Source: a virus
IMG/VR virus record: IMGVR_UViG_3300008110_000079
Location: 1-50,411 of that record
DNA: 50,411 bases
Reading direction: 5' to 3' (one strand)
How positions within the stretch are numbered: the stretch's first letter is position 1; each line of letters begins with the position of its first letter. A model generated the notes under the pieces. It saw nothing but the letters and a program-made list of their open reading frames with translations, searched no databases and had not been told where the DNA came from. Of this stretch, positions 1-50,411 are shown piece by piece. A program made the translations under genes and the position numbers.

Positions 1-21
1 TTGATTGAGTAAAAACACTCA

Positions 22-55
22 TTGACCTCTTTGTTACGATATGTTAACATAAATA
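22..55 (+). promoter_or_regulatory. psbD promoter region (sigma70-like plus late-type motif)
   Basis: TTGACC at 22-27 is followed after 17 bases by TAACAT at 45-50, a fair sigma70-type pair. CATAAATA at 48-55 resembles the T4 late promoter TATAAATA and ends 21 bases before the psbD start. A GGAGG ribosome site follows at about 70-74. Either or both promoters could be used. Upstream of this (1-21) only a small TGAGT/ACTCA inverted repeat is visible and no gene. Confidence 0.45.
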
Positions 56-76
56 TGAGAAATGATATAGGAGGTT

Positions 77-1138
77 ATGACTTCATCTACTCTTTCACAA
101 CCTATTTCACAGCGAGGATGGTTCGATGTCTTGGATGACTGGCTTAAACGAGATCGCTTTGTCTTTGTGGGTTGGTCTGGATTACTTCTTTTTCCCACTG
201 CTTATCTGGCCCTTGGTGGTTGGCTTACTGGGACAACGTTTGTTACAAGCTGGTACACCCACGGGTTGGCGTCTTCTTATCTTGAAGGTGCTAATTTCCT
301 CACGGCAGCTGTGTCTACGCCTGCAGACGCTATGGGTCATTCTCTTCTTTTACTTTGGGGTCCTGAAGCTCAAGGAGATATTGTCAGGTGGTTCCAACTT
401 GGAGGGCTTTGGACCTTTGTTGCTCTCCACGGTGCATTTGCCCTAATCGGTTTTATGCTTCGCCAGTTTGAGATTGCTCGTCTTGTAGGTATCCGTCCTT
501 ATAATGCCATTGCTTTCTCTGGTCCTATCGCTGTATTCGTATCAGTATTCTTGATGTATCCTCTGGGACAATCCAGTTGGTTTTTCGCTCCCTCCTTCGG
601 TGTGGCAGCGATCTTCAGGTTCCTTCTGTTCCTTCAGGGTTTCCACAACTGGACCCTCAACCCCTTTCATATGATGGGAGTTGCTGGTATACTGGGAGGT
701 GCTCTACTCTGTGCTATTCATGGTGCAACAGTTGAAAACACCCTCTTCGAAGACGGCGACAAAGCAAACACCTTTAAGGCGTTTGAGCCAACTCAAGAAG
801 AGGAAACTTATTCAATGGTTACTGCCAATAGATTTTGGTCTCAGATTTTTGGAATTGCTTTTAGCAATAAGCGTTGGCTTCACTTCTTTATGCTATTCGT
901 TCCTGTCATGGGTTTGTGGACTAGCAGTATTGGTATTATCGGTCTTGCTCTCAATTTACGAGCGTATGATTTTGTATCGCAAGAAATTAGAGCAGCAGAG
1001 GATCCAGAGTTTGAAACCTTTTACACCAAGAACATTCTTCTAAATGAAGGACTTCGTGCTTGGATGGCACCCACTGACCAACCACATGAGAATTTTGTAT
1101 TCCCTGAGGAGGTCTTGCCACGAGGTAATGCTCTGTGA
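77..1138 (+). CDS. psbD: Photosystem II D2 reaction-centre protein
   Basis: This 353-residue protein matches cyanobacterial D2 over its whole length (the host form is about 352). Visible hallmarks are [18 protein letters not shown] near the N-terminus, [13 protein letters not shown] around the redox tyrosine, [16 protein letters not shown] with chlorophyll and iron ligands, and the invariant C-terminus [11 protein letters not shown]2 pairs with D1 in the thylakoid membrane and holds P680, pheophytin and plastoquinone A. Phage copies are thought to keep photosystem II running while host synthesis stops. The gene is intact with a strong ribosome site (aggaggtt) and ends in its own terminator, so it forms a single-gene unit. 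No psbA lies in this window. Its GC content and codon use look more host-like than the small genes that follow. Confidence 0.98.
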
Positions 1139-1144
1139 TATACT

Positions 1145-1166
1145 GGGAGGGAGACCTCCCTTTTTT
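1145..1166 (+). terminator. Rho-independent terminator of psbD
   Basis: GGGAGG at 1145-1150 pairs with CCTCCC at 1155-1160 around a GAGA loop, followed by six T residues. It lies 7 bases after the psbD stop. Confidence 0.9.
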
Positions 1167-1167
1167 A

Positions 1168-1272
1168 ATGATAAGTACAGAGACCCCTTATAAACTTGCC
1201 GAGATTATTAGAGATACTTGGCCACAACTTTACAGACCACCTAAACCATTGAAGAAGAAAAAAGATGTATGA
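1168..1272 (+). CDS. Small protein, 34 residues
   Basis: The ATG at 1168 lies directly after the psbD terminator and opens a 34-residue frame (MISTETPYKLAEIIRDTWPQ at the start) with a basic end, KPLKKKKDV. It overlaps the next gene by 8 bases (gatgtatga), the translational coupling usual in this genome. No clear ribosome site is seen because the terminator T-tract is immediately upstream. The Pro-, Lys- and Trp-bearing sequence does not look like noise, but no function can be given. Confidence 0.5.
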   Translation: MISTETPYKLAEIIRDTWPQLYRPPKPLKKKKDV

Positions 1273-1549
1273 TTATTGGGTAGTAATTGAAAAAAGAACA
1301 GGTAGGGTAATCGCTCAATGCGGTCAAGAAGAAGATGCTATAATGTTATTTGGGTTTGATCCAGATAAAAGAAGTTATCACAAGCAAAAATTTATTATGG
1401 ATCAAGTAATTACAGTAACATCTACTACGGATAAGCAACTCTCTGGTCAGCAAGGATTGCCTGCAGCAAAAGAAAAACTTCCTCATATAGAACTTCAGCA
1501 GCAAGTTTGGTTACCTGCTAACCAGCAAATACCAGTCAACACTAAATAA
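1265..1549 (+). CDS. Hypothetical protein, 94 residues
   Basis: It begins MYDYWVVIEKRTGRVIAQCG, a beta-hairpin-like start, followed by an acidic stretch and a Gln/Pro-rich C-terminal third (about residues 55-94) that looks unstructured. There are no membrane segments and no recognised domain. It is coupled to the 34-residue gene upstream by an 8-base overlap. Function unknown. Confidence 0.75.
   Translation: MYDYWVVIEKRTGRVIAQCGQEEDAIMLFGFDPDKRSYHKQKFIMDQVITVTSTTDKQLSGQQGLPAAKEKLPHIELQQQVWLPANQQIPVNTK
1541..1548 (+). promoter_or_regulatory. Possible late-type motif before glutaredoxin
   Basis: ACTAAATA lies 21 bases upstream of the glutaredoxin ATG, the spacing seen for clearer AATAAATA motifs elsewhere here. 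It overlaps the stop of the preceding gene and departs from TATAAATA at the second and third bases. Confidence 0.25.
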
Positions 1550-1569
1550 TTTTAAATTTATAAAGAAAT

Positions 1570-1806
1570 ATGAAGTTTACAGTTTATTCAAAAAACGGAT
1601 GTCCATATTGCGAAAAAGTTAAACAAGTTCTACAATTAGCGAACTTGGATTATGTTGTGTATACCCTTGATGAACACTTTAATAGAGATCAATTTTATCA
1701 AGAATTTGGGTATGGATCGACATTTCCTCAAGTTATTATGAACGATAAGCATCTAGGTGGATGCATTGATACAGTAAAGTATTTGCAGGAGAATAGCATT
1801 ATTTAA
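1570..1806 (+). CDS. grx: Glutaredoxin
   Basis: This 78-residue protein has the complete glutaredoxin fold signature: the dithiol active site CPYC at residues 11-14 after MKFTVYSKNG, the cis-Pro motif STFPQV, and the GGCID motif in the glutathione-binding loop. Length is normal for a phage or bacterial class I glutaredoxin. T4 NrdC is the functional counterpart and donates electrons to ribonucleotide reductase. Here it sits among small conserved cyanophage genes, with no nrdAB in the window. The next gene starts on the base after its stop. Confidence 0.93.
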   Translation: MKFTVYSKNGCPYCEKVKQVLQLANLDYVVYTLDEHFNRDQFYQEFGYGSTFPQVIMNDKHLGGCIDTVKYLQENSII

Positions 1807-2166
1807 ATGGAAGACACACTTTTTGACACTTATACTGACGTTGAAAGAGCTATTGATTATGCTTTTGAAGGTAGATTTATTCTTAATTTTTATGATTATT
1901 TAAAAACTAAAAGTGTTAAAAGAATTGAAATTGAAAAATTTATTGGTAGTGTTACTGCTAGCAATATTAATAGTATTATTTTAGATTTGGATGAGTATCT
2001 TGAGGGTGGATCTGACAATGCTCATAAATTCCTTAGAGAAGCATACGGGCATATTCCTAAACCTCAAGCAAGAAAAATTAGAAATTATCTTTATAATATT
2101 TTAGAGGATGCCTGGAGATATAGTCATGACAAGAGACCAGGAAGGAGAAAAAAGCAAACTAAATAA
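1807..2166 (+). CDS. Hypothetical protein, 119 residues
   Basis: The ATG follows the glutaredoxin stop with no gap. The protein is largely helical with an acidic N-terminal half, a Ser/Asn patch (VTASNINSIILDLDEYLEGG) and a strongly basic tail (HDKRPGRRKKQTK) that may bind nucleic acid. No catalytic motif or membrane segment is visible. It reads like a conserved cyanophage small protein of unknown function. Confidence 0.75.
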   Translation: MEDTLFDTYTDVERAIDYAFEGRFILNFYDYLKTKSVKRIEIEKFIGSVTASNINSIILDLDEYLEGGSDNAHKFLREAYGHIPKPQARKIRNYLYNILEDAWRYSHDKRPGRRKKQTK

Positions 2167-2338
2167 TCAAGAACCCAGTATTAATCGTGGGTTTGAATTG
2201 ATGTTACGACAGCATAATAGGAGGGAAGAAAAACCAAAACCAAAGACATTTCAAATAATGTTTGGTAAAATGGTTTCTCTCTTCCGTCGAGAGTTCCATT
2301 TTTATTTTGAAATAAGTCTTGATATAAAGAAAAAGTAA
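2126..2338 (+). CDS. Hypothetical basic protein, 70 residues
   Basis: I place the start at the ATG at 2126 (MTRDQEGEKSKLNNQEP) rather than the upstream ATG at 2108, because the sequence recognisable from other marine cyanophages begins there. It overlaps the preceding gene by 41 bases. The protein is rich in Arg and Lys with a C-terminal aromatic stretch (REFHFYFEISLDIKKK). Function unknown. Confidence 0.65.
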   Translation: MTRDQEGEKSKLNNQEPSINRGFELMLRQHNRREEKPKPKTFQIMFGKMVSLFRREFHFYFEISLDIKKK

Positions 2339-2355
2339 CTCTCGGGAGAAAGAAG

Positions 2356-2583
2356 ATGTTAGCAGTAGCACTCACCTTAGGAACATTAATTTCTATCATG
2401 TTCTTTTTTGTAGGTGGCATTGTTGGATGGATGGCAAAACAATACGTAATTGAAAAAAATTATGTTGCTTATACTCATCCAGAAATGTTTGATGAAAATG
2501 GAAACGTAATTCCCGATGAAATTTTAGCAGTGAGATTTGAAAATGACTACGAATACGACAACGAAGAAGACGACGACGAATAA
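2356..2583 (+). CDS. Small single-pass membrane protein, 75 residues
   Basis: Residues 3-28 form one hydrophobic helix (LAVALTLGTLISIMFFFVGG and onward), followed by a hydrophilic and extremely acidic tail ending DNEEDDDE. A GGGAGAAAG ribosome site precedes the ATG. The topology suggests anchoring in the host inner or thylakoid membrane with an acidic cytoplasmic or lumenal tail. No family was recognised. Confidence 0.75.
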   Translation: MLAVALTLGTLISIMFFFVGGIVGWMAKQYVIEKNYVAYTHPEMFDENGNVIPDEILAVRFENDYEYDNEEDDDE

Positions 2584-3130
2584 AAAATCTAACCCTAAAC
2601 CAATTCCAGAACTTCAAGCAAATCCTTTTCAGCATGAAATTCTGGAATTGGTTAATAAACAAAGAAGCAATGCAACTAAAGTAGAAGTTCTAAAAAAATA
2701 TAGAAATGATGCATTAGTTGCAATTTTAATTTGGAACTTTGATGAATCTATTATTTCATTACTTCCACCTGGAGAAGTTCCTTATGCAAGAGTTGATGAA
2801 CAATCATCAATAAATGATACTCTTTCTAATGCAATTAATAAAGGAAACAATGTTCCTGGTTTGAGTAAAGCTGATGAGTTTATTAGAACCAGGCACACAT
2901 CAATTCGTAAAGAATGGCAGAATTTTTATAATTATTTGCAAGGTGGAAATCCTTCTTTAAGTTCTCTTCGTAGAGAAACAATGTTTATCCAAATGCTTGA
3001 AGGACTTCATCCTCTTGAAGCAGAAATTATGGTTCTTGTTAAGGATAAACTTCTCACTACAAAGTATAAATTAACGCGAGAAATTATTGCCGAAGCATAT
3101 CCTGATATTACTTGGGGAGGTAGATCTTGA
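2543..3130 (+). CDS. DUF6433-like conserved phage protein, 195 residues
   Basis: I use the ATG at 2543 (MTTNTTTKKTTT); a start at 2537 is also possible. It overlaps the acidic tail of the membrane protein by 41 bases. A disordered Thr/Lys-rich N-terminus of about 25 residues precedes a helical core with LEGLHPLEAEIMVLVKDKLL and ends ITREIIAEAYPDITWG-like. This C-terminal pattern is what I associate with the T4-like family DUF6433, assigned from memory. No biochemical role is known to me. Confidence 0.7.
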   Translation: MTTNTTTKKTTTNKKSNPKPIPELQANPFQHEILELVNKQRSNATKVEVLKKYRNDALVAILIWNFDESIISLLPPGEVPYARVDEQSSINDTLSNAINKGNNVPGLSKADEFIRTRHTSIRKEWQNFYNYLQGGNPSLSSLRRETMFIQMLEGLHPLEAEIMVLVKDKLLTTKYKLTREIIAEAYPDITWGGRS

Positions 3131-3387
3131 CATTACAATTTATTCACCAAAACTGTAATCCCGAACTAGCAAACGATAAAAGTTTGCCCTATAGTGCATA
3201 CTTGGTCGAATATGAATGTGATGGTCAATTGATGTACGACATCGTAAATACACAAAAAAAAGTTGAAATTTTTGATTATTATTGGGATAGGTATAAGGAA
3301 GGACTAAAATCTTTTAAACAAACTGAAGGGAGAGTAAACCCTAAACTTTGGGGGTATGTTGCTAAGGAGGGAAAAAAGAAAAAATGA
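3127..3387 (+). CDS. Hypothetical protein, 86 residues, TTG start
   Basis: The frame opens with TTG at 3127, overlapping the preceding stop as TTGA. No ATG near the N-terminus preserves the sequence (MTLQFIHQNCNPELANDKSL), which looks conserved in marine cyanophages, so the TTG start is preferred. The middle is rich in Tyr and Asp and the C-terminus is basic (KEGKKKK). Function unknown. Confidence 0.7.
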   Translation: MTLQFIHQNCNPELANDKSLPYSAYLVEYECDGQLMYDIVNTQKKVEIFDYYWDRYKEGLKSFKQTEGRVNPKLWGYVAKEGKKKK

Positions 3388-3596
3388 CTTCTGGATTTGG
3401 TGCAGAAAAAATTAAAGATGGTAAAGCGGTCGTTGTTATTAACGATGATGAAGTAAAAAAACTTCTGAAGCAATATAAAAAAATTAAAAAATATATGAAA
3501 TCTTCATTGTACACTGTAAAAACAATTGATGGTACTGAGAAAATTGTTTCTGAATTGTTGGAAGAACAAATGCAAAATGAAGATCATCTTGAATAA
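3384..3596 (+). CDS. Hypothetical Lys-rich protein, 70 residues
   Basis: The start overlaps the previous stop by 4 bases (ATGA) after a strong AAGGAGGG ribosome site. The protein is highly charged, with a Lys-rich helical segment (KKLLKQYKKIKKYMKSSL) and an acidic end. It may be a small nucleic-acid-binding or regulatory protein, but no motif supports a function. Confidence 0.7.
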   Translation: MTSGFGAEKIKDGKAVVVINDDEVKKLLKQYKKIKKYMKSSLYTVKTIDGTEKIVSELLEEQMQNEDHLE

Positions 3597-3625
3597 TAAA
3601 TAAAAAACATTAATTTACATTATAA

Positions 3626-3952
3626 ATGGGAAAGCATTACTTACTTAACTTGTACGGATGCTCGTTTGTCCTTCTGGACGACGAGCATTGTCTTATAGAC
3701 TTATTAGAAAACGCAGCAGTTGCTAGTGGCGCTACTGTAGTTCAAACAATTTCAAAAAAGTTTGAACCACAAGGAGTTACTGTAATTTGTTTGTTATCTG
3801 AAAGTCATATTAGTATTCATACATGGCCTGAGGAAGGTAAGGCAGCAGTTGATGTTTATACCTGTGGTGATTGCAATCCTAAAATTGGATGTGATATTAT
3901 TATTCAGCAACTTTATGCTCAAAATCATACACTTAGTTATATTGAGCGTTAA
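3626..3952 (+). CDS. speD: S-adenosylmethionine decarboxylase proenzyme
   Basis: The 108-residue sequence is a class 1B bacterial/archaeal AdoMet decarboxylase of normal length. The self-cleavage site LSES-HISIHTWPE places the pyruvoyl-forming Ser at residue 60, with the processing His at 65 and the catalytic Cys at 80, the same spacing as Ser63/His68/Cys83 in Thermotoga. The product, decarboxylated AdoMet, donates aminopropyl groups for spermidine. speD is a known cyanophage auxiliary gene; polyamines may help DNA packaging or photosystem stability. The gene is intact. The 29 bases before it are AT-rich (AATAATAATAAA), with no clear promoter. Confidence 0.95.
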   Translation: MGKHYLLNLYGCSFVLLDDEHCLIDLLENAAVASGATVVQTISKKFEPQGVTVICLLSESHISIHTWPEEGKAAVDVYTCGDCNPKIGCDIIIQQLYAQNHTLSYIER

Positions 3953-3959
3953 CTAAATA
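3952..3959 (+). promoter_or_regulatory. Possible late-type motif
   Basis: ACTAAATA, identical to the motif at 1541-1548, ends 20 bases before the ATG at 3980. It overlaps the speD stop. Confidence 0.25.
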
Positions 3960-3979
3960 TACTATAATTGGAGAAGTCT

Positions 3980-4297
3980 ATGCTCTCTACACAATATCGT
4001 CTTCGCTTAGAATTCATTTGTAATCGAATTGTAAATCATGAGGAAGTTCAACTTGAAGACATGATTTGGGCAGAAAAACTTGCCAAAGCAAATCGTTCTG
4101 CTGCAACTATTTTAAGGCAAGCAAGAAGACGTGCTGCAAATCCAGACATGACTGAAGATAGTCTTGATGGATTTATGAATGCTTTAGATTTGGGTGATCC
4201 AGATCCATCAAATCATAGAACGGGATTTAATAGTGTTGATGATATAATTGATTTCTTTTCTGGGGATAAACCAGAAGATTGGAGACAGAGAGATTAA
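3980..4297 (+). CDS. Conserved hypothetical protein, 105 residues
   Basis: The ATG at 3980 has a GGAGAAG ribosome site 4 bases upstream; a TTG at 3968 would put that site inside the gene, so 3980 is chosen. The protein is mostly helical: a basic region with RQARRRAANPDM in the middle and an acidic end with VDDIIDFFSGDKPEDW. It resembles a protein common to marine T4-like cyanophages. Function unknown. Confidence 0.75.
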   Translation: MLSTQYRLRLEFICNRIVNHEEVQLEDMIWAEKLAKANRSAATILRQARRRAANPDMTEDSLDGFMNALDLGDPDPSNHRTGFNSVDDIIDFFSGDKPEDWRQRD

Positions 4298-4324
4298 GAA
4301 TTGTATTGTATTTTACAAAAGTAC

Positions 4325-4353
4325 TTGCATATATAACTCAATAGGTCTATAAT
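4325..4353 (+). promoter_or_regulatory. Strong sigma70-type (early) promoter
   Basis: TTGCAT at 4325-4330 and a perfect TATAAT at 4348-4353 are separated by 17 bases. The predicted start, near 4360, falls just before the riboswitch-like leader. Confidence 0.85.
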
Positions 4354-4359
4354 GACCTT

Positions 4360-4412
4360 ACGTTCATCCCTTTGGGACGGAAGTAAGCCGACTCGGAACG
4401 GATCGTTCATCT
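4360..4412 (+). promoter_or_regulatory. Glutamine-riboswitch-like leader (glnA / Downstream-peptide class)
   Basis: The leader begins at the predicted transcription start. CGTTC at 4361-4365 can pair with GAACG at 4396-4400 (P1). TCCC-TTT-GGGA at 4367-4377 forms a P2 hairpin, followed by the conserved-looking CGGAAGTA at 4378-4385 and a short CCG/CGG helix. This order matches my memory of the glnA and Downstream-peptide RNAs, which bind L-glutamine. A second copy of CGTTCATC at 4404-4411, just before the start codon, can pair with the same GAACG strand (GAACG-GAT-CGTTC), giving an alternative hairpin and thus a plausible switch. The match is from memory and not from a covariance search. Confidence 0.65.
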
Positions 4413-4568
4413 ATGGAAACACTTTTGTTAACTTGTTTACAGACACAATTTATGATTGCGCGTGTGGATAGACACCCAAATATCACTCCTAAAATTAGGA
4501 ATGATATTATTTGGGAAATTAAACAAGTAACAAAAAAAGGTTGTTTCATAGACGCAAAGGTTGACTGA
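4413..4568 (+). CDS. Short peptide downstream of riboswitch-like leader, 51 residues
   Basis: The frame encodes 51 residues starting METLLLTCLQTQFMIARVDR and ending KKGCFIDAKVD. I recognise the pattern LLLTCLQTQF...ITPKIRNDIIWEIKQV...KGCFIDAK as recurring in marine cyanophages, so the gene is very probably real. It lacks a clear ribosome site, and the alternative hairpin of the leader ends only 4 bases before the ATG. Downstream-peptide RNAs are named for preceding such short peptides. Its function is unknown; regulation by glutamine status is inferred from the leader. The ATG at 4352 inside the promoter is not used. Confidence 0.75.
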   Translation: METLLLTCLQTQFMIARVDRHPNITPKIRNDIIWEIKQVTKKGCFIDAKVD

Positions 4569-4608
4569 AGGAACGCTCTTTAACTTAAACAACTAAGGAG
4601 AAAACCTA

Positions 4609-4746
4609 ATGTCTAAAGTCGTATATCGTGGTGTTGAATATGACACCCAAAAACGTTTAGAGTATCAACAACAAATGATGCAACAACCCCAACAATACAA
4701 CGAAACCTATCGTGGTGTTAAGTTTGTAAAGGAGGGACATAAATGA
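4609..4746 (+). CDS. Small YRG-motif protein (DUF4278-like), 45 residues
   Basis: A good AAGGAG site lies 8 bases before the ATG. The 45 residues contain two copies of a YRGV motif: VVYRGVEYDTQ near residue 5 and ETYRGVKFVKEG near residue 34, separated by a Gln/Met-rich stretch. The YRGxxY motif is what I associate with DUF4278, a cyanobacterial small-protein family. It overlaps the next gene by 4 bases. Function unknown. Confidence 0.7.
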   Translation: MSKVVYRGVEYDTQKRLEYQQQMMQQPQQYNETYRGVKFVKEGHK

Positions 4747-4844
4747 ATACTTACTTCGTTCGTTACCTTAAAAGAAAAGCAAAGAAGGAGCAACTCCTTC
4801 ATAACGCACAACTAAATATGGCAAAGCAACCACAAGTTGCTTGA
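4743..4844 (+). CDS. Very small basic protein, 33 residues
   Basis: The frame has a strong AAAGGAGGG site before its ATG and overlaps the previous stop as ATGA. The product starts MNTYFVRYLKRKAKKEQLLH and is amphipathic and strongly basic. It is the last gene before the terminator at 4848. The good ribosome site and coupling support translation; the function is unknown. Confidence 0.6.
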   Translation: MNTYFVRYLKRKAKKEQLLHNAQLNMAKQPQVA

Positions 4845-4847
4845 AGT

Positions 4848-4875
4848 AAAGGAGGGTTGATCCCCTCCTTTTTTT
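4848..4875 (+). terminator. Rho-independent terminator of the small-gene unit
   Basis: AAAGGAGGG at 4848-4856 pairs perfectly with CCCTCCTTT at 4863-4871 around a 6-base loop and runs into a T-tract. Confidence 0.9.
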
Positions 4876-4885
4876 ATGCTATGAT
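4857..4885 (+). promoter_or_regulatory. Possible sigma70-type promoter overlapping the terminator
   Basis: TTGATC at 4857-4862 lies in the terminator loop and TATGAT at 4880-4885 follows after 17 bases. It would restart transcription for the acidic small gene and thyX. Confidence 0.5.
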
Positions 4886-4906
4886 CTATGAGGATATTGA
4901 TACCAA

Positions 4907-5071
4907 ATGGATGTAGAAAAATTAAAACTACTTGTAAGTGATTTGGAAAATACATTAAGTATTTTAAAAGCAGAACTTTATTCTGATGAGGATGATTATC
5001 AATTTGAAACTGTTCCTTTATTAGAATTAGATTATGATGAAGTTTTTGATGAAGACGATTACCAAGATTGA
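4907..5071 (+). CDS. Small acidic protein, 54 residues
   Basis: The frame starts MDVEKLKLLVSDLENTLSIL, an amphipathic helix with leucine spacing suited to coiled-coil pairing, and ends in a very acidic Asp/Glu/Tyr-rich tail (DYDEVFDEDDYQD). Its stop overlaps the region just before the thyX start. It might be a DNA-mimic or adaptor, but nothing shows this directly. Confidence 0.65.
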   Translation: MDVEKLKLLVSDLENTLSILKAELYSDEDDYQFETVPLLELDYDEVFDEDDYQD

Positions 5072-5079
5072 GGACTAAA

Positions 5080-5769
5080 ATGAAACCAGACGTTAAATTA
5101 ATTAGTATTACTCCTGATGCAGAAAAACATATTGCTTATTGTGCAAGGGTAAGCAATCCAAAAAATCAAGAGAATGATAATTTTGAAGGTCTTTTAAAGT
5201 ATTGTATTAAGCATCAACACTGGAGCATTTTTGAACATGCTTTTATGACTGTTGAAATTAATACATCGTTAGCAATTGCAACTCAAATTTTGAGGCATAG
5301 ATCTTTTACATATCAGCAATTTTCCCAAAGATATGCTGATAGTCAAGAACTTCAACTTGAACTTCCTGTCCCAGATTTGAGAAAACAGGATTTGAAGAAT
5401 CGTCAAAATTCTACTGATGATCTTGCAGATTATGTTAAACTAACACTCCAAGAACGAATTCGTATGCACTTTGAGCATAGTTTAAGTCTTTATAATGAAC
5501 TTTTAAGTAAGGGCGTTGCAAAAGAGTGTGCTCGATTTGTTCTTCCACAGGCAACACAAACCAGATTATACATGTCGGGATCTATAAGGTCTTGGATTCA
5601 TTACATCGATCTTCGTACTGCTAATGGAACCCAAAAAGAACATATGGAAGTTGCAGAAGCAATTCGTTGTATTTTTGGTTGTCAGTTCCCTACCATTTCA
5701 TCTGCATTGGGATGGTCTAGAGAGGATTGTCCTGAGTGTAACGATCAGAGATCTATTACTATTGAATAA
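5080..5769 (+). CDS. thyX: FAD-dependent thymidylate synthase
   Basis: The ThyX signature RHRX7S is present as RHRSFTYQQFS at residues 72-82, followed by QRYADS. Total length of 229 residues is normal. ThyX makes dTMP from dUMP using methylene-tetrahydrofolate with FAD and NADPH, feeding phage DNA synthesis. Marine picocyanobacteria also use ThyX, unlike T4, which carries Td (ThyA). I chose the ATG at 5080 (MKPDVKLIS); a TTG at 5068 would overlap the previous stop. The C-terminal part has the WIHYIDLRT-type substrate-binding region typical of the family. Confidence 0.95.
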   Translation: MKPDVKLISITPDAEKHIAYCARVSNPKNQENDNFEGLLKYCIKHQHWSIFEHAFMTVEINTSLAIATQILRHRSFTYQQFSQRYADSQELQLELPVPDLRKQDLKNRQNSTDDLADYVKLTLQERIRMHFEHSLSLYNELLSKGVAKECARFVLPQATQTRLYMSGSIRSWIHYIDLRTANGTQKEHMEVAEAIRCIFGCQFPTISSALGWSREDCPECNDQRSITIE

Positions 5770-5772
5770 ATA
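5765..5772 (+). promoter_or_regulatory. Late-type promoter motif
   Basis: AATAAATA overlaps the thyX stop and ends 22 bases before the ATG at 5795, matching T4-type late promoter spacing. Confidence 0.5.
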
Positions 5773-5794
5773 TTCTTACAAATTAATGTAACAT

Positions 5795-6037
5795 ATGGCG
5801 ACTTATCCTATTATTAATAAAGAGACTGGGGAAAGAAAGACTATTCAAATGAGTGTTCATGAAATCACTCAATGGTATAAAGATAATCCAGACTGGCATC
5901 GAGACTGGTCTGAAGGGTGTGCCTCTCTTGGAGAGGTTGGTGAGTGGAAAGATCAACTCATCAAAAAACATCCTGGTTGGAATGAAGTACTTGAAAAAGC
6001 ATCTAAAGCTCCTAAGTCCCTTGTTAAGAAAATCTAA
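5795..6037 (+). CDS. Conserved hypothetical protein, 80 residues
   Basis: It starts MATYPIINKETGERKTIQMS and continues with a Trp-rich segment (WYKDNPDWHRDWSEG, then GEVGEWKDQL and PGWNEVL). Similar proteins occur near phoH in marine cyanophages, as I remember them. The N-terminus recalls FmdB-type regulators, but only one Cys is present, so the zinc ribbon is missing. It overlaps phoH by one base (TAATG). Confidence 0.7.
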   Translation: MATYPIINKETGERKTIQMSVHEITQWYKDNPDWHRDWSEGCASLGEVGEWKDQLIKKHPGWNEVLEKASKAPKSLVKKI

Positions 6038-6792
6038 TGGCAAGAAAAAGAAGAAATCCCGACCAACCAATCGGCGTTGGTATGACCGCTAAGCAAATGA
6101 AGAGGAAGAAACCCATTAATTGGGATCTACTTCTAGACATTGATCCTCTTACAGATAATCAGAAAAAACTTTTTGATTCCTACGATGATAATAAAAATCT
6201 AGTAGCATATGGTGCAGCGGGAACTGGAAAAACATTCATCACACTTTATAATGCTTTAAGAGATGTTCTTGATGAGAACTCTCCATATGAAAAAATTTAT
6301 ATCGTCCGCTCACTTGTAGCAACTCGTGAAATTGGATTTCTTCCAGGAGATCATGAAGATAAATCTTCATTGTATCAAATTCCATATAAGAACATGGTTA
6401 AGTACATGTTCCAAATGCCAACAGATGCAGATTTTGAAATGCTCTATGGCAATCTAAAAACCCAAGGAACAATTAGTTTTTGGTCAACATCTTTCATTCG
6501 TGGAACAACTTTAGATAAAGCAATTATTATTGTAGATGAATTCCAAAACTTGAATTTCCATGAATTAGATAGTATAATTACTCGTGTGGGTGAAGACACA
6601 AAAATTTGTTTCTGTGGTGATGCTACTCAGTCTGATCTAGTGAAAACAAATGAACGAAACGGTATTATTGATTTCTTAAAGATTTTGAGAGTTATGCCAT
6701 CTTTTGATTTAATTGAATTTGGTGTGGAAGATATTGTTCGTTCTGGTTTGTGTAAAGAATACATTATTGCTAAAACACAATTAGGACTGTAA
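6037..6792 (+). CDS. phoH: PhoH-like P-loop ATPase
   Basis: The 251-residue protein has Walker A (GAAGTGKT, residues 59-66), Walker B (IIIVDEFQ with D167-E168) and the PhoH-type sensor GDATQSD. The N-terminal 25 residues are very basic. phoH is a widespread marine phage marker related to RNA/DNA helicases. Host phoH belongs to the phosphate-starvation regulon, but the phage enzyme's substrate is unsettled; RNA handling is the usual guess. No pho-box was sought beyond the upstream late-type motif. It is followed by a gene starting on the base after its stop. Confidence 0.95.
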   Translation: MARKRRNPDQPIGVGMTAKQMKRKKPINWDLLLDIDPLTDNQKKLFDSYDDNKNLVAYGAAGTGKTFITLYNALRDVLDENSPYEKIYIVRSLVATREIGFLPGDHEDKSSLYQIPYKNMVKYMFQMPTDADFEMLYGNLKTQGTISFWSTSFIRGTTLDKAIIIVDEFQNLNFHELDSIITRVGEDTKICFCGDATQSDLVKTNERNGIIDFLKILRVMPSFDLIEFGVEDIVRSGLCKEYIIAKTQLGL

Positions 6793-7266
6793 ATGACTGA
6801 TGATGAGTTTAAAAATCTTTCTAAATTATATGCAAAGAAAAGATTAGCAGAAGAAGAAATTGTTGTTTTTAATTCTTTTAAAGAACAAGTTCCTATGCTT
6901 TCCTTTGATGAGTATGTTGAATGGGTAAAGCAATTTGAAGATTTTTATACTGTTATTTGTCTTAGTTCTGGAGGTGATAGTAAACATATCCAATATCATT
7001 TAGAAAATGATTATCTTGATTTAGTTAAAATTTATCAAGAACATCATAATATTAATAACAACTCTCTAAAAGAAGAACTGGCAGAGATTATATCTGCTGC
7101 CACTTCTTTTTACGAATACAGATCAAACCAGTTATTTCTAGATAAATTGAGAGGTAGGACAAATGGTATGGACGAAAAAACTATTGATGAGGCAATGTCA
7201 CATTACCTTGAAAAAAGAGTTAAATGGTTTGATCTGAGAGATAAATTATTAAACAAATTGAAATAA
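6793..7266 (+). CDS. Hypothetical protein, 157 residues
   Basis: The protein is helical and acidic, beginning MTDDEFKNLSKLYAKKRLAE, with no Walker, nuclease or membrane motif. It lies between phoH and the exonuclease, touching both (ends as TAATG with the next gene), so it is likely co-translated with replication and repair genes. No family recognised. Confidence 0.7.
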   Translation: MTDDEFKNLSKLYAKKRLAEEEIVVFNSFKEQVPMLSFDEYVEWVKQFEDFYTVICLSSGGDSKHIQYHLENDYLDLVKIYQEHHNINNNSLKEELAEIISAATSFYEYRSNQLFLDKLRGRTNGMDEKTIDEAMSHYLEKRVKWFDLRDKLLNKLK

Positions 7267-7952
7267 TGCATATGTTTACTCACGTTGATTTGAGATTACC
7301 TAATTTACAACGGGAAACCATTGATGGTGTTAGGTACTATAAAGTTCCAGATAACAATGAACTTATTAAATTAGTTTCTATTACTTCAGTTACAAGTCAT
7401 AAGAATAAAAAGTTTTTTGCTCAGTGGAGAAAACGAGTAGGTGAGGAAACCGCAGATAAAATAACCAGACAAGCAACCAGTAGAGGTACTGATATGCATA
7501 GTCTGGTTGAAAACTACCTATATAATATTCCAGAATTACCTAAAGTACAACCATTATCTGATTACTTATTTAAAATTGCTAGACCAGAATTAGATAAGAT
7601 AAATAATATCTATGCGTTAGAAGGTTCTCTGTATAGTAAAGTACTGGGAATTGCTGGTACTGTAGATTGTATCGCTGAGTACAATGGGGAACTCGCAATT
7701 ATAGATTTTAAAACTTCCAAAAAACCAAAACCAGTTGATTGGATCGAACATTATTTTGTTCAGTGTATGGCATATGGTTGTATGCTTTATGAATTGACTG
7801 GTATCAGCATTAAAAAACTTGTGATTATTATGTCTTGTGAAAACGGAGAATGTGTTGTTTATGAAGAATATGACAAAGCAAAGTACATTAAACTTCTCAC
7901 CGAGTATATTAGAGAGTTTGTTCAATCCAAGCTTGGAGACTATGGAGAGTAG
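7266..7952 (+). CDS. PD-(D/E)XK exonuclease (RecB/Cas4/MGME1-like)
   Basis: The 228-residue protein carries the RecB-family nuclease motifs in order: RGTDMHSLVE (helix with conserved His), GIAGTVDCIA with the metal-binding Asp, IDFKTSK with the catalytic D-x-K, and the QCMAYG motif. This matches single-strand exonucleases of the MGME1/RecB type found in T4-like cyanophages. A second ATG at 7272 may be the true start. It stands immediately before gp33-gp59-gp32, where T4 has rnh and dsbA, so a role in recombination or RNA/DNA primer processing is plausible. Confidence 0.85.
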   Translation: MHMFTHVDLRLPNLQRETIDGVRYYKVPDNNELIKLVSITSVTSHKNKKFFAQWRKRVGEETADKITRQATSRGTDMHSLVENYLYNIPELPKVQPLSDYLFKIARPELDKINNIYALEGSLYSKVLGIAGTVDCIAEYNGELAIIDFKTSKKPKPVDWIEHYFVQCMAYGCMLYELTGISIKKLVIIMSCENGECVVYEEYDKAKYIKLLTEYIREFVQSKLGDYGE

Positions 7953-8211
7953 ACTAGGAAACGAATTTGAAAAAGTATTAGAAACTAAATTTTTCTGTCC
8001 ATCTAAATTTGCACAGGAAATAGAACGTATTGTTCAAATCAATAAAGAAATGAATTATATTGATGCAATCATTTATTTTTGTGAAAAAAATAACATTGAT
8101 CTTGAATCTGTACCTAAACTTATTTCAAAACCATTAAAAGAAAAAATTAAATATGATGCAATGGAATTAAACTTTTTAAAAAGAACTTCTAGAGCAAAAT
8201 TAATCTTTTGA
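7942..8211 (+). CDS. 33: Late transcription coactivator gp33-like
   Basis: Starting at the ATG at 7942 (MESRLGNEFEKVLETKFFC), the 89-residue protein shares the T4 gp33 pattern: in T4 IIEKMV...MSYLEA...FLEENSI...IIEKIQSEA, here IERIVQ...MNYIDA...FCEKNNI...LKEKIKYDA. gp33 bridges RNA polymerase and the sliding clamp for late transcription. Position supports it, because T4 also has 33 directly before 59. It overlaps the exonuclease by 11 bases. The frame can be extended upstream to 7837, but that part is antisense-like overlap with the exonuclease gene and is rejected. Confidence 0.8.
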   Translation: MESRLGNEFEKVLETKFFCPSKFAQEIERIVQINKEMNYIDAIIYFCEKNNIDLESVPKLISKPLKEKIKYDAMELNFLKRTSRAKLIF

Positions 8212-8216
8212 TATAA

Positions 8217-8248
8217 TTTCCTGTAATTTTTTACAGGAAACTTTTTTT
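8217..8248 (+). terminator. Rho-independent terminator after gp33
   Basis: TTTCCTGTAA at 8217-8226 pairs perfectly with TTACAGGAAA at 8231-8240 around TTTT and is followed by C and seven T residues. It would limit read-through into gp59. Confidence 0.9.
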
Positions 8249-8261
8249 ATTTTTAGGACCT

Positions 8262-8852
8262 ATGACGCCATTTGATGTTTATAAAACATATGTTTCTTTA
8301 AAAAGTCATTTCACAAAAGAAAAATATGATTATCACAAATATTGTGGTAAAACCAGAGTTCAATTAAATACATTTTATAAAAGGAAAGATAGGTATTGGT
8401 TTGAAAGATTGTCGAGACAAAAAAATGATCAACAAGTAGTAGATTTTTTTGTCTCTAATTTTGTATTGTGTGATGATCCACAATCATTGTGGATTGGTGA
8501 AATAATTAGAGAAGGTGAAGATAGATATTTAAATTGGTGTAAGAGGCAACAATCATTATCTTACACATTTAAATCTGAGATTGAAAGTATTTTTAATAAA
8601 GATAATTTTGATAAGATGTTTAAACTAGAAACTAATAAACATCCACAAATTATAAAAGAGTATTTACAAAACAATATATCTTTAGAAACACTTGTTATAT
8701 TAAATAAAATTTTAAATTTTTCAAGTTCTTTTGATAAAAAGTTGTTAGATCCAGTTTGGGAAATTATCTCACTAAAAATAAAAAAATATTCTCAATTTCT
8801 AAATATTGATATATTTAAATTTAAAAAAATTTTAAAGGAGTGTGTATTATGA
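8262..8852 (+). CDS. 59: Replicative helicase loader
   Basis: The 196-residue protein aligns by eye with T4 gp59 over its length: FDVYKTYVSLKSHF, KRKDRYWFERLS (T4 has RRDKYFFQKLS), then FVSNFV...DDPQSLWIGEI (T4 FISNLVAN-QDAWIGDI). gp59 loads the helicase gp41 onto gp32-coated forks. It is slightly shorter than the T4 protein (217). The ATG has an AGGA site. It sits after the gp33 terminator and just before DUF1825 and gp32. Confidence 0.9.
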   Translation: MTPFDVYKTYVSLKSHFTKEKYDYHKYCGKTRVQLNTFYKRKDRYWFERLSRQKNDQQVVDFFVSNFVLCDDPQSLWIGEIIREGEDRYLNWCKRQQSLSYTFKSEIESIFNKDNFDKMFKLETNKHPQIIKEYLQNNISLETLVILNKILNFSSSFDKKLLDPVWEIISLKIKKYSQFLNIDIFKFKKILKECVL

Positions 8853-9184
8853 GTTTTTTTGAATCTGAGGTTGTAAGAGCAGAAATGGCAGAAATTTCTG
8901 AACTTCAAGAAGAACTTTACAATAGTATATTTAAATTTTATCAAATGGACTCCAAAGGTAAAATGCAGCATGTTGACTTACTTCAGCGTCTTTTAGATAA
9001 ACAAAAAATACTTTACACACGCCTTTCTTTATCTGATGATCCAGAAGCGAAGAAAATGAAAGATAATATTTCTAAGTCTGCTGAAATGATGGGTCTTCCA
9101 CATAATGTGGATATGAATGTAATTTTTTCTAATATGCAAAAACTGATTGTTCAAATGAAAGAACACATCGAAAACAACCCTTGA
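8849..9184 (+). CDS. DUF1825 family protein, 111 residues
   Basis: The ATG at 8849 has an AAAGGAG site 8 bases upstream. The sequence (MSFFESEVVRAEMAEISELQ, then KQKILYTRLSLSDDPEAKKM) fits DUF1825, a small helical family of cyanobacteria and their phages. It overlaps gp59 by 4 bases and occupies a place between 59 and 32 where T4 has nothing, so it was probably gained in the cyanophage lineage. The gp32 promoter overlaps its stop codon. Molecular role unknown. Confidence 0.85.
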   Translation: MSFFESEVVRAEMAEISELQEELYNSIFKFYQMDSKGKMQHVDLLQRLLDKQKILYTRLSLSDDPEAKKMKDNISKSAEMMGLPHNVDMNVIFSNMQKLIVQMKEHIENNP

Positions 9185-9209
9185 CACCATCGGGCATCTG
9201 CATTATATT
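9181..9209 (+). promoter_or_regulatory. Strong sigma70-type promoter of gp32
   Basis: TTGACA at 9181-9186 (overlapping the DUF1825 stop) and TATATT at 9204-9209 are spaced by 17 bases. Predicted start near 9216. Confidence 0.85.
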
Positions 9210-9280
9210 AGGTAAGTGCCCACCGCAGATGCCCTATAGGGCACCCAAAGGCCAAATACAACGTAATACGAGGTAATCTA
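9192..9280 (+). promoter_or_regulatory. gp32 leader with competing hairpins
   Basis: Three inverted repeats overlap: GGGCATCTGC 9192-9201 with GCAGATGCCC 9225-9234; GTGCCC 9216-9221 with GGGCAC 9239-9244; and the perfect palindrome TGCCCTATAGGGCA at 9230-9243. The first can form only in read-through RNA, since its left arm lies upstream of the predicted start; the others can form in RNA from the gp32 promoter. T4 gene 32 has a leader pseudoknot used for gp32 autoregulation; a similar role is inferred here. An unpaired A-rich stretch and a GAGG ribosome site follow. Confidence 0.6.
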
Positions 9281-10237
9281 ATGTCTTTCTCAGATCTTAA
9301 AAAGCAATCTTCTCTTGGTTCTCTTACTCAAAAACTTGTTAAAGAGATGGAGAAGATGAATACTTCTTCTGGTAACGGTGATGACCGTCTCTGGAAACCT
9401 GAAATGGATAAAACAGGTAATGGTTATGCTGTTGTTCGTTTCCTTCCTGCTCCAGAGGGAGAAGATCTTCCTTGGGTGAAAATGTATGCCCATGGTTTCC
9501 AAGGTCCTGGTGGTTGGTATATTGAGAATTCTTTAACCACAATCGGACAAAAAGATCCAGTATCCGAATATAATCGTGGACTGTGGAATAGTGGTAACGA
9601 AAAGGATAAAGAAACTGTACGTAAACAAAAACGTAAACTTTCTTATTATTCCAACATTTATGTAGTTAAAGATCCTGCAAATCCTTCTAATGAAGGAAAA
9701 GTTTTCCTCTTCAAATATGGTGCAAAAATCTTTGATAAGATTATGGCAGCAATGCAACCAGAGTTTGAAGATGAAACTCCTATCAATCCCTTTGATTTTT
9801 GGCAAGGTGCAAACTTTAAACTGAAAATTCGTAAGGTAGATGGGTATTGGAATTATGATAAATCTGAATTCGATCGTCCCGCACCTCTTCTTGATGACGA
9901 TGATGCAATGGAAGCAATTTGGAAAAAGCAATATTCTCTAAGTCAACTTATTGCACCTTCAGAATTTAAAACATATGAAGAACTTGAAAAGCGTCTTCAA
10001 TATGTTCTTGGTCAAAAAGGAACTACCCGTTACCAAGATCCTGATGAGCATAATGAAGAGGAGGATAAAGATCGCGGATCTTATGCTCCTAATTTTGAAA
10101 GTCGTCGTCAGTCTTCTGAACTTCCTTCGGATCTTAAAGAAGAACTAAATTCTATCAGTTCTTCTTCCTCTAATAGTTATGATGAAGATGAAGATGATGA
10201 TGCAATGAGTTATTTCCAGCGTCTTGCTGAAAGTTGA
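9281..10237 (+). CDS. 32: Single-stranded DNA-binding protein gp32
   Basis: The 318-residue protein has the gp32 order: basic N-terminal cooperativity region (KKQSSLGSLTQKLVKEMEK), an OB-fold core with YAVVRFLPAPEGEDLPWVKM and the RKLSYYSNIYVVKDP strand, and a Ser-rich, very acidic C-terminal tail (DEDEDDDAMSYF) that would bind replication partners. The place equivalent to the T4 zinc loop reads GQKDPVSEYN, with no Cys anywhere in the protein, so zinc binding is lost. It coats single-stranded DNA during replication and recombination. Its stop abuts the convergent gp53 stop. Confidence 0.95.
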   Translation: MSFSDLKKQSSLGSLTQKLVKEMEKMNTSSGNGDDRLWKPEMDKTGNGYAVVRFLPAPEGEDLPWVKMYAHGFQGPGGWYIENSLTTIGQKDPVSEYNRGLWNSGNEKDKETVRKQKRKLSYYSNIYVVKDPANPSNEGKVFLFKYGAKIFDKIMAAMQPEFEDETPINPFDFWQGANFKLKIRKVDGYWNYDKSEFDRPAPLLDDDDAMEAIWKKQYSLSQLIAPSEFKTYEELEKRLQYVLGQKGTTRYQDPDEHNEEEDKDRGSYAPNFESRRQSSELPSDLKEELNSISSSSSNSYDEDEDDDAMSYFQRLAES

Positions 10238-12580
10238 TTACTCATAAAATCTAGGGTTATCTCCCCTCTTTAAGGTTCTGGACACATACTGTTCAGAACC
10301 TTCATTGTATGTCATAAGTCTTTCAAAATCTTCTAATACTAGATTTAGATATCTTGGTTTTATTAAATAAATTTGGCGCTTTTTATTTTCTAATCTTATC
10401 TCATACTCATAATTTGTTATTGGAACTGAACAATCATAACCAGGAATTTCTACATCTACGCCAATACCATTATCTCGGTAAATTATTCCTTTGGTTACTT
10501 TTTTGTACCAGTTATATCCATTAAATCTCCATTTAACACCTTTGTTTTCATATATTTCTCCTATTTGAGGTTCGTAAATATTTCCAGGAGGACCTATAGT
10601 AACGGATGGTGGAGATGTGTAACCACTTCCCTTATTTGTAACTACGATTTGTTCTATTCCTCCTTGGAATATTTTTGCATATCCTTCTGCTTGAATTGGT
10701 GTAGGTGGACTAGAGAATGTAATAATAGGACTGGTTCTATAGTTATATCCAGGGTCTGTTACTATAACCTCACTTACTATACCTTCGTTTATTAATGCAT
10801 ATCCAACTGCAGTTCGTGCTGGAATTGGTGGTTCTATTGTAATTATTGGTGGATTTCTATAACCACCACCTGGATTGGTAACTACTATCTGAACTATTCT
10901 TTCTGATCCAATAACAGCATACCCTCTAGCAGTTAAATCAATATTGTACTCATATATTTTTTGATTTTGTGCTCCAGAAATAAACAATCTAGTTTTTAGA
11001 TCATTTATATAAAGATCTGTTATCGCGTTGTCTTGTGGTGAAACGTTCAATTGAGTTACTAAAACTGCACTACTGATTACCCATGGAGTAGTCAAATTGA
11101 AAACATATGCTTTATCTGTGGTATTTCCTGCAGCATATAGTTGTGTACCATCATCACTAAAAGAAAATCCTAAAAACCAATCTTCATTTGTTAATTCATA
11201 TAAATTTACGGAATCAATTTCAACTGCAGATTTTGTTGCAATATTCCATGCAGTTGATAATGAGTATTTTCTAATAGAATCTGGATTGTTTGCATCAAGA
11301 ACAAACATAAATCTACCATTATCTTGAAGTCTTACTCCAGATGGTGCTGGTACAGAAACGCTATTATTAAAAGATGCTGTTGTAATATTCCATGCAGTTG
11401 ATAAATTATATGATGCTATTCTATATCCAGATGCTGTTAAACCAGATACATACATTACTCTTCCATCTGGTTTAAACTCAACACCTGTAGCATATGTGAA
11501 ATTTAATCCACTATTTAATGTATATGAACTAACAAATGTTCCTGTGGTAATATCCCATGGTGTTGTTAGTTCATATTGTTTTATTTTTCCTTGTGTATAT
11601 CCCAAGTCACCATGAGCGGTTATTAGATAAGTTCCGTCTGGTGAAACATACATTCCTTCTAAACCTTCTCCAGTAGTAAACGTAGATTGGTTTAATAAAG
11701 CAGCATTTCCGACGATATCTTCTGGTGTCGAGAATGTTACTTCTGGAATAAATGTATATCCTGCACCACCACTTTCAATACCAACACTAGTAACTGAACC
11801 TCCAATACCTAAAACTGCTGTAACTACTGGGGGTATTGTTGGTGGTGGACTTGAAAATGTTACTGTTGGTTGTGCGGTATAACCTTTTCCTCGATTTGTT
11901 ATTGTGATTATTCCTACTTCTCTTTCACCTTCAACTAAAGAAAGATTTGCAATTGCAGTAGCAGTTACTACTTCATCTGGGATTGAAAAAGAAACTCCTG
12001 GTACAAAGGTATAACCAGTTCCAACTTCATTGATAGTTACTGATAATATTTGAGTATTTGAAACAACTGGAGTTGCAGTTGCATTTTTTCCTGGTATTGG
12101 TTTTGGTAATACTACGTTAGTATTTGGTTCAACCAAATATTGAGGTGCATTATAGAAAGTTTCATCGACAATTAAATTTGGTTGAACAATAGTAATTCCA
12201 TCAGTTGATTTGTATTCTGTGGTTTCATAATGATGAATACCATTATATAAAGTATCATATGATCCATATTTTGATAGTAAATATTTGTCTAATTCATCTT
12301 GAGTTTTTGGCCATTCATCATATACATTCATAATGTTATTTGACATTAAAACAACCCAATCTAAATTTTCATCTCCATAGATTTCATATGCAACATTATC
12401 TGGTCTTTCATTACCAACAACACTATATTGTTGGAAGTAAGAAAGGTTATTAAAAATATCTTCTCTTACTTTTGATCTCATGAATAAATTTTTAACTTCA
12501 ATATAATCGTTTGCTGAACGATTATCTTTTAGTCTACTTACGTATTCTAAATTTGGAACCTTTGAGAAGTAATTTGACAT
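10238..12580 (-). CDS. 53: Baseplate wedge protein gp53 with inserted repeats and beta-propeller
   Basis: Residues 1-150 match cyanophage gp53 (YFSKVPNLEYVSRL, then NERPDNVAYEIYGDENLDWV). The C-terminal 110 residues (GEIYENKGVKWRFNG to the end) complete the family fold. Between them lie about 500 extra residues: three GxGYxxxPxVxF repeats (about 188, 231, 273), a propeller-like region (298-550) with blades ending in motifs such as YNLSTAWNITTASF at about 340, 391, 439 and 494, then three more GxGY repeats (571, 611, 651). T4 gp53 is about 196 residues, so this is a four-fold expansion. gp53 joins baseplate wedges; the insert is probably surface exposed. It is last in the gp4-gp48 minus-strand operon. 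Confidence 0.88.
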   Translation of the reverse strand: MSNYFSKVPNLEYVSRLKDNRSANDYIEVKNLFMRSKVREDIFNNLSYFQQYSVVGNERPDNVAYEIYGDENLDWVVLMSNNIMNVYDEWPKTQDELDKYLLSKYGSYDTLYNGIHHYETTEYKSTDGITIVQPNLIVDETFYNAPQYLVEPNTNVVLPKPIPGKNATATPVVSNTQILSVTINEVGTGYTFVPGVSFSIPDEVVTATAIANLSLVEGEREVGIITITNRGKGYTAQPTVTFSSPPPTIPPVVTAVLGIGGSVTSVGIESGGAGYTFIPEVTFSTPEDIVGNAALLNQSTFTTGEGLEGMYVSPDGTYLITAHGDLGYTQGKIKQYELTTPWDITTGTFVSSYTLNSGLNFTYATGVEFKPDGRVMYVSGLTASGYRIASYNLSTAWNITTASFNNSVSVPAPSGVRLQDNGRFMFVLDANNPDSIRKYSLSTAWNIATKSAVEIDSVNLYELTNEDWFLGFSFSDDGTQLYAAGNTTDKAYVFNLTTPWVISSAVLVTQLNVSPQDNAITDLYINDLKTRLFISGAQNQKIYEYNIDLTARGYAVIGSERIVQIVVTNPGGGYRNPPIITIEPPIPARTAVGYALINEGIVSEVIVTDPGYNYRTSPIITFSSPPTPIQAEGYAKIFQGGIEQIVVTNKGSGYTSPPSVTIGPPGNIYEPQIGEIYENKGVKWRFNGYNWYKKVTKGIIYRDNGIGVDVEIPGYDCSVPITNYEYEIRLENKKRQIYLIKPRYLNLVLEDFERLMTYNEGSEQYVSRTLKRGDNPRFYE

Positions 12581-12582
12581 TT

Positions 12583-13926
12583 TTAGTAACCTATTTCTTG
12601 TGTATTTGATCCATACTCATCTTCATAAACTGGTTCTAGTTCCATAAATTGCATTTGCAATCCATAAGAAACCATTGTTCCATCTTCATCAAACGCCATA
12701 TAAGAACCTTCTGGTGTATAGTCAACATTAAATGTTTGTAAAGCACACTTTTTAATTTTATTTAATCCTGGATGACTATCACTATCTTTAAAAATATAAT
12801 TTATTTCAAAAACATGTGGTGCTTTTAAAAATAGATTTTTCTCACTCCTTTGAACTGCCATTCCCTGTTTAAAAAATCTAATAATTTTTTTTATTTCATC
12901 TGCTTCAGATTTATTTCTGGCACTTAATTTAAATGCAAAATTAAAAGGTCTTAATGCTGGACCTTCAAAAAGTAATTCTAAATTTGGATTTACTACAGCA
13001 CCAAATAACCTTGATTGTATATTTGTAGCACCTGTTCCTTGCTCTGCAAAATATGATGCAATTATTGTTTTAACTGAATCGTTTACTTGTTGATTTTGTG
13101 TTACTCCTTGCGCTGCAGTAAATGCTGCAGTAAATGCCTCTTCAACACCACCTTGAATGCCAGACATCATTATACCAGTACCAACTAATTGACCAGCATT
13201 CATTACATTTTCATTCCACTTTACTGAATTACTGTCTGATATTTGTGATTGTATTGGTAATTTTACTGATCCCAAACTATTACCAAATGATCTATCTGAA
13301 AATTCTATTCCCGATTGTGCTATTCCTCTATTTCCATATTCCATTATTGTGAATTTTATCCAATCATGTTCTTCTCTACCAACATCTTTAGGATAAATTA
13401 AATTTCCATAATCATTTCTTTTTCCAGATTTTCCAGTGACATTAAATGAATTTACTTGTTGTGTTGTTAATCCACTAAAAGGTGTAGAAGTACTACTTCC
13501 AGTTCCATCTCCAGTATTCGTATTATTTGAATCGCCACCAGACGTTCCTGTTGGTTGTGCTGGTGCTTGATTACCAACCCAAGTAGTATAAGGTTGAAAT
13601 GAATTTGAACTTACAAAAGATTGTTTTTGGTCAGTAGGTAATTTATTGAGTATTGCTGTTGTATTTTGTGTAAATACGTTTGAATTCTGATTTAAAAATG
13701 CTCCTATGGGCGTATTATCTGTACCTACAGTTGTATTTGCGTCTAACGGTGTCCAAGAATTTGTAGTAGCACTCCAGTTTGCAACAACGTTTCCGTTTTG
13801 ATCTACAATATTTGGTGCCGAGTTTGGATTTTGTGGATTTATTTGTATACCAAATCTTCCCGTTGTAGTTCCAGTTTGAACTGGAAACAGTGTTGTTTGG
13901 CTTGTAGGTGTATTTTGTATGGGCAC
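12583..13926 (-). CDS. 48: Baseplate tail-tube cap gp48
   Basis: The C-terminal two thirds fit gp48: LFEGPALRPFNFAFKLSARN, then EINYIFKDSDSHPGLNKIKK and the end LQTFNVDYTPEGSYMAFDEDG. The N-terminal 150 residues are Gln/Asn/Thr-rich, with a Gly/Asp/Asn/Ser/Thr linker near residue 130, probably flexible. gp48 caps the baseplate dome and with gp54 starts tube polymerisation. It has a late-type promoter just upstream and lies 2 bases before gp53. Confidence 0.9.
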   Translation of the reverse strand: MPIQNTPTSQTTLFPVQTGTTTGRFGIQINPQNPNSAPNIVDQNGNVVANWSATTNSWTPLDANTTVGTDNTPIGAFLNQNSNVFTQNTTAILNKLPTDQKQSFVSSNSFQPYTTWVGNQAPAQPTGTSGGDSNNTNTGDGTGSSTSTPFSGLTTQQVNSFNVTGKSGKRNDYGNLIYPKDVGREEHDWIKFTIMEYGNRGIAQSGIEFSDRSFGNSLGSVKLPIQSQISDSNSVKWNENVMNAGQLVGTGIMMSGIQGGVEEAFTAAFTAAQGVTQNQQVNDSVKTIIASYFAEQGTGATNIQSRLFGAVVNPNLELLFEGPALRPFNFAFKLSARNKSEADEIKKIIRFFKQGMAVQRSEKNLFLKAPHVFEINYIFKDSDSHPGLNKIKKCALQTFNVDYTPEGSYMAFDEDGTMVSYGLQMQFMELEPVYEDEYGSNTQEIGY

Positions 13927-13956
13927 TATTAATCTTCCGTTTTGAAGAAGAGCTTG

Positions 13957-13964
13957 TATTTATT
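13957..13964 (-). promoter_or_regulatory. Late-type promoter for gp48-gp53
   Basis: TATTTATT on the plus strand is AATAAATA on the minus strand, 30 bases before the gp48 ATG and overlapping the stop of the preceding gene. Confidence 0.5.
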
Positions 13965-14316
13965 TAGTAATAAATTTGGCGTATTGGATATTTTGTAAAT
14001 CGCTTAATTCATTGTTTCTAACATGATGTAATTGACCAACTACTTCTATCCAGGTGTAGTTTTTTGGTTCTCTCCAGTGATAGTTATATCCTTTAAATCC
14101 CCATCTTTGAACTTCTAAACATGTTATTAATGGGTGTTGATCATATGTTATACCTGGAGTTTTTGGTATATAAACAAATGTATAATGTTTTCCTGGTATA
14201 GGTATTAAGTCAATATCTTTTAATGCATCCATAATAAAAATCATTAGATCTTCTGGATCTGTTACTCTTTTTATTTTTGACTGTAATAATTTAATCCTGT
14301 TTATTTCTCTTGCCAT
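13960..14316 (-). CDS. Hypothetical protein between gp4 and gp48, 118 residues
   Basis: The sequence starts MAREINRIKLLQSKIKRVTD and has an aromatic C-terminal half (GFKGYNYHWREPKNYTWIEV, then GQLHHVRNNEL). I associate this pattern with proteins seen beside gp4 and gp53 in T4-like cyanophages. It may be a virion or head-tail assembly factor given its operon, but this is inference from position. It overlaps gp4 by one base. Confidence 0.7.
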   Translation of the reverse strand: MAREINRIKLLQSKIKRVTDPEDLMIFIMDALKDIDLIPIPGKHYTFVYIPKTPGITYDQHPLITCLEVQRWGFKGYNYHWREPKNYTWIEVVGQLHHVRNNELSDLQNIQYAKFITK

Positions 14317-14759
14317 TATTTGATACCTAGATCGTCTTCTGTAATGATTTTAAATTCTAGCAATCTATCTTCACACCATTCTTTCGCCGCTTTCCACTTT
14401 GCCTTATTTACTTCATAAGTCTTTGCTTCATAGATAAAATTTTTTGTTACCCTTGATTTTTTTACTGGTGGTAAAGTTTGTCTTTTTGGTTTTACTTCTA
14501 TTACATAAGTTTTTATTGATCCAGATCTATCTTTCATTTTTACGATAAAATCTGGGTAATACTTATGAACTCTTTTATCAATAGGAGACACATATGGTAT
14601 GAAAAATTCCTCACTTGCCCATTCAAGAATACTATCATTTAAATCACACCACCTACAGAATTTTCTTTCCCAACTACTTCTACAAATTATATTATTAGGA
14701 TTACCTTTATATTTCTCTGGATTTTCTGGTTTATATTTACTTTTTATACTTTCTCCCAT
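14316..14759 (-). CDS. 4: Head completion protein gp4
   Basis: The 147-residue protein matches T4 gp4: YKPENPEKYKGNPNNIICRS, SWERKF, WASEEFFIPYVSPIDKRVHK, YYPDFIVK and VIEVKPKRQT. The PDF...EVKPK arrangement resembles a PD-(D/E)XK nuclease core, which has been suggested for gp4/gp50. The protein finishes filled heads before tail joining. It is the first gene of the minus-strand operon, 33 bases after a perfect late promoter. Confidence 0.93.
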   Translation of the reverse strand: MGESIKSKYKPENPEKYKGNPNNIICRSSWERKFCRWCDLNDSILEWASEEFFIPYVSPIDKRVHKYYPDFIVKMKDRSGSIKTYVIEVKPKRQTLPPVKKSRVTKNFIYEAKTYEVNKAKWKAAKEWCEDRLLEFKIITEDDLGIK

Positions 14760-14773
14760 TTATCTTGACTACA

Positions 14774-14780
14774 TATAATA
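14774..14780 (+). promoter_or_regulatory. Possible promoter for the tail-tube-fold gene
   Basis: TATAATA on the plus strand ends 21 bases before the ATG at 14802, at late-promoter spacing. It is either a late variant or an isolated -10 box, as no -35 is seen. Confidence 0.35.
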
Positions 14781-14792
14781 TAACAGTAGTTT

Positions 14793-14800
14793 TATTTATA
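14793..14800 (-). promoter_or_regulatory. Perfect T4-type late promoter for gp4 operon
   Basis: TATTTATA on the plus strand reads TATAAATA on the minus strand, the exact T4 late consensus, 33 bases before the gp4 ATG and inside the divergent leader of the gene at 14802. Confidence 0.75.
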
Positions 14801-14801
14801 G

Positions 14802-15599
14802 ATGGCTGCTCCAAAGACGGTTGCCCAATTAAAATCTAGTATTTTAAGACCAGCATTAACATCTCACTACTCCGTATTAATTACTGGTGTGCCTTCGACT
14901 GCTCAGACTTTTATAAGTCAAAATGCTCAAATATCAAGCACACCTGTAGAATATCTTGAATTGTCTTGCTGTGAGGCATCATTACCTGGATCATCTTTAG
15001 CAACACTGGATATTATGAATGATCATACAGGTGTTAATGAAAAACATGCTTATAGAAGATTATATGATGACAGAGCAGACTTTACATTTTATGTTGATCA
15101 TGATTATGTTCCAATAAGATTTTTTGAAGCATGGATGAGATATATTACTACTGAGCAAAGATCCAAAGGAATTGCTAATAGAACATTTACTTCAAGACCA
15201 ACTTGGGTAGATAATTATGCTACCGATCAAATAACCATTGAAAAATTTGAGCGCGATTATAATTCTAGTTTAACATATAAATTTATTAAGGCATTTCCTG
15301 TAAGTATAAATTCTATTCCCGTATCTTACGAATCATCTAATTTATTAAAAGTTACTGTTTCATTTGTTTATAGTAGATATTATATTGATAACTTTACTGG
15401 AGCACCAGCACAACCTAGCATACAGCAACCAGCACCAGTTTCTCAACAACCAATAACTACAAATACACCATTTACTACTCAAAGAATATTAAGTGATGAA
15501 TATTATAATAATTTTGGACAAAACTCTCAGAACGCCACTAACTTCTCAGATTTTACTAACGGCACTGTAGGTGGTCCATTTGGTCAAGCAGTTGCATAA
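14802..15599 (+). CDS. Tail-tube-fold protein, gp54-like
   Basis: The 265-residue protein has features of T4 gp19/gp54-type tube proteins: SHYSVLITGV near the start, LELSCCEASLPGSSLATLDI, and a VTVSFVYSRYYIDNF strand at the fold end. A Gln/Pro/Asn/Thr-rich tail of about 60 residues follows. Its place beside gp48 (divergent) and gp26 favours the tail-tube initiator gp54 over the main tube protein gp19, which normally sits by gp18 and gp20. Function inferred: bridging baseplate hub and tail tube. Confidence 0.7.
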   Translation: MAAPKTVAQLKSSILRPALTSHYSVLITGVPSTAQTFISQNAQISSTPVEYLELSCCEASLPGSSLATLDIMNDHTGVNEKHAYRRLYDDRADFTFYVDHDYVPIRFFEAWMRYITTEQRSKGIANRTFTSRPTWVDNYATDQITIEKFERDYNSSLTYKFIKAFPVSINSIPVSYESSNLLKVTVSFVYSRYYIDNFTGAPAQPSIQQPAPVSQQPITTNTPFTTQRILSDEYYNNFGQNSQNATNFSDFTNGTVGGPFGQAVA

Positions 15600-15605
15600 T
15601 AAATA
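15598..15605 (+). promoter_or_regulatory. Late-type promoter for gp26 and tape-measure genes
   Basis: AATAAATA within TAATAAATAAA, 28 bases before the gp26 ATG and overlapping the preceding stop. Confidence 0.6.
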
Positions 15606-15633
15606 AAACGACATCTGATTTGTATAGCAGATT

Positions 15634-16353
15634 ATGCCTTTACCAAAAATATCCACACCAACTTATGAGTTGGAACTACCATCTACTGGACAACCTATTG
15701 AGTATAGACCATTTCTTGTTCGTGAAGAAAAACTCTTAGTAATTGCATTGGAAACTGAAGATTCAAAGCAAATAACCAATGCGATAAAAAATGTAATTAA
15801 AAATTGTATTTTAACTAAGAATATAAAAGTAGAAACTTTACCTACCTTCGATATTGAATATTTGTTTTTAAATATTCGCGGTAAATCAGTTGGTGAGGAA
15901 GTTGATGTTAATATTATTTGTCCAGATGATGAAGAAACCACTGTACAAGTAAAGATTAATATTGATGATATTCAAGTTCAAAAAAATCCAGAGCATAGCA
16001 AGCAAATTAAAATTGATGATAGTCTTGCAATTGAAATGAAATATCCATCATTAGATCAATTTATCAAAAGTAATTTTGATTTTACAAATGATAATAATAT
16101 GGAACAATCTTTTGATCTTGTTGCATCATGTGTTGAAAAAATTTATACAGAAGAAGAAATTTGGACTTCATCTGATGTAACTAAAAAGGAGATTGTTGAT
16201 TTCCTTGAGCAAATGAATTCTGCTCAATTTAAAAAAATTGAAAAGTTTTTTGAAACAATGCCAAAACTTTCTCATGAAATTAAAGTGAAAAACCCAAATA
16301 CGAAAGTTGAAAGCACTGTAGTTCTGGAGGGATTATCCAGTTTTTTCGTATAG
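15634..16353 (+). CDS. 26: Baseplate hub assembly protein gp26
   Basis: The 239-residue protein matches cyanophage gp26: PKISTPTYELELPSTGQPIE, YRPFLVREEKLLV, then EYLFLNIRGKSVGEEV. T4 gp26 (208) acts in baseplate hub assembly. Its last codons are AGT TTT TTC GTA TAG, which form a -1 slippery heptamer in frame, and the next small frame is reached by that shift. The protein may therefore be made in two forms, 239 and about 301 residues, like the tail assembly chaperones of siphoviruses. The tape-measure-like genes lie directly downstream. Confidence 0.92.
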   Translation: MPLPKISTPTYELELPSTGQPIEYRPFLVREEKLLVIALETEDSKQITNAIKNVIKNCILTKNIKVETLPTFDIEYLFLNIRGKSVGEEVDVNIICPDDEETTVQVKINIDDIQVQKNPEHSKQIKIDDSLAIEMKYPSLDQFIKSNFDFTNDNNMEQSFDLVASCVEKIYTEEEIWTSSDVTKKEIVDFLEQMNSAQFKKIEKFFETMPKLSHEIKVKNPNTKVESTVVLEGLSSFFV

Positions 16354-16371
16354 CATTGGTCCACATGGACC
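16341..16371 (+). promoter_or_regulatory. Predicted -1 programmed frameshift site
   Basis: T TTT TTC at 16341-16347 is in the correct phase (X XXY YYZ) in gp26. Ten bases later GGTCC at 16358-16362 and GGACC at 16367-16371 form a hairpin with an ACAT loop. A -1 shift bypasses the TAG at 16351-16353 and continues through 63 codons to the stop at 16538. Confidence 0.7.
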
Positions 16372-16538
16372 TTGAAAATTATTTTAAGTTGAACTTCGCC
16401 TTGATGCAGTATCATAAATACTCATTAACGGAGATTGAAAATATGTTGCCGTGGGAAAGAGACATTTATGTTGCTTTACTACAAGCGCATTTAGAGGAAG
16501 AAAAACTTAAACAGCAGCAACAAAATGGCATCAAATAA
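16365..16538 (+). CDS. Small protein after gp26 (gp51 position); probable frameshift extension
   Basis: Read alone from the ATG at 16365, the product is 57 residues (MDLENYFKLNFALMQYHKYS, then MLPWERDIYVALLQAHLEEE). The LPWERDIY pattern is typical of the T-domain of tail assembly chaperones. The ATG sits in the loop of the 16358-16371 hairpin and has no ribosome site, so translation by -1 frameshifting from gp26 is more likely than independent starting. In T4, gene 51 lies at this place, but T4 gp51 is much longer (about 249). It overlaps the tape-measure start by 14 bases. Confidence 0.7.
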   Translation: MDLENYFKLNFALMQYHKYSLTEIENMLPWERDIYVALLQAHLEEEKLKQQQQNGIK

Positions 16539-18984
16539 ACCAAAGTTTATCGATAAATTTTGGCCAGTATCTACAATAGTATCAAGTAGAACTGGACAAT
16601 ATAAAAGAATACTTGCTCAACGAATGGAGAGGAACAAGTATTTAATCGAGAATACTTATGGTGTAAAGGCAGATAGAGTTGTAGATACATTCATCAAAGC
16701 ATATTTGGCGTCGGATAAAGATTATCCTGCGCCAATTGAAATTGTTCAAAATCCAAGGTCAGAAAAAGATTTCGATTTATATAATCAATACATTATATTT
16801 TTGTGGGAATATTATGTAAGAGATAAGAGTAAGAAACCAAAACCAGGTAGAGAAAAACCACCGCCAAATATACCCAATAATCAACAACCTCCAGGTGATC
16901 CTGGGTCATTGACTTTATATGAAGGGAAGAAAGAAGAAGATTTAGTTGATGAAGAAGTTGATGAAAGAATTTTAAAACTTCTTGGATTGCAAGATGTTTT
17001 TGATATTGATTATGGAACTTATCTTACTCTACTAAAAGAGAAGATGATTTCTGCAAGGATGTCATCTACAAGTATTCCTACGGAAGAAATAGAATTAATA
17101 ACTAATGAATATAAAAGAGTAAAGGGTAAGGTTGGTAGATTTAAAATAAAAGGTAAGAAAATAAATGCTGATAATATAAAGGCATCTGGTCCAATAAGAA
17201 TAACTAAAGATCAATTTTTTCTTGCTGGAAAGGTATCAGTTCCAAATGTTAAATCTGAAGATCAAAAACCGACAGCAGAAACATCTGATTTAAAAAAAGA
17301 TATACAAGTAATTAGATCTAGTCTTGAAAATATTGCATCTTTATTAACGGGTCAGAATAAATTATTACAAAAATCATTTGAAACTCAAAGACTACAAAGA
17401 GAAAATAAAAGAAGATCTGATAAGGAAGACAAACTAGAAACTGTAAAAGGTGCATTAAAAAATGTCGCACAAAAAGTATTAGCACCATTTCAAAGTATAT
17501 TGGATAAAATTATTAACTTTATTGTTAATATGCTTCTTGGGAGATTTTTTGTTAAGTTGATGGATTGGCTTGCTAATCCAGAAAATTTTGCTAAAGTTAA
17601 AAATATTTTTAGATTTTTAAAGGATTGGTGGCCTGCTCTTCTAGGTGCATATCTACTTTTTGGTAATGGGTTGGGTAGATTTGTTGTAAAGATCACTGCA
17701 TCTTTAATAAAATATGGATTTAAATTAACTAAAAAAGTATTACCTCAATTATTAAAATTTCTTAAAAGTCCCATTGGAATGGGATTGGGGTTATTTACTG
17801 CTGGTGCGACAGTACCAATGCTTTTCCCACAAACTGTCAATGCCCAAGAGACTGCAATATCATCTTCTCCTGGAACTAATGAGGATAAGATTGGTAAACT
17901 GAAGCAACAGAAAGAAAATTTAAATTGGTTAGATAAACTTCAGGGGAAAGGATCTGAAATTGATGAGCAAATTCATTTCTTAGAAACTGGAAAAACCAAG
18001 GCATATACTGGCGGTGGTTTAATTACAAACTCAAAATATAATAGTGGATTATATACACAACCAATAAAAATTAGTGATATTGGATTTGATGGTGGTGGAT
18101 CAATACAAAATGATACTGGTGTAAAAGTATCTGGTGCTGGAAAGGATACTCAGTTAATTGCTGCTCAACCAGGTGAAATTGTAATTAATAAACCAACAGT
18201 AGATGCTTTAGGTAAAAACTTTTTCTTATCTTTGAATTCTAAGTTTGGTGGATCTGGTGCCAATATACCAAAAATGTATAATGATATTCAACTTGCCGCT
18301 AAGGGTGGTCTTGTTGGTGGGTATTCTGGAGATAAAAAAGATAGTCCACCATCAGATGGAAAGAGAAAACCAACTAGTAAAGTTGCTGCAAAGTTAGCAC
18401 CTTTCTCTATGAAAGATACATTCATGAATTTATCTCCGTTGAATATTGATAAAAGAACTACTATTTTTAATCAAGATTATACTAAAGATAAATCAAAATC
18501 AAAACCAAAGAATAAACAATTAACACCAATGCAACAATGGGCAAAGAATTTCCCAGAACTTGCTAAAAAAGTTAAACCAGGACAATCTGGATATGATGAA
18601 ATACAAGCAGTAATTAATCCAAAAATTGATATGTCTAATGTATTTTCTACATCATTTACTCCTTTGTTTAATAACATTATTGAAAATACTTTCAATAATA
18701 CTGTTAATGGTTTAAATTTTGGTGATCATCAAAACATTAATATTGAAGGTCCCAAAAAACCTAATTTTATACCTGCTAAACAAAATGTTTATATTCCTCC
18801 ATCACCATCAGTTAATAATGCTCCTAATATAATTGCACTTCCACCGATTAGAAAAAATCAAACTTCTAATACTTCTGGTTCTAATAAAAGTATGGGAAAA
18901 GATATACCACAGTTTCCAGCGTTTCAAGATACCGCTACTAGAAAAAACAACCTACAAATTTATGGAATAATAGGGGTAGGTTAG
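16525..18984 (+). CDS. Tape-measure-like tail protein 1, 819 residues
   Basis: The N-terminal 250 residues are hydrophilic with a Pro-rich linker. About residues 255-310 form a charged coiled coil (FETQRLQRENKRRSDKEDKL), followed by long hydrophobic or amphipathic helices (about 320-435). Past residue 490 come Gly-rich motifs typical of tape measures (GGGLITNSKYNSG; AAQPGEIVINKPTVDALG). The coiled-coil-plus-helix block is shared with the next gene. Position after gp26 and its frameshift matches the chaperone-then-tape-measure order of other tailed phages. T4 uses gp29 for this role; no clear gp29 match was seen, so the assignment rests on architecture and order. Confidence 0.65.
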   Translation: MASNKPKFIDKFWPVSTIVSSRTGQYKRILAQRMERNKYLIENTYGVKADRVVDTFIKAYLASDKDYPAPIEIVQNPRSEKDFDLYNQYIIFLWEYYVRDKSKKPKPGREKPPPNIPNNQQPPGDPGSLTLYEGKKEEDLVDEEVDERILKLLGLQDVFDIDYGTYLTLLKEKMISARMSSTSIPTEEIELITNEYKRVKGKVGRFKIKGKKINADNIKASGPIRITKDQFFLAGKVSVPNVKSEDQKPTAETSDLKKDIQVIRSSLENIASLLTGQNKLLQKSFETQRLQRENKRRSDKEDKLETVKGALKNVAQKVLAPFQSILDKIINFIVNMLLGRFFVKLMDWLANPENFAKVKNIFRFLKDWWPALLGAYLLFGNGLGRFVVKITASLIKYGFKLTKKVLPQLLKFLKSPIGMGLGLFTAGATVPMLFPQTVNAQETAISSSPGTNEDKIGKLKQQKENLNWLDKLQGKGSEIDEQIHFLETGKTKAYTGGGLITNSKYNSGLYTQPIKISDIGFDGGGSIQNDTGVKVSGAGKDTQLIAAQPGEIVINKPTVDALGKNFFLSLNSKFGGSGANIPKMYNDIQLAAKGGLVGGYSGDKKDSPPSDGKRKPTSKVAAKLAPFSMKDTFMNLSPLNIDKRTTIFNQDYTKDKSKSKPKNKQLTPMQQWAKNFPELAKKVKPGQSGYDEIQAVINPKIDMSNVFSTSFTPLFNNIIENTFNNTVNGLNFGDHQNINIEGPKKPNFIPAKQNVYIPPSPSVNNAPNIIALPPIRKNQTSNTSGSNKSMGKDIPQFPAFQDTATRKNNLQIYGIIGVG

Positions 18985-18985
18985 T

Positions 18986-21900
18986 ATGAACTTAGATTCT
19001 AAAAAACTTCTTCCACCATCAAAAAAAAGTGAAAGTCAGAAGATAAATGCTGATAAATTTTTAGTACCAGTAAAAAATATACAATATAAAAATATTGTAA
19101 AATTATCTGAGACTAAAGAAGATCAACCAAAAGTTGAAAAGTTTGGTTTAAAAGATGAAATTCTTTCTATAAAAGAATCAATTCTTTCTATTGAAAAATC
19201 TATAGCAAAGTCATTAGATCTACAAAAAGAAAAAATACTAAAGGATAAATTAGATCGAGAAAATAAAAGAAGACAAGATAAAGAAGAGAAATTAGAACAA
19301 AAAAAGGACTACGGTTTTGGTAAAATAATAAAGAATATTCCTAAACCAAAATTAAGTTTTATTGATTGGATTAAGCGATTTGTTTTAAATATGTTCCTTG
19401 GTTATTTTGCCGTTAGGGTGATTGATTATCTGCCAACTATAATATCAATAGCAAGTAAAATAACTCCAGCAATAAACTTTATTGGTTGGATGGGTAAAAA
19501 TTTGTTGAAAGGGTTGATTGATTTTATTGATTGGGGTTATAAAGCATATGATGCAACTCGTGGATTTATAAAACAAGTCGCTGGTGATGGAGCACAAAAA
19601 CAATTTGATAGTTTCTCTAAAAATTTAAATGATGTTTTAAATTATACAATAGTTACTGCTCTTGGTATTGCCGCTCTTGCTGATAAAGTTAGGGATAAAA
19701 ATCCAAACAATAAAACAAATAAAAAAGGTCAACCCAGAGATCCTCGTACAAATAGACCAGTACCGACAGATAAAAAGGGAAATTATTCTTTCCATAGAAG
19801 TGGTGGTGCTTATAATAGAGAAGTATTCAGAAAAACTGATTGGTCATATAAGCAATATGACGCGAATGAAAATCAAATAATGAGGAGATACGCCAGAAAA
19901 TATGGGCGTGATGCTGCAGTTGATAAGTTTGGTAAGGAAAGTGTAAAGGATATTGGTGGAAAGTATGGAAGATCTAAGTTAACTAATGCTGCAAGAGCAG
20001 GTGCTGTTAAATTAGTTGGAAAGTCTGGAGCAAAGACTGTTTTAAAATTTACTAGACCTCTTCTAAAAAGACTTCCTCTTATTGGAGCACTTATTGATTT
20101 TGGACTTTCTGTTGCTTTAGGTGAACCATTAGGTAGAGCAGCATTCTCTGCTATTGGTGCTGCTCTTTTAGGTACAATCGGTGCTGGATTTGGTGGTCCT
20201 ATTGGAGCAGTTCTTGGTGGACTAGCTGGTAATTGGGCAGGTACAAAATTGTATGATATTTTATTTAATGGGAAGAAAGAACAGGGTAATAAAAAGGTTA
20301 AAGGTAAAGCATCTGGTGGACAGGTCACTTCTAGAGGTGGTACAACTGTAGGTGGATCTATTGGAAGAACACAAAAAGTAATTAGAAGAGTACCAAAACC
20401 ACCTAAATTACAAGCACCAGAATCTATTCCAGGAAAAAATATTGGCGGTGAAAAGGTAATAGATAAAGTTTTTCCAAAAGAAACTTCACCAGAACATATT
20501 AGTCCTCTTAGATCTTTAAAAACTTCTTCAAGTATATTGAAAGGATCTGGGTCTACATTATTAAGTCAAACAATGGCAGTTGGTGTTGATCTTGCTATGG
20601 GGCAAAAACCAACAAAAGAATTTTATAGTAAATATGGAAAAGCGTTTGGGTCTTTTGTTCAGGAAATGGTTAATACTAATATGGAAATGACCACCCAAGA
20701 AACAGCAAGATCAATACTTGCTATGGCAAACGGTGGAACAGTTCCATATAATATTCCATCTAGGGGACCAAATTTTGGTGAAAAGGTTGGGGAGATGGTG
20801 GCAACTGCATTTGCCAACACTGTTGAAAAACAATCGTCATTAATATTAAATGCATTGAAAATAGAATCGAATAAAAAATCATATACTGGTATTACTGAAA
20901 GTGATCCTACATTGGAAGGTGATGATGAAGGTGGTGAAGGTGGTATGACTAAAGGTACGTGGGGACCACTTTTAGATTTAATTGCTGGTAAAGAATCTGG
21001 TGGAAATTATGAGGCAATGTATCCAAGCACTACTTTAAAAGGTGCCACTAAAATGACAATCGCTGAAGTTGCCAGAAGAGCAACTGGTGCTGTAGGAAAA
21101 TATCAACAACTTCCACAATACCTTGTCAATCGAGCAAAGGCGGCAGGTCTTAATCCAGATAAAGATCTGTATAGTCCAGAAAATCAAGAAAAGATTATTA
21201 TTAATGTTAATATCAAAGGAAGAGGTGGTGAAAGATGGTTAAAGGGTGAAATAAGTGATGAAGAATTTATGCAAGGATTATCACAAGAATTTGCATCTTT
21301 ACCTAATGCTCAAGGTAAGTTTTATTATCCTGGGCAAAGTAGTGCAATGACCCCTGCAAAGGTAAAAGCAGCATTATCTAAAGTTAAGAAAGGTGGTTAT
21401 TCTCAAGCAGAACTTGCTAAAGGTGGTAAAGATCCTTCGATTGGATTGGGTAAAGGATATGGTTCTGCTGGAGGAAAAATTGCTGGTGAATTGGGTAGGT
21501 ATCTTAATAAAGCATTAGTTCCTGGAAAAGATTTCCTTAGAGTTACAGAACATCCTGAACATGGTGGAGTTAGAGGTAGACATGCAAGAAATTCTTATCA
21601 CTACGATGGTAGAGCAGTTGATATTGGTGCGTGGGATTGGGAACAACCAAAAATATTAAGAGCGATTGCAGACTTTAATAAGAAGCGTGGTGTAAAACCA
21701 GTTGAATTATTACATGCAAAAAATGAACCTTCTGGACATAGCGACCACGTTCACGTCGCATATAAACATGGTGGATTAGTAACAAAACCAACACATGCTT
21801 TAATTGGTGAAACTAAAAAACCAGAAATGGTATTGGATCCAGATACAACTGGGACAATGAATAAAGAATATCCTGGTATGTTGGCAAAGTTAAATGCTGC

Positions 21901-22099
21901 TAAAAATAAAAAGCAAATATCTGAAGTTTTAAATACCTATGCTTCTTATGAAAACAATAATGGTAAGTCTTCTATTATTCTGATACCGATAGAAAAAATT
22001 GTAAATAATACTATAACTAAACAAACACCAGGTCAATCAATGACTGGTGGAAGATCTTTTTCTTCTGATGGTTTAAACATCGAAACTTTACTAGCATGA
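18986..22099 (+). CDS. Tape-measure-like tail protein 2 with two wall-lytic domains
   Basis: This 1037-residue protein repeats the charged coiled coil (LDRENKRRQDKEEKLE, about residue 90) and helix block of its neighbour, then has Gly/Ala-rich hydrophobic helices near residues 375-415. About residues 660-800 form a muramidase-like domain: AGKESGGNYEAM with a candidate catalytic Glu, and GAVGKYQQLPQYL. About 835-925 form an M15/VanY-type peptidase: HYDGRAVDIGAWDW and HSDHVHVAYKHGG, with metal-binding His and Asp residues. The end has the tape-measure motif GGLVTKPTHALIGETKKPEM. It probably digests peptidoglycan during DNA entry, taking over the role of the T4 gp5 lysozyme. It starts 2 bases after its paralog. 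Confidence 0.8.
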   Translation: MNLDSKKLLPPSKKSESQKINADKFLVPVKNIQYKNIVKLSETKEDQPKVEKFGLKDEILSIKESILSIEKSIAKSLDLQKEKILKDKLDRENKRRQDKEEKLEQKKDYGFGKIIKNIPKPKLSFIDWIKRFVLNMFLGYFAVRVIDYLPTIISIASKITPAINFIGWMGKNLLKGLIDFIDWGYKAYDATRGFIKQVAGDGAQKQFDSFSKNLNDVLNYTIVTALGIAALADKVRDKNPNNKTNKKGQPRDPRTNRPVPTDKKGNYSFHRSGGAYNREVFRKTDWSYKQYDANENQIMRRYARKYGRDAAVDKFGKESVKDIGGKYGRSKLTNAARAGAVKLVGKSGAKTVLKFTRPLLKRLPLIGALIDFGLSVALGEPLGRAAFSAIGAALLGTIGAGFGGPIGAVLGGLAGNWAGTKLYDILFNGKKEQGNKKVKGKASGGQVTSRGGTTVGGSIGRTQKVIRRVPKPPKLQAPESIPGKNIGGEKVIDKVFPKETSPEHISPLRSLKTSSSILKGSGSTLLSQTMAVGVDLAMGQKPTKEFYSKYGKAFGSFVQEMVNTNMEMTTQETARSILAMANGGTVPYNIPSRGPNFGEKVGEMVATAFANTVEKQSSLILNALKIESNKKSYTGITESDPTLEGDDEGGEGGMTKGTWGPLLDLIAGKESGGNYEAMYPSTTLKGATKMTIAEVARRATGAVGKYQQLPQYLVNRAKAAGLNPDKDLYSPENQEKIIINVNIKGRGGERWLKGEISDEEFMQGLSQEFASLPNAQGKFYYPGQSSAMTPAKVKAALSKVKKGGYSQAELAKGGKDPSIGLGKGYGSAGGKIAGELGRYLNKALVPGKDFLRVTEHPEHGGVRGRHARNSYHYDGRAVDIGAWDWEQPKILRAIADFNKKRGVKPVELLHAKNEPSGHSDHVHVAYKHGGLVTKPTHALIGETKKPEMVLDPDTTGTMNKEYPGMLAKLNAAKNKKQISEVLNTYASYENNNGKSSIILIPIEKIVNNTITKQTPGQSMTGGRSFSSDGLNIETLLA

Positions 22100-23385
22100 G
22101 CACACCAAACATTGCTGCTAACCCAGCTAATATAACTCTATTTAAAATATATTCTAATGTCAATGGAAACTCTTCTGATGTTAGGGGTGGTGTTGTAAAC
22201 TTATCTTATTTTGAAAGCGTATTAGAAAATACTATAAGAGTTAGTGCTACAATAATTGATACTGGATCTGAAAATGGTAATGTATTGCAGTTACTGGAGT
22301 TGTCTGGGTTTGAAAAAGTTGAATTAGAATTCAACGATAATCAAACATCTGAAAATAAACTTAGATTTACTGGAAACAACTCATTGTATATTTCAAAAAT
22401 AAGAAACATATATTCACATACACAAAAGACTGCATTCACAATAGACTTAGTTTCTAAAGAATTTCTTCTCAATGAACAAGAAAGTAGTTTAGTTTATAAA
22501 AGGTATGACGGTGAAATATCAAGTTCTGTTAAAAAAATAATGCAGGACTATCTTAAAACTAGTAAATCTATTTTTACTGATACCACTGTTAATACATATA
22601 ATTTTATTGGTGATGCTAAAAAACCAATGAGATTATGTACTGAGATGGCGAGATTTTGTATACCTGATGGTGTTCCTGGAGCAAAAGGTAAAGTTGCTGG
22701 ATACTTATTTTTTGAAACGTATGATGGTTATAATTTCAAGTCTATAGATAAATTGCTAGATCCAGATAGAGGATATAATTCTTACATTTATAATATGAAT
22801 ACTGGATTGCCATCTGGATATACTGGTAAAATATTGGAATATTATTCTGATAAAACTATTGATGTTCAAAAAAGATTAATGATTGGTGGATATGGTACTA
22901 AACTTGAGGGGTTTGATCCATATACGGATAAATTTGGATATGCTTTAGTTGATTCTAAAAATCAACCTCAACTTGGAGGTAAAAAAATGCCTAAATTGAC
23001 TTCTGATTTTACTGGACCTTCTAGAAAATCAATAAGAAGACTTGATATAGGACAACTTCCAAATGGATCAACAAGTAAAGAACAATTGAAAGGTGCGTTT
23101 ACTCAAAATTTAGATGCTGGTAATGTCATTGCACAATCTGCAATGAGATACAATCAGTTATTTACTTTAATAATGACTATAACTATTGCTGGAGATATTT
23201 CAATTAGGGCAGGTGATTTAATATATTGTGATTTTCCAGGGACAACCCCAAAAGAAAACCCAGATCCAGATAAGGAAATAAGTGGTATATATATGATATC
23301 GGATATATGCCATTTTATAGAACCAAAAAGAACATTCACTAAAATGAATTTAGTTCGTGGTTCTTTTGGGAGAACACCAAAGTAA
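22096..23385 (+). CDS. 27: Baseplate central hub gp27-like
   Basis: The 429-residue protein starts with a beta domain (NITLFKIYSNVNGNSSDVRG; VVNLSYFESVLENTIRVSAT) and has the hub-type FTIDLVSKEFLLNEQ segment and a C-terminal barrel (DISIRAGDLIYCDFPGT). This fits T4 gp27 and related hub proteins (T4 gp27 is 391), which form the trimeric ring that holds gp5. It overlaps the upstream gene by 4 bases. Identification is by pattern and by being just before gp5, with only cp12 between. Confidence 0.8.
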   Translation: MSTPNIAANPANITLFKIYSNVNGNSSDVRGGVVNLSYFESVLENTIRVSATIIDTGSENGNVLQLLELSGFEKVELEFNDNQTSENKLRFTGNNSLYISKIRNIYSHTQKTAFTIDLVSKEFLLNEQESSLVYKRYDGEISSSVKKIMQDYLKTSKSIFTDTTVNTYNFIGDAKKPMRLCTEMARFCIPDGVPGAKGKVAGYLFFETYDGYNFKSIDKLLDPDRGYNSYIYNMNTGLPSGYTGKILEYYSDKTIDVQKRLMIGGYGTKLEGFDPYTDKFGYALVDSKNQPQLGGKKMPKLTSDFTGPSRKSIRRLDIGQLPNGSTSKEQLKGAFTQNLDAGNVIAQSAMRYNQLFTLIMTITIAGDISIRAGDLIYCDFPGTTPKENPDPDKEISGIYMISDICHFIEPKRTFTKMNLVRGSFGRTPK

Positions 23386-23397
23386 GGAGGTTAAATT

Positions 23398-23610
23398 ATG
23401 GACAATATCAATCAACATATTGACAGAGATAGAAAAATACTTGAGGATCCAACTATTTCTTCTCAGGCAAGAAGACATACTAAAGAAGAACTAACTTCTC
23501 TTGAGAAATATAAGCAGCGTCATCCAGAAGATGATCATGATCCAACACCATTTGAATTATATTGTGATGAAAATCCAAACGCTCTTGAATGTAGGATTTA
23601 CGAAGACTGA
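23398..23610 (+). CDS. cp12: CP12-like Calvin cycle inhibitor
   Basis: The 70-residue protein ends ELYCDENPNALECRIYED. The pair of Cys separated by eight residues, with ENP between and ECRxYxx at the end, is the CP12 signature that binds glyceraldehyde-3-phosphate dehydrogenase and, with it, phosphoribulokinase. The N-terminal Cys pair of plant CP12 is absent, and the remainder is charged and helical (RRHTKEELTSLEKYKQRH). Phage CP12 is thought to shut down carbon fixation and steer NADPH to nucleotide synthesis. A very strong AAGGAGG site precedes it. It is embedded between two baseplate genes, and its stop overlaps the gp5 start. Confidence 0.85.
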   Translation: MDNINQHIDRDRKILEDPTISSQARRHTKEELTSLEKYKQRHPEDDHDPTPFELYCDENPNALECRIYED

Positions 23611-25976
23611 TGGAATTTACTGGATCTCTTTTTGATACAAATGCCCATGTTAACTATTGGGAAGGTATTGTTGTCGATAGGAATGAATGGCCAAGAACGG
23701 ATACACCAATAAAGGATGCTAAAGAACTTAACAACTGGGGTTATAGAGTTAAAGTAAGAATACAAGGAGTTCACCCTGCGGATAAAAATATATTACCAGA
23801 TTCTAAATTACCCTGGATAGAACTTCCAGGTAGTTTTTTTGGTAGTGGTCATCGTGGTGCTGGAATTACTCCAGGTGTAACTCAAGGGTCTATTGTTTGG
23901 GGTATATGGGCAGTACCTTCACTTAAAAAAACTCCTATTATATTAGGAGTAAAACAAAACAATGAGCAAACAAATTTAAGTAGAACTCAAGTTGGTGGTT
24001 TTGATCCATTTAGTGGGTTTAGTGATACTGATACTGTTCCAGGATATTCTGTACCTTTAACTGAAGGAAATCCATTAGAAGGTATTGCTTTTGGTAATTT
24101 TTGGAACCAGTCTGATGCTGGTAAAATGGAAGAATATACTTTTGGTATAGATTCACCTAAACCATGTACAGCATCTCCATTATCTGAAATACAACTTACG
24201 ATACAATCATTAATACAAAAAATAGAAAAAGTTCAAAGACAATTAAAAACTTGGGCAAGTGCTGCTCAGGGGTGGATTGCTGAAAAACAAGCATATATTA
24301 ATAAGTTAATTGAAGAGGCAGCAAAAAAAGTTGCTGAAGGTATTAGATGGTTAATGGAAACCATTAGAAAATATGTAATGGAATATGTACAAGACAAAAT
24401 TAAAAAATTATATTTTTTAATTAATCCTTCAGATAGAGATAAAGCAAAAACTGCTCAAGATAAAGTTGTTGAACTTATAACATGTTTGTTTAATAAAATT
24501 ATCAATGGTTTATTGGGAATAGTTCTTGGTTTATTAAAAAATGCTTTAGGTAGATTTGTTAATGTGCCAAAGTGTGTTGTTGAAAATATAATGTCTTCAC
24601 TACTTGGAAATCTTTTTGGGTTTATTGGTGGAGCAATAGACAATATTTTAAGTTCTATTTCATCATTAATTGGTGGAATTGCTAGTGTTGCTGATGGAAT
24701 TCTTGGATTATTAAAAACTATACTAGGATTTTTCTCCTGTGATGATAATAATGATTGTCCAGAAACAACACAATGGAATATCTGGGGTGGTGGAAGACCA
24801 TCTGCTACTTTTGATTTAGAATCAATATTTAATGAAGCTAAAAACATTGCATCCACTGTTAAAAATATTGCAGATCCAGATAATTTTAATTTTGATTTTA
24901 CTGGAATGTTTTCTAATCTTGCAAGTGGTGTAACTGGTTGTTTTACTGGACCAGTTTTATGTGGACCACCAAGAGTAGAATTTTTTGGTGGTGGTGGAAG
25001 TGGTGCTAGTGCAAATGCAATTATAAGTGCTACTGGTGAAATTATGGGAGTTGATATTATTACACCTGGATCTGGATACAGTAAAGCACCGTTTGCTAAT
25101 ATTGTTGATGATTGTGGTAAAGGTAAAGGTGCTGTAGTAAGGGCAGTTATTGGTCCTGTCACAACTCCAACTTCTCCTACTACTGGCGGTACTACTACAG
25201 GAACTGGTGGAGAAACTGGTGGAACAAATACTGGTACTGGTACGGGTACAGGTGGAGGTGTGGGTACGGGTGTTAATGGTAACGATGGAGGAACTGGAGC
25301 AGGTGCTGGAACAGGCACTGGATTAACAGAAACTTTGGGTGTTATTGCCGTAGTTGTTGAAGAACCAGGATTTGATTATATTCCTTCTCCAGATGGTGAT
25401 TTAGGTGGTGATGGTAGGATATGGGCAACTGCTGATCAAACTATTGTCAGAAGAAGTGACGGAACGTATGATGATCCATATAATGACGATGAAGAAATAC
25501 CAAATTTAAATCCTGGTGATTTTGTAAGCACCCCTTCAGATAGAAATAGTTTAATTAACTTAGGTGGTGGAACTGGACAAGGAGTTGTTGGTGATGGATT
25601 TGTTGTTCGCAATTATCCTACTAGTGGTAGTGGTGAATATCCAGTTTTACTTTATCTTTGTGGAGTTGAAGTTGTTAGGTCTGGTATAAATTATTCTCCT
25701 ACTGATAGAATTATCATAGAACCAAATATTACTGGTACTATTTTAGAACCAGTTTGGGGACCATTTGGTGTTTTAGAAAAAGTAAATATACTTTCCCCTG
25801 GAATTGGATTTACCGAAAGACCACAAATCTATGTTAAGAGTGACACAGGATATAACGCTCAACTCAATCCTGTATTTTGTGTAAATAGAGTGGGTGATGA
25901 TACTGTTGGTGAAATTCCTTCAGATATTACACCAGATAAAATCTTAAAAGTTGTAGACTGTGTTGGAATAGTTTAA
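23610..25976 (+). CDS. 5: Baseplate hub / spike protein gp5-like (no lysozyme)
   Basis: About residues 15-130 match the gp5 OB-fold: YWEGIVVDRNEWP, YRVKVRIQGVHPADKNI, KLPWIELPGSFFG and GSIVWGIWAVPSLKKTPIIL. Residues 190-380 are helical, including hydrophobic stretches (NGLLGIVLGLLKNALG; LFGFIGGAIDNIL). From about 470 come GxGY-type beta repeats (SGYSKAPFANI) and, near 515-570, a Gly/Thr low-complexity hinge. No lysozyme domain is present, unlike T4 gp5. gp5 is the hub trimer that carries the membrane-puncturing spike. The next gene probably supplies the spike tip. Confidence 0.85.
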   Translation: MEFTGSLFDTNAHVNYWEGIVVDRNEWPRTDTPIKDAKELNNWGYRVKVRIQGVHPADKNILPDSKLPWIELPGSFFGSGHRGAGITPGVTQGSIVWGIWAVPSLKKTPIILGVKQNNEQTNLSRTQVGGFDPFSGFSDTDTVPGYSVPLTEGNPLEGIAFGNFWNQSDAGKMEEYTFGIDSPKPCTASPLSEIQLTIQSLIQKIEKVQRQLKTWASAAQGWIAEKQAYINKLIEEAAKKVAEGIRWLMETIRKYVMEYVQDKIKKLYFLINPSDRDKAKTAQDKVVELITCLFNKIINGLLGIVLGLLKNALGRFVNVPKCVVENIMSSLLGNLFGFIGGAIDNILSSISSLIGGIASVADGILGLLKTILGFFSCDDNNDCPETTQWNIWGGGRPSATFDLESIFNEAKNIASTVKNIADPDNFNFDFTGMFSNLASGVTGCFTGPVLCGPPRVEFFGGGGSGASANAIISATGEIMGVDIITPGSGYSKAPFANIVDDCGKGKGAVVRAVIGPVTTPTSPTTGGTTTGTGGETGGTNTGTGTGTGGGVGTGVNGNDGGTGAGAGTGTGLTETLGVIAVVVEEPGFDYIPSPDGDLGGDGRIWATADQTIVRRSDGTYDDPYNDDEEIPNLNPGDFVSTPSDRNSLINLGGGTGQGVVGDGFVVRNYPTSGSGEYPVLLYLCGVEVVRSGINYSPTDRIIIEPNITGTILEPVWGPFGVLEKVNILSPGIGFTERPQIYVKSDTGYNAQLNPVFCVNRVGDDTVGEIPSDITPDKILKVVDCVGIV

Positions 25977-26554
25977 TGGCAAAACCTAAAACAGAATCCA
26001 GAAGAATGGGAACTCATGAAGGTGAGTTAAAATTTGGTCATGTTGATATGAATGGAACAATGTCTGGTGTTCAATTGAGAAATGGTCCACCAGGACCAGA
26101 TGCTGAACATTTTATGCAATTTTGTTCCACTGGAAAGATGAAAGGTGGTACAATTAATCGATGCCCTACGGTATATCAAATTCATTGTGCGGAAAAATCT
26201 GTTGATGGTATAGGATTTATATTAAATGTTGCTGATGGTGATATTGTTTTACGTGCTGCAAATGGAAGAATACGTTTGATTGCTGATAATATTGATTTAA
26301 AAGCGCGAGGTAAGGACGGTAAAAATGGATTTATAAATCTTGACGCTGATGAAAAAGTTGTAATGCGAGCAAAAAATATTGAGGTAAATGGTACGTCAGT
26401 AGTTAAATTTTTCTCTTCTGGATTGTGTGAAATTGTTGGTAAAAATACTCTAAATTTTTATGGGGGTCTTGTTGATTGTGCTGATGGTGCAACTACTGGA
26501 TTAAATTCTAAACATACTTCTGGTTTAGAAATACAAGAAATGTTTACTGTATAA
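25976..26554 (+). CDS. Spike-like beta-helix structural protein
   Basis: The 192-residue protein has a run of short alternating strands: GFILNVADGDIVLRAANGRI, RLIADNIDLKARG, INLDADEKVVMRAKNIEVNG. This is the pattern of the triple-stranded beta-helix in gp5/VgrG spikes. It overlaps the gp5 stop by one base. I infer that the membrane-piercing needle, part of gp5 in T4, is a separate chain here. A PAAR-type tip (gp5.4) was not recognised. Confidence 0.7.
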   Translation: MAKPKTESRRMGTHEGELKFGHVDMNGTMSGVQLRNGPPGPDAEHFMQFCSTGKMKGGTINRCPTVYQIHCAEKSVDGIGFILNVADGDIVLRAANGRIRLIADNIDLKARGKDGKNGFINLDADEKVVMRAKNIEVNGTSVVKFFSSGLCEIVGKNTLNFYGGLVDCADGATTGLNSKHTSGLEIQEMFTV

Positions 26555-26558
26555 GAAT

Positions 26559-27242
26559 ATGAAATTACCAGACATAGAAATAGGAAAAAGATTATTTTGT
26601 GGTAAAGGAAATCCTACAAATGTTTTAGGTGTTGGTCCTACAGAAGTTCGTGGTTCTGGATATATTGAAGGTCCAACTGTAACTGGGGATCCTAGTTTGT
26701 TTAAACCAGCGCCACAAGAAATGGCAACGGTGATGTGTGGTCCAACAAAAAATCCAGATGTTGTTAAAGTTGGCACTATACCATTTCTTTCCTTGTTTGT
26801 GCAAACTTATGCAAGGATTAAAGCTTTTTTGAAAGTTGATACTTTATTGTCAGTCAGGTTAATTAAATCTGATGTGATTTATACTAATGTTTTAATGGCG
26901 AACACTAAAAATTTCGTTATAGATCATCCATTAAAAGAGGGTAAAAAATTAGTTCATGGATGCCTTGAAGGACCAGAACATTCTGTATATGTTAGAGGAA
27001 GATTAAGAAATAATAATATAATTGAATTGCCAGACTATTGGATTAACTTAGTTGATGAAACTACAATTACAGTTTCTTTGACTGCTATTGGTGCAGAACA
27101 ATCTTTATTTGTTGCAAAAATTAAAGATAATAAAATAGTTGTAGGTAACTATATGACTGAATTTGGTGAGTTACCAATAGATTGTTTTTACCATGTGTTC
27201 GCTGAAAGGAAAGATGTAAATAAATTAGAAACGGAGATTTGA
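26559..27242 (+). CDS. Tail fibre / baseplate structural protein A
   Basis: The N-terminal half starts MKLPDIEIGKRLFCGKGNPT. The C-terminal 110 residues form a beta domain (FVIDHPLKEGKKLVHGCLEG, YVRGRLRNNNIIELPDYWIN, FYHVFAERKD) shared with the next gene. The HPLK...L.H.CLEGPE motif is common near the ends of phage fibre and appendage proteins. It follows the spike gene by 4 bases. Confidence 0.75.
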   Translation: MKLPDIEIGKRLFCGKGNPTNVLGVGPTEVRGSGYIEGPTVTGDPSLFKPAPQEMATVMCGPTKNPDVVKVGTIPFLSLFVQTYARIKAFLKVDTLLSVRLIKSDVIYTNVLMANTKNFVIDHPLKEGKKLVHGCLEGPEHSVYVRGRLRNNNIIELPDYWINLVDETTITVSLTAIGAEQSLFVAKIKDNKIVVGNYMTEFGELPIDCFYHVFAERKDVNKLETEI

Positions 27243-27244
27243 TT

Positions 27245-28045
27245 ATGCCAGCATTTAATTTTAAACAATATGGTACGTTTACTGGACCAGCAAAAAATTA
27301 TGAGTTCATTGATGATGATGCAACTTGGTGGAGTGATCTTCCAATAGATAGTTCATTTAAACTTAGTGATATTGGTGTTCTATTTTTCAATAACCAGGCA
27401 GACTATGCATATTTCCATTTGTATGGAGTATCAACAAGCTTAGTTACTTTTGAAAAAAACAGCGGAGATTTACCTAACTTACTTGCCAATATTCAAAATA
27501 CTATATTTAATGGAAATATAATCATTAATGGAACTACTGTAGCAAATGATAATATTGTATGTAATGCTAACGTTTCTTGTAATGGTGTATTAAATTTATC
27601 TGGAGTTGGTAATGCTGCTTCATACATGACAACTACCAGAACTATTGCTCAATCTAAAAAGTCTTTTGATATTCCTCATCCGTTAAAAGATGACCATAGA
27701 CTTAGATATGTTTGTTTAGAAGGTCCTGCAGCAGAAGTTTATATCAGAGGTAAATTAGAAAATGAAAATATTATTACGTTACCAGAATATTGGAGTAGTT
27801 TAATAGATCAAGAAACAATAGGGGTAACATTAACACCTATTGGATATCATCAAGAATTATTTGTTGAAAAAATAGAGTGGGGATCCAGAATTGTCATTAA
27901 AAATAATTCTGGTGGAGCAGTAAATTGTTATTACACAGTTACTGCAGAGAGAAAAGATACCCCCAAAAACATTCCAGAATATAAGGGGTTGACACCAAAC
28001 GACTATCCAGGAGATAATGATACTTATAATGTGAATGGACTATAG
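27245..28045 (+). CDS. Tail fibre / baseplate structural protein B, paralog of A
   Basis: The ATG at 27245 is chosen (MPAFNFKQYGTF); the TTG at 27239 overlaps the previous stop. The C-terminal 110 residues repeat the domain of gene A: FDIPHPLKDDHRLRYVCLEG, YIRGKLENENIITLPEYWSS, YYTVTAERKD. The N-terminal parts differ, so the pair shares only the tip domain. Likely virion appendage components. Confidence 0.75.
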   Translation: MPAFNFKQYGTFTGPAKNYEFIDDDATWWSDLPIDSSFKLSDIGVLFFNNQADYAYFHLYGVSTSLVTFEKNSGDLPNLLANIQNTIFNGNIIINGTTVANDNIVCNANVSCNGVLNLSGVGNAASYMTTTRTIAQSKKSFDIPHPLKDDHRLRYVCLEGPAAEVYIRGKLENENIITLPEYWSSLIDQETIGVTLTPIGYHQELFVEKIEWGSRIVIKNNSGGAVNCYYTVTAERKDTPKNIPEYKGLTPNDYPGDNDTYNVNGL

Positions 28046-28722
28046 TGAATAAAATACATGAAATATTTCCATTGGTTGTTTATCAAGGAACAATAGATTG
28101 TCATAATGAATTTAAAGAAAAACATGTAAATTCATTGCGGGATTATTGGTTTAATGGGTATCAAAATGAAAGTCCAGAGTATTCTGGTAGAATTTTTGTT
28201 CACCATAATAAAGAATATAAGATGTTCTTTGATGATCTTAAAAAAAATTTAGATCAATATATGGAACACTTGAATGTTGATTATAGTAAGTTAAGTTATC
28301 ATATTATTAAAGCATGGGTTGGATATCATAAAGATGACGAAACACCATCTATTCAACCACATTATCATAATGAAGCAAACATTAGTTTTGTATATTATTT
28401 AAAAACCGATGAGACTTCTGATAAACTTTGCATCCAACAGCAAACAAATAGAAATGAATTTGCTGGTGGATTATTTGAAGTTGCTCAACAAAGAAATACT
28501 CTAATTGGATACAATAAGTATAACTGTAATTACTACACAGTGACACCAACTGAAGGTACTATTGTGATGTTTCCAAGTGATGTATATCACTTTACTCAAA
28601 AAACTACTGAAAGAAAAGGTGAAAGAATTGTTATTCCTGGTGATATTCGGATAACATTAAAGGAAGATAATCCAGACTATCATCAAGGGTCTACTCATCC
28701 ATCTCAGTGGTTAGAATTATAA
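28045..28722 (+). CDS. 2OG-Fe(II) oxygenase-like protein
   Basis: The GTG start overlaps the preceding TAG. The 225-residue protein has the double-stranded beta-helix oxygenase pattern: an iron-binding region QPHYHNEANISFVYYL, then GTIVMFPSDVYHFTQ with the distal His, and ERIVIPGDIRI with the 2-oxoglutarate-binding Arg. Its substrate is unknown; placement among fibre genes suggests hydroxylation of a virion protein or surface sugar. It is the first of several oxygenases in this window. Confidence 0.8.
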   Translation: MNKIHEIFPLVVYQGTIDCHNEFKEKHVNSLRDYWFNGYQNESPEYSGRIFVHHNKEYKMFFDDLKKNLDQYMEHLNVDYSKLSYHIIKAWVGYHKDDETPSIQPHYHNEANISFVYYLKTDETSDKLCIQQQTNRNEFAGGLFEVAQQRNTLIGYNKYNCNYYTVTPTEGTIVMFPSDVYHFTQKTTERKGERIVIPGDIRITLKEDNPDYHQGSTHPSQWLEL

Positions 28723-28729
28723 ATTAAAA

Positions 28730-28737
28730 AATAAATA
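28730..28737 (+). promoter_or_regulatory. Late-type promoter
   Basis: AATAAATA ends 21 bases before the ATG at 28759. Confidence 0.6.
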
Positions 28738-28758
28738 ACTTAACAGCATACCATAGTT

Positions 28759-29958
28759 ATGACAACATTATCAACAGTTGGACAGACAGTTGTTTCTGGT
28801 TTAACATCAGAATCTTCAAATAGAACAGAAAGTAATTCTACTTTTGCAATTCCATTAGGAATAGCTGGTACTTCTATTAGTCAGTACCAATTGCCTGCAA
28901 GAGAATTAGATCTTGAAATACTTGAAAATGTTCAACCAATATTAGATCAAATAAATGCTAAAAAATCACAAATAGTTTCTATTTGTGATCAAGTAATGTC
29001 TTCTTATATTCCTGGAATAGCACCACCTTTATGTGCTGTTGAATCGGAACCGTCAAATTTAGATTCTCCAGTTATTTCTGATACTGATAAATATCCTGCC
29101 GTTATTGGTGGTTTTAGTGTTGCTGGAACTCCTAATCCAGGGACACCTCAAATTGCATATGGAAATGTCAGACCAGATAATATAAGAATATTGAGATACC
29201 CTAATTTAGAGAATAGAGTTGCTCCTAATGATAATGCTTTAGAGAATTATAAGTTTCCTGTATTGACATCTCAGAATGCTGGGCAAGGAAAAATAGATTC
29301 TTTTTTCAAAAATTCAAAATACAACGATGGTGTTCTTACTTACTATGTAACTAGTGATTCTGGCAATTGGAGTAGTGAAGCATGGAATAGTAATAGTAAT
29401 GTAATTGGTCAGTATGTCAAAGTTACTGGACCAGGAATTGGTACTGTGGGAATTCCTGGAGCATATGATCATCCATCTCAAACATTTACACCAGAACCAG
29501 AATATTCTTCAATAGTTTCTGGATTAACTGGTATTACTACTGGAACTTTTAATGGTATTAGTGTTAATTTTAATCCAACAACATTGAAAATGGAATCAAC
29601 TGGATTTTTTCCATTATTTCTTTCTACCACAGGAACACTTGTTATTGCTTCTGGACTTAATGCAACAACTATTATTAATAGTATTAGTACTTTAGAATCT
29701 GAAATTGAAGCATTGAGGGTTGGGATTAGTACATGGTTCACTGAAGTTAATACTTTAAAAGAAAGAAGACATGGGCAACAGTTGAGAGTGTGGAGTTATA
29801 AGAGAGTTCAGCAGAGAAATAGCACTGAAAATGTTAATATTGGATTGGGAATAACTTCTGTTGAACGAGTTGATCCTAGACTACCAACTACAATTTACAA
29901 CTTCTCTAGTGAAGATAATAGATTTGATGATACCAGTATAACATTCGATGCTAACTGA
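28759..29958 (+). CDS. Virion structural protein, 399 residues
   Basis: The protein starts MTTLSTVGQTVVSGLTSESS and is rich in Ser, Thr, Asn and Gly. It has a helical segment near residue 60 (EILENVQPILDQINAKKSQI) and a second near 310-335, and ends with a basic RRHGQQLRVWSYKRVQQRN patch. Composition and the late promoter support a virion component, probably a fibre or wedge connector. No specific homology to T4 was recognised. Confidence 0.65.
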   Translation: MTTLSTVGQTVVSGLTSESSNRTESNSTFAIPLGIAGTSISQYQLPARELDLEILENVQPILDQINAKKSQIVSICDQVMSSYIPGIAPPLCAVESEPSNLDSPVISDTDKYPAVIGGFSVAGTPNPGTPQIAYGNVRPDNIRILRYPNLENRVAPNDNALENYKFPVLTSQNAGQGKIDSFFKNSKYNDGVLTYYVTSDSGNWSSEAWNSNSNVIGQYVKVTGPGIGTVGIPGAYDHPSQTFTPEPEYSSIVSGLTGITTGTFNGISVNFNPTTLKMESTGFFPLFLSTTGTLVIASGLNATTIINSISTLESEIEALRVGISTWFTEVNTLKERRHGQQLRVWSYKRVQQRNSTENVNIGLGITSVERVDPRLPTTIYNFSSEDNRFDDTSITFDAN

Positions 29959-29959
29959 T

Positions 29960-29967
29960 AATAAATA
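29960..29967 (+). promoter_or_regulatory. Late-type promoter
   Basis: AATAAATA in AATAAATAATAAC, 24 bases before the ATG at 29992, overlapping the previous gene's end. Confidence 0.6.
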
Positions 29968-29991
29968 ATAACAAAATTATTTTATATAATA

Positions 29992-30588
29992 ATGGCAAAA
30001 TCACTTATTAGTATTGGATCGACATCTAATGATGGAACTGGAGATACATTAAGAGCGGGCGCAGAAAAAATTAACGCCAATTTTGATGAAATCTACAGCA
30101 CATTTGGAAATGGAACATCTTTAAGTTCTTCAGTTTCAAATGCAACAACATCTTCTTATGCATCAGTTGCTGGTATTGCAACAATTGCACAGGGATTAAG
30201 TGGCGCTCCTAATATTACTGCAGGAATTGTAACTACATCTGGAAATTTAAATGTAGTTGGAATTATTACTTCATCAGGCGCAACAATTTACAACACAACT
30301 ACATTAAACAATGTGGTTATTAGTGGTGTAAATACGCACAGCAATGTATCAAATTTCACTAATACTGTTAATTTTACTGGGACTAGTAATAGTATTAATC
30401 AATCTGCAGGAACCGCTGCCATTAATAGATTAGTTGTATCTGGGGTCACGACTTCTGGTGTAGGTAATACTGCAACTCTTGGTACTAATAGTACCATGCA
30501 ATTTTTCCTTCAAAATGATACAACTCTACGTGTTGCAGTTAGAGGTAGTGATGGGGTAACTAGATATGGAACAATCTCACTTGCTTAA
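29992..30588 (+). CDS. Small tail fibre-like protein, 198 residues
   Basis: The N-terminus has the fibre motif GTGDTLRAGAEKINANFDEI, found at the start of many phage fibre or appendage proteins. The rest is Ser/Thr/Asn-rich beta sequence with GI(I/V)T(T/S)SG-type repeats. Likely a short fibre or connector on the baseplate. It is the last late gene before the early-type island. Confidence 0.75.
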   Translation: MAKSLISIGSTSNDGTGDTLRAGAEKINANFDEIYSTFGNGTSLSSSVSNATTSSYASVAGIATIAQGLSGAPNITAGIVTTSGNLNVVGIITSSGATIYNTTTLNNVVISGVNTHSNVSNFTNTVNFTGTSNSINQSAGTAAINRLVVSGVTTSGVGNTATLGTNSTMQFFLQNDTTLRVAVRGSDGVTRYGTISLA

Positions 30589-30592
30589 GGGC

Positions 30593-30621
30593 TTGACATA
30601 CTGGTTTTGACCTTGTATAAT
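30593..30621 (+). promoter_or_regulatory. Consensus sigma70 promoter of the tRNA/CpeT island
   Basis: Perfect TTGACA at 30593-30598 and TATAAT at 30616-30621 with 17 bases between. It starts 5 bases after the late fibre stop. Confidence 0.9.
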
Positions 30622-30645
30622 GATGAGGTAAACAAAGGTGATGCC

Positions 30646-30849
30646 ATGATTGTTGATGATGGAGATGAGTATCTGACACGTTGCGTCGTGGATCCCAGCA
30701 CTCGTACTTTTTTAATTTATTCAAACATGGGTAATGAAAAAGTAATTGATTGTGCTAATAGTGATGAATTCCTGAATGTTCTCAGTTTTGTTCGGAGCGT
30801 CCTTGGATCTGATACTTTAGTTTACGCTGATCCCCTTGTGAAAGGGTGA
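30646..30849 (+). CDS. Hypothetical protein, 67 residues
   Basis: A TTG at 30607 lies inside the promoter and cannot be used by its transcript, so the ATG at 30646 with AAAGGTG upstream is chosen. The product starts MIVDDGDEYLTRCVVDPSTR and is acidic, with a likely small alpha/beta fold. It has higher GC and host-like codons than the surrounding fibre genes. Function unknown. Confidence 0.65.
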   Translation: MIVDDGDEYLTRCVVDPSTRTFLIYSNMGNEKVIDCANSDEFLNVLSFVRSVLGSDTLVYADPLVKG

Positions 30850-30854
30850 TCCCT

Positions 30855-30925
30855 GCGGGTGTGGTGTAGAGGTAACATCTGAGCCTTCCAAGCTCCAGTC
30901 ACGGGTTCGATCCCCGTCACCCGCT
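30855..30925 (+). tRNA. tRNA-Gly (anticodon TCC)
   Basis: Acceptor GCGGGTG at 30855-30861 pairs with CACCCGC at 30918-30924. The anticodon loop is CTTCCAA, with a T-arm of ACGGG-TTCGATC-CCCGT. The top pair of the anticodon stem is a mismatch (T-C). CCA is not encoded. It reads GGA/GGG codons; GGA is frequent in this AT-rich genome. Confidence 0.92.
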
Positions 30926-30926
30926 T

Positions 30927-30957
30927 ACCAAAATTGGACTTTAATTCCATTTTTGGT
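30927..30957 (+). repeat. Stem-loop after tRNA-Gly
   Basis: ACCAAAATTGG at 30927-30937 pairs with CCATTTTTGGT at 30947-30957 with one mismatch. No T-tract follows, so it is not a standard terminator; it may guide tRNA 3'-end processing. Confidence 0.5.
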
Positions 30958-30998
30958 CGAAAAAATTTCCCGCCAAAAATTTGTTAAAAAACCTTTTT

Positions 30999-31208
30999 AT
31001 GAATCCTTATAAAATTTCATATAAAAAATTGCAGGAAGAAGTAGTTAAAACAACTCCTGAAAATGTTAAAGAAGCAAATGAGGGTTTATTTCATGCCAAA
31101 ATGACTTTGCCAGCAGCAGCAAAACATTGTGGAATGACACAAAAAGAAATGAAATTGACTTTTTTTGAATATCTTAAATATAATAAACCTACTTATCAGG
31201 GGGAATAA
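30999..31208 (+). CDS. Conserved hypothetical protein, 69 residues
   Basis: The ATG at 30999 is chosen (MNPYKISYKKLQEEVVKTTP). The C-terminal half (LPAAAKHCGMTQKEMKLTFF) has the look of a small helix-turn-helix, with CGMTQKEMK as the turn and recognition helix, ending YLKYNKPTYQGE. A transcriptional role is possible but unproven. A TTG at 30981 is an alternative start. Confidence 0.65.
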   Translation: MNPYKISYKKLQEEVVKTTPENVKEANEGLFHAKMTLPAAAKHCGMTQKEMKLTFFEYLKYNKPTYQGE

Positions 31209-31259
31209 CTAAAGGGATTGAGTATAACTCTCCGCCCCCATAAAATAAGGGAGGTAACA

Positions 31260-31535
31260 ATGGCGTATAAAATCAATACTACATATTGTTGGTATGAATT
31301 GGACAATGAATATGTCATTGTTAAAATGTATTTTATTAATCATTGTCCATTTACCTTTGATGAGTTATCATCTATTGTTAGGCAAGACCCTGAAATAATC
31401 TCAATAGCAGATAAAAATGTAAAATTTTGCCCAGAAGATTTGTACAAGTCTTCTTTTTATTTGATAGATGAACAAGTACATCCATGTTTATTTACACTAG
31501 ATTTAGAAAATCCAGAAGAGTTGCCAAATGATTGA
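31260..31535 (+). CDS. Hypothetical protein, 91 residues
   Basis: The GGGAGGTAACA site decides the ATG at 31260 (MAYKINTTYCWYELDNEYVI) over the upstream frame extension. The protein is acidic with several Cys and His residues and no recognised domain. It overlaps cpeT by 8 bases, so the two are translationally coupled and perhaps functionally linked. Confidence 0.65.
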   Translation: MAYKINTTYCWYELDNEYVIVKMYFINHCPFTFDELSSIVRQDPEIISIADKNVKFCPEDLYKSSFYLIDEQVHPCLFTLDLENPEELPND

Positions 31536-32013
31536 AAAATTTTGTAAATATTTTGAAGGGTATTTTAACAATCAAAAACAAGCATTTTCTAATCCAAGTT
31601 CATTTGCTTTGATTGAACTTGAACATTTTCAATTGTCAAGTAATAAATTTAGAATTATCCAAAAGTATAATATTGATCCTACTCCATATAGAAAAAATAT
31701 TATCGAAATTTTTGAAGAAAATGATCACTTGTTAATTAAAAATTATAAAGATAATGAAGAATTGACTTATCTTTCTGGGTGTGATATTATTATGGAATAT
31801 AAAGATAATAAATTTTTTGGTAAAAATACTTGTAAAGACTGTATTGTTAACTGGCAAGAAAAGTCTACATATTTAATTACTGAAAGTATTCTTACTGAAA
31901 ATCTTTATGAAGTAGTTGATCGTGGATTTGATACTACGACTGATGAACAAATTTGGGGTTCTTTTTTTGGATCTTTTCAGTTTAATAAAATTAAATCTTT
32001 AATTGAGGAGTAA
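31528..32013 (+). CDS. cpeT: CpeT-like phycobiliprotein lyase
   Basis: The 161-residue protein has the CpeT/CpcT pattern: FEGYFNNQKQAFSNPSSFAL at the start, TYLSGCDIIMEYKDNKFFGK, a CKDCIVNW strand, and the end VDRGFDTTTDEQIWGSFFGS. CpcT/CpeT lyases attach phycobilins to phycobiliprotein beta subunits; phage forms may only bind bilin. Sequence identity is low, but the order of motifs is kept. Belongs to the island started by the promoter at 30593. Confidence 0.85.
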   Translation: MIEKFCKYFEGYFNNQKQAFSNPSSFALIELEHFQLSSNKFRIIQKYNIDPTPYRKNIIEIFEENDHLLIKNYKDNEELTYLSGCDIIMEYKDNKFFGKNTCKDCIVNWQEKSTYLITESILTENLYEVVDRGFDTTTDEQIWGSFFGSFQFNKIKSLIEE

Positions 32014-32018
32014 TCCTC
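32005..32018 (+). other. Small hairpin at cpeT end
   Basis: GAGGA-GTAA-TCCTC overlaps the cpeT stop and is followed by TATTTT just before tRNA-Thr. It may be a weak terminator or a processing signal. Confidence 0.35.
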
Positions 32019-32024
32019 TATTTT

Positions 32025-32098
32025 GCCTCTGTAGCTCAGTTGGATAGAGCAGGGCTTTTGTAAAGCTCAGGTCGCAAGTTCAAGTCTTGTCGGGGGCT
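32025..32098 (+). tRNA. tRNA-Thr (anticodon TGT)
   Basis: Acceptor GCCTCTG pairs with CGGGGGC, with two G-T wobbles. The D-arm GCTC/GAGC, anticodon arm GGGCT-TTTGTAA-AGCTC and T-arm GCAAG-TTCAAGT-CTTGT are complete. CCA is not encoded. It reads ACA codons. Confidence 0.9.
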
Positions 32099-32117
32099 TT
32101 GAGTTAATAACTCTAAT

Positions 32118-33254
32118 ATGAAAAACGAAGTAAATTTTAAATATATTGATGTCTTTGATAACAAAGATGTAACTTATGATTTGGAAAAATATCCAATGAA
32201 TAAGATTATTCTTAGGGAAGTACAAAAATATTATCCAAGTGTCCAAGATCTAAGTCTTCTTCATGAACATATTGAAGGTGGAAAAGTATCTGATTTAATG
32301 TCTAAGGTAAGTAAAGACTTAACAAAGACTGAATTTTACGAGTACTTTGATGATATTGTTAAACAATATGTTGTATCCCAAATTGATCGTGATGTTTTAA
32401 TCCAAAAATTTGGAAATGTTAGGGCAGTTATTCCAAATCAAGACAAAATTGGCGCTCTTCTTCATTTTCATCAAGGAAGATGGGTTGGTAACGGTCTTGG
32501 ATTAAGAACTGTTTGGATGGCATTTACTGATTGTTATGAAAGTAATAGTTTACAAATTCTTCCTTTAGAGGAAAGTAGAAAAATTACGATTGACGCAGTT
32601 AAAGAAAATTGGACATATGAAAAACTCCAAGAAGAATGTACAAAATATGCATTCCCTGTAACTATTAAACCTGGACAGTTTCATTTGTTTACTCAGGAAC
32701 ATATTCATGGCAATTTTCCAAATCTCACTAATAAAACGAGAATTAGTATTGATGTAAGAATTCTATTGAAAGATGGTCAACCACACCGTAAATGGCCTGG
32801 TGCTTACTTTAGGAAATTGGGAGATCTTGATATTAATTCTACACCAGTAGAAATTAAATCAGGTGAATCTACAGCAACATATGCTGAGTATGAAGGATTT
32901 AAAACAAAAGGAATTGATCTTCATTTTCAAACTCTTACCGTAAGAAATTATTGTTCCAGAATGGGATATGTTTTCCCATATCAACATGCGGATAATGAAG
33001 GTACTCACCATGCACATTTAGAACATTTAATTGAGCATGGAAATATTGATCATTTGTTCCTGTTTAGTATTTTTTCACTACCAGATGATCCAGATAGAAG
33101 ACAATATTTAATGAATTTAGCTTTAAAGAGTAATTGTAAACTGCACTTTGCAAATGAAGAATTTGTACTTGACAATGAGAAAATGTTGAGTAAAATAGAG
33201 TACTTACGATCGTTTACGAATGATTGGACAAATCCTGTTGATCAAGTTCTATGA
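32118..33254 (+). CDS. 2OG-Fe(II) oxygenase fused to sporadic-carbohydrate-cluster-type domain
   Basis: About residues 60-225 form an oxygenase barrel: HFHQGRWVGNGLGLRTVWMA, YESNSLQILP, and PGQFHLFTQEHIHGNF with the distal His, then TRISIDVRIL with the Arg. Residues 270-378 are a separate domain (LTVRNYCSRMGYVFPYQH, then LFLFSIFSLPDDPDRRQYLM). From memory, both halves resemble proteins of the sporadic carbohydrate cluster (oxygenase and LIC12192-type families), which are separate genes in bacteria. A role in making or modifying a surface sugar is inferred. The gene lies just after tRNA-Thr. Confidence 0.7.
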   Translation: MKNEVNFKYIDVFDNKDVTYDLEKYPMNKIILREVQKYYPSVQDLSLLHEHIEGGKVSDLMSKVSKDLTKTEFYEYFDDIVKQYVVSQIDRDVLIQKFGNVRAVIPNQDKIGALLHFHQGRWVGNGLGLRTVWMAFTDCYESNSLQILPLEESRKITIDAVKENWTYEKLQEECTKYAFPVTIKPGQFHLFTQEHIHGNFPNLTNKTRISIDVRILLKDGQPHRKWPGAYFRKLGDLDINSTPVEIKSGESTATYAEYEGFKTKGIDLHFQTLTVRNYCSRMGYVFPYQHADNEGTHHAHLEHLIEHGNIDHLFLFSIFSLPDDPDRRQYLMNLALKSNCKLHFANEEFVLDNEKMLSKIEYLRSFTNDWTNPVDQVL

Positions 33255-33433
33255 AAATTAATCTTTGGTATTGTAATGATATGAAACAATGGCGTTGGAC
33301 CTTATGTGATGATTCGAGACCTATATTAAAGCAAGAATCTGGTCAACAACCAAATCTTAGAGATGCAATGAATGATGTGGCAAATACTGTTGAATATATA
33401 CTTGACAAACAAGAAAATGGTGCTATAATTTAA
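33251..33433 (+). CDS. Hypothetical protein, 60 residues
   Basis: It overlaps the previous stop by 4 bases. It starts MKINLWYCNDMKQWRWTLCD, rich in Trp and Cys, with a helical C-terminal part. The strong promoter at 33402-33429 lies inside its last 30 bases. Function unknown. Confidence 0.65.
   Translation: MKINLWYCNDMKQWRWTLCDDSRPILKQESGQQPNLRDAMNDVANTVEYILDKQENGAII
33402..33429 (+). promoter_or_regulatory. Consensus sigma70 promoter of the small RNA
   Basis: TTGACA at 33402-33407 and TATAAT at 33424-33429, spaced 16 bases. No early gene follows, only a terminator about 50 bases downstream. Confidence 0.85.
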
Positions 33434-33434
33434 T

Positions 33435-33500
33435 TGCGATACTAATTCGCAGTGACCCAAAAAGTGTGACTTCAGAACCCTCTTTTAGAGGGTTTTGTTG
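33435..33500 (+). ncRNA. Candidate small RNA of about 65 bases
   Basis: The predicted start near 33436 is followed by a 5' hairpin, TGCGA-TACTAAT-TCGCA (33435-33451), a 24-base single-stranded linker and the terminator at 33476-33500. No start codon with a ribosome site and open frame fits, so the product should be non-coding. The promoter and terminator are both strong; whether the RNA is functional is inference. Confidence 0.6.
33476..33500 (+). terminator. Rho-independent terminator
   Basis: AACCCTC at 33476-33482 pairs with GAGGGTT at 33488-33494 around TTTTA, then TTGTTG. Confidence 0.85.
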
Positions 33501-33525
33501 TATTAAAATCACTATTTTTTATGTG

Positions 33526-33533
33526 AATAAATA
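33526..33533 (+). promoter_or_regulatory. Late-type promoter of the long fibre
   Basis: AATAAATA within GAATAAATAAA, 29 bases before the ATG at 33563. Confidence 0.65.
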
Positions 33534-33562
33534 AAACATAGTAGAAACCTAAGAGTAATAAA

Positions 33563-36500
33563 ATGGGTCTTAGTCGCTTAGATAATTTCTTAAAAAATAG
33601 CAGAGGAAATACTCTGTATGTCGATCCATCGAGTATTGACGCTACAGACAGTATTGAAAATCAAGGTAATTCTCTTGCTCGCCCGTTTAAAACAATTCAG
33701 AGAGCACTGATAGAAGCAGCAAGATTTTCATATCAGCGAGGATTTGATAATGATAGGTTTGGTAGAACCACTATCATAGTTTATCCTGGTGATCATATTA
33801 TTGATAATAGACCTGGATGGATACCTATTCATGAAGCACCTGTAAGTGGTAGTAACTGGAGACAAAGAAGTGGTGCATTATCAAATGATTTTACTGCGTT
33901 TAATTTAGATTCTAATTTTGATGTATTTGATGATAATAATGATCTGTATAAATTTAATAGTGTTTATGGTGGAGTAATAATACCTCGTGGTACATCTTTA
34001 GTAGGACTTGATTTAAGAAAGACTAAAATCAGACCAAGATTTGTACCTGATCCTACAAATGATAATATTCAAACAACTGCTATTTTCAGAGTAACTGGTT
34101 CTTGCTATTTTTATCAGTTTACTCTTTTTGATGCCGATCCAGCAGGAACTGTTTATAATTCTTATAATAATACAAAATTTGTACCTAATTTTTCACATCA
34201 TAAAGTAACTGCGTTTGAATATGCGGATGGAGCAAATCCAGTAAGTATTAATGATACATTTTTAAACTATTATACTGATAGAACTGATTTAGACTTATAT
34301 TATCAAAAAATTGGACTTGCTTATGGTCCTTCAAGTGGAAGAGAAATTGCTAATGATTATCCTAGCACCGCTATAGATGTTCAAGCAAAAGTAGATGAAT
34401 TTAGAATTGTTGGATCAAAAGGACAAGATGTTGGTATTACTAGCATAAGATCTGGTGATGGTGTAACTGCTAGTACCACAATTACTGTTGATTTAGAAGA
34501 AATTATTCCAGGTTTGGATGTAGATACTCCAATCAGAATTGAAGGAGTTCCAGTATCTGGATATAATGGTCAATATGTAATTTCTACAGTAGAAACTCCA
34601 ACTAGGATTACCTATAAAACTTCAGTCGCTCCTGTTAATCCTTTACCACTAATAGTAAGTGGTTCTCCTACATTAAACGTTGTAGTTGACACTGTAACAT
34701 CATCTTCTCCATACATATTCAACTGTTCTTTAAGATCAGTTTTTGGTATGTGTGGTCTTCATGCTGATGGAAGTAAATCAGATGGATTTAAATCAATGGT
34801 TGTTGCCCAATTCACAGGAATTGGACTTCAAAAAGATGATAATGCTTTTGTAAGATATAATAATTCTACAGGTGTATATGAGGATAATACTGCAGTAACG
34901 AATATTCACACAAATTCTTCTGCATTATATAAACCAACTTATGAAAGTTTCCATATTAAAGCATCTAATGATGCATTCCTACAATTAGTATCTATTTTTG
35001 CTATTGGTTATGCAAATCACTTCTTAGTGGAAAGTGGTGGTGATCACTCTATTACTAACTCAAACTCCAACTTTGGTGCAAAGGCATTAGTTGCAAGAGG
35101 ATTTAAGCGTGACGCTTTCCCAAGAGATGATACTGGATTTATAACTCACATTATACCACCAAAAGAAATTGAAACCTCAGATGTTACGATTGAATTTGAT
35201 GCTATTGATGTTAATGCAACTGTTGGTGTTGGATCAACAACTAGACTGTACTTATATAACAGAACCAACCCTAATGACCCACCAAATCACATTGTAGAAG
35301 GATACAGAATTGGTGCTAAAGTAGACGATAGTTTGCATGTGTTGTTGAATGATGGTAGTGGTACTACAAGATCACTATCTGCTAGAATTATTATGCCTAA
35401 TACCCAAAATACGGGTGTTTACGAATCAACTTCTAGAAAAATAGTTCATGTTGGTAGAACGACTGCAGGAATTAATAGTATTGCTGCGGATACATTAACA
35501 TTTACTACTCCACATAAATTTATTAATGGTGAAACTATTAGAATTACCAGTAGCACTGGTGAATTACCTGATGGATTAAGACATAATCAGGTTTACTATG
35601 CAATAACAAATGGTGTAAACTCTGACCAAATTCAAATTGCACAGACATTTAATGATACTGTTACTGCAGATGCAATTTCAATTAATAATAAAGGTGGTAT
35701 ATTAGTCGTAGAAAGTAGAGTATCTGATAAAGTTTCTGGTGATATTGGACATCCTATTCAGTTTGATAGTAATATAGGGCAATGGTATTTAACTGTAAGT
35801 GGAATTTCTACATTTAATAATCTTACTTCTGCTATTGTTGGTCTAGGGACAAATGGATTAGGTAGTGCGACTTCCAGATCATTTATAAAAAGAACCCCAG
35901 ATACTAGATCTTTATCCGATAAAATTTACAAAGCAAGATATATTATTCCAAGAGATTCTGTTGTTGTTGCTAGACCACCTCAGGAAGGATTTGTAATTCA
36001 AGAATCTAATGATAATATTGGACCAAATGCTGCCGAAATTATAAAGTACAATAGTGTAGATTCTGTAAACTTATCTAATAGTTCTGAATTAAGAAACTAT
36101 AGATTAATATCTGATGCTATTTGGGATAATTTAGTTGGTATTGCAACTTTTACTACAGAAGTTGCACATGAACTTTCTGCAGGTTCTTTAATTGAGATTA
36201 AAAATATTAAGACAACTACCAATGTAAATGGTATTGGAAACAGTGGATTTAATGGATACCATGTAGTTTCATCAAAACCAACCAGAAGAACATTTACAGT
36301 TGGATTGACTACAAATCCTGGTACTTTTATAAACAATACTTCTGTTAGAGATGAAAATCTACCTTATTATAGTAGAGCAAAATTCAATAATACATTCGTA
36401 GTATATAAGTCTGATGAAATTCAAGAGTATGTTCCAAATGATAAAGATGGAATTTATCATTTAACCCTGCTAAGTGTTTCGAATTCACCAAATGTAGTAC

Positions 36501-39448
36501 CATTTGATGGACTAAGATTTTCTCAACCAATTAAAAATCTTTATCCTCAGTTAGATCGTGATAATTCAAATTCCGATCCACAAAAGGCAACATCGTTTGC
36601 ACTACCAAATCCAATTGGTTTAGTTGAAGTTGATAACCCAGAACATAGTATTACTAGAGAAACTTTAGTTAATAAATTACATGATTTTGCAGTTGGTTTT
36701 GGACTAACTGACATTCAATCATCATCTGGTGTTGCTCATACCTTATATACAAAATTAGATCATGGTCTTAATAGAATTACTAGAGTTGGTATTGTAAGTA
36801 CTGGACGAAATTATGGAAATGGTTCAGGAACAGATCAAACTTTATACAATGCAAAGTTAGTTGGATTTGCTGGATCTACTACTGGTAAGTATGCAACTGC
36901 TAATATAAAAATTAATGCATCTGGTTCTATTACTGCTGTTAATATTGTTGATGGTGGTAGTGCATATGGCATTGGTAATACTTTAGCAATCGTTGGTGTT
37001 GCAACAACTTCCGCTCATATTGTTGGTGTTGTAAGTGTAACTCAAATTTATAATAATATCGGTGATACCATTGCAGTAGAAGGTGTTCAGGGAGATACTT
37101 TTAAAACATATAATAACTTATACAGAATTACAAGTATAAATGTGGGGCAAGAGAAACAAATTCAAGTTTCTTCTGCATCAACAATTACTGCAGATTATGA
37201 ATTTATTGGATCATTACCAATAATTGGTGTTAATACTAATGGATTGGTCAAAGTTAATACTGATGCTTTATTGTATACTGCAGCATATGTAACTGGAAAA
37301 ACCATAGGAATTTCATCAATATCCTATCAAAAAACAACTGGTATTGCTAGTGTTACATTTTCACAACCTCATGGATATTATGTTGATAATAAAGTAAGAA
37401 TTAGTGGATTTAATGAGAATTTCTTTAATGGGGATTTTATTGTTAAGAAAATTAATAGTGTAAATTCTTTTGATATTAATGTTGGTGTAAATACTATTTC
37501 CTTAGGAACTACTACAAATACTGGTGCATATGCATTTAAACCTGGATTTGGTGCTCAAGGTGGATTTTTAAATGTTAATAATGAAAGAAGTTCTGGTAGA
37601 ATTACCCCATATTATGCTGGAATTACAACTACGTTATCTATTGCATTAACAAACCCAAATACAAATACACTTACTGTTGCTGATGCTCTAAGACTTAATC
37701 TGCAGGTTGGTGATTATCTTATTGTAGATAGTGAGATAATGAGAGTTTCTTCTACAGTAACATCTTCAACACAAATTAATGTTTTCCGTGGTTTATTTGG
37801 TAGTTCTAAAGAAAGTCATCCACTTAATTCTGTTGTAAGAAGAGTTAAATTTATCCCAATTGAATTTAGAAGGAACTCAATTCTTCGTGCTTCTGGTCAT
37901 ACATTTGAGTATCTTGGATTTGGTCCTGGTAACTATTCTACTGCTCTTCCAGAAAGACAGGATAGAAAGTTTACTGATACTGAAAGAGTACTGTCACAAT
38001 CAGTAAGTGATGATGGTGGTGCTCCAATTTACACTGGTATGGATGACAGAGGTAATAATTATACTGTTAATGCTGTTACTAATTCATCTACTGGTCAAGA
38101 ACTTCTTGTAAATACTCCAATACCTTCTGTTAGAGGTGAAGATTTAACATCAGACACAACTTCTGTTGGATTTGATGTACAATCAACATCAGAGTTAACA
38201 ATTCAAAGATCATTAAAAGTTGAAGGTGGAAATGCTGGAACTATAATTTCGGAATTTAATGGTCCTGTTATATTCAACAATAAGTTATCATCTAATTCTG
38301 ATGAAGGTATTGAAGCAAATTCCCTATATTTACAGGGTGATGCTACTATCTCTAGAAAGTACACTGTTGGTGTATCGCAACCATCTTTAGCAGGTAACCC
38401 AGGAGATATTGTATTTTATTCTGATCCTCATCCAGGTGGAACGATTGGATGGGTTTATACAGTAGAAAATAATTGGAAAGAATTTGCACCAATTAAGAAT
38501 GAAAATGGGCACTTTGTTGGTATCTTCAGTGGTTCATTTATTGGTGATGGATCTGCTCTTAGTAGTGTATCTGATATTTGGGTTTTTGATGGTGTTGGTA
38601 TTTCAACGACTGCTAATGTTGGTATCGAAACAACTTCAGCAAAACCAGGATATTCGCTTTATGCTTCTGGACCAGTATTATTTGAAAATAACGTAGAATT
38701 TAGATCTCAGTCTCTACTTTGGAATATTACTAATGGTTTCTTAGTTAATACTGGTATTACTACATTTAATCAACAATTGAATGCTAATACATTTAGAACT
38801 GTTGGTGTTGCTACGTTCCAAAATGATATTATTGTAACTACTAATCCAGCAACAACTGGAGATACTGCTGGTAATTATTTAAAATTTGTTCAAACTGATA
38901 CTGCTATCAACTCTTCGTATTTCTATGGTGGAATTCTTTGGGATGGTAATGATACTGGTAATAATGGAACTAGAGGATATATTAGAGGAGAATCTGAAGG
39001 AACTTCTGGTCAATTTGCTATAACTTTTGGTACTCAATCAACTGGTGCAAGTAATCCACAGGAAAGATTGAGACTTGATAGTGTTGGTGATGTTAATGTC
39101 ACTAACAATTTAAATGTTGGTATTAATATTGTTGCTTCTGGTGAAATAACTGCCAATTCTGATGAAAGAATTAAAACTAATATTAAGACTATTGATAATG
39201 CACTTGATAAAGTTCTTCAACTTCGTGGAGTTGAGTATGATCGTACAGATATTGAAAAGCATCAAATTGGTGTTATTGCTCAAGAGGTTGAGAAAGTCTT
39301 ACCAGACTTAGTTTTAGATGGTGAGAAAAAGTCTGTTGCGTATGGTAACATGGTAGCAGTTCTTATCGAAGCGATCAAAGAGCAACAAAAACAAATTGAT
39401 GCTCAAGGTAAGCAAATCGAGGAACTTTTAAAGAGACTTGACGGATAA
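33563..39448 (+). CDS. Long tail fibre with C-terminal intramolecular chaperone
   Basis: The 1961-residue protein starts MGLSRLDNFLKNSRGNTLYV and has an N-terminal beta-solenoid-like region (GNSLARPFKTIQRALIEAAR; TTIIVYPGDHII), as in many cyanophage fibres. A long Ser/Thr/Asn/Gly-rich beta region follows, with repeats such as VGVATT and GITTF. The last 95 residues are a peptidase S74 / endosialidase-type chaperone: DERIKTNIKTIDNALDKVLQ, YDRTDIEKHQIGVIAQEVEK, then a C-terminal coiled coil (EQQKQIDAQGKQIEELLKRL). That domain trimerises the fibre and then usually cleaves itself off. It probably contacts the host surface. It forms a single-gene unit between a late promoter and a terminator. Confidence 0.9.
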   Translation: MGLSRLDNFLKNSRGNTLYVDPSSIDATDSIENQGNSLARPFKTIQRALIEAARFSYQRGFDNDRFGRTTIIVYPGDHIIDNRPGWIPIHEAPVSGSNWRQRSGALSNDFTAFNLDSNFDVFDDNNDLYKFNSVYGGVIIPRGTSLVGLDLRKTKIRPRFVPDPTNDNIQTTAIFRVTGSCYFYQFTLFDADPAGTVYNSYNNTKFVPNFSHHKVTAFEYADGANPVSINDTFLNYYTDRTDLDLYYQKIGLAYGPSSGREIANDYPSTAIDVQAKVDEFRIVGSKGQDVGITSIRSGDGVTASTTITVDLEEIIPGLDVDTPIRIEGVPVSGYNGQYVISTVETPTRITYKTSVAPVNPLPLIVSGSPTLNVVVDTVTSSSPYIFNCSLRSVFGMCGLHADGSKSDGFKSMVVAQFTGIGLQKDDNAFVRYNNSTGVYEDNTAVTNIHTNSSALYKPTYESFHIKASNDAFLQLVSIFAIGYANHFLVESGGDHSITNSNSNFGAKALVARGFKRDAFPRDDTGFITHIIPPKEIETSDVTIEFDAIDVNATVGVGSTTRLYLYNRTNPNDPPNHIVEGYRIGAKVDDSLHVLLNDGSGTTRSLSARIIMPNTQNTGVYESTSRKIVHVGRTTAGINSIAADTLTFTTPHKFINGETIRITSSTGELPDGLRHNQVYYAITNGVNSDQIQIAQTFNDTVTADAISINNKGGILVVESRVSDKVSGDIGHPIQFDSNIGQWYLTVSGISTFNNLTSAIVGLGTNGLGSATSRSFIKRTPDTRSLSDKIYKARYIIPRDSVVVARPPQEGFVIQESNDNIGPNAAEIIKYNSVDSVNLSNSSELRNYRLISDAIWDNLVGIATFTTEVAHELSAGSLIEIKNIKTTTNVNGIGNSGFNGYHVVSSKPTRRTFTVGLTTNPGTFINNTSVRDENLPYYSRAKFNNTFVVYKSDEIQEYVPNDKDGIYHLTLLSVSNSPNVVPFDGLRFSQPIKNLYPQLDRDNSNSDPQKATSFALPNPIGLVEVDNPEHSITRETLVNKLHDFAVGFGLTDIQSSSGVAHTLYTKLDHGLNRITRVGIVSTGRNYGNGSGTDQTLYNAKLVGFAGSTTGKYATANIKINASGSITAVNIVDGGSAYGIGNTLAIVGVATTSAHIVGVVSVTQIYNNIGDTIAVEGVQGDTFKTYNNLYRITSINVGQEKQIQVSSASTITADYEFIGSLPIIGVNTNGLVKVNTDALLYTAAYVTGKTIGISSISYQKTTGIASVTFSQPHGYYVDNKVRISGFNENFFNGDFIVKKINSVNSFDINVGVNTISLGTTTNTGAYAFKPGFGAQGGFLNVNNERSSGRITPYYAGITTTLSIALTNPNTNTLTVADALRLNLQVGDYLIVDSEIMRVSSTVTSSTQINVFRGLFGSSKESHPLNSVVRRVKFIPIEFRRNSILRASGHTFEYLGFGPGNYSTALPERQDRKFTDTERVLSQSVSDDGGAPIYTGMDDRGNNYTVNAVTNSSTGQELLVNTPIPSVRGEDLTSDTTSVGFDVQSTSELTIQRSLKVEGGNAGTIISEFNGPVIFNNKLSSNSDEGIEANSLYLQGDATISRKYTVGVSQPSLAGNPGDIVFYSDPHPGGTIGWVYTVENNWKEFAPIKNENGHFVGIFSGSFIGDGSALSSVSDIWVFDGVGISTTANVGIETTSAKPGYSLYASGPVLFENNVEFRSQSLLWNITNGFLVNTGITTFNQQLNANTFRTVGVATFQNDIIVTTNPATTGDTAGNYLKFVQTDTAINSSYFYGGILWDGNDTGNNGTRGYIRGESEGTSGQFAITFGTQSTGASNPQERLRLDSVGDVNVTNNLNVGINIVASGEITANSDERIKTNIKTIDNALDKVLQLRGVEYDRTDIEKHQIGVIAQEVEKVLPDLVLDGEKKSVAYGNMVAVLIEAIKEQQKQIDAQGKQIEELLKRLDG

Positions 39449-39471
39449 TTGACCAATTGATAAACTGTCAC

Positions 39472-39499
39472 AAGGGGTCCCCCAGGACCCCTTTGTTTT
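39472..39499 (+). terminator. Rho-independent terminator of the long fibre
   Basis: AAGGGGTCC at 39472-39480 pairs perfectly with GGACCCCTT at 39485-39493 around CCCA, followed by TTGTTTT. Confidence 0.9.
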
Positions 39500-39503
39500 G
39501 CTG

Positions 39504-39509
39504 TATAAT
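39504..39509 (+). promoter_or_regulatory. Possible -10 box before the helicase gene
   Basis: TATAAT at 39504-39509 just after the terminator. No -35 box is visible at the right distance, so this is uncertain. Confidence 0.4.
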
Positions 39510-39522
39510 AATTACATCATCA

Positions 39523-40764
39523 ATGAGTTCCATGTTCCAACTTCGCCCCCATCAGAAATCTGCTCTTGAGGCGATGCTGCTCCATGCAAAAGGTATTGTC
39601 GTTGCTCCTACAGGCGCAGGTAAGAGCATCATCGCTATCTATGATACTATTCGCCATTTCGCTTTGGGAAACCAAACTGTGGTTGTGGTTGCTCCTAGAC
39701 TGCTTCTTGCTCAGCAGTTGTGTTCTGAGTTCATGGAGCACATCACTGATGCTTCTGTAATGCATGTTCACTCTGCTAAAGACTGCAATTACTTTGCTAC
39801 AACTAAACCTGATGAGATTGGCGATTGGTGTGAAAATACTCAAGGTAACAAACTGATTTTTACAACTTATAATTCTCTTCAGCGCATCGTTGACGCAGGT
39901 ATTCATGTCAATGCTATCTATTTTGACGAAGCACACAATTCTGTTAAAAAATCATTTTTTGATGGCACACGCATTCTATCTAAGTATGCTAACCATTGCT
40001 ATTTCTTTACTGCAACTCCGAAATATTCTTCTACTCCGAAAAAACCAGGAATGAATGATCATGAAGTTTATGGTAAGATCATCTTTAATGTTCCTGCTCC
40101 TGAACTAATTGCCAATGGTTCCATTCTTCCTCCTAAAATCAATGCTATGAATATTGGTTCTGCTCGTGATAAGGATCAGAATGCTGCTGAGAGGGATTGT
40201 ATGACCCTCCTGGATACTATTCTGAATGAAGATCATATGGACAAAGTTCTTGTTGCTGCTCCTAACACCAAGGTTTTAATTCGTATGATTGCTGAGACTG
40301 ATTTCATGACAGAAGTTCAGTCTTATGGTTATGATGTTCTTTGGATCACTGCTAAGTATGGTGCATTTATCAACAACACAAAAATCAGTCGTGAAGAGTT
40401 CTTTAACAAGATCTCTGACTTTGGTAAAGATCCTAACAAAAAGTTCATTGTCCTTCATTACTCCATCCTTAGTGAAGGTATTTCTGTGCCTGGTCTTACT
40501 TCTCTTGTTATGATGCGTCAGATGAATGTGATTGAGATGTGTCAGTCTATCGGTCGCGTTATCCGTCTTCATCTTGATGACATCAAAGCAATTCAGAACG
40601 GTCAAATCAAGGCGGGTGACTTGAATTCATATACTAAATCTTTTGGTCTAATCCATGTTCCTGTTTACAGCAACACTGGTATTTCCACAGTGCGTCGTCT
40701 TCAATCTGTTGTCGATACTGTGTTTGTTGAGGGTCAACCTGCTATTTCAGTAATTAAAAAATGA
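39523..40764 (+). CDS. SF2 DNA/RNA helicase (UvsW-like)
   Basis: Motifs of superfamily 2 are visible: the Q-motif-like LRPHQKSALEAM at the start, Walker A APTGAGKS, motif II DEAH in YFDEAHNS, motif III TAT (FFTATPK), and motif VI QSIGRVIR. Total length of 413 from the ATG at 39523 (MSSMFQLRPHQ) is a little less than T4 UvsW (about 500). A start at 39532 is also possible. UvsW unwinds branched recombination and R-loop intermediates; the match to UvsW itself rather than a related phage helicase is not settled. Its codon use is distinctly more GC-rich than the fibre gene before it and the oxygenase genes after it. Confidence 0.88.
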   Translation: MSSMFQLRPHQKSALEAMLLHAKGIVVAPTGAGKSIIAIYDTIRHFALGNQTVVVVAPRLLLAQQLCSEFMEHITDASVMHVHSAKDCNYFATTKPDEIGDWCENTQGNKLIFTTYNSLQRIVDAGIHVNAIYFDEAHNSVKKSFFDGTRILSKYANHCYFFTATPKYSSTPKKPGMNDHEVYGKIIFNVPAPELIANGSILPPKINAMNIGSARDKDQNAAERDCMTLLDTILNEDHMDKVLVAAPNTKVLIRMIAETDFMTEVQSYGYDVLWITAKYGAFINNTKISREEFFNKISDFGKDPNKKFIVLHYSILSEGISVPGLTSLVMMRQMNVIEMCQSIGRVIRLHLDDIKAIQNGQIKAGDLNSYTKSFGLIHVPVYSNTGISTVRRLQSVVDTVFVEGQPAISVIKK

Positions 40765-41198
40765 AATACGAAGTTATACGAGATCAATTTTATGAGTGTT
40801 TGGATCTGACCTGGGATGTTATCAACACTCAAGTTGAAAAAGAAATTCAAAATAATACATGTAGAATTATAGGTAACGATGAAGAAAAGACTATTCTTCT
40901 TTTAGATAATGAGAATTTTCATCCAATCATATCTAAAATGTATGCTATAATGAGATATAAGTATCGTCTTACGACTTTACATATATACACTTCACAAAAT
41001 AATGCACAGACATTTGGAAGGCATTGTGATCAGTCAGACGTTTTAATTGTTCAATCAATAGGTAAAATGTCTTATAAATTTGATGATGGTGAATTAATCG
41101 TATTAAAACCTGGAGATGGGGTTTACATCCCAAAAGGAATGTATCATGATCCTATTCCTATCGAACCTAGAGTGTCATTAAGTTTTTCTTGGAATTAA
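40761..41198 (+). CDS. Cupin/JmjC-like oxygenase, 145 residues
   Basis: The C-terminal half contains GRHCDQSDVLIVQSIG with a H-x-D pair, then LKPGDGVYIPKGMYHDPIP with the distal His and RVSLSFSW. This is the JmjC/cupin-type iron site. The fold is small (145 residues), so a minimal cupin is likely. It overlaps the helicase stop by 4 bases. It is the first gene of the oxygenase block; its substrate is unknown. Confidence 0.75.
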   Translation: MKYEVIRDQFYECLDLTWDVINTQVEKEIQNNTCRIIGNDEEKTILLLDNENFHPIISKMYAIMRYKYRLTTLHIYTSQNNAQTFGRHCDQSDVLIVQSIGKMSYKFDDGELIVLKPGDGVYIPKGMYHDPIPIEPRVSLSFSWN

Positions 41199-41200
41199 TT

Positions 41201-41374
41201 ATGTTAGAAGGATTTGTAACAAAAGATGGGTATGCAGCAGTACCTTTTGGAAAACAACTTATGGTTATTTACGATGGACAGCAGTTGAAAGTATGCAGAA
41301 CAGAAAGTTCTGCTAGGAATTTTATTAAAAAACACTCTTCTCAACCAAAACCTGGAACTATTTTTGTACAATGA
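41201..41374 (+). CDS. Small hypothetical protein, 57 residues
   Basis: The ATG at 41201 is chosen (MLEGFVTKDGYAAVPFGKQL) over an upstream TTG in the previous gene's end. The sequence looks like a small beta domain with a basic C-terminal helix (SSARNFIKKHSSQPK). It overlaps the next gene by 4 bases. Function unknown. Confidence 0.6.
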   Translation: MLEGFVTKDGYAAVPFGKQLMVIYDGQQLKVCRTESSARNFIKKHSSQPKPGTIFVQ

Positions 41375-41580
41375 TGATGAAAAAGGAAAAAACTAAATTT
41401 GTTTGTGTTTCCCCTCTTTCAAACAAAGCACGATATCACTTTCATTTGCATATGGATAATCTCCATTCGTGCCGAGTAAAAGATGAAAAGGATGGTAAAA
41501 TCTATCTTGAGTCTTTAAATAAACAGCATTATTTTTGGATCGATAAAAACTCTGATAAAAATTGGAAAATTGAAAAATGA
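41371..41580 (+). CDS. Small basic hypothetical protein, 69 residues
   Basis: It starts MMMKKEKTKFVCVSPLSNKA and is basic and aromatic, with a His-rich stretch (RYHFHLHMDNLHSC) that could bind metal. The overlap with both neighbours (4 bases each) suggests one translational unit. Function unknown. Confidence 0.6.
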   Translation: MMMKKEKTKFVCVSPLSNKARYHFHLHMDNLHSCRVKDEKDGKIYLESLNKQHYFWIDKNSDKNWKIEK

Positions 41581-41783
41581 AAGTTCAAACAGAAACAGAT
41601 GCTCTGGTAACTATTACTGTTGACAGAGAAGGTTTAGAAACAATGATTAATGCAGCTTCTGCTGCTATTACTTATCTGAATGAATGGAATATGGGTGATG
41701 AATATGATACTGACATCACCCCTTATCATGAAATTTTATACACTCTTAAACAAAAATACGAAAGTGTCTATGGAAAATTTTAG
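41577..41783 (+). CDS. Small acidic hypothetical protein, 68 residues
   Basis: It starts MKVQTETDALVTITVDREGL and is acidic and helical, with no motif recognised. Coupled by a 4-base overlap upstream and a 14-base overlap downstream. Confidence 0.6.
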   Translation: MKVQTETDALVTITVDREGLETMINAASAAITYLNEWNMGDEYDTDITPYHEILYTLKQKYESVYGKF

Positions 41784-41973
41784 TATTGCTCGTTCTGAAT
41801 TGATGCATTATAGACTGCAGGCATTCCTAAGGGAATTTAACTGCTCAGACATTGAATATATTGGGTTGCGTAATTCTGAACATTGGTATAAAATTGATGG
41901 GCATGAGGTAAATGTAAAGGATATTGAGGAATTTGATCAAATTGATGATGATGAACAAACAGTTACTTATTAA
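41770..41973 (+). CDS. Small acidic hypothetical protein, 67 residues
   Basis: Starting at the ATG at 41770 (MENFSIARSELMHYRLQAFL) the product ends in a very acidic tail (FDQIDDDEQTVTY). The frame extends upstream to 41680, but that overlaps the previous gene heavily and is rejected. Function unknown. Confidence 0.6.
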   Translation: MENFSIARSELMHYRLQAFLREFNCSDIEYIGLRNSEHWYKIDGHEVNVKDIEEFDQIDDDEQTVTY

Positions 41974-42436
41974 TGATAAAAATCTAATAAATTATTTTTT
42001 AAATTTATTAGATTTTATCCAAAATTATCCTCAAGTTTATAGGGATGTGACAAACCATTGCTTGTCTCCAAACTGTTTTGCATCAAATAATCTTTTAAAT
42101 CTAATAACCGATAATCAATTTGTAAATAAAATCAACTTTATTCTGGGAGAATGTGAGAAACATATTCCAGATAAGGTTGATTATTTTTATATTCATATGG
42201 TTGACTATAAAAATGGTGGGGATATGTTAATACATAAACATGATCACAATGAAGATTATTCGTTTATTTTATATTTGAATGACTGTGATGATGGGTATAC
42301 AACTTTATATACTGATAGACCTATCAGAGTAAAACCAGAAACTGGTAAAATTCTTATATTTTCTTCTGATGTTTATCATTCAGCAACTTCTTCAAATAGT
42401 AAAAAAGTATTAGTCGGAGGATTAAAAATAAAATGA
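41951..42436 (+). CDS. 2OG-Fe(II) oxygenase, 161 residues
   Basis: The iron site is clear: MLIHKHDHNEDYSFILYLND contains the H-x-D pair and the following core strand, and GKILIFSSDVYHSATSSNSK holds the distal His and a Lys where an Arg is usual. It starts at 41951, with 41945 and 41924 as alternatives; no strong ribosome site distinguishes them. It overlaps the acidic small gene. Substrate unknown. Confidence 0.75.
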   Translation: MNKQLLINDKNLINYFLNLLDFIQNYPQVYRDVTNHCLSPNCFASNNLLNLITDNQFVNKINFILGECEKHIPDKVDYFYIHMVDYKNGGDMLIHKHDHNEDYSFILYLNDCDDGYTTLYTDRPIRVKPETGKILIFSSDVYHSATSSNSKKVLVGGLKIK

Positions 42437-43056
42437 AGAGAAAATATCCACCAGATACTAGAGAATTTACCACAATGAATTATTTTGGTAATACTTTGTA
42501 TCATGCATATAATATTTTGTCGGAAGAAGATAGACTTGGACTTTTGGAAGAAATTGAAGATGAAATAAAAACCAATTCTTCTGGTGGATATAATATTGTT
42601 GAAGCAACTAGTACTTTACCGACACGAAAAATAAAAAATAAAAAGTGTTGGTATAATTTCTTTAAAGTTGTTAAAAAGCATCTTTATGAATATGCAAAAA
42701 TAACTAATAATCCTAAAATAAAAACATTAAAAGTTGCTGAATATTGGGCAAAAAGAATGGGACCTGACATTAGTGACGAGGATTACCATAATGAGATGTA
42801 CATATATTATGGTAATAGTCATTCTCATAATAATCTTGACTTGGGTATCATATATTATTTGCAAAATCCATCTAGAATTTATGGAACTATTATGGAACAA
42901 GATGGTGTAGAATTTATTGTTCCAGGAGATCAAAATTCTTTAATTATTCATCACCCAGATATTAATCATGAAGCAGTTCTTCCCCATCCATCATTTTTAG
43001 ATGGAACTTGTAGATGTGTCCTGATAGTTGACTTTAAATACTCTAAATATACTTAA
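42433..43056 (+). CDS. 2OG-Fe(II) oxygenase, paralog 1
   Basis: The 207-residue protein has YGNSHSHNNLDLGIIYYLQN (iron-binding and core strand), IIHHPDINHEAVLP (distal His) and CRCVLIVDFKYS (terminal strand). It is a close relative of the gene at 44857, starting with nearly the same N-terminus (YPPDTREFTTMNYFGNTLYH). No Asp follows the first His in the usual place, so iron coordination may differ. It overlaps the previous gene by 4 bases. Confidence 0.75.
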   Translation: MKRKYPPDTREFTTMNYFGNTLYHAYNILSEEDRLGLLEEIEDEIKTNSSGGYNIVEATSTLPTRKIKNKKCWYNFFKVVKKHLYEYAKITNNPKIKTLKVAEYWAKRMGPDISDEDYHNEMYIYYGNSHSHNNLDLGIIYYLQNPSRIYGTIMEQDGVEFIVPGDQNSLIIHHPDINHEAVLPHPSFLDGTCRCVLIVDFKYSKYT

Positions 43057-43072
43057 CTACGACAATTATCTT

Positions 43073-43234
43073 ATGGATAATGATAAATGGAATAGAGGAT
43101 TGGATCTATTCATTGAAAGTGTTCATAAACCAGATCCTGAATTGAGGCAATGTGCCCACAATCAAAAGTGCTATAATGAATTAATGTCAGTTCGTGAACA
43201 TGTTCTTGAATATTTAAAAACAATAAGAAAGTGA
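43073..43234 (+). CDS. Small protein, 53 residues
   Basis: The ATG at 43073 opens MDNDKWNRGLDLFIESVHKP with two Cys (QCAHNQKCYNE) and a basic helical end (LEYLKTIRK). It sits within the radical-SAM/oxygenase block with only one base between it and the next gene. A role as modification substrate or carrier protein is possible but purely inferred. Confidence 0.5.
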   Translation: MDNDKWNRGLDLFIESVHKPDPELRQCAHNQKCYNELMSVREHVLEYLKTIRK

Positions 43235-43235
43235 T

Positions 43236-43772
43236 ATGAAGAATTATTTTGAAGCATTTACAATACCATATTGGCAAACTAAAGTAATAGATTGGGAATA
43301 CAAGAAAAAATCTTTGCTATCATTACACTATAATAATAAACATAATATGTGTGGTGGTGATGAACAATATACTGATTATAATAGTAAGAACTCTTATCAT
43401 TCTCAAGTACAATCTATTTTATTAGATGATCTTTATTCTGCTCGTAAAGCTTTAAACTTAGAACACCATACGCTCAGAGTGACCACTGCATGGTTTCAAA
43501 TGTATGAGCAATATCACCATCATCCAATTCATAATCATGGTATAAATGGATTTAGTTCTGTTTGTTATATTGAATATGACCATAATGAACATGAACCTAC
43601 AAGATTTGTATGTCCATTTAATAGTTATATTAATAATGATATGATAGAATTTATACCGAATGATATTGAAGAAGGTTCTATAGTATTCTTTCCTAGTAAT
43701 GTACCTCACTATGTCGCACCAAATAAATCAACAAAACCTAGATTAATATTATCCTTTAATATAACTTACTAA
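43236..43772 (+). CDS. 2OG-Fe(II) oxygenase, 178 residues
   Basis: Motifs: HHPIHNHGINGFSSVCYIEY (His-rich iron site and core strand), GSIVFFPSNVPHYVAPNKST (distal His), RLILSFNITY (Arg and last strand). It is similar in layout to oxygenases annotated in cyanophages as putative 2OG-Fe(II). Its stop overlaps the start of the next gene by one base. Substrate unknown. Confidence 0.78.
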   Translation: MKNYFEAFTIPYWQTKVIDWEYKKKSLLSLHYNNKHNMCGGDEQYTDYNSKNSYHSQVQSILLDDLYSARKALNLEHHTLRVTTAWFQMYEQYHHHPIHNHGINGFSSVCYIEYDHNEHEPTRFVCPFNSYINNDMIEFIPNDIEEGSIVFFPSNVPHYVAPNKSTKPRLILSFNITY

Positions 43773-44026
43773 TGATATATACCCAACAATATATTTTTTA
43801 CTTATTAGTATTTTCTTTCATCGCTTATTTTGTAGTGACAGATGAGAGTATTGCTGCATTAGTTATTTTAAGTATAAAAATTTTAAGAAATAATATAGAA
43901 AGATTAATTTGGATGATTAGATTTCATCCTTTAGTAACTACAAACAAAATTATGCAGTGGTATATGATGCGTAAATATATGAAGGAGGCAGAAAAATTGC
44001 AAAAAGAACTATTTAAAGATGATTAG
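43772..44026 (+). CDS. Small membrane protein, 84 residues
   Basis: Residues 6-24 (QYIFYLLVFSFIAYFVVTD) form a membrane helix and about 28-36 are a further hydrophobic stretch. The rest is basic and helical (YMMRKYMKEAEKLQKELFKD). It overlaps the radical SAM gene by 8 bases, hinting at a membrane anchor for the modification enzymes. Function unproven. Confidence 0.65.
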   Translation: MIYTQQYIFYLLVFSFIAYFVVTDESIAALVILSIKILRNNIERLIWMIRFHPLVTTNKIMQWYMMRKYMKEAEKLQKELFKDD

Positions 44027-44837
44027 AATACCTCACGAAGTTCAGTTACACATAACACATTCATGCAATTTGACATGTGAAGGATGTACTCACTATAGTA
44101 ATCATGGACATTCTGGAATGTTATCTTTGGAAGAAGGATCAGAATGGATGGATAGGTGGAATAAAAGAATAATTCCAGAAAGATTTACTATTCTTGGTGG
44201 AGAACCAGCATTGAATAAAGATCTTACTAAATTCATTTATCTTGCAAAAGAAAAATGGCCTAATTCATATTTGGAATTAATTTCCAATGGATTTCATTTA
44301 CACAAACACCCAGATCTACCAAAGGCTTTGATTGATACCCAAACTGTTATTGGTATTTCTGTTCATTCTAGAGAACATCCAGATTACATTGAGAAATTTA
44401 AACCAGTTTATAAATTGGCAAAAAAATGGTTATTGATGGGTGTAAAGGTCGAAATGAGACATTCATCTCTTGATTGGTTAAGGCAATATCAAGGGTATGG
44501 GGATAATATGCTCCCCTATGAAGACAATAATCCAGAATCAAGTTGGAAAAACTGTGTTTCTAGAATGTGTATACAACTACATGAAGGTAAAATCTGGAAA
44601 TGTCCAGGTTTAGCGTATTTACCTATGCAAGCAGAAAAATATAATCTTTCTGAAAAATGGGATAAATATCTGAAATATGAACCATTGCATCATGATTGTT
44701 CTGATGAAGAACTTGTTGAATTTTTTAATAGGAAATGGGAAACGTACTGTGATATGTGTCCAGCAAATAAAGAACATTTCAAACCATCTGCAGATCCATT
44801 ATTACCAGTTAGTTATTGGAAAAAACTCAACAAATAA
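44019..44837 (+). CDS. Radical SAM enzyme, paralog 1 (SPASM-like C-terminus)
   Basis: The [4Fe-4S] motif CNLTCEGC (C16, C20, C23) is followed by the AdoMet-binding FTILGGEPALNKD motif and an ELISNGFHL strand. The C-terminal part has further cysteines (NCVSRMC, WKCPG, HHDCSDEE, YCDMCPA), as in SPASM or twitch domains that bind extra clusters. Such enzymes often modify peptides or sugars. It is in line with oxygenases and a membrane protein. The inverted paralog at 49679 shares this layout. Substrate unknown. Confidence 0.9.
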   Translation: MIRIPHEVQLHITHSCNLTCEGCTHYSNHGHSGMLSLEEGSEWMDRWNKRIIPERFTILGGEPALNKDLTKFIYLAKEKWPNSYLELISNGFHLHKHPDLPKALIDTQTVIGISVHSREHPDYIEKFKPVYKLAKKWLLMGVKVEMRHSSLDWLRQYQGYGDNMLPYEDNNPESSWKNCVSRMCIQLHEGKIWKCPGLAYLPMQAEKYNLSEKWDKYLKYEPLHHDCSDEELVEFFNRKWETYCDMCPANKEHFKPSADPLLPVSYWKKLNK

Positions 44838-44856
44838 TTTCACATATTAATTTAAA

Positions 44857-45489
44857 ATGACAAAGCGTAAGAGAATATATCCACCAGATACAAGAACATT
44901 TACCACAATGAATTATTTTGGTAAGACTTTATATCATGCATATAATGTCTTATCTGAAGAAGATATTGTAGGATTGATAGCAGAAATAGATGATGAGTTA
45001 AAAAATACTTCGGATAATAGAGATGGGTACGTTGAAGCAACTAATTGTTTATCTGCAAGAAAAATAAAAAATAAAAAATGTTGGTATAATTTTTTTAAAA
45101 TGGTGAAAACTCACCTTTATAATTATTCTGAGATAGTAAACCAACCATCAATTAAATCTTTGAAGGTTGCTTCATATTGGGCAAAAAGAATGTATAAAGG
45201 GATTACAGACGAACAATATGAAGAACAGATGTACATTAATTATGGAAATGTTCACTCACACAATGATCTTGATTTGGGGATTATATATTACTTACAAAAT
45301 CCATCTAGAATATATGGAACATTAATAGAACATCAAGGTAGAGAGTTTATAGTTCCTGGAGATGAAAATTCTATGATTATCCATCATTCTGACATGAACC
45401 ATGCCGCAGTTTTACCACCTCCAATACTAACAAAAGATGACCCAAGATGCACTATTGTAGTAGATTTTAAATATGGACACAAATTCTGA
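44857..45489 (+). CDS. 2OG-Fe(II) oxygenase, paralog 2
   Basis: The 210-residue protein mirrors the gene at 42433: PPDTRTFTTMNYFGKTLYHA at the start, GNVHSHNDLDLGIIYYLQNP at the iron site, IIHHSDMNHAAVLPPP at the distal His. Unlike paralog 1, the region has H-N-D here, closer to the canonical iron triad. DNA identity is high over much of both genes, showing a recent duplication. It overlaps the next gene by 17 bases. Confidence 0.78.
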   Translation: MTKRKRIYPPDTRTFTTMNYFGKTLYHAYNVLSEEDIVGLIAEIDDELKNTSDNRDGYVEATNCLSARKIKNKKCWYNFFKMVKTHLYNYSEIVNQPSIKSLKVASYWAKRMYKGITDEQYEEQMYINYGNVHSHNDLDLGIIYYLQNPSRIYGTLIEHQGREFIVPGDENSMIIHHSDMNHAAVLPPPILTKDDPRCTIVVDFKYGHKF

Positions 45490-45937
45490 AAAAGAAAAAA
45501 GATTATCAGTAGTTAAAAAACAACTAGAACATCTTATTACCAAAATTAATAATAGATGTAACCCAGAAAATTATAACTCATTTTCTGAATTGTATGAATA
45601 TGTTAAAACAACATCTACTACAGGTGTTCCATCTTTTCTTAGTCCAGCGGAAGTTAGATTTATTCAATCAAATCCGCAGATTGAAAACAATATTTTAGAT
45701 TTGTGTATTAAACAAAGAGAAAATGATAAAAAAAATAATTATTTCACAATAGGTAATATTTTAGATATTCTTTTGTTTACTAATAATTCTAATGATCTTT
45801 ATAATTCAAAAATGACTGGTTTTAATAATCCTGACTTAGGTACTAGATTTTTGAAAGATCCTTCTTCACAACCAATACATGGGACTATAGAAGAAGTATT
45901 GGTCATGTTAGATTTGAGTATTGTTCCTTATAGATGA
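45473..45937 (+). CDS. Hypothetical protein, 154 residues
   Basis: It starts MDTNSEKEKRLSVVKKQLEH, with a basic, coiled-coil-like N-terminus, and continues into an Asn-rich mixed region (YNSFSELYEYVKTT, then FLSPAEVRFIQSN). No domain recognised. It is the last gene before the hairpin and promoter of the RNA ligase. Confidence 0.6.
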   Translation: MDTNSEKEKRLSVVKKQLEHLITKINNRCNPENYNSFSELYEYVKTTSTTGVPSFLSPAEVRFIQSNPQIENNILDLCIKQRENDKKNNYFTIGNILDILLFTNNSNDLYNSKMTGFNNPDLGTRFLKDPSSQPIHGTIEEVLVMLDLSIVPYR

Positions 45938-45960
45938 TAGACACTTTCGCAAGTGTCTAT
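45937..45960 (+). other. Perfect hairpin before RNA ligase
   Basis: ATAGACACTT at 45937-45946 pairs perfectly with AAGTGTCTAT at 45951-45960 around TCGC. No T-tract follows, so termination is doubtful; RNA processing or stability is as likely. Confidence 0.5.
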
Positions 45961-45985
45961 GGATATGGTTTCAAAGTCTATTATG

Positions 45986-45994
45986 TGCTATACT
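45986..45994 (+). promoter_or_regulatory. Possible extended -10 promoter of RNA ligase
   Basis: TGCTATACT is an extended -10 (TGnTATACT). No clear -35 is present. A start near 46001 would favour the ATG at 46016. Confidence 0.45.
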
Positions 45995-46015
45995 ATGATT
46001 AATTACAGAATTGAA

Positions 46016-47185
46016 ATGTTGAACTATCAATTTCCACAAATCAATAATATTTCCGATATTATTTGTCATATTGATGGTAGGGATGAATATAAAGTAAGTG
46101 TGAAAGACTGGTATACTGTTGTTAATTATGCAGTTGCTTTTGAGGATACATTTAAATGGGATGATGCTGATCAAATTGGATCTAAAATTCGTAGAGAATG
46201 TCGTGGTCTGATCTTTGATACTGAAACTGGGAAAATCATTTCTCGTCCGTATCATAAGTTCTTCAACGTTGGTGAGCGAGAAGAAACTGCTATCAACAAA
46301 GTTAATCTGTATGAACCTCATGTAGTTCTGGAGAAACTGGATGGTTCTATGATCCGTCCGATTCCTACTAAAGAAGGTTTTCGTCTTGGGACTAAAGCAG
46401 GCATTACTGATGTAGCAATGAACGCAGAAGTGTTTATCGCAGATAAACCAGAGTATCGTGAGTTCATTCTTGCTATGCTTGATGGTGGAATGACACCCAT
46501 TTTTGAATGGTGTTCGCGTAAAAATCGTATTGTTGTAGATTATCCTGATGATCAACTGATTCTCACTGGGGTTCGTAATACATTTAAGGGAACTTATCTT
46601 CTTCACTGGAACTTGGAAGAGTTTGGTGAACACTATGGTATTCCTGTTGTAAAAGCAGTGGATGGTCTTGCTGTTCAAGATATTAACCTGTTTGTCAAGC
46701 AGGTTCGGGAATGGGATGATGGTGAGGGTATTGTGCTACGATTTGACGATGGGCACATGGTTAAAGTGAAAGCGGATGAATATGTGCTCCGTCACAAATC
46801 GAAAGAACAAATTAGTCAAGAAAAAAATGTTCTTCAAATTATCATCAATGATTCTGTTGATGATATTGTCCCCTTATTGACACAAAATGATGCAACTCGT
46901 CTTAAAGAGTTTCAGACTGCTTTTTGGGCATCTGTAGATGATTTGGCATATGAGATGGCACAGATCTATTTGGGTGGCAATACAGTGTATCCTGATAAGA
47001 AAGATTTTGCTGTTGAGTTTGTTCAGAAGAAGATTTTACCAATTCATGCTCCGATCATGTATGCTATGAAAGGTGGCAAGGGTTCCCGTGCTACCATTGT
47101 TGACATGATTAGTAAATCCTTGACTACTCAAACTAAAATTGATCAAAATCGTTGGTTATGGGGAGGTCTTGAATGGAATTCTTAA
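46016..47185 (+). CDS. rnlA: RNA ligase 1
   Basis: The nucleotidyltransferase motifs are clear: EKLDGSMI with the adenylated Lys at residue 107 (motif I), CRGLIFD and ISRPYHKFFN before it, FEWCSRKNRIVV (IIIa), DGEGIVLRF (IV) and MVKVKADEYVLRH (V). Length of 389 is close to T4 Rnl1 (374). It seals broken RNA, in T4 the tRNA-Lys cut by PrrC. The start is uncertain: 46016 (MLNYQFPQINNISD) is preferred because conservation begins there, but ATGs at 45996 and 45961 are in frame. Codon use is more GC-rich than the preceding oxygenase genes. Confidence 0.93.
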   Translation: MLNYQFPQINNISDIICHIDGRDEYKVSVKDWYTVVNYAVAFEDTFKWDDADQIGSKIRRECRGLIFDTETGKIISRPYHKFFNVGEREETAINKVNLYEPHVVLEKLDGSMIRPIPTKEGFRLGTKAGITDVAMNAEVFIADKPEYREFILAMLDGGMTPIFEWCSRKNRIVVDYPDDQLILTGVRNTFKGTYLLHWNLEEFGEHYGIPVVKAVDGLAVQDINLFVKQVREWDDGEGIVLRFDDGHMVKVKADEYVLRHKSKEQISQEKNVLQIIINDSVDDIVPLLTQNDATRLKEFQTAFWASVDDLAYEMAQIYLGGNTVYPDKKDFAVEFVQKKILPIHAPIMYAMKGGKGSRATIVDMISKSLTTQTKIDQNRWLWGGLEWNS

Positions 47186-47213
47186 TAGATAGAATGTAGA
47201 GTAAATTAATTCA

Positions 47214-47690
47214 ATGGATCATCTAAAAATTGAATCCTACAAAACAATTTTAGTTCTTAATTCTAGTTATGAACCAATAAATTTTACTAATTGGAAGAGA
47301 GCGGTTGTATTGTTATTAAAAGAGAAAGCGCAAATATTATCATCTAGAGTAATACGTTTATTGAATTATGTAAAGTTACCATTAAAAAAAATTATGGACG
47401 AAAAACCTTCACGAGCAATGATTTACAAAAGGGATAACCATACCTGTCAATATTGTGGATCGAAAAAATCACTTACTATTGATCATGTTATTCCTAAATC
47501 TAAAGGTGGACAAGATACATGGGAAAATATGGTAGTTGCTTGTGCGCCATGTAATACTAAAAAAGGGCATACTTTACTTGAGCAAACTGGAATGAAATTG
47601 GTTAGGAAACCAAAAGCACCTCCAAATAAGATGATTTTAGATATTGATAAATCTAATGTTCCAGAATGGAAAGAATATAACTATGTCTGA
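47214..47690 (+). CDS. HNH endonuclease
   Basis: The 158-residue protein has a complete HNH/zinc site: CQYCG (C78, C81), IDHVIPKSKGG (D90-H91), WENMVVACAPCNTKKG (N105, C110, C113). The N-terminal 70 residues (ILVLNSSYEPINFTNWKRAV) are the common extension of cyanobacterial and phage HNH proteins. It may be a homing-type nuclease that has entered the RNA-repair operon, or a functional partner. It overlaps the kinase gene by 8 bases. Confidence 0.92.
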   Translation: MDHLKIESYKTILVLNSSYEPINFTNWKRAVVLLLKEKAQILSSRVIRLLNYVKLPLKKIMDEKPSRAMIYKRDNHTCQYCGSKKSLTIDHVIPKSKGGQDTWENMVVACAPCNTKKGHTLLEQTGMKLVRKPKAPPNKMILDIDKSNVPEWKEYNYV

Positions 47691-48159
47691 ACTTATTATG
47701 CTATGTGGAATTCCTACTTCTGGAAAATCCACATATGTTGAAAAACTGAAGAAACTGGACTACTGGAAAGATGCAGTAGTTCTTTCTACTGACAATTACA
47801 TTGAGAAACAAGCACAACGTCTTGGACTGACTTATAATCAGGTCTTTGATGATGTAATCAAAGATGCTACACGGGAACTTGAAATGGAGTTCAACTGGTC
47901 AAAATCTAAGGGTAGGAACATCATCTGGGATCAGACAAACTTATCGGTCAAGACCCGAAAGAAAAAACTTTCTAAACTTCCTTCCATCTATAAGAGAGGT
48001 GTGGTATACTTTACTGTATCACTTGAGGACGCACTGGAACGAAACAACCACCGTGAGGGAAAGTTTATTCCTGAAAGCATCTTAAAAAGGATGTACGAAC
48101 AGTTTGCAATTCCAACTATTGAAGAGGGTTTTGATTATGTTGAAAAAGTTGAAAGTTAA
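47683..48159 (+). CDS. Polynucleotide 5'-kinase (T4 PseT N-terminal type)
   Basis: Starting at the ATG at 47683 (MSELIMLCGIPTSGKS), the P-loop GIPTSGKS covers residues 9-16, with LSTDNYIE and IIWDQTNLSVKTR following, as in the T4 Pnkp kinase domain (general acid Asp in STDNY). Total of 158 residues covers only the kinase half; the phosphatase is a separate gene at 48364. It phosphorylates 5'-OH ends so that Rnl1 can seal them. The upstream extension to 47644 is antisense-like overlap and is dropped. Confidence 0.88.
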   Translation: MSELIMLCGIPTSGKSTYVEKLKKLDYWKDAVVLSTDNYIEKQAQRLGLTYNQVFDDVIKDATRELEMEFNWSKSKGRNIIWDQTNLSVKTRKKKLSKLPSIYKRGVVYFTVSLEDALERNNHREGKFIPESILKRMYEQFAIPTIEEGFDYVEKVES

Positions 48160-48364
48160 AGAACCTTACAATCATCACTTTGAGTATCAGAGCGACATTG
48201 ATCGCATCGTAAAAATCTTTGCCGATCGTGGTTATGAGATTTCACATTCTGATGCTGTTCGTGCGTGGGAACAATTCTCTGATGGTATGGCAGCAGGTTG
48301 GATGAGTTTAGGTTCTGATGCTGAGGTTTTTGATGATGCTTTTTATTATTTTGAGGAAGTATAA
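48137..48364 (+). CDS. Hypothetical protein between kinase and phosphatase, 75 residues
   Basis: From the ATG at 48137 the product begins MLKKLKVKEPYNHHFEYQSD and is helical with an acidic, aromatic end (DAEVFDDAFYYFEEV). It overlaps the kinase by 23 bases and the phosphatase by one base. Its placing exactly at the kinase-phosphatase junction is notable. No family recognised. Confidence 0.65.
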   Translation: MLKKLKVKEPYNHHFEYQSDIDRIVKIFADRGYEISHSDAVRAWEQFSDGMAAGWMSLGSDAEVFDDAFYYFEEV

Positions 48365-48807
48365 TGAAACCGAGTTGTTATGTTTTTGATCTTGATGGTA
48401 CTATTTGTAACGTCAAGCATCGCCGTCAGTATGTTGCCACTAAACCTCGCAACTGGGATGCCTGGAACGCTGGACTTGTGAATGATAAACCAAATGAAGC
48501 GGTTCTTGGAATTATTCATTCTCTCACATATTATTATCCGATTTTTATTGTTAGTGGAAGGTCTGATGATTACAGAGTTCAAACCGAAGAATGGTTAGAA
48601 AAGCATGGTATTTCTTATAATGCTTTGTATATGAGAAAATATAAGGATCATCGTGATGATGCTGTAGTTAAGGCAGAAATTGCAGATGAAATTGATAAAA
48701 CTCATCATATTATTGGTGTTTTTGATGATCGAAAGAGAGTTGTTGATATGTGGATTAATAGAGGTATATGGGTTTTTGATGTTGGACAGGGGAAAGGTGA
48801 GTTTTAG
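48364..48807 (+). CDS. Polynucleotide 3'-phosphatase (HAD, T4 PseT C-terminal type)
   Basis: The HAD signature FDLDGTICNVKHRR is at residues 8-21 with nucleophile Asp9 and Asp11. Motif II FIVSGRSDDYRVQTEEWLEK and the acidic motif VFDDRKRVVDMW follow. The layout fits the phosphatase half of T4 Pnkp (R-x-x-YVA...PRNWDAW as in its substrate region). It removes 2',3'-cyclic or 3'-phosphate ends left by anticodon nucleases. With the kinase and Rnl1 it forms a complete RNA-repair set. Confidence 0.88.
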   Translation: MKPSCYVFDLDGTICNVKHRRQYVATKPRNWDAWNAGLVNDKPNEAVLGIIHSLTYYYPIFIVSGRSDDYRVQTEEWLEKHGISYNALYMRKYKDHRDDAVVKAEIADEIDKTHHIIGVFDDRKRVVDMWINRGIWVFDVGQGKGEF

Positions 48808-48809
48808 TT

Positions 48810-49358
48810 ATGTCTTATATTAAGTTAAAAGATAAATTTTTTGTAGGTAAATATGATATAATTTCTAGAAAATATCAGTATGGATTAAATACACCTAATG
48901 GATTTTATGGAATAAAATATTCATATATTGATCTTTCAAATTCCAATGAACTTCTTCAAGTAATACCCGAACACCATAGAGACAAATGTACATTGTCTGT
49001 GATGGATTTAAATCATAGAATTCCACCACACACTGACAGTGGCATTGAAGCAATTATTAATTTTTACATAAAAACTGATAATTGTAAAACTCAATTTTAT
49101 AAGTTTAAAACTTCAGATCCTAAAGAATTTAAATTACCAACACAAAGAGATGGATCTATTTTTGATGAAAATGATCTGGATGAAACAGAAAGTTTTATTT
49201 CTCAAGTTGGCGATGCGTATCTTTTAGACGTATCGCAACCTCATGCTGTTATTCCACTGCATGATGGACCTGTTGATAGGAAAGCAATTTGTCTTCAGTT
49301 GCTTTACACTACTTTTTCTGAAGCAAAACAACTCTTAAAACAAACTAATCAAATTTGA
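48810..49358 (+). CDS. 2OG-Fe(II) oxygenase, 182 residues
   Basis: Motifs: HRIPPHTDSGIEAIINFYIK with the H-x-D pair, VGDAYLLDVSQPHAVIPLHD with the distal His, and VDRKAICLQLLY with the Arg that would bind 2-oxoglutarate. It lies 2 bases after the phosphatase, so it is co-transcribed with RNA repair. Its substrate could be RNA or protein; unknown. Confidence 0.78.
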   Translation: MSYIKLKDKFFVGKYDIISRKYQYGLNTPNGFYGIKYSYIDLSNSNELLQVIPEHHRDKCTLSVMDLNHRIPPHTDSGIEAIINFYIKTDNCKTQFYKFKTSDPKEFKLPTQRDGSIFDENDLDETESFISQVGDAYLLDVSQPHAVIPLHDGPVDRKAICLQLLYTTFSEAKQLLKQTNQI

Positions 49359-49362
49359 AACT

Positions 49363-49677
49363 ATGGTTGGAACTTTGATTGCTGGACTGACTTGTGGGAT
49401 TGCAACATTTTACGGAATTGGAGATGGATTTCATGGACAAAAAACCGCTAGCGGTGAACGGTTTAATGCTTATCGTTGGACTGCAGCTCATCCTTATCTT
49501 CCTATGGGCACAAAGATTAGGGTAACAAATCAAAATAATATGAAACAAGTTATTGTCCGTATTAATGATCGTGGTCCTTATTCTCATGCTGACTTAGATC
49601 TTAGTTACTCCGCATTTTCCCATATCGAATCTGCAAGAAGAGGTAATGCTACTGTTTGTTGGCGAGTAGTTGGATAA
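49363..49677 (+). CDS. RlpA-like double-psi beta-barrel protein
   Basis: The 104 residues have the RlpA core: GIATFYGIGDGFHGQKTASG, RFNAYRWTAAHPYLPMGTKI, RVTNQNNMKQVIVRINDRGP and DLDLSYSAF. RlpA proteins are lytic transglycosylases acting on peptidoglycan lacking side peptides. The first residues (MVGTLIAGLTCGIA) are only a weak hydrophobic start, not a clear signal peptide. It may aid host wall degradation. The terminator lies in the opposing gene's 3' end. Confidence 0.85.
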   Translation: MVGTLIAGLTCGIATFYGIGDGFHGQKTASGERFNAYRWTAAHPYLPMGTKIRVTNQNNMKQVIVRINDRGPYSHADLDLSYSAFSHIESARRGNATVCWRVVG

Positions 49678-49678
49678 G

Positions 49679-50411
49679 TTACGATTTAAAGAATTCCTCT
49701 GATTCTTTTACAGACATCAGAGGATTTTTTGTAGATTTTACATAGTTTTTATACGCTGGACACATTCCACAAACAGGTTCTGATTTTCTATTAAAAAACT
49801 CTATTAATTCTTCATGACTACAATTTGGTTCTAGTGGGACATAGTTTAAATAAGGATCCCATTTTTCCGATATATTATATTTTTCTGCCATTAGAGGTAA
49901 GTATGCCAAAGGAGGACATTTCCATATTTTACCTTCATGTAATTGGAAACAGGTTCCTTCCATGAAACAGTTATTCCAACTACTTTCTGGATTATTATCT
50001 TCAAATGGCATTATATTTTCACCATAACCATTATAGATTTTTGTCCAGTATTCATGGGTGGTATTTATAGATACATTAATACCAAGTTCACGTTTCCATT
50101 TTAAACATAAATTTAAATTATCTTTTATTTTGCTGAGATAATCTTTTGATTTACTATGAATTGATATTGATAGATTGATATTATTTTCTTTTATGGCATT
50201 TCCTAAATCTTTATGCTTGTCCAAGAAAAATCCGTTAGTCGTAAGTTTTATGTAAGTATTCCCCCATAATTCTCTGGACAAATATAAAAAATCTATTAAA
50301 TCTTTATGTAAAGTTGGTTCTCCTCCAAGTATTATAAATTGTTTTGGTTGAACTCTATCTTTCCAATAAGATATCCATTGTCTTCCTTCAGTTAACGATA
50401 TCATTCTAGAA
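49679..50411 (-). CDS. Radical SAM enzyme, paralog 2 (5' end outside window)
   Basis: The visible part matches the gene at 44019 from MISLTEGRQWISYWKDRV onward: FIILGGEPTLHKD (AdoMet-binding GGE motif), KLTTNGFFLDKHKD, then the Cys-rich region (WNNCFMEGTCF, WKCPPLAYL, EPNCSHEE, VCGMCPAYK). The CxxxCxxC cluster motif should lie just beyond the right edge; the frame stays open to 50411, so the gene is partial here. It is transcribed toward RlpA and ends one base from it. Same substrate class as paralog 1 is inferred. Confidence 0.88.
   Translation of the reverse strand, partial: SRMISLTEGRQWISYWKDRVQPKQFIILGGEPTLHKDLIDFLYLSRELWGNTYIKLTTNGFFLDKHKDLGNAIKENNINLSISIHSKSKDYLSKIKDNLNLCLKWKRELGINVSINTTHEYWTKIYNGYGENIMPFEDNNPESSWNNCFMEGTCFQLHEGKIWKCPPLAYLPLMAEKYNISEKWDPYLNYVPLEPNCSHEELIEFFNRKSEPVCGMCPAYKNYVKSTKNPLMSVKESEEFFKS
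49695..49730 (+). terminator. Plus-strand terminator inside the opposing gene
   Basis: TCCTCTGAT at 49695-49703 pairs with ATCAGAGGA at 49716-49724 around 12 bases and is followed by TTTTTT. It lies in the last codons of the minus-strand radical SAM gene. Confidence 0.75.

Follow-up and report, generated by a model that had tools for sequence, protein, structure and literature searches.

Riboswitches are usually viewed as untranslated leaders placed before a gene. The glutamine-I riboswitch (glnA, Rfam RF01739) has a P1 helix CGUUC/GAACG, a P2 hairpin, a CG(G/C)A junction, a loop E formed by AGUA and GAA, and a staple (PMC6698751, PMC5393176). In the crystal structures of glutamine-I and glutamine-II, a long-range pair closes the pocket (G23:C60 and C19:G41; PMC6698751, PMC5393176). 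Glutamine-II (Downstream-peptide, RF01704), a pseudoknot without P3, precedes small DUF4278 proteins in picocyanobacteria, and cyanobacterial glutamine riboswitches control DUF4278 genes as ON switches (PMC6316151). Tandem glutamine riboswitches are also known: 157 glutamine doublets have been catalogued, with each unit taken as complete (PMC9481103). In phages, Rfam-annotated glnA elements have been reported for S-CREM1 and Melnitz; the accessible parts of these reports describe neither an interleaved fold nor nested genes (PMC9964418, PMC9004378). A literature search, which was thin on subscription journals, returned no account of interleaved aptamers that share a P3 or of genes inside an aptamer.

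Here we analysed a virus record of 50,411 bases (the window, that is, the whole stretch of DNA) from a T4-like cyanophage. An earlier sequence-only reading had pointed to a glutamine-riboswitch-like RNA lying over a 51-residue peptide gene. The observation was borne out and its interpretation was partly supported: the RNA exists and is conserved, but it differs in form from the earlier description and extends further. On the sequence and covariation evidence given below, the RNA at ≈ 4360–4576 is almost certainly an interleaved double glutamine-I aptamer with a gene nested within it (Table 1). The same window holds psbD at 77–1138 (identified by sequence) and, near the glutamine RNA, a gene for S-adenosylmethionine decarboxylase. 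Two tRNA genes are found at 30855–30925 and 32025–32098 (Rfam).

Positions 4359–4404 scored 34.3 bits with the Rfam glnA model, against a cut-off of 35 (E = 1.1e-5 in a search of 601 bases). The claim of a glnA-type RNA in this phage was upheld, with a score that formally gives no match above threshold, by 0.7 bit. The shortfall comes from the model, which has no means of representing interleaving, that is, a 165-base insertion and a strand exchange. The match covered the 5' half only: the loop-E strand AGUA was present and its GAA partner was absent. The Rfam alignment has gaps where loop E should close; glutamine-I has GAAG before GAACG, whereas the window has only ...CUCGGAACG. The 3' half lies beyond the 51-codon open reading frame, at 4553–4576 (CGCAA..GACUGAAGGAACGC), and encodes the last residues and the stop codon of the peptide. 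Thus, the last codons of the gene, GAC GCA AAG GTT GAC TGA, are at the same time the aptamer 3' half. Scanning viral contigs by pattern separated the aptamers cleanly into two classes, 69 with canonical ...GAAGGAACG ends and 48 with window-type ...GCCGAC(T/G)CGGAACG ends. In the window-type class, a second and likewise incomplete unit, CGUUCA(P2b)CGCAA..GCCGACUGAAGGAACG, follows either directly or after a reading frame that ends in the unit; the exceptions were a contig end or a unit that the search pattern narrowly missed. In the window, this reading frame is the 51-residue gene, and its two ends pair with each other (UCUAUG with CAUAGA).

In this fold, as covariation shows, strands are swapped between the members of a tandem aptamer pair. 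An outer P1 (CGUUC1/GAACG2) and a capped inner P1' (GAACG1/CGUUC2) share a single P3. The outer three-way junction (P1, P2a, loop E and P3) is assembled from the 5' half of unit 1 and the 3' half of unit 2, and the two strands of its loop E are linked only via the shared P3. The inner junction (P1' with its GAU cap, and P2b) is circularly permuted and sits on the opposite end of the same P3. It has no loop E, and its P1' cap is three to five bases long in most elements. The structural features of RF01739 were found in the window: P1 CGUUC/GAACG, P2, J2/3 CGGA, loop E AGUA/GAA and the staple G4380:C4576. The pocket bases given in PMC6698751 were found in both junctions. Compared with glutamine-I, the locus thus has two interleaved copies with a common P3, a permuted inner copy without loop E, and P2 loops that may hold genes. 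The sequence-only reading had also invoked the Downstream-peptide aptamer. This likeness amounted to a weak match (17.6 bits versus a cut-off of 33), and the window RNA has the P3 that glutamine-II lacks; the CGCA junction and C:G staple of glutamine-II do recur in the inner junction and, for roughly half of the elements, in the outer junction too. Like the catalogued doublets, the element has two glutamine units in a row, but here the strands are exchanged; some of those doublets may be of the interleaved kind. Five phage contigs (L010, L034, L039, L050 and L090) bore true tandems of canonical glutamine-I aptamers, in which both loop E motifs are complete.

Table 1. Positions of the predicted RNA elements and genes at the glutamine RNA locus (window coordinates)
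Feature	Position	Strand	Basis
Putative sigma-70-type promoter, TTGCAT / 17-base spacer / TATAAT (4348–4353)	4325–4353	+	read from sequence
Outer P1 5' strand CGUUC1, partner 4571–4575	4361–4365	+	sequence, covariation
P2a hairpin UCCC-UUU-GGGA; holds a gene of ~66 residues in some relatives	4367–4377	+	
J2/3 CGGA (4378–4381) with staple base G4380 (partner C4576), then loop-E strand AGUA (4382–4385)	4378–4385	+	outer staple 193/193
Shared P3 5' strand AGCCGACU, partner 4559–4566	4386–4393	+	covariation
Inner P1': GAACG1 / GAU cap / CGUUC2; inner staple base G4401, partner C4555	4396–4408	+	sequence, covariation
P2b 5' strand UCUAUG including start codon of the 51-residue gene, partner 4547–4552	4410–4415	+	
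Cargo gene in P2b loop, 51-residue protein (phrog_504); stop UGA 4566–4568 overlaps loop E	4413–4568	+	
P2b 3' strand CAUAGA, within cargo coding sequence	4547–4552	+	
Inner J2/3 CGCA with inner staple base C4555	4553–4556	+	complementary 186/193
Shared P3 3' strand GGUUGACU; encodes C-terminus of the 51-residue peptide	4559–4566	+	covariation
Loop-E strand GAA (4567–4569), outer P1 3' strand GAACG2 (4571–4575), outer staple base C4576	4567–4576	+	
Candidate expression platform: CUCUUUA (4576–4582) pairs with UAAGGAG (4594–4600), masking Shine-Dalgarno	4576–4600	+	
Downstream gene, 45-residue DUF4278-like protein (phrog_5049)	4609–4746	+	
Gene for 33-residue basic peptide, overlapping stop of DUF4278-like gene; weak phrog_545	4743–4844	+	
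Intrinsic terminator of the operon	4848–4878	+	

The pairings were counted in 193 distinct cyanophage elements, the set behind the staple, P3 and cargo counts. The outer staple, formed by the unit 1 junction base and the base after the unit 2 GAACG, was complementary in 193 of 193 (97 G:C and 96 C:G). If each half is folded alone, the staple is complementary in 99 and 97 of the 193 only. The inner staple was complementary in 186. In cargo-free elements, the outer staple was retained in 49 of 49 (35 G:C and 14 C:G); hence, coding does not explain its conservation. Conservation from coding alone was excluded on the same grounds, since empty elements keep the same covarying RNA. The shared P3 came in 26 different strand pairs (0/10000 shuffles), some of them replaced in full (GGAAG/CUUCC and AGUCG/CGACU, for example), and its position 8 was seen as U-A, G-C or A-U. 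On an alignment of 36 sequences from which the genes had been cut out, the interleaved structure paired 99.4% of the cells, and in 11 pairs both partners had changed (0/500 shuffles). Failure of the tandem structure fell exactly on its two staples, which hold in only 61.1% of the sequences. The P1 helices are nearly invariant; two compensatory double changes (CGUUU1 with AAACG2 in L172, and AAACG1 with CGUUU2 in L139) fit only the interleaved pairing. Some findings weigh on the other side. On the cargo tree, staple switches amounted to nine changes, only two of them on well-supported branches. The outer halves are separated by 165 to 200 bases in cargo-bearing elements, and ligand-free thermodynamic folding favours neither the outer P1 nor P3.

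These data bear on two other folds. An ordinary tandem doublet, with two complete glutamine aptamers in a row and a gene between them, would agree with the likeness of either half by itself to RF01739 (seen for unit 1 in L314/L315 and for unit 2 in L316/L319/L323), and true tandem canonical aptamers do exist in phages (five in our set). However, unit 1 has no loop-E GAA and unit 2 no AGUA, the within-unit staples fail in about half of the elements (on the alignment they hold in only 61%), the P3 strands covary between the units, and the two P1 double changes fit the interleaved pairing only. Independent tandem aptamers were ruled out by the staple counts and the alignment, and the probability that we leave to a tandem doublet is minimal. 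The sequence-only reading had instead placed a single aptamer at 4359–4404, the P1 strand of which would alternate with a hairpin before the start codon of the 51-residue gene. Every sequence feature that it named does exist: the 8-base direct repeat CGTTCATC is present at both 4361 and 4404, GAACG at 4396–4400 is able to pair with either copy, the hairpin with 4404–4408 stops 4 bases ahead of the ATG at 4413, and the reading frame at 4413–4568 codes for 51 amino acids. Such a form may exist briefly during transcription. Still, the half-aptamer is without a loop-E partner and, in the window, without a staple (G4380 would face G4401), and the 193/193 staple to the far half is left unexplained. 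The forced choice between two folds falls away, as the conserved structure pairs 4396–4400 with 4404–4408 and 4361–4365 with 4571–4575. The anatomy also differs: the gene sits inside the RNA rather than under it, and the proposed span of 4325–4568 leaves out the 3' half (4547–4576) and the downstream gene. We consider the single-aptamer model very improbable. A variant aptamer with an altered binding core that had lost P3 and loop E was dropped after the second half was found behind the gene.

Genes nested in the P2 loops of the interleaved RNA (cargo) occupied both loops in 35 of the 193 elements; a further 98 had cargo only in P2b and 11 only in P2a, and 49 were empty. The RNA stood directly ahead of the start codon in 42 of 42 distinct inspected relatives of the 51-residue reading frame. 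Across the divergent types checked, P2b genes fall into phrog_504; among the P2a genes are phrog_6471 and one family that matches no PHROG. The idea that P2a holds a group I intron or another kind of insertion was rejected, as Rfam found nothing and the insert is an open reading frame. P2b genes start 3 to 6 bases past CGUUCA and stop exactly 2 bases ahead of GAACG2 in 125 of 133. The gene ends, start-codon region included, pair with each other far above the level of swapped ends (0/2000 shuffles for P2b and likewise for P2a). The cargo is under protein-level selection (76% synonymous changes versus 21% expected), and its conserved C-terminus, DAKAD/DAND, is dictated by the RNA. AlphaFold modelled the 51-residue protein as two helices (pLDDT 79, pTM 0.54), which gave no hint of function. 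The phrog_504 P2b proteins have two invariant cysteines and an N-terminal hydrophobic stretch in common, and from these sequences are perhaps membrane or periplasmic peptides. A broad phrog_504 alignment had no stretch sufficiently conserved for a search.

Upstream, the sequence-only reading had assumed a strong promoter that starts the RNA exactly at the fold. There is a perfect −10 element, but "strong" is too much, since only three of six bases fit in the −35 element (TTGCAT, 4325–4330). The −10 element predicts a start at ≈ 4360, near the fold, though a promoter scan did not list the promoter. TATAAT sits in the loop of an inverted repeat, AGGTC-TATAAT-GACCT (4343–4358), and the same holds ahead of most relatives. 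From phage to phage, the two arms change in concert (AGGTC/GACCT, TAGGGG/CCCCTA and TGTGT/ACACA), and arms of at least 4 were present in 126/177 elements versus 262/885 shuffles. The repeat may be an operator, a cruciform or a hairpin of the leader.

Downstream, it is the DUF4278-like gene at 4609 that has a Shine-Dalgarno sequence adjacent to the switch. The product encoded behind the RNA is a small protein of the YRGVxY...YRG type, akin to DUF4278, or else a short helical peptide. The window protein scored 19.1 with DUF4278 (PF14105), below the gathering cut-off of 25.3 (E = 0.0017); two phage homologues in the same position passed, with 30.3 and 26.0. The 33-residue basic peptide that follows (MNTYFVRYLKRKAKKEQLLHNAQLNMAKQPQVA) is a phrog_545-like helix that in other phages is fused to the DUF4278-like part, so that the two genes resemble a two-domain protein split in two. 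C4576 is both the staple base and the first base of CUCUUUA; hence, closure of the pocket competes with masking of the Shine-Dalgarno sequence. In a folding calculation in which C4576 was withheld, the Shine-Dalgarno region went from closed to partly open (unpaired 0.4–0.6 at best), and in the interleaved fold the cargo start codon remained closed. Glutamine-I sites of hosts have GCACC..GGUGC stems over GGAG that also start at the staple base (read by eye). In elements with a C:G staple, e.g. L202–L218 and L223, another leader follows GAACGG (GG..CC hairpins, ACUACUUUAGGAG). Since these platforms differ, one ON mechanism may not cover all elements, and the C:G-staple leaders may confer control in the direction opposite to that of the window class.

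The best overall explanation, which we regard as likely, is an interleaved, glutamine-sensing double aptamer that controls the nested and downstream genes. Judged by the conserved pocket, glutamine is probably its ligand. In a tentative scheme, glutamine would bind one or both pockets and stabilise the fold. The bound fold would mask the cargo start codon in the P2b helix and would take C4576 from the stem that masks the Shine-Dalgarno sequence, thereby turning on the DUF4278-like gene; when glutamine is scarce, the cargo gene would be translated instead. We put the chances of this toggle (DUF4278-like gene on and cargo off with glutamine, the reverse without it) somewhat below even. With similar reserve, the two interlocked pockets might act as a gene selector by which T4-like cyanophages choose between two sets of small proteins to match the nitrogen status of the host.

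The Shine-Dalgarno stem would likewise be opened by a ribosome at the stop codon of the cargo gene, and expression may be ribosome-coupled instead of toggled. Alternatively, the fold could be as described and glutamine sensing lost, with a changed ligand or a purely structural role as an mRNA stabiliser or translational coupling element. The inner junction without loop E and the 7 of 193 inner staples that are not complementary would agree with this. We think it unlikely: the outer junction retains the bases that touch glutamine in both crystal structures (C1, G2, G22, C58, G59 and the staple), and in other phages the same DUF4278 gene lies behind single canonical aptamers. More difficult to dismiss is that the nested genes are passengers, the loops of the switch being tolerated insertion sites and cargo expression unregulated by the switch. 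Cargo has been gained and lost independently in P2a and P2b, and empty elements retain the same RNA. Homing-endonuclease genes, reading frames in peripheral loops of group I introns, offer a parallel; here, however, the reading frame is carried by a metabolite sensor, one helix of which includes the start codon. Moreover, start codons lie 3 to 6 bases past CGUUCA, the start-codon region pairs with the gene end beyond chance, and stops occur at one exact place. We regard the passenger reading as doubtful, yet worth keeping in mind. In the preferred reading, protein genes lie inside sensor helices, and two aptamers interlocked via a shared stem provide a structural route to coupling two binding sites.

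The gene-in-RNA arrangement was found in 13 of 13 cultured or complete T4-like cyanophages that were selected solely through remote similarity of their proteins to the cargo (Syn9, Syn19, Syn30, S-TIM5, S-IOM18, S-CAM3, S-CAM22, S-H9-2, S-SSM7, P-RSM4, P-RSM6, P-TIM40 and metaG-MbCM1). It was also found in P-HM1, P-SSM3, P-SSM4, P-SSM7, S-SRM01, DSL-LC02 and DSL-LC03, and empty elements occurred in P-TIM68, S-CREM1 and Bellamy. The podovirus P-GSP1 had a weak cargo match with no RNA around it. The element is thus present in classical cultured cyanophages (Syn9 gp196/gp197, P-HM1, P-SSM4 and S-TIM5), where annotation calls the small genes no more than hypothetical or unknown, and is therefore directly testable. 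The sequence-only reading had considered glutamine sensing by a phage notable in itself, yet glutamine riboswitches in phages had already been reported (PMC9964418, PMC9004378). What the present sequences suggest is that cyanophages read host glutamine and act via DUF4278, a family under glutamine control in cyanobacteria.

A scan of host genomes gave RF01739 matches in 72 of 201. None of the 30 loci fetched from host picocyanobacteria was interleaved-like, and the 18 parsable aptamers were all ordinary single ones; a host origin of the interleaved form was rejected on this basis. The sole genome-contig match for the element was in the Prochlorococcus single-cell genome AG-418-C09 (L202; QCLS01000003.1). 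Judged by reading, this contig has genes of phage type (for a class I ribonucleotide reductase beta subunit and for 2OG-oxygenase-like proteins), which suggests that it came from an infecting phage in the assembly. Rfam annotation finds half of such elements, with scores near or below the cut-off. The published 99-base glnA annotation of S-CREM1 (164232–164330) corresponds to a cargo-free interleaved element.

Follow-up and report, generated by a model that had tools for sequence, protein, structure and literature searches.

The gp26 junction

The window analysed here is the 50,411-base virus record IMGVR_UViG_3300008110_000079, which is T4-like and cyanophage-related. It carries a gene for gp26 that matches the profiles PF12322 (T4_baseplate; 2.1e-76) and phrog_150 ('baseplate hub'; 4.7e-80), and among the matches listed the closest named phage is Synechococcus phage SynMITS9220M01, whose protein shows 74.5% identity. 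The last codons of gp26 are AGT TTT TTC GTA TAG, confirming a sequence-only reading of this DNA, which had placed T TTT TTC in phase at the end of the gene, 3 bases 5' of the stop. The features of the locus are as follows.

15634-16353, + strand: gp26, 239 aa, predicted short tail assembly chaperone (TAC-N), based on PF12322, phrog_150 and the predicted fold
16326-16331, + strand: Shine-Dalgarno (SD)-like GGAGGG within gp26, putative upstream stimulator, based on anti-SD pairing and Glu/Gly codon coupling
16341-16347, + strand: slippery heptamer T_TTT_TTC, predicted -1 site, with TTTTTTC, TTTTTTT or TTTTTTG present here in 196 of 199 loci
16347-16538, + strand: -1 frame extension, predicted gp51-like T domain, 63 aa, based on phrog_634 and colinearity with T4 gp51 across the junction
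16351-16353, + strand: zero-frame TAG stop, from the ORF reading
16358-16371, + strand: 5-bp stem-loop GGTCC-ACAT-GGACC, putative downstream stimulator, based on covariation and the folding z peak
16372-16387, + strand: possible second stem-loop adjoining the first, from the minimum-energy fold of the window alone
16525-18984, + strand: following gene for an 819-aa candidate tape measure or tail protein, matching mostly unnamed families and overlapping the extension by 14 bases
18986-22099, + strand: second gene downstream, 1037 aa, with a C-terminus that is tape-measure-like (phrog_167, 9.2e-9; endolysin-family phrog_12490, 4.1e-21)

The arms of the hairpin, GGTCC at 16358-16362 and GGACC at 16367-16371, start 10 bases past the heptamer, in agreement with the earlier description. 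The -1 frame is open until a stop at 16536-16538, and gp26 plus this extension would form a predicted TAC-NC whose computed length, 301 residues, equals the approximate length given before. The small ORF in the -1 frame (60 codons) hits phrog_634 ('baseplate hub assembly catalyst', gp51; 2.9e-28) and, at 1.3e-5, positions 240-280 of phrog_150, which was a first hint that both parts are in one protein in some relatives. By these PF12322, phrog_150 and phrog_634 matches both parts belong to the T4 gp26/gp51 family. The ATG of the small ORF (16365-16367) had been placed in the hairpin loop, which holds for two of its bases, but its G lies in the stem.

TTTTTTC occurs 39 times on both strands of the whole window against 38.3 expected. 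Since this is the level of chance, the heptamer by itself is uninformative, and its rarity in the window was rejected as evidence. The local 40-base stretch with the hairpin has a modest folding z of -1.65 (11 of 200 shuffles were equally good), and the pattern GAGGG-N9-TTTTTTC, chosen after the site had been seen, occurs once in the window and in none of 100 shuffles.

Conservation of the heptamer and the -1 frame

Relatives of gp26 were found in 718 phage records, and 462 of these carry the name Synechococcus phage, Prochlorococcus phage or cyanophage. The junction was checked in 199 loci, comprising this window, IMG/VR contigs and named phages, among them Prochlorococcus phage P-SSM2 (L094) and Synechococcus phage syn9 (L093). 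When compared over gp26 plus 60 bases, 181 of these 199 loci are distinct, several being near copies or second records of one phage. TTTTTTC starts 10 bases before the predicted stop in 181 of the 199 loci; at 7 bases before the stop we found TTTTTTT in 9 and TTTTTTC in 2, and the Sinorhizobium phages phiM12 and phiM9 carry TTTTTTT 13 bases and TTTTTTG 10 bases before the stop, respectively. The predicted gp26 stop lacks a heptamer in five loci, including L007 and L187, where gp26 stops early (codons 138 and 162) and the homologous junction has both heptamer and extension intact. For these two early stops, sequencing errors and real lesions are indistinguishable.

Overall, a six- or seven-T heptamer is found at the gp26 junction in 196 of the 199 loci. 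The canonical heptamer is absent at the junction of three Vibrio phage loci, L099, L100 and L103, which end in CTTTTC, GTTTTTC and CTTTTTC, in that order, and have the -1 extension. None of these three ends in Phe-Phe, so every locus with Phe-Phe at this place has the heptamer. Two of the three Vibrio junctions resemble the GTTTTT site reported for phage Adele (PMC12846349). Using a loose motif test, the gp51-like domain was found in the -1 frame of 194 of the 199 loci, the remaining five being three cuts at contig ends and two (L007 and L187) that were read from the early stop. The junction alignment that had been proposed as a check thus found both the heptamer and the frame relation kept, and besides cyanophages the heptamer occurs in Pelagibacter phage HTVC008M, KVP40, phiAS5, LPCS28, YB07 and phiW-14.

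Upstream element and downstream RNA structure

For codon analyses we used 176 distinct intact loci that were picked for the heptamer. This way of picking cost nothing, since it left out exact repeats, L007 and L187, whose junction is intact, and the three Vibrio loci that do not end in Phe-Phe. The SD-like GGAGGG, which was absent from the list of the sequence-only reading, is encoded by Glu-Gly, and the Gly lies four codons before the final codon pair in 176 of 176 loci. Statistics on this element were based on 93 clusters (<80% identity). Glu precedes the Gly in 82 of these 93, as GAG in 59 and as GAA in 23 (background 31% GAG). When Glu is GAA, the Gly codon is GGG in 15 of 23 clusters (background 6%) and another codon in 8, and when Glu is GAG, it is GGG in just 4 of 59. 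As judged from these counts, the coupled choice of Glu and Gly codons keeps a purine-rich, SD-like stretch either way.

Pairing energies with the anti-SD were calculated with an assumed 16S tail sequence. The best 8-base duplex of the window element reaches -10.7 kcal/mol, and in the 93 clusters pairing is strongest for 8-mers that end 7-9 bases upstream of the heptamer. The mean best energy there is -7.35 kcal/mol, whereas synonymous draws average -5.72 kcal/mol (sd 0.17), and 0 of 200 draws fell as low. A few loci have weak elements, such as L096 (-2.5) and L090 (-3.1). As in dnaX, an SD-like element is thus found at a fixed distance and under selection, and it would be expected to stimulate frameshifting.

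Folding was compared with shuffles along the region downstream of the heptamer. The optimum was the 40-base segment at offset +12, counted from the first base of the heptamer (mean z -2.02, 91-93 clusters), and segments of this size that do not overlap it gave z values of -0.54 to +0.18. Covariation in the clade of the window was assessed in 52 sequences picked by an encoded His-Met-Asp, a selection that fixes one stem pair. Of the cells of the 5-bp stem 87.3% are paired and 27 have changes on both sides, and 0 of 500 shuffles reach either value; the shuffles ignore relatedness, and two of the five covariation measures were not above them (106/500 and 499/500). Slid versions of the stem are paired in at most 55.8% of cells, and RNAalifold gives 4 pairs at just -0.5 kcal/mol. 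In a second clade (31 sequences) an 11-bp stem is possible; 85.6% of its cells pair and 8 show double changes, fewer than the 11 in one slid control, and RNAalifold gives no structure for these 31 sequences. The window stem is fully paired in 36 of 131 loci (90% identity clusters) and other lineages fold differently, so one universal hairpin was rejected. We read this as a need for structure that is probably kept while the stems change between lineages, less certainly so in the second clade. A downstream stem-loop of the dnaX kind is supported by the window clade and the folding peak, with weak RNAalifold energy and mixed results in the second clade.

Alternatives to ribosomal frameshifting

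The heptamer might be kept merely for a conserved C-terminal Phe-Phe, with no frameshift involved, and Phe-Phe is indeed invariant in an alignment of nine diverse gp26 proteins. However, the final pair is encoded by TTT TTC in 167 of the 176 loci (TTT TTT in 8 and TTT TTG in 1), as opposed to 4 of 180 Phe-Phe pairs elsewhere in these genes. The codon before the pair ends in T in 176 of 176 loci despite a changing residue (S 130, G 18, D 14, A 8, N 6), and L098 encodes Phe-Leu, yet keeps six Ts. Selection at the pair acts, on this codon evidence, on nucleotides, and we give hardly any credence to an explanation by Phe-Phe alone. Another way to obtain the fusion would be transcriptional slippage, with the polymerase slipping within the T run and normal translation of the altered mRNA. 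The run is homopolymeric and reads TTTTTTT in 10 of the 199 loci, 9 of which are extended to 8 Ts by the first base of the stop codon, but most runs have 6 Ts, compared to the runs of 9 for which a review mentions slippage in bacteria (PMC5009743), and both the 5' SD-like element and the position of the hairpin fit ribosomal frameshifting, which makes slippage of the polymerase very improbable, though less so than the Phe-Phe explanation.

Only marginally more probable, and still very unlikely in our judgement, is that gp51 is an independent small gene with its own start, reached by re-initiation or coupling after the gp26 stop. This is how databases annotate it: among 18 annotated named records that carry the heptamer, a downstream CDS stands on its own in 15 and a joined gene is marked in none. 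The window also has an ATG 24 bases (8 codons) past the heptamer start. That the small gene has no ribosome site, as noted before, is true, but it is weak evidence and proves little, because gp26 starts score poorly too: an SD energy of -4 kcal/mol or lower is found at 9 of 93 first ATGs of the small ORF and at 11 of 92 gp26 starts (means -1.4 and -2.7, respectively). More telling is the survey of start codons in the 176 distinct loci, on which an independent gp51 start was rejected as the main explanation. The first ATG in the -1 frame lies at least 11 codons past the heptamer in 37 of them, and 29 of those 37, some of which are near copies, also lack any ATG, GTG or TTG in the 10 codons that follow the heptamer, so that this test revealed no reliable start for the small gene. 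Several annotated gp51 starts fall within the conserved extension (L083, 3753-3890; L086, 2765-2899; L092, 2765-2902; L093, 2771-2914; L095, 3268-3390), and the public proteins are therefore probably truncated. In the three annotated records L090, L091 and L101 gp51 is not listed, and the unannotated extension leaves an empty stretch between gp26 and the gene that follows. The GGAGGG element ends 33 bases before the window ATG, which is too far to serve that start, and an independent gene would leave the heptamer and its codon context without a reason for retention. Moreover, T4 gp51 is a single fused protein. Base diversity before the usual ATG, by position of the -1 codon, is 0.56/0.26/0.55, a pattern that also speaks against a separate start, with the low second value partly due to the gp26 stop codon itself falling there.

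Considering these alternatives, we put the probability that a -1 ribosomal frameshift occurs in this virus at about 93%. As far as can be told from nucleotides, the slip signal is unusually complete. The annotation of a widespread gene pair would then have to be corrected, the 'baseplate hub assembly catalyst' gp51 most likely being the tail of a frameshift product.

Predicted fold of gp26 and downstream genes

The structure of gp26 was an AlphaFold2 model (pLDDT 86). The first solved match in Foldseek was the HK97 chaperone 2ob9, which was not significant (E 1.1). A second aligner, run on Foldseek's own candidates, gave 2ob9 (Z 8.0, 84 residues, rmsd 4.0), 3fgx (Z 7.8, 86 residues, rmsd 4.0), 3klu (Z 7.3, 86 residues, rmsd 4.3) and 5ir0 (Z 4.7, 79 residues, rmsd 3.7) as its top four matches, all confined to gp26 residues 1-96, and the next rows had Z values of 4.2 and 2.8. 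The structures 2ob9, 3fgx and 3klu are phage tail assembly chaperones in the text of PMC9603447, the table of which lists 3fgx and 3klu as uncharacterized, and 5ir0 and 2ob9 are described as chaperones in PMC12987554. A Z near 8 is possible without kinship; four out of four from one functional family would be hard to put down to chance. A short protein with a chaperone fold, as in lambda-type systems, is thus found on the predicted model and is borderline by Z. The comparison of gp26 with chaperone structures, another check that had been proposed, therefore yielded a predicted fold that best resembles tail assembly chaperones, Foldseek alone not being significant.

A model of a T4-like gp51 (pLDDT 90) had no clear solved match and no chaperone among the matches listed, which excludes nothing, and searching by sequence for solved relatives of either gp26 or T4 gp51 gave nothing convincing. 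In BFVD, the 50 matches listed for the gp26 model were mainly baseplate hub and unnamed phage proteins.

The genes that follow had been called tape-measure-like. This held for the C-terminus of the second gene (phrog_167, 9.2e-9), but the tape-measure match of the first was marginal (phrog_37649, 0.064). In the relative HTVC008M, a putative tape measure is annotated two genes after gp51. Residues 225-349 of the product of the 16525-18984 gene are related to that of the 18986-22099 gene (131 columns, 31% identity, 1e-13), and with this common segment the two may both be tape-measure-type proteins.

A predicted TAC-N/TAC-NC pair

The proposal that gp26 and gp51 are tail assembly chaperones made by frameshifting is supported by conservation, by the lack of a reliable small-gene start and by the predicted fold. 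Given the conservation, the T4 gp51 fusion and the predicted fold, the most likely assignment is TAC-N for gp26 and TAC-NC for the frameshift product, and we are confident, slightly less than for the frameshift itself, that gp26 and its extension correspond to lambda G and GT. Most ribosomes would finish gp26 as Phe-Phe-Val-stop, producing TAC-N. In a minority, the pairing between GGAGGG and the 16S tail and the hairpin ahead would cause a delay; these ribosomes would slip one base back on U_UUU_UUC and read 63 more codons across a Phe-Phe-Arg-Ile junction, giving the TAC-NC of 301 residues. If roles are divided as for lambda G/GT, the tape measure would be coated by many short copies, and a few long ones would recruit tail-tube subunits via the extension; the chaperones of lambda are not part of its virion. 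The slippage itself, its efficiency and the binding partners are what we infer here.

With lambda gpG/gpGT the locus shares a short gene before a candidate tape-measure region, a -1 heptamer near its end, an extension that has no reliable start of its own and an expected many-to-few ratio of products. It differs in combining T_TTT_TTC with an upstream SD-like element, and the fold match covers residues 1-96 of 239. A -1 shift has also been proposed in Vandenendeviridae/Andersonviridae, where it would take place on a poly-T site, GTTTTT, in the last part of the chaperone gene (phage Adele, PMC12846349), and there too the downstream ORF is usually annotated separately (PMC12846349). These are other families, likened here by arrangement, and the full T_TTT_TTC, the SD-like element and the hairpins set the present locus apart. 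The arrangement of an upstream SD stimulator, a slippery heptamer and a downstream stem-loop is that of E. coli dnaX, which in contrast uses A_AAA_AAG with ~50% shifting (PMC5009743). Stimulation by an SD-like element is known from -1 frameshifting in E. coli dnaX and from an estimated 56% of IS elements (PMC5009743). The gp26 junctions provide a natural set of sites for studying the effects of SD pairing and hairpins on -1 rates in cyanobacterial and other hosts.

Judging by its title, a paper by Vladimirov et al. 2022 (Virology 566:9-15) concerns T4-like tail assembly chaperone genes, presumably T4 gp26 and gp51. A 2016 review describes lambda-type frameshifting as widely conserved 'except T4' (PMC5009743). 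The PRFect paper (PMC10885494), citing Vladimirov et al. 2022, states that some T4-like phages carry a short gene alongside a long, fused one, and the 2025 phage Adele paper (PMC12846349) credits the same authors with poly-T slip signals. The sequence-only reading knew of no description of the arrangement for T4-like phages, a hint of novelty that could not be upheld, since both the chaperone genes and the poly-T signals are attributed to that earlier work. Going by these citing passages, the chaperone identity is already in print, and the frameshift probably is as well. The SD-like element, the codon coupling and the changing hairpins were not found in the literature passages on such chaperones, for which newness cannot be claimed, and PMC10448857 contained nothing on the gp26 junction site.

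T4 gp26 and gp51

T4 gp51 (249 aa) matches PF12322 over residues 1-201 (3.9e-52), and its C-terminus is of the gp51 type (phrog_634, 1.2e-23). In a single blastp comparison it was colinear with the predicted 301-residue product across the junction (3e-4, 22% identity). In T4 gp26, PF12322 is present but the extension is not, and the gene ends in G TTC TTT, with no heptamer. The same end is found in L102, the only other T4-type gp26 end examined. The T4-type gp51 is a full-length fused gene in 11 of 12 loci, breaking early in L211. KVP40, phiAS5 and LPCS28, which belong to T4's family Straboviridae according to their records, have kept the frameshift form. T4 thus resembles the present locus in that both of its proteins carry PF12322 and gp51 also has the extension, and differs in that the two forms come from two separate, divergently oriented genes, with no heptamer at the end of gp26.

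In a tree of 47 rows, the T4-type gp26 (8) and gp51 (7) proteins each form one supported group, and the two groups adjoin relative to the 32 single-gene chaperones. The split of these 32 has weak support (84/38), and the tree carries a long-branch warning. As read from sequence relationships, tree and loci agree with a loss of the frameshift and a duplication in the T4 line, the direction of which is not proven. We consider it fairly likely that the cassette of SD-like element, T_TTT_TTC and lineage-replaced hairpins was the ancestral route to two tail chaperones in the T4 superfamily, and that the Tevenvirinae lost it and duplicated a fused gene 51 instead, in which case cyanophage gene 51 would be no gene of its own. 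This offers a testable origin for the two-gene solution of T4. In a comparison from 2010, cyanophage gp51 had ~20% of the length of other gp51 proteins and was similar to their C-terminus (PMC3037559).
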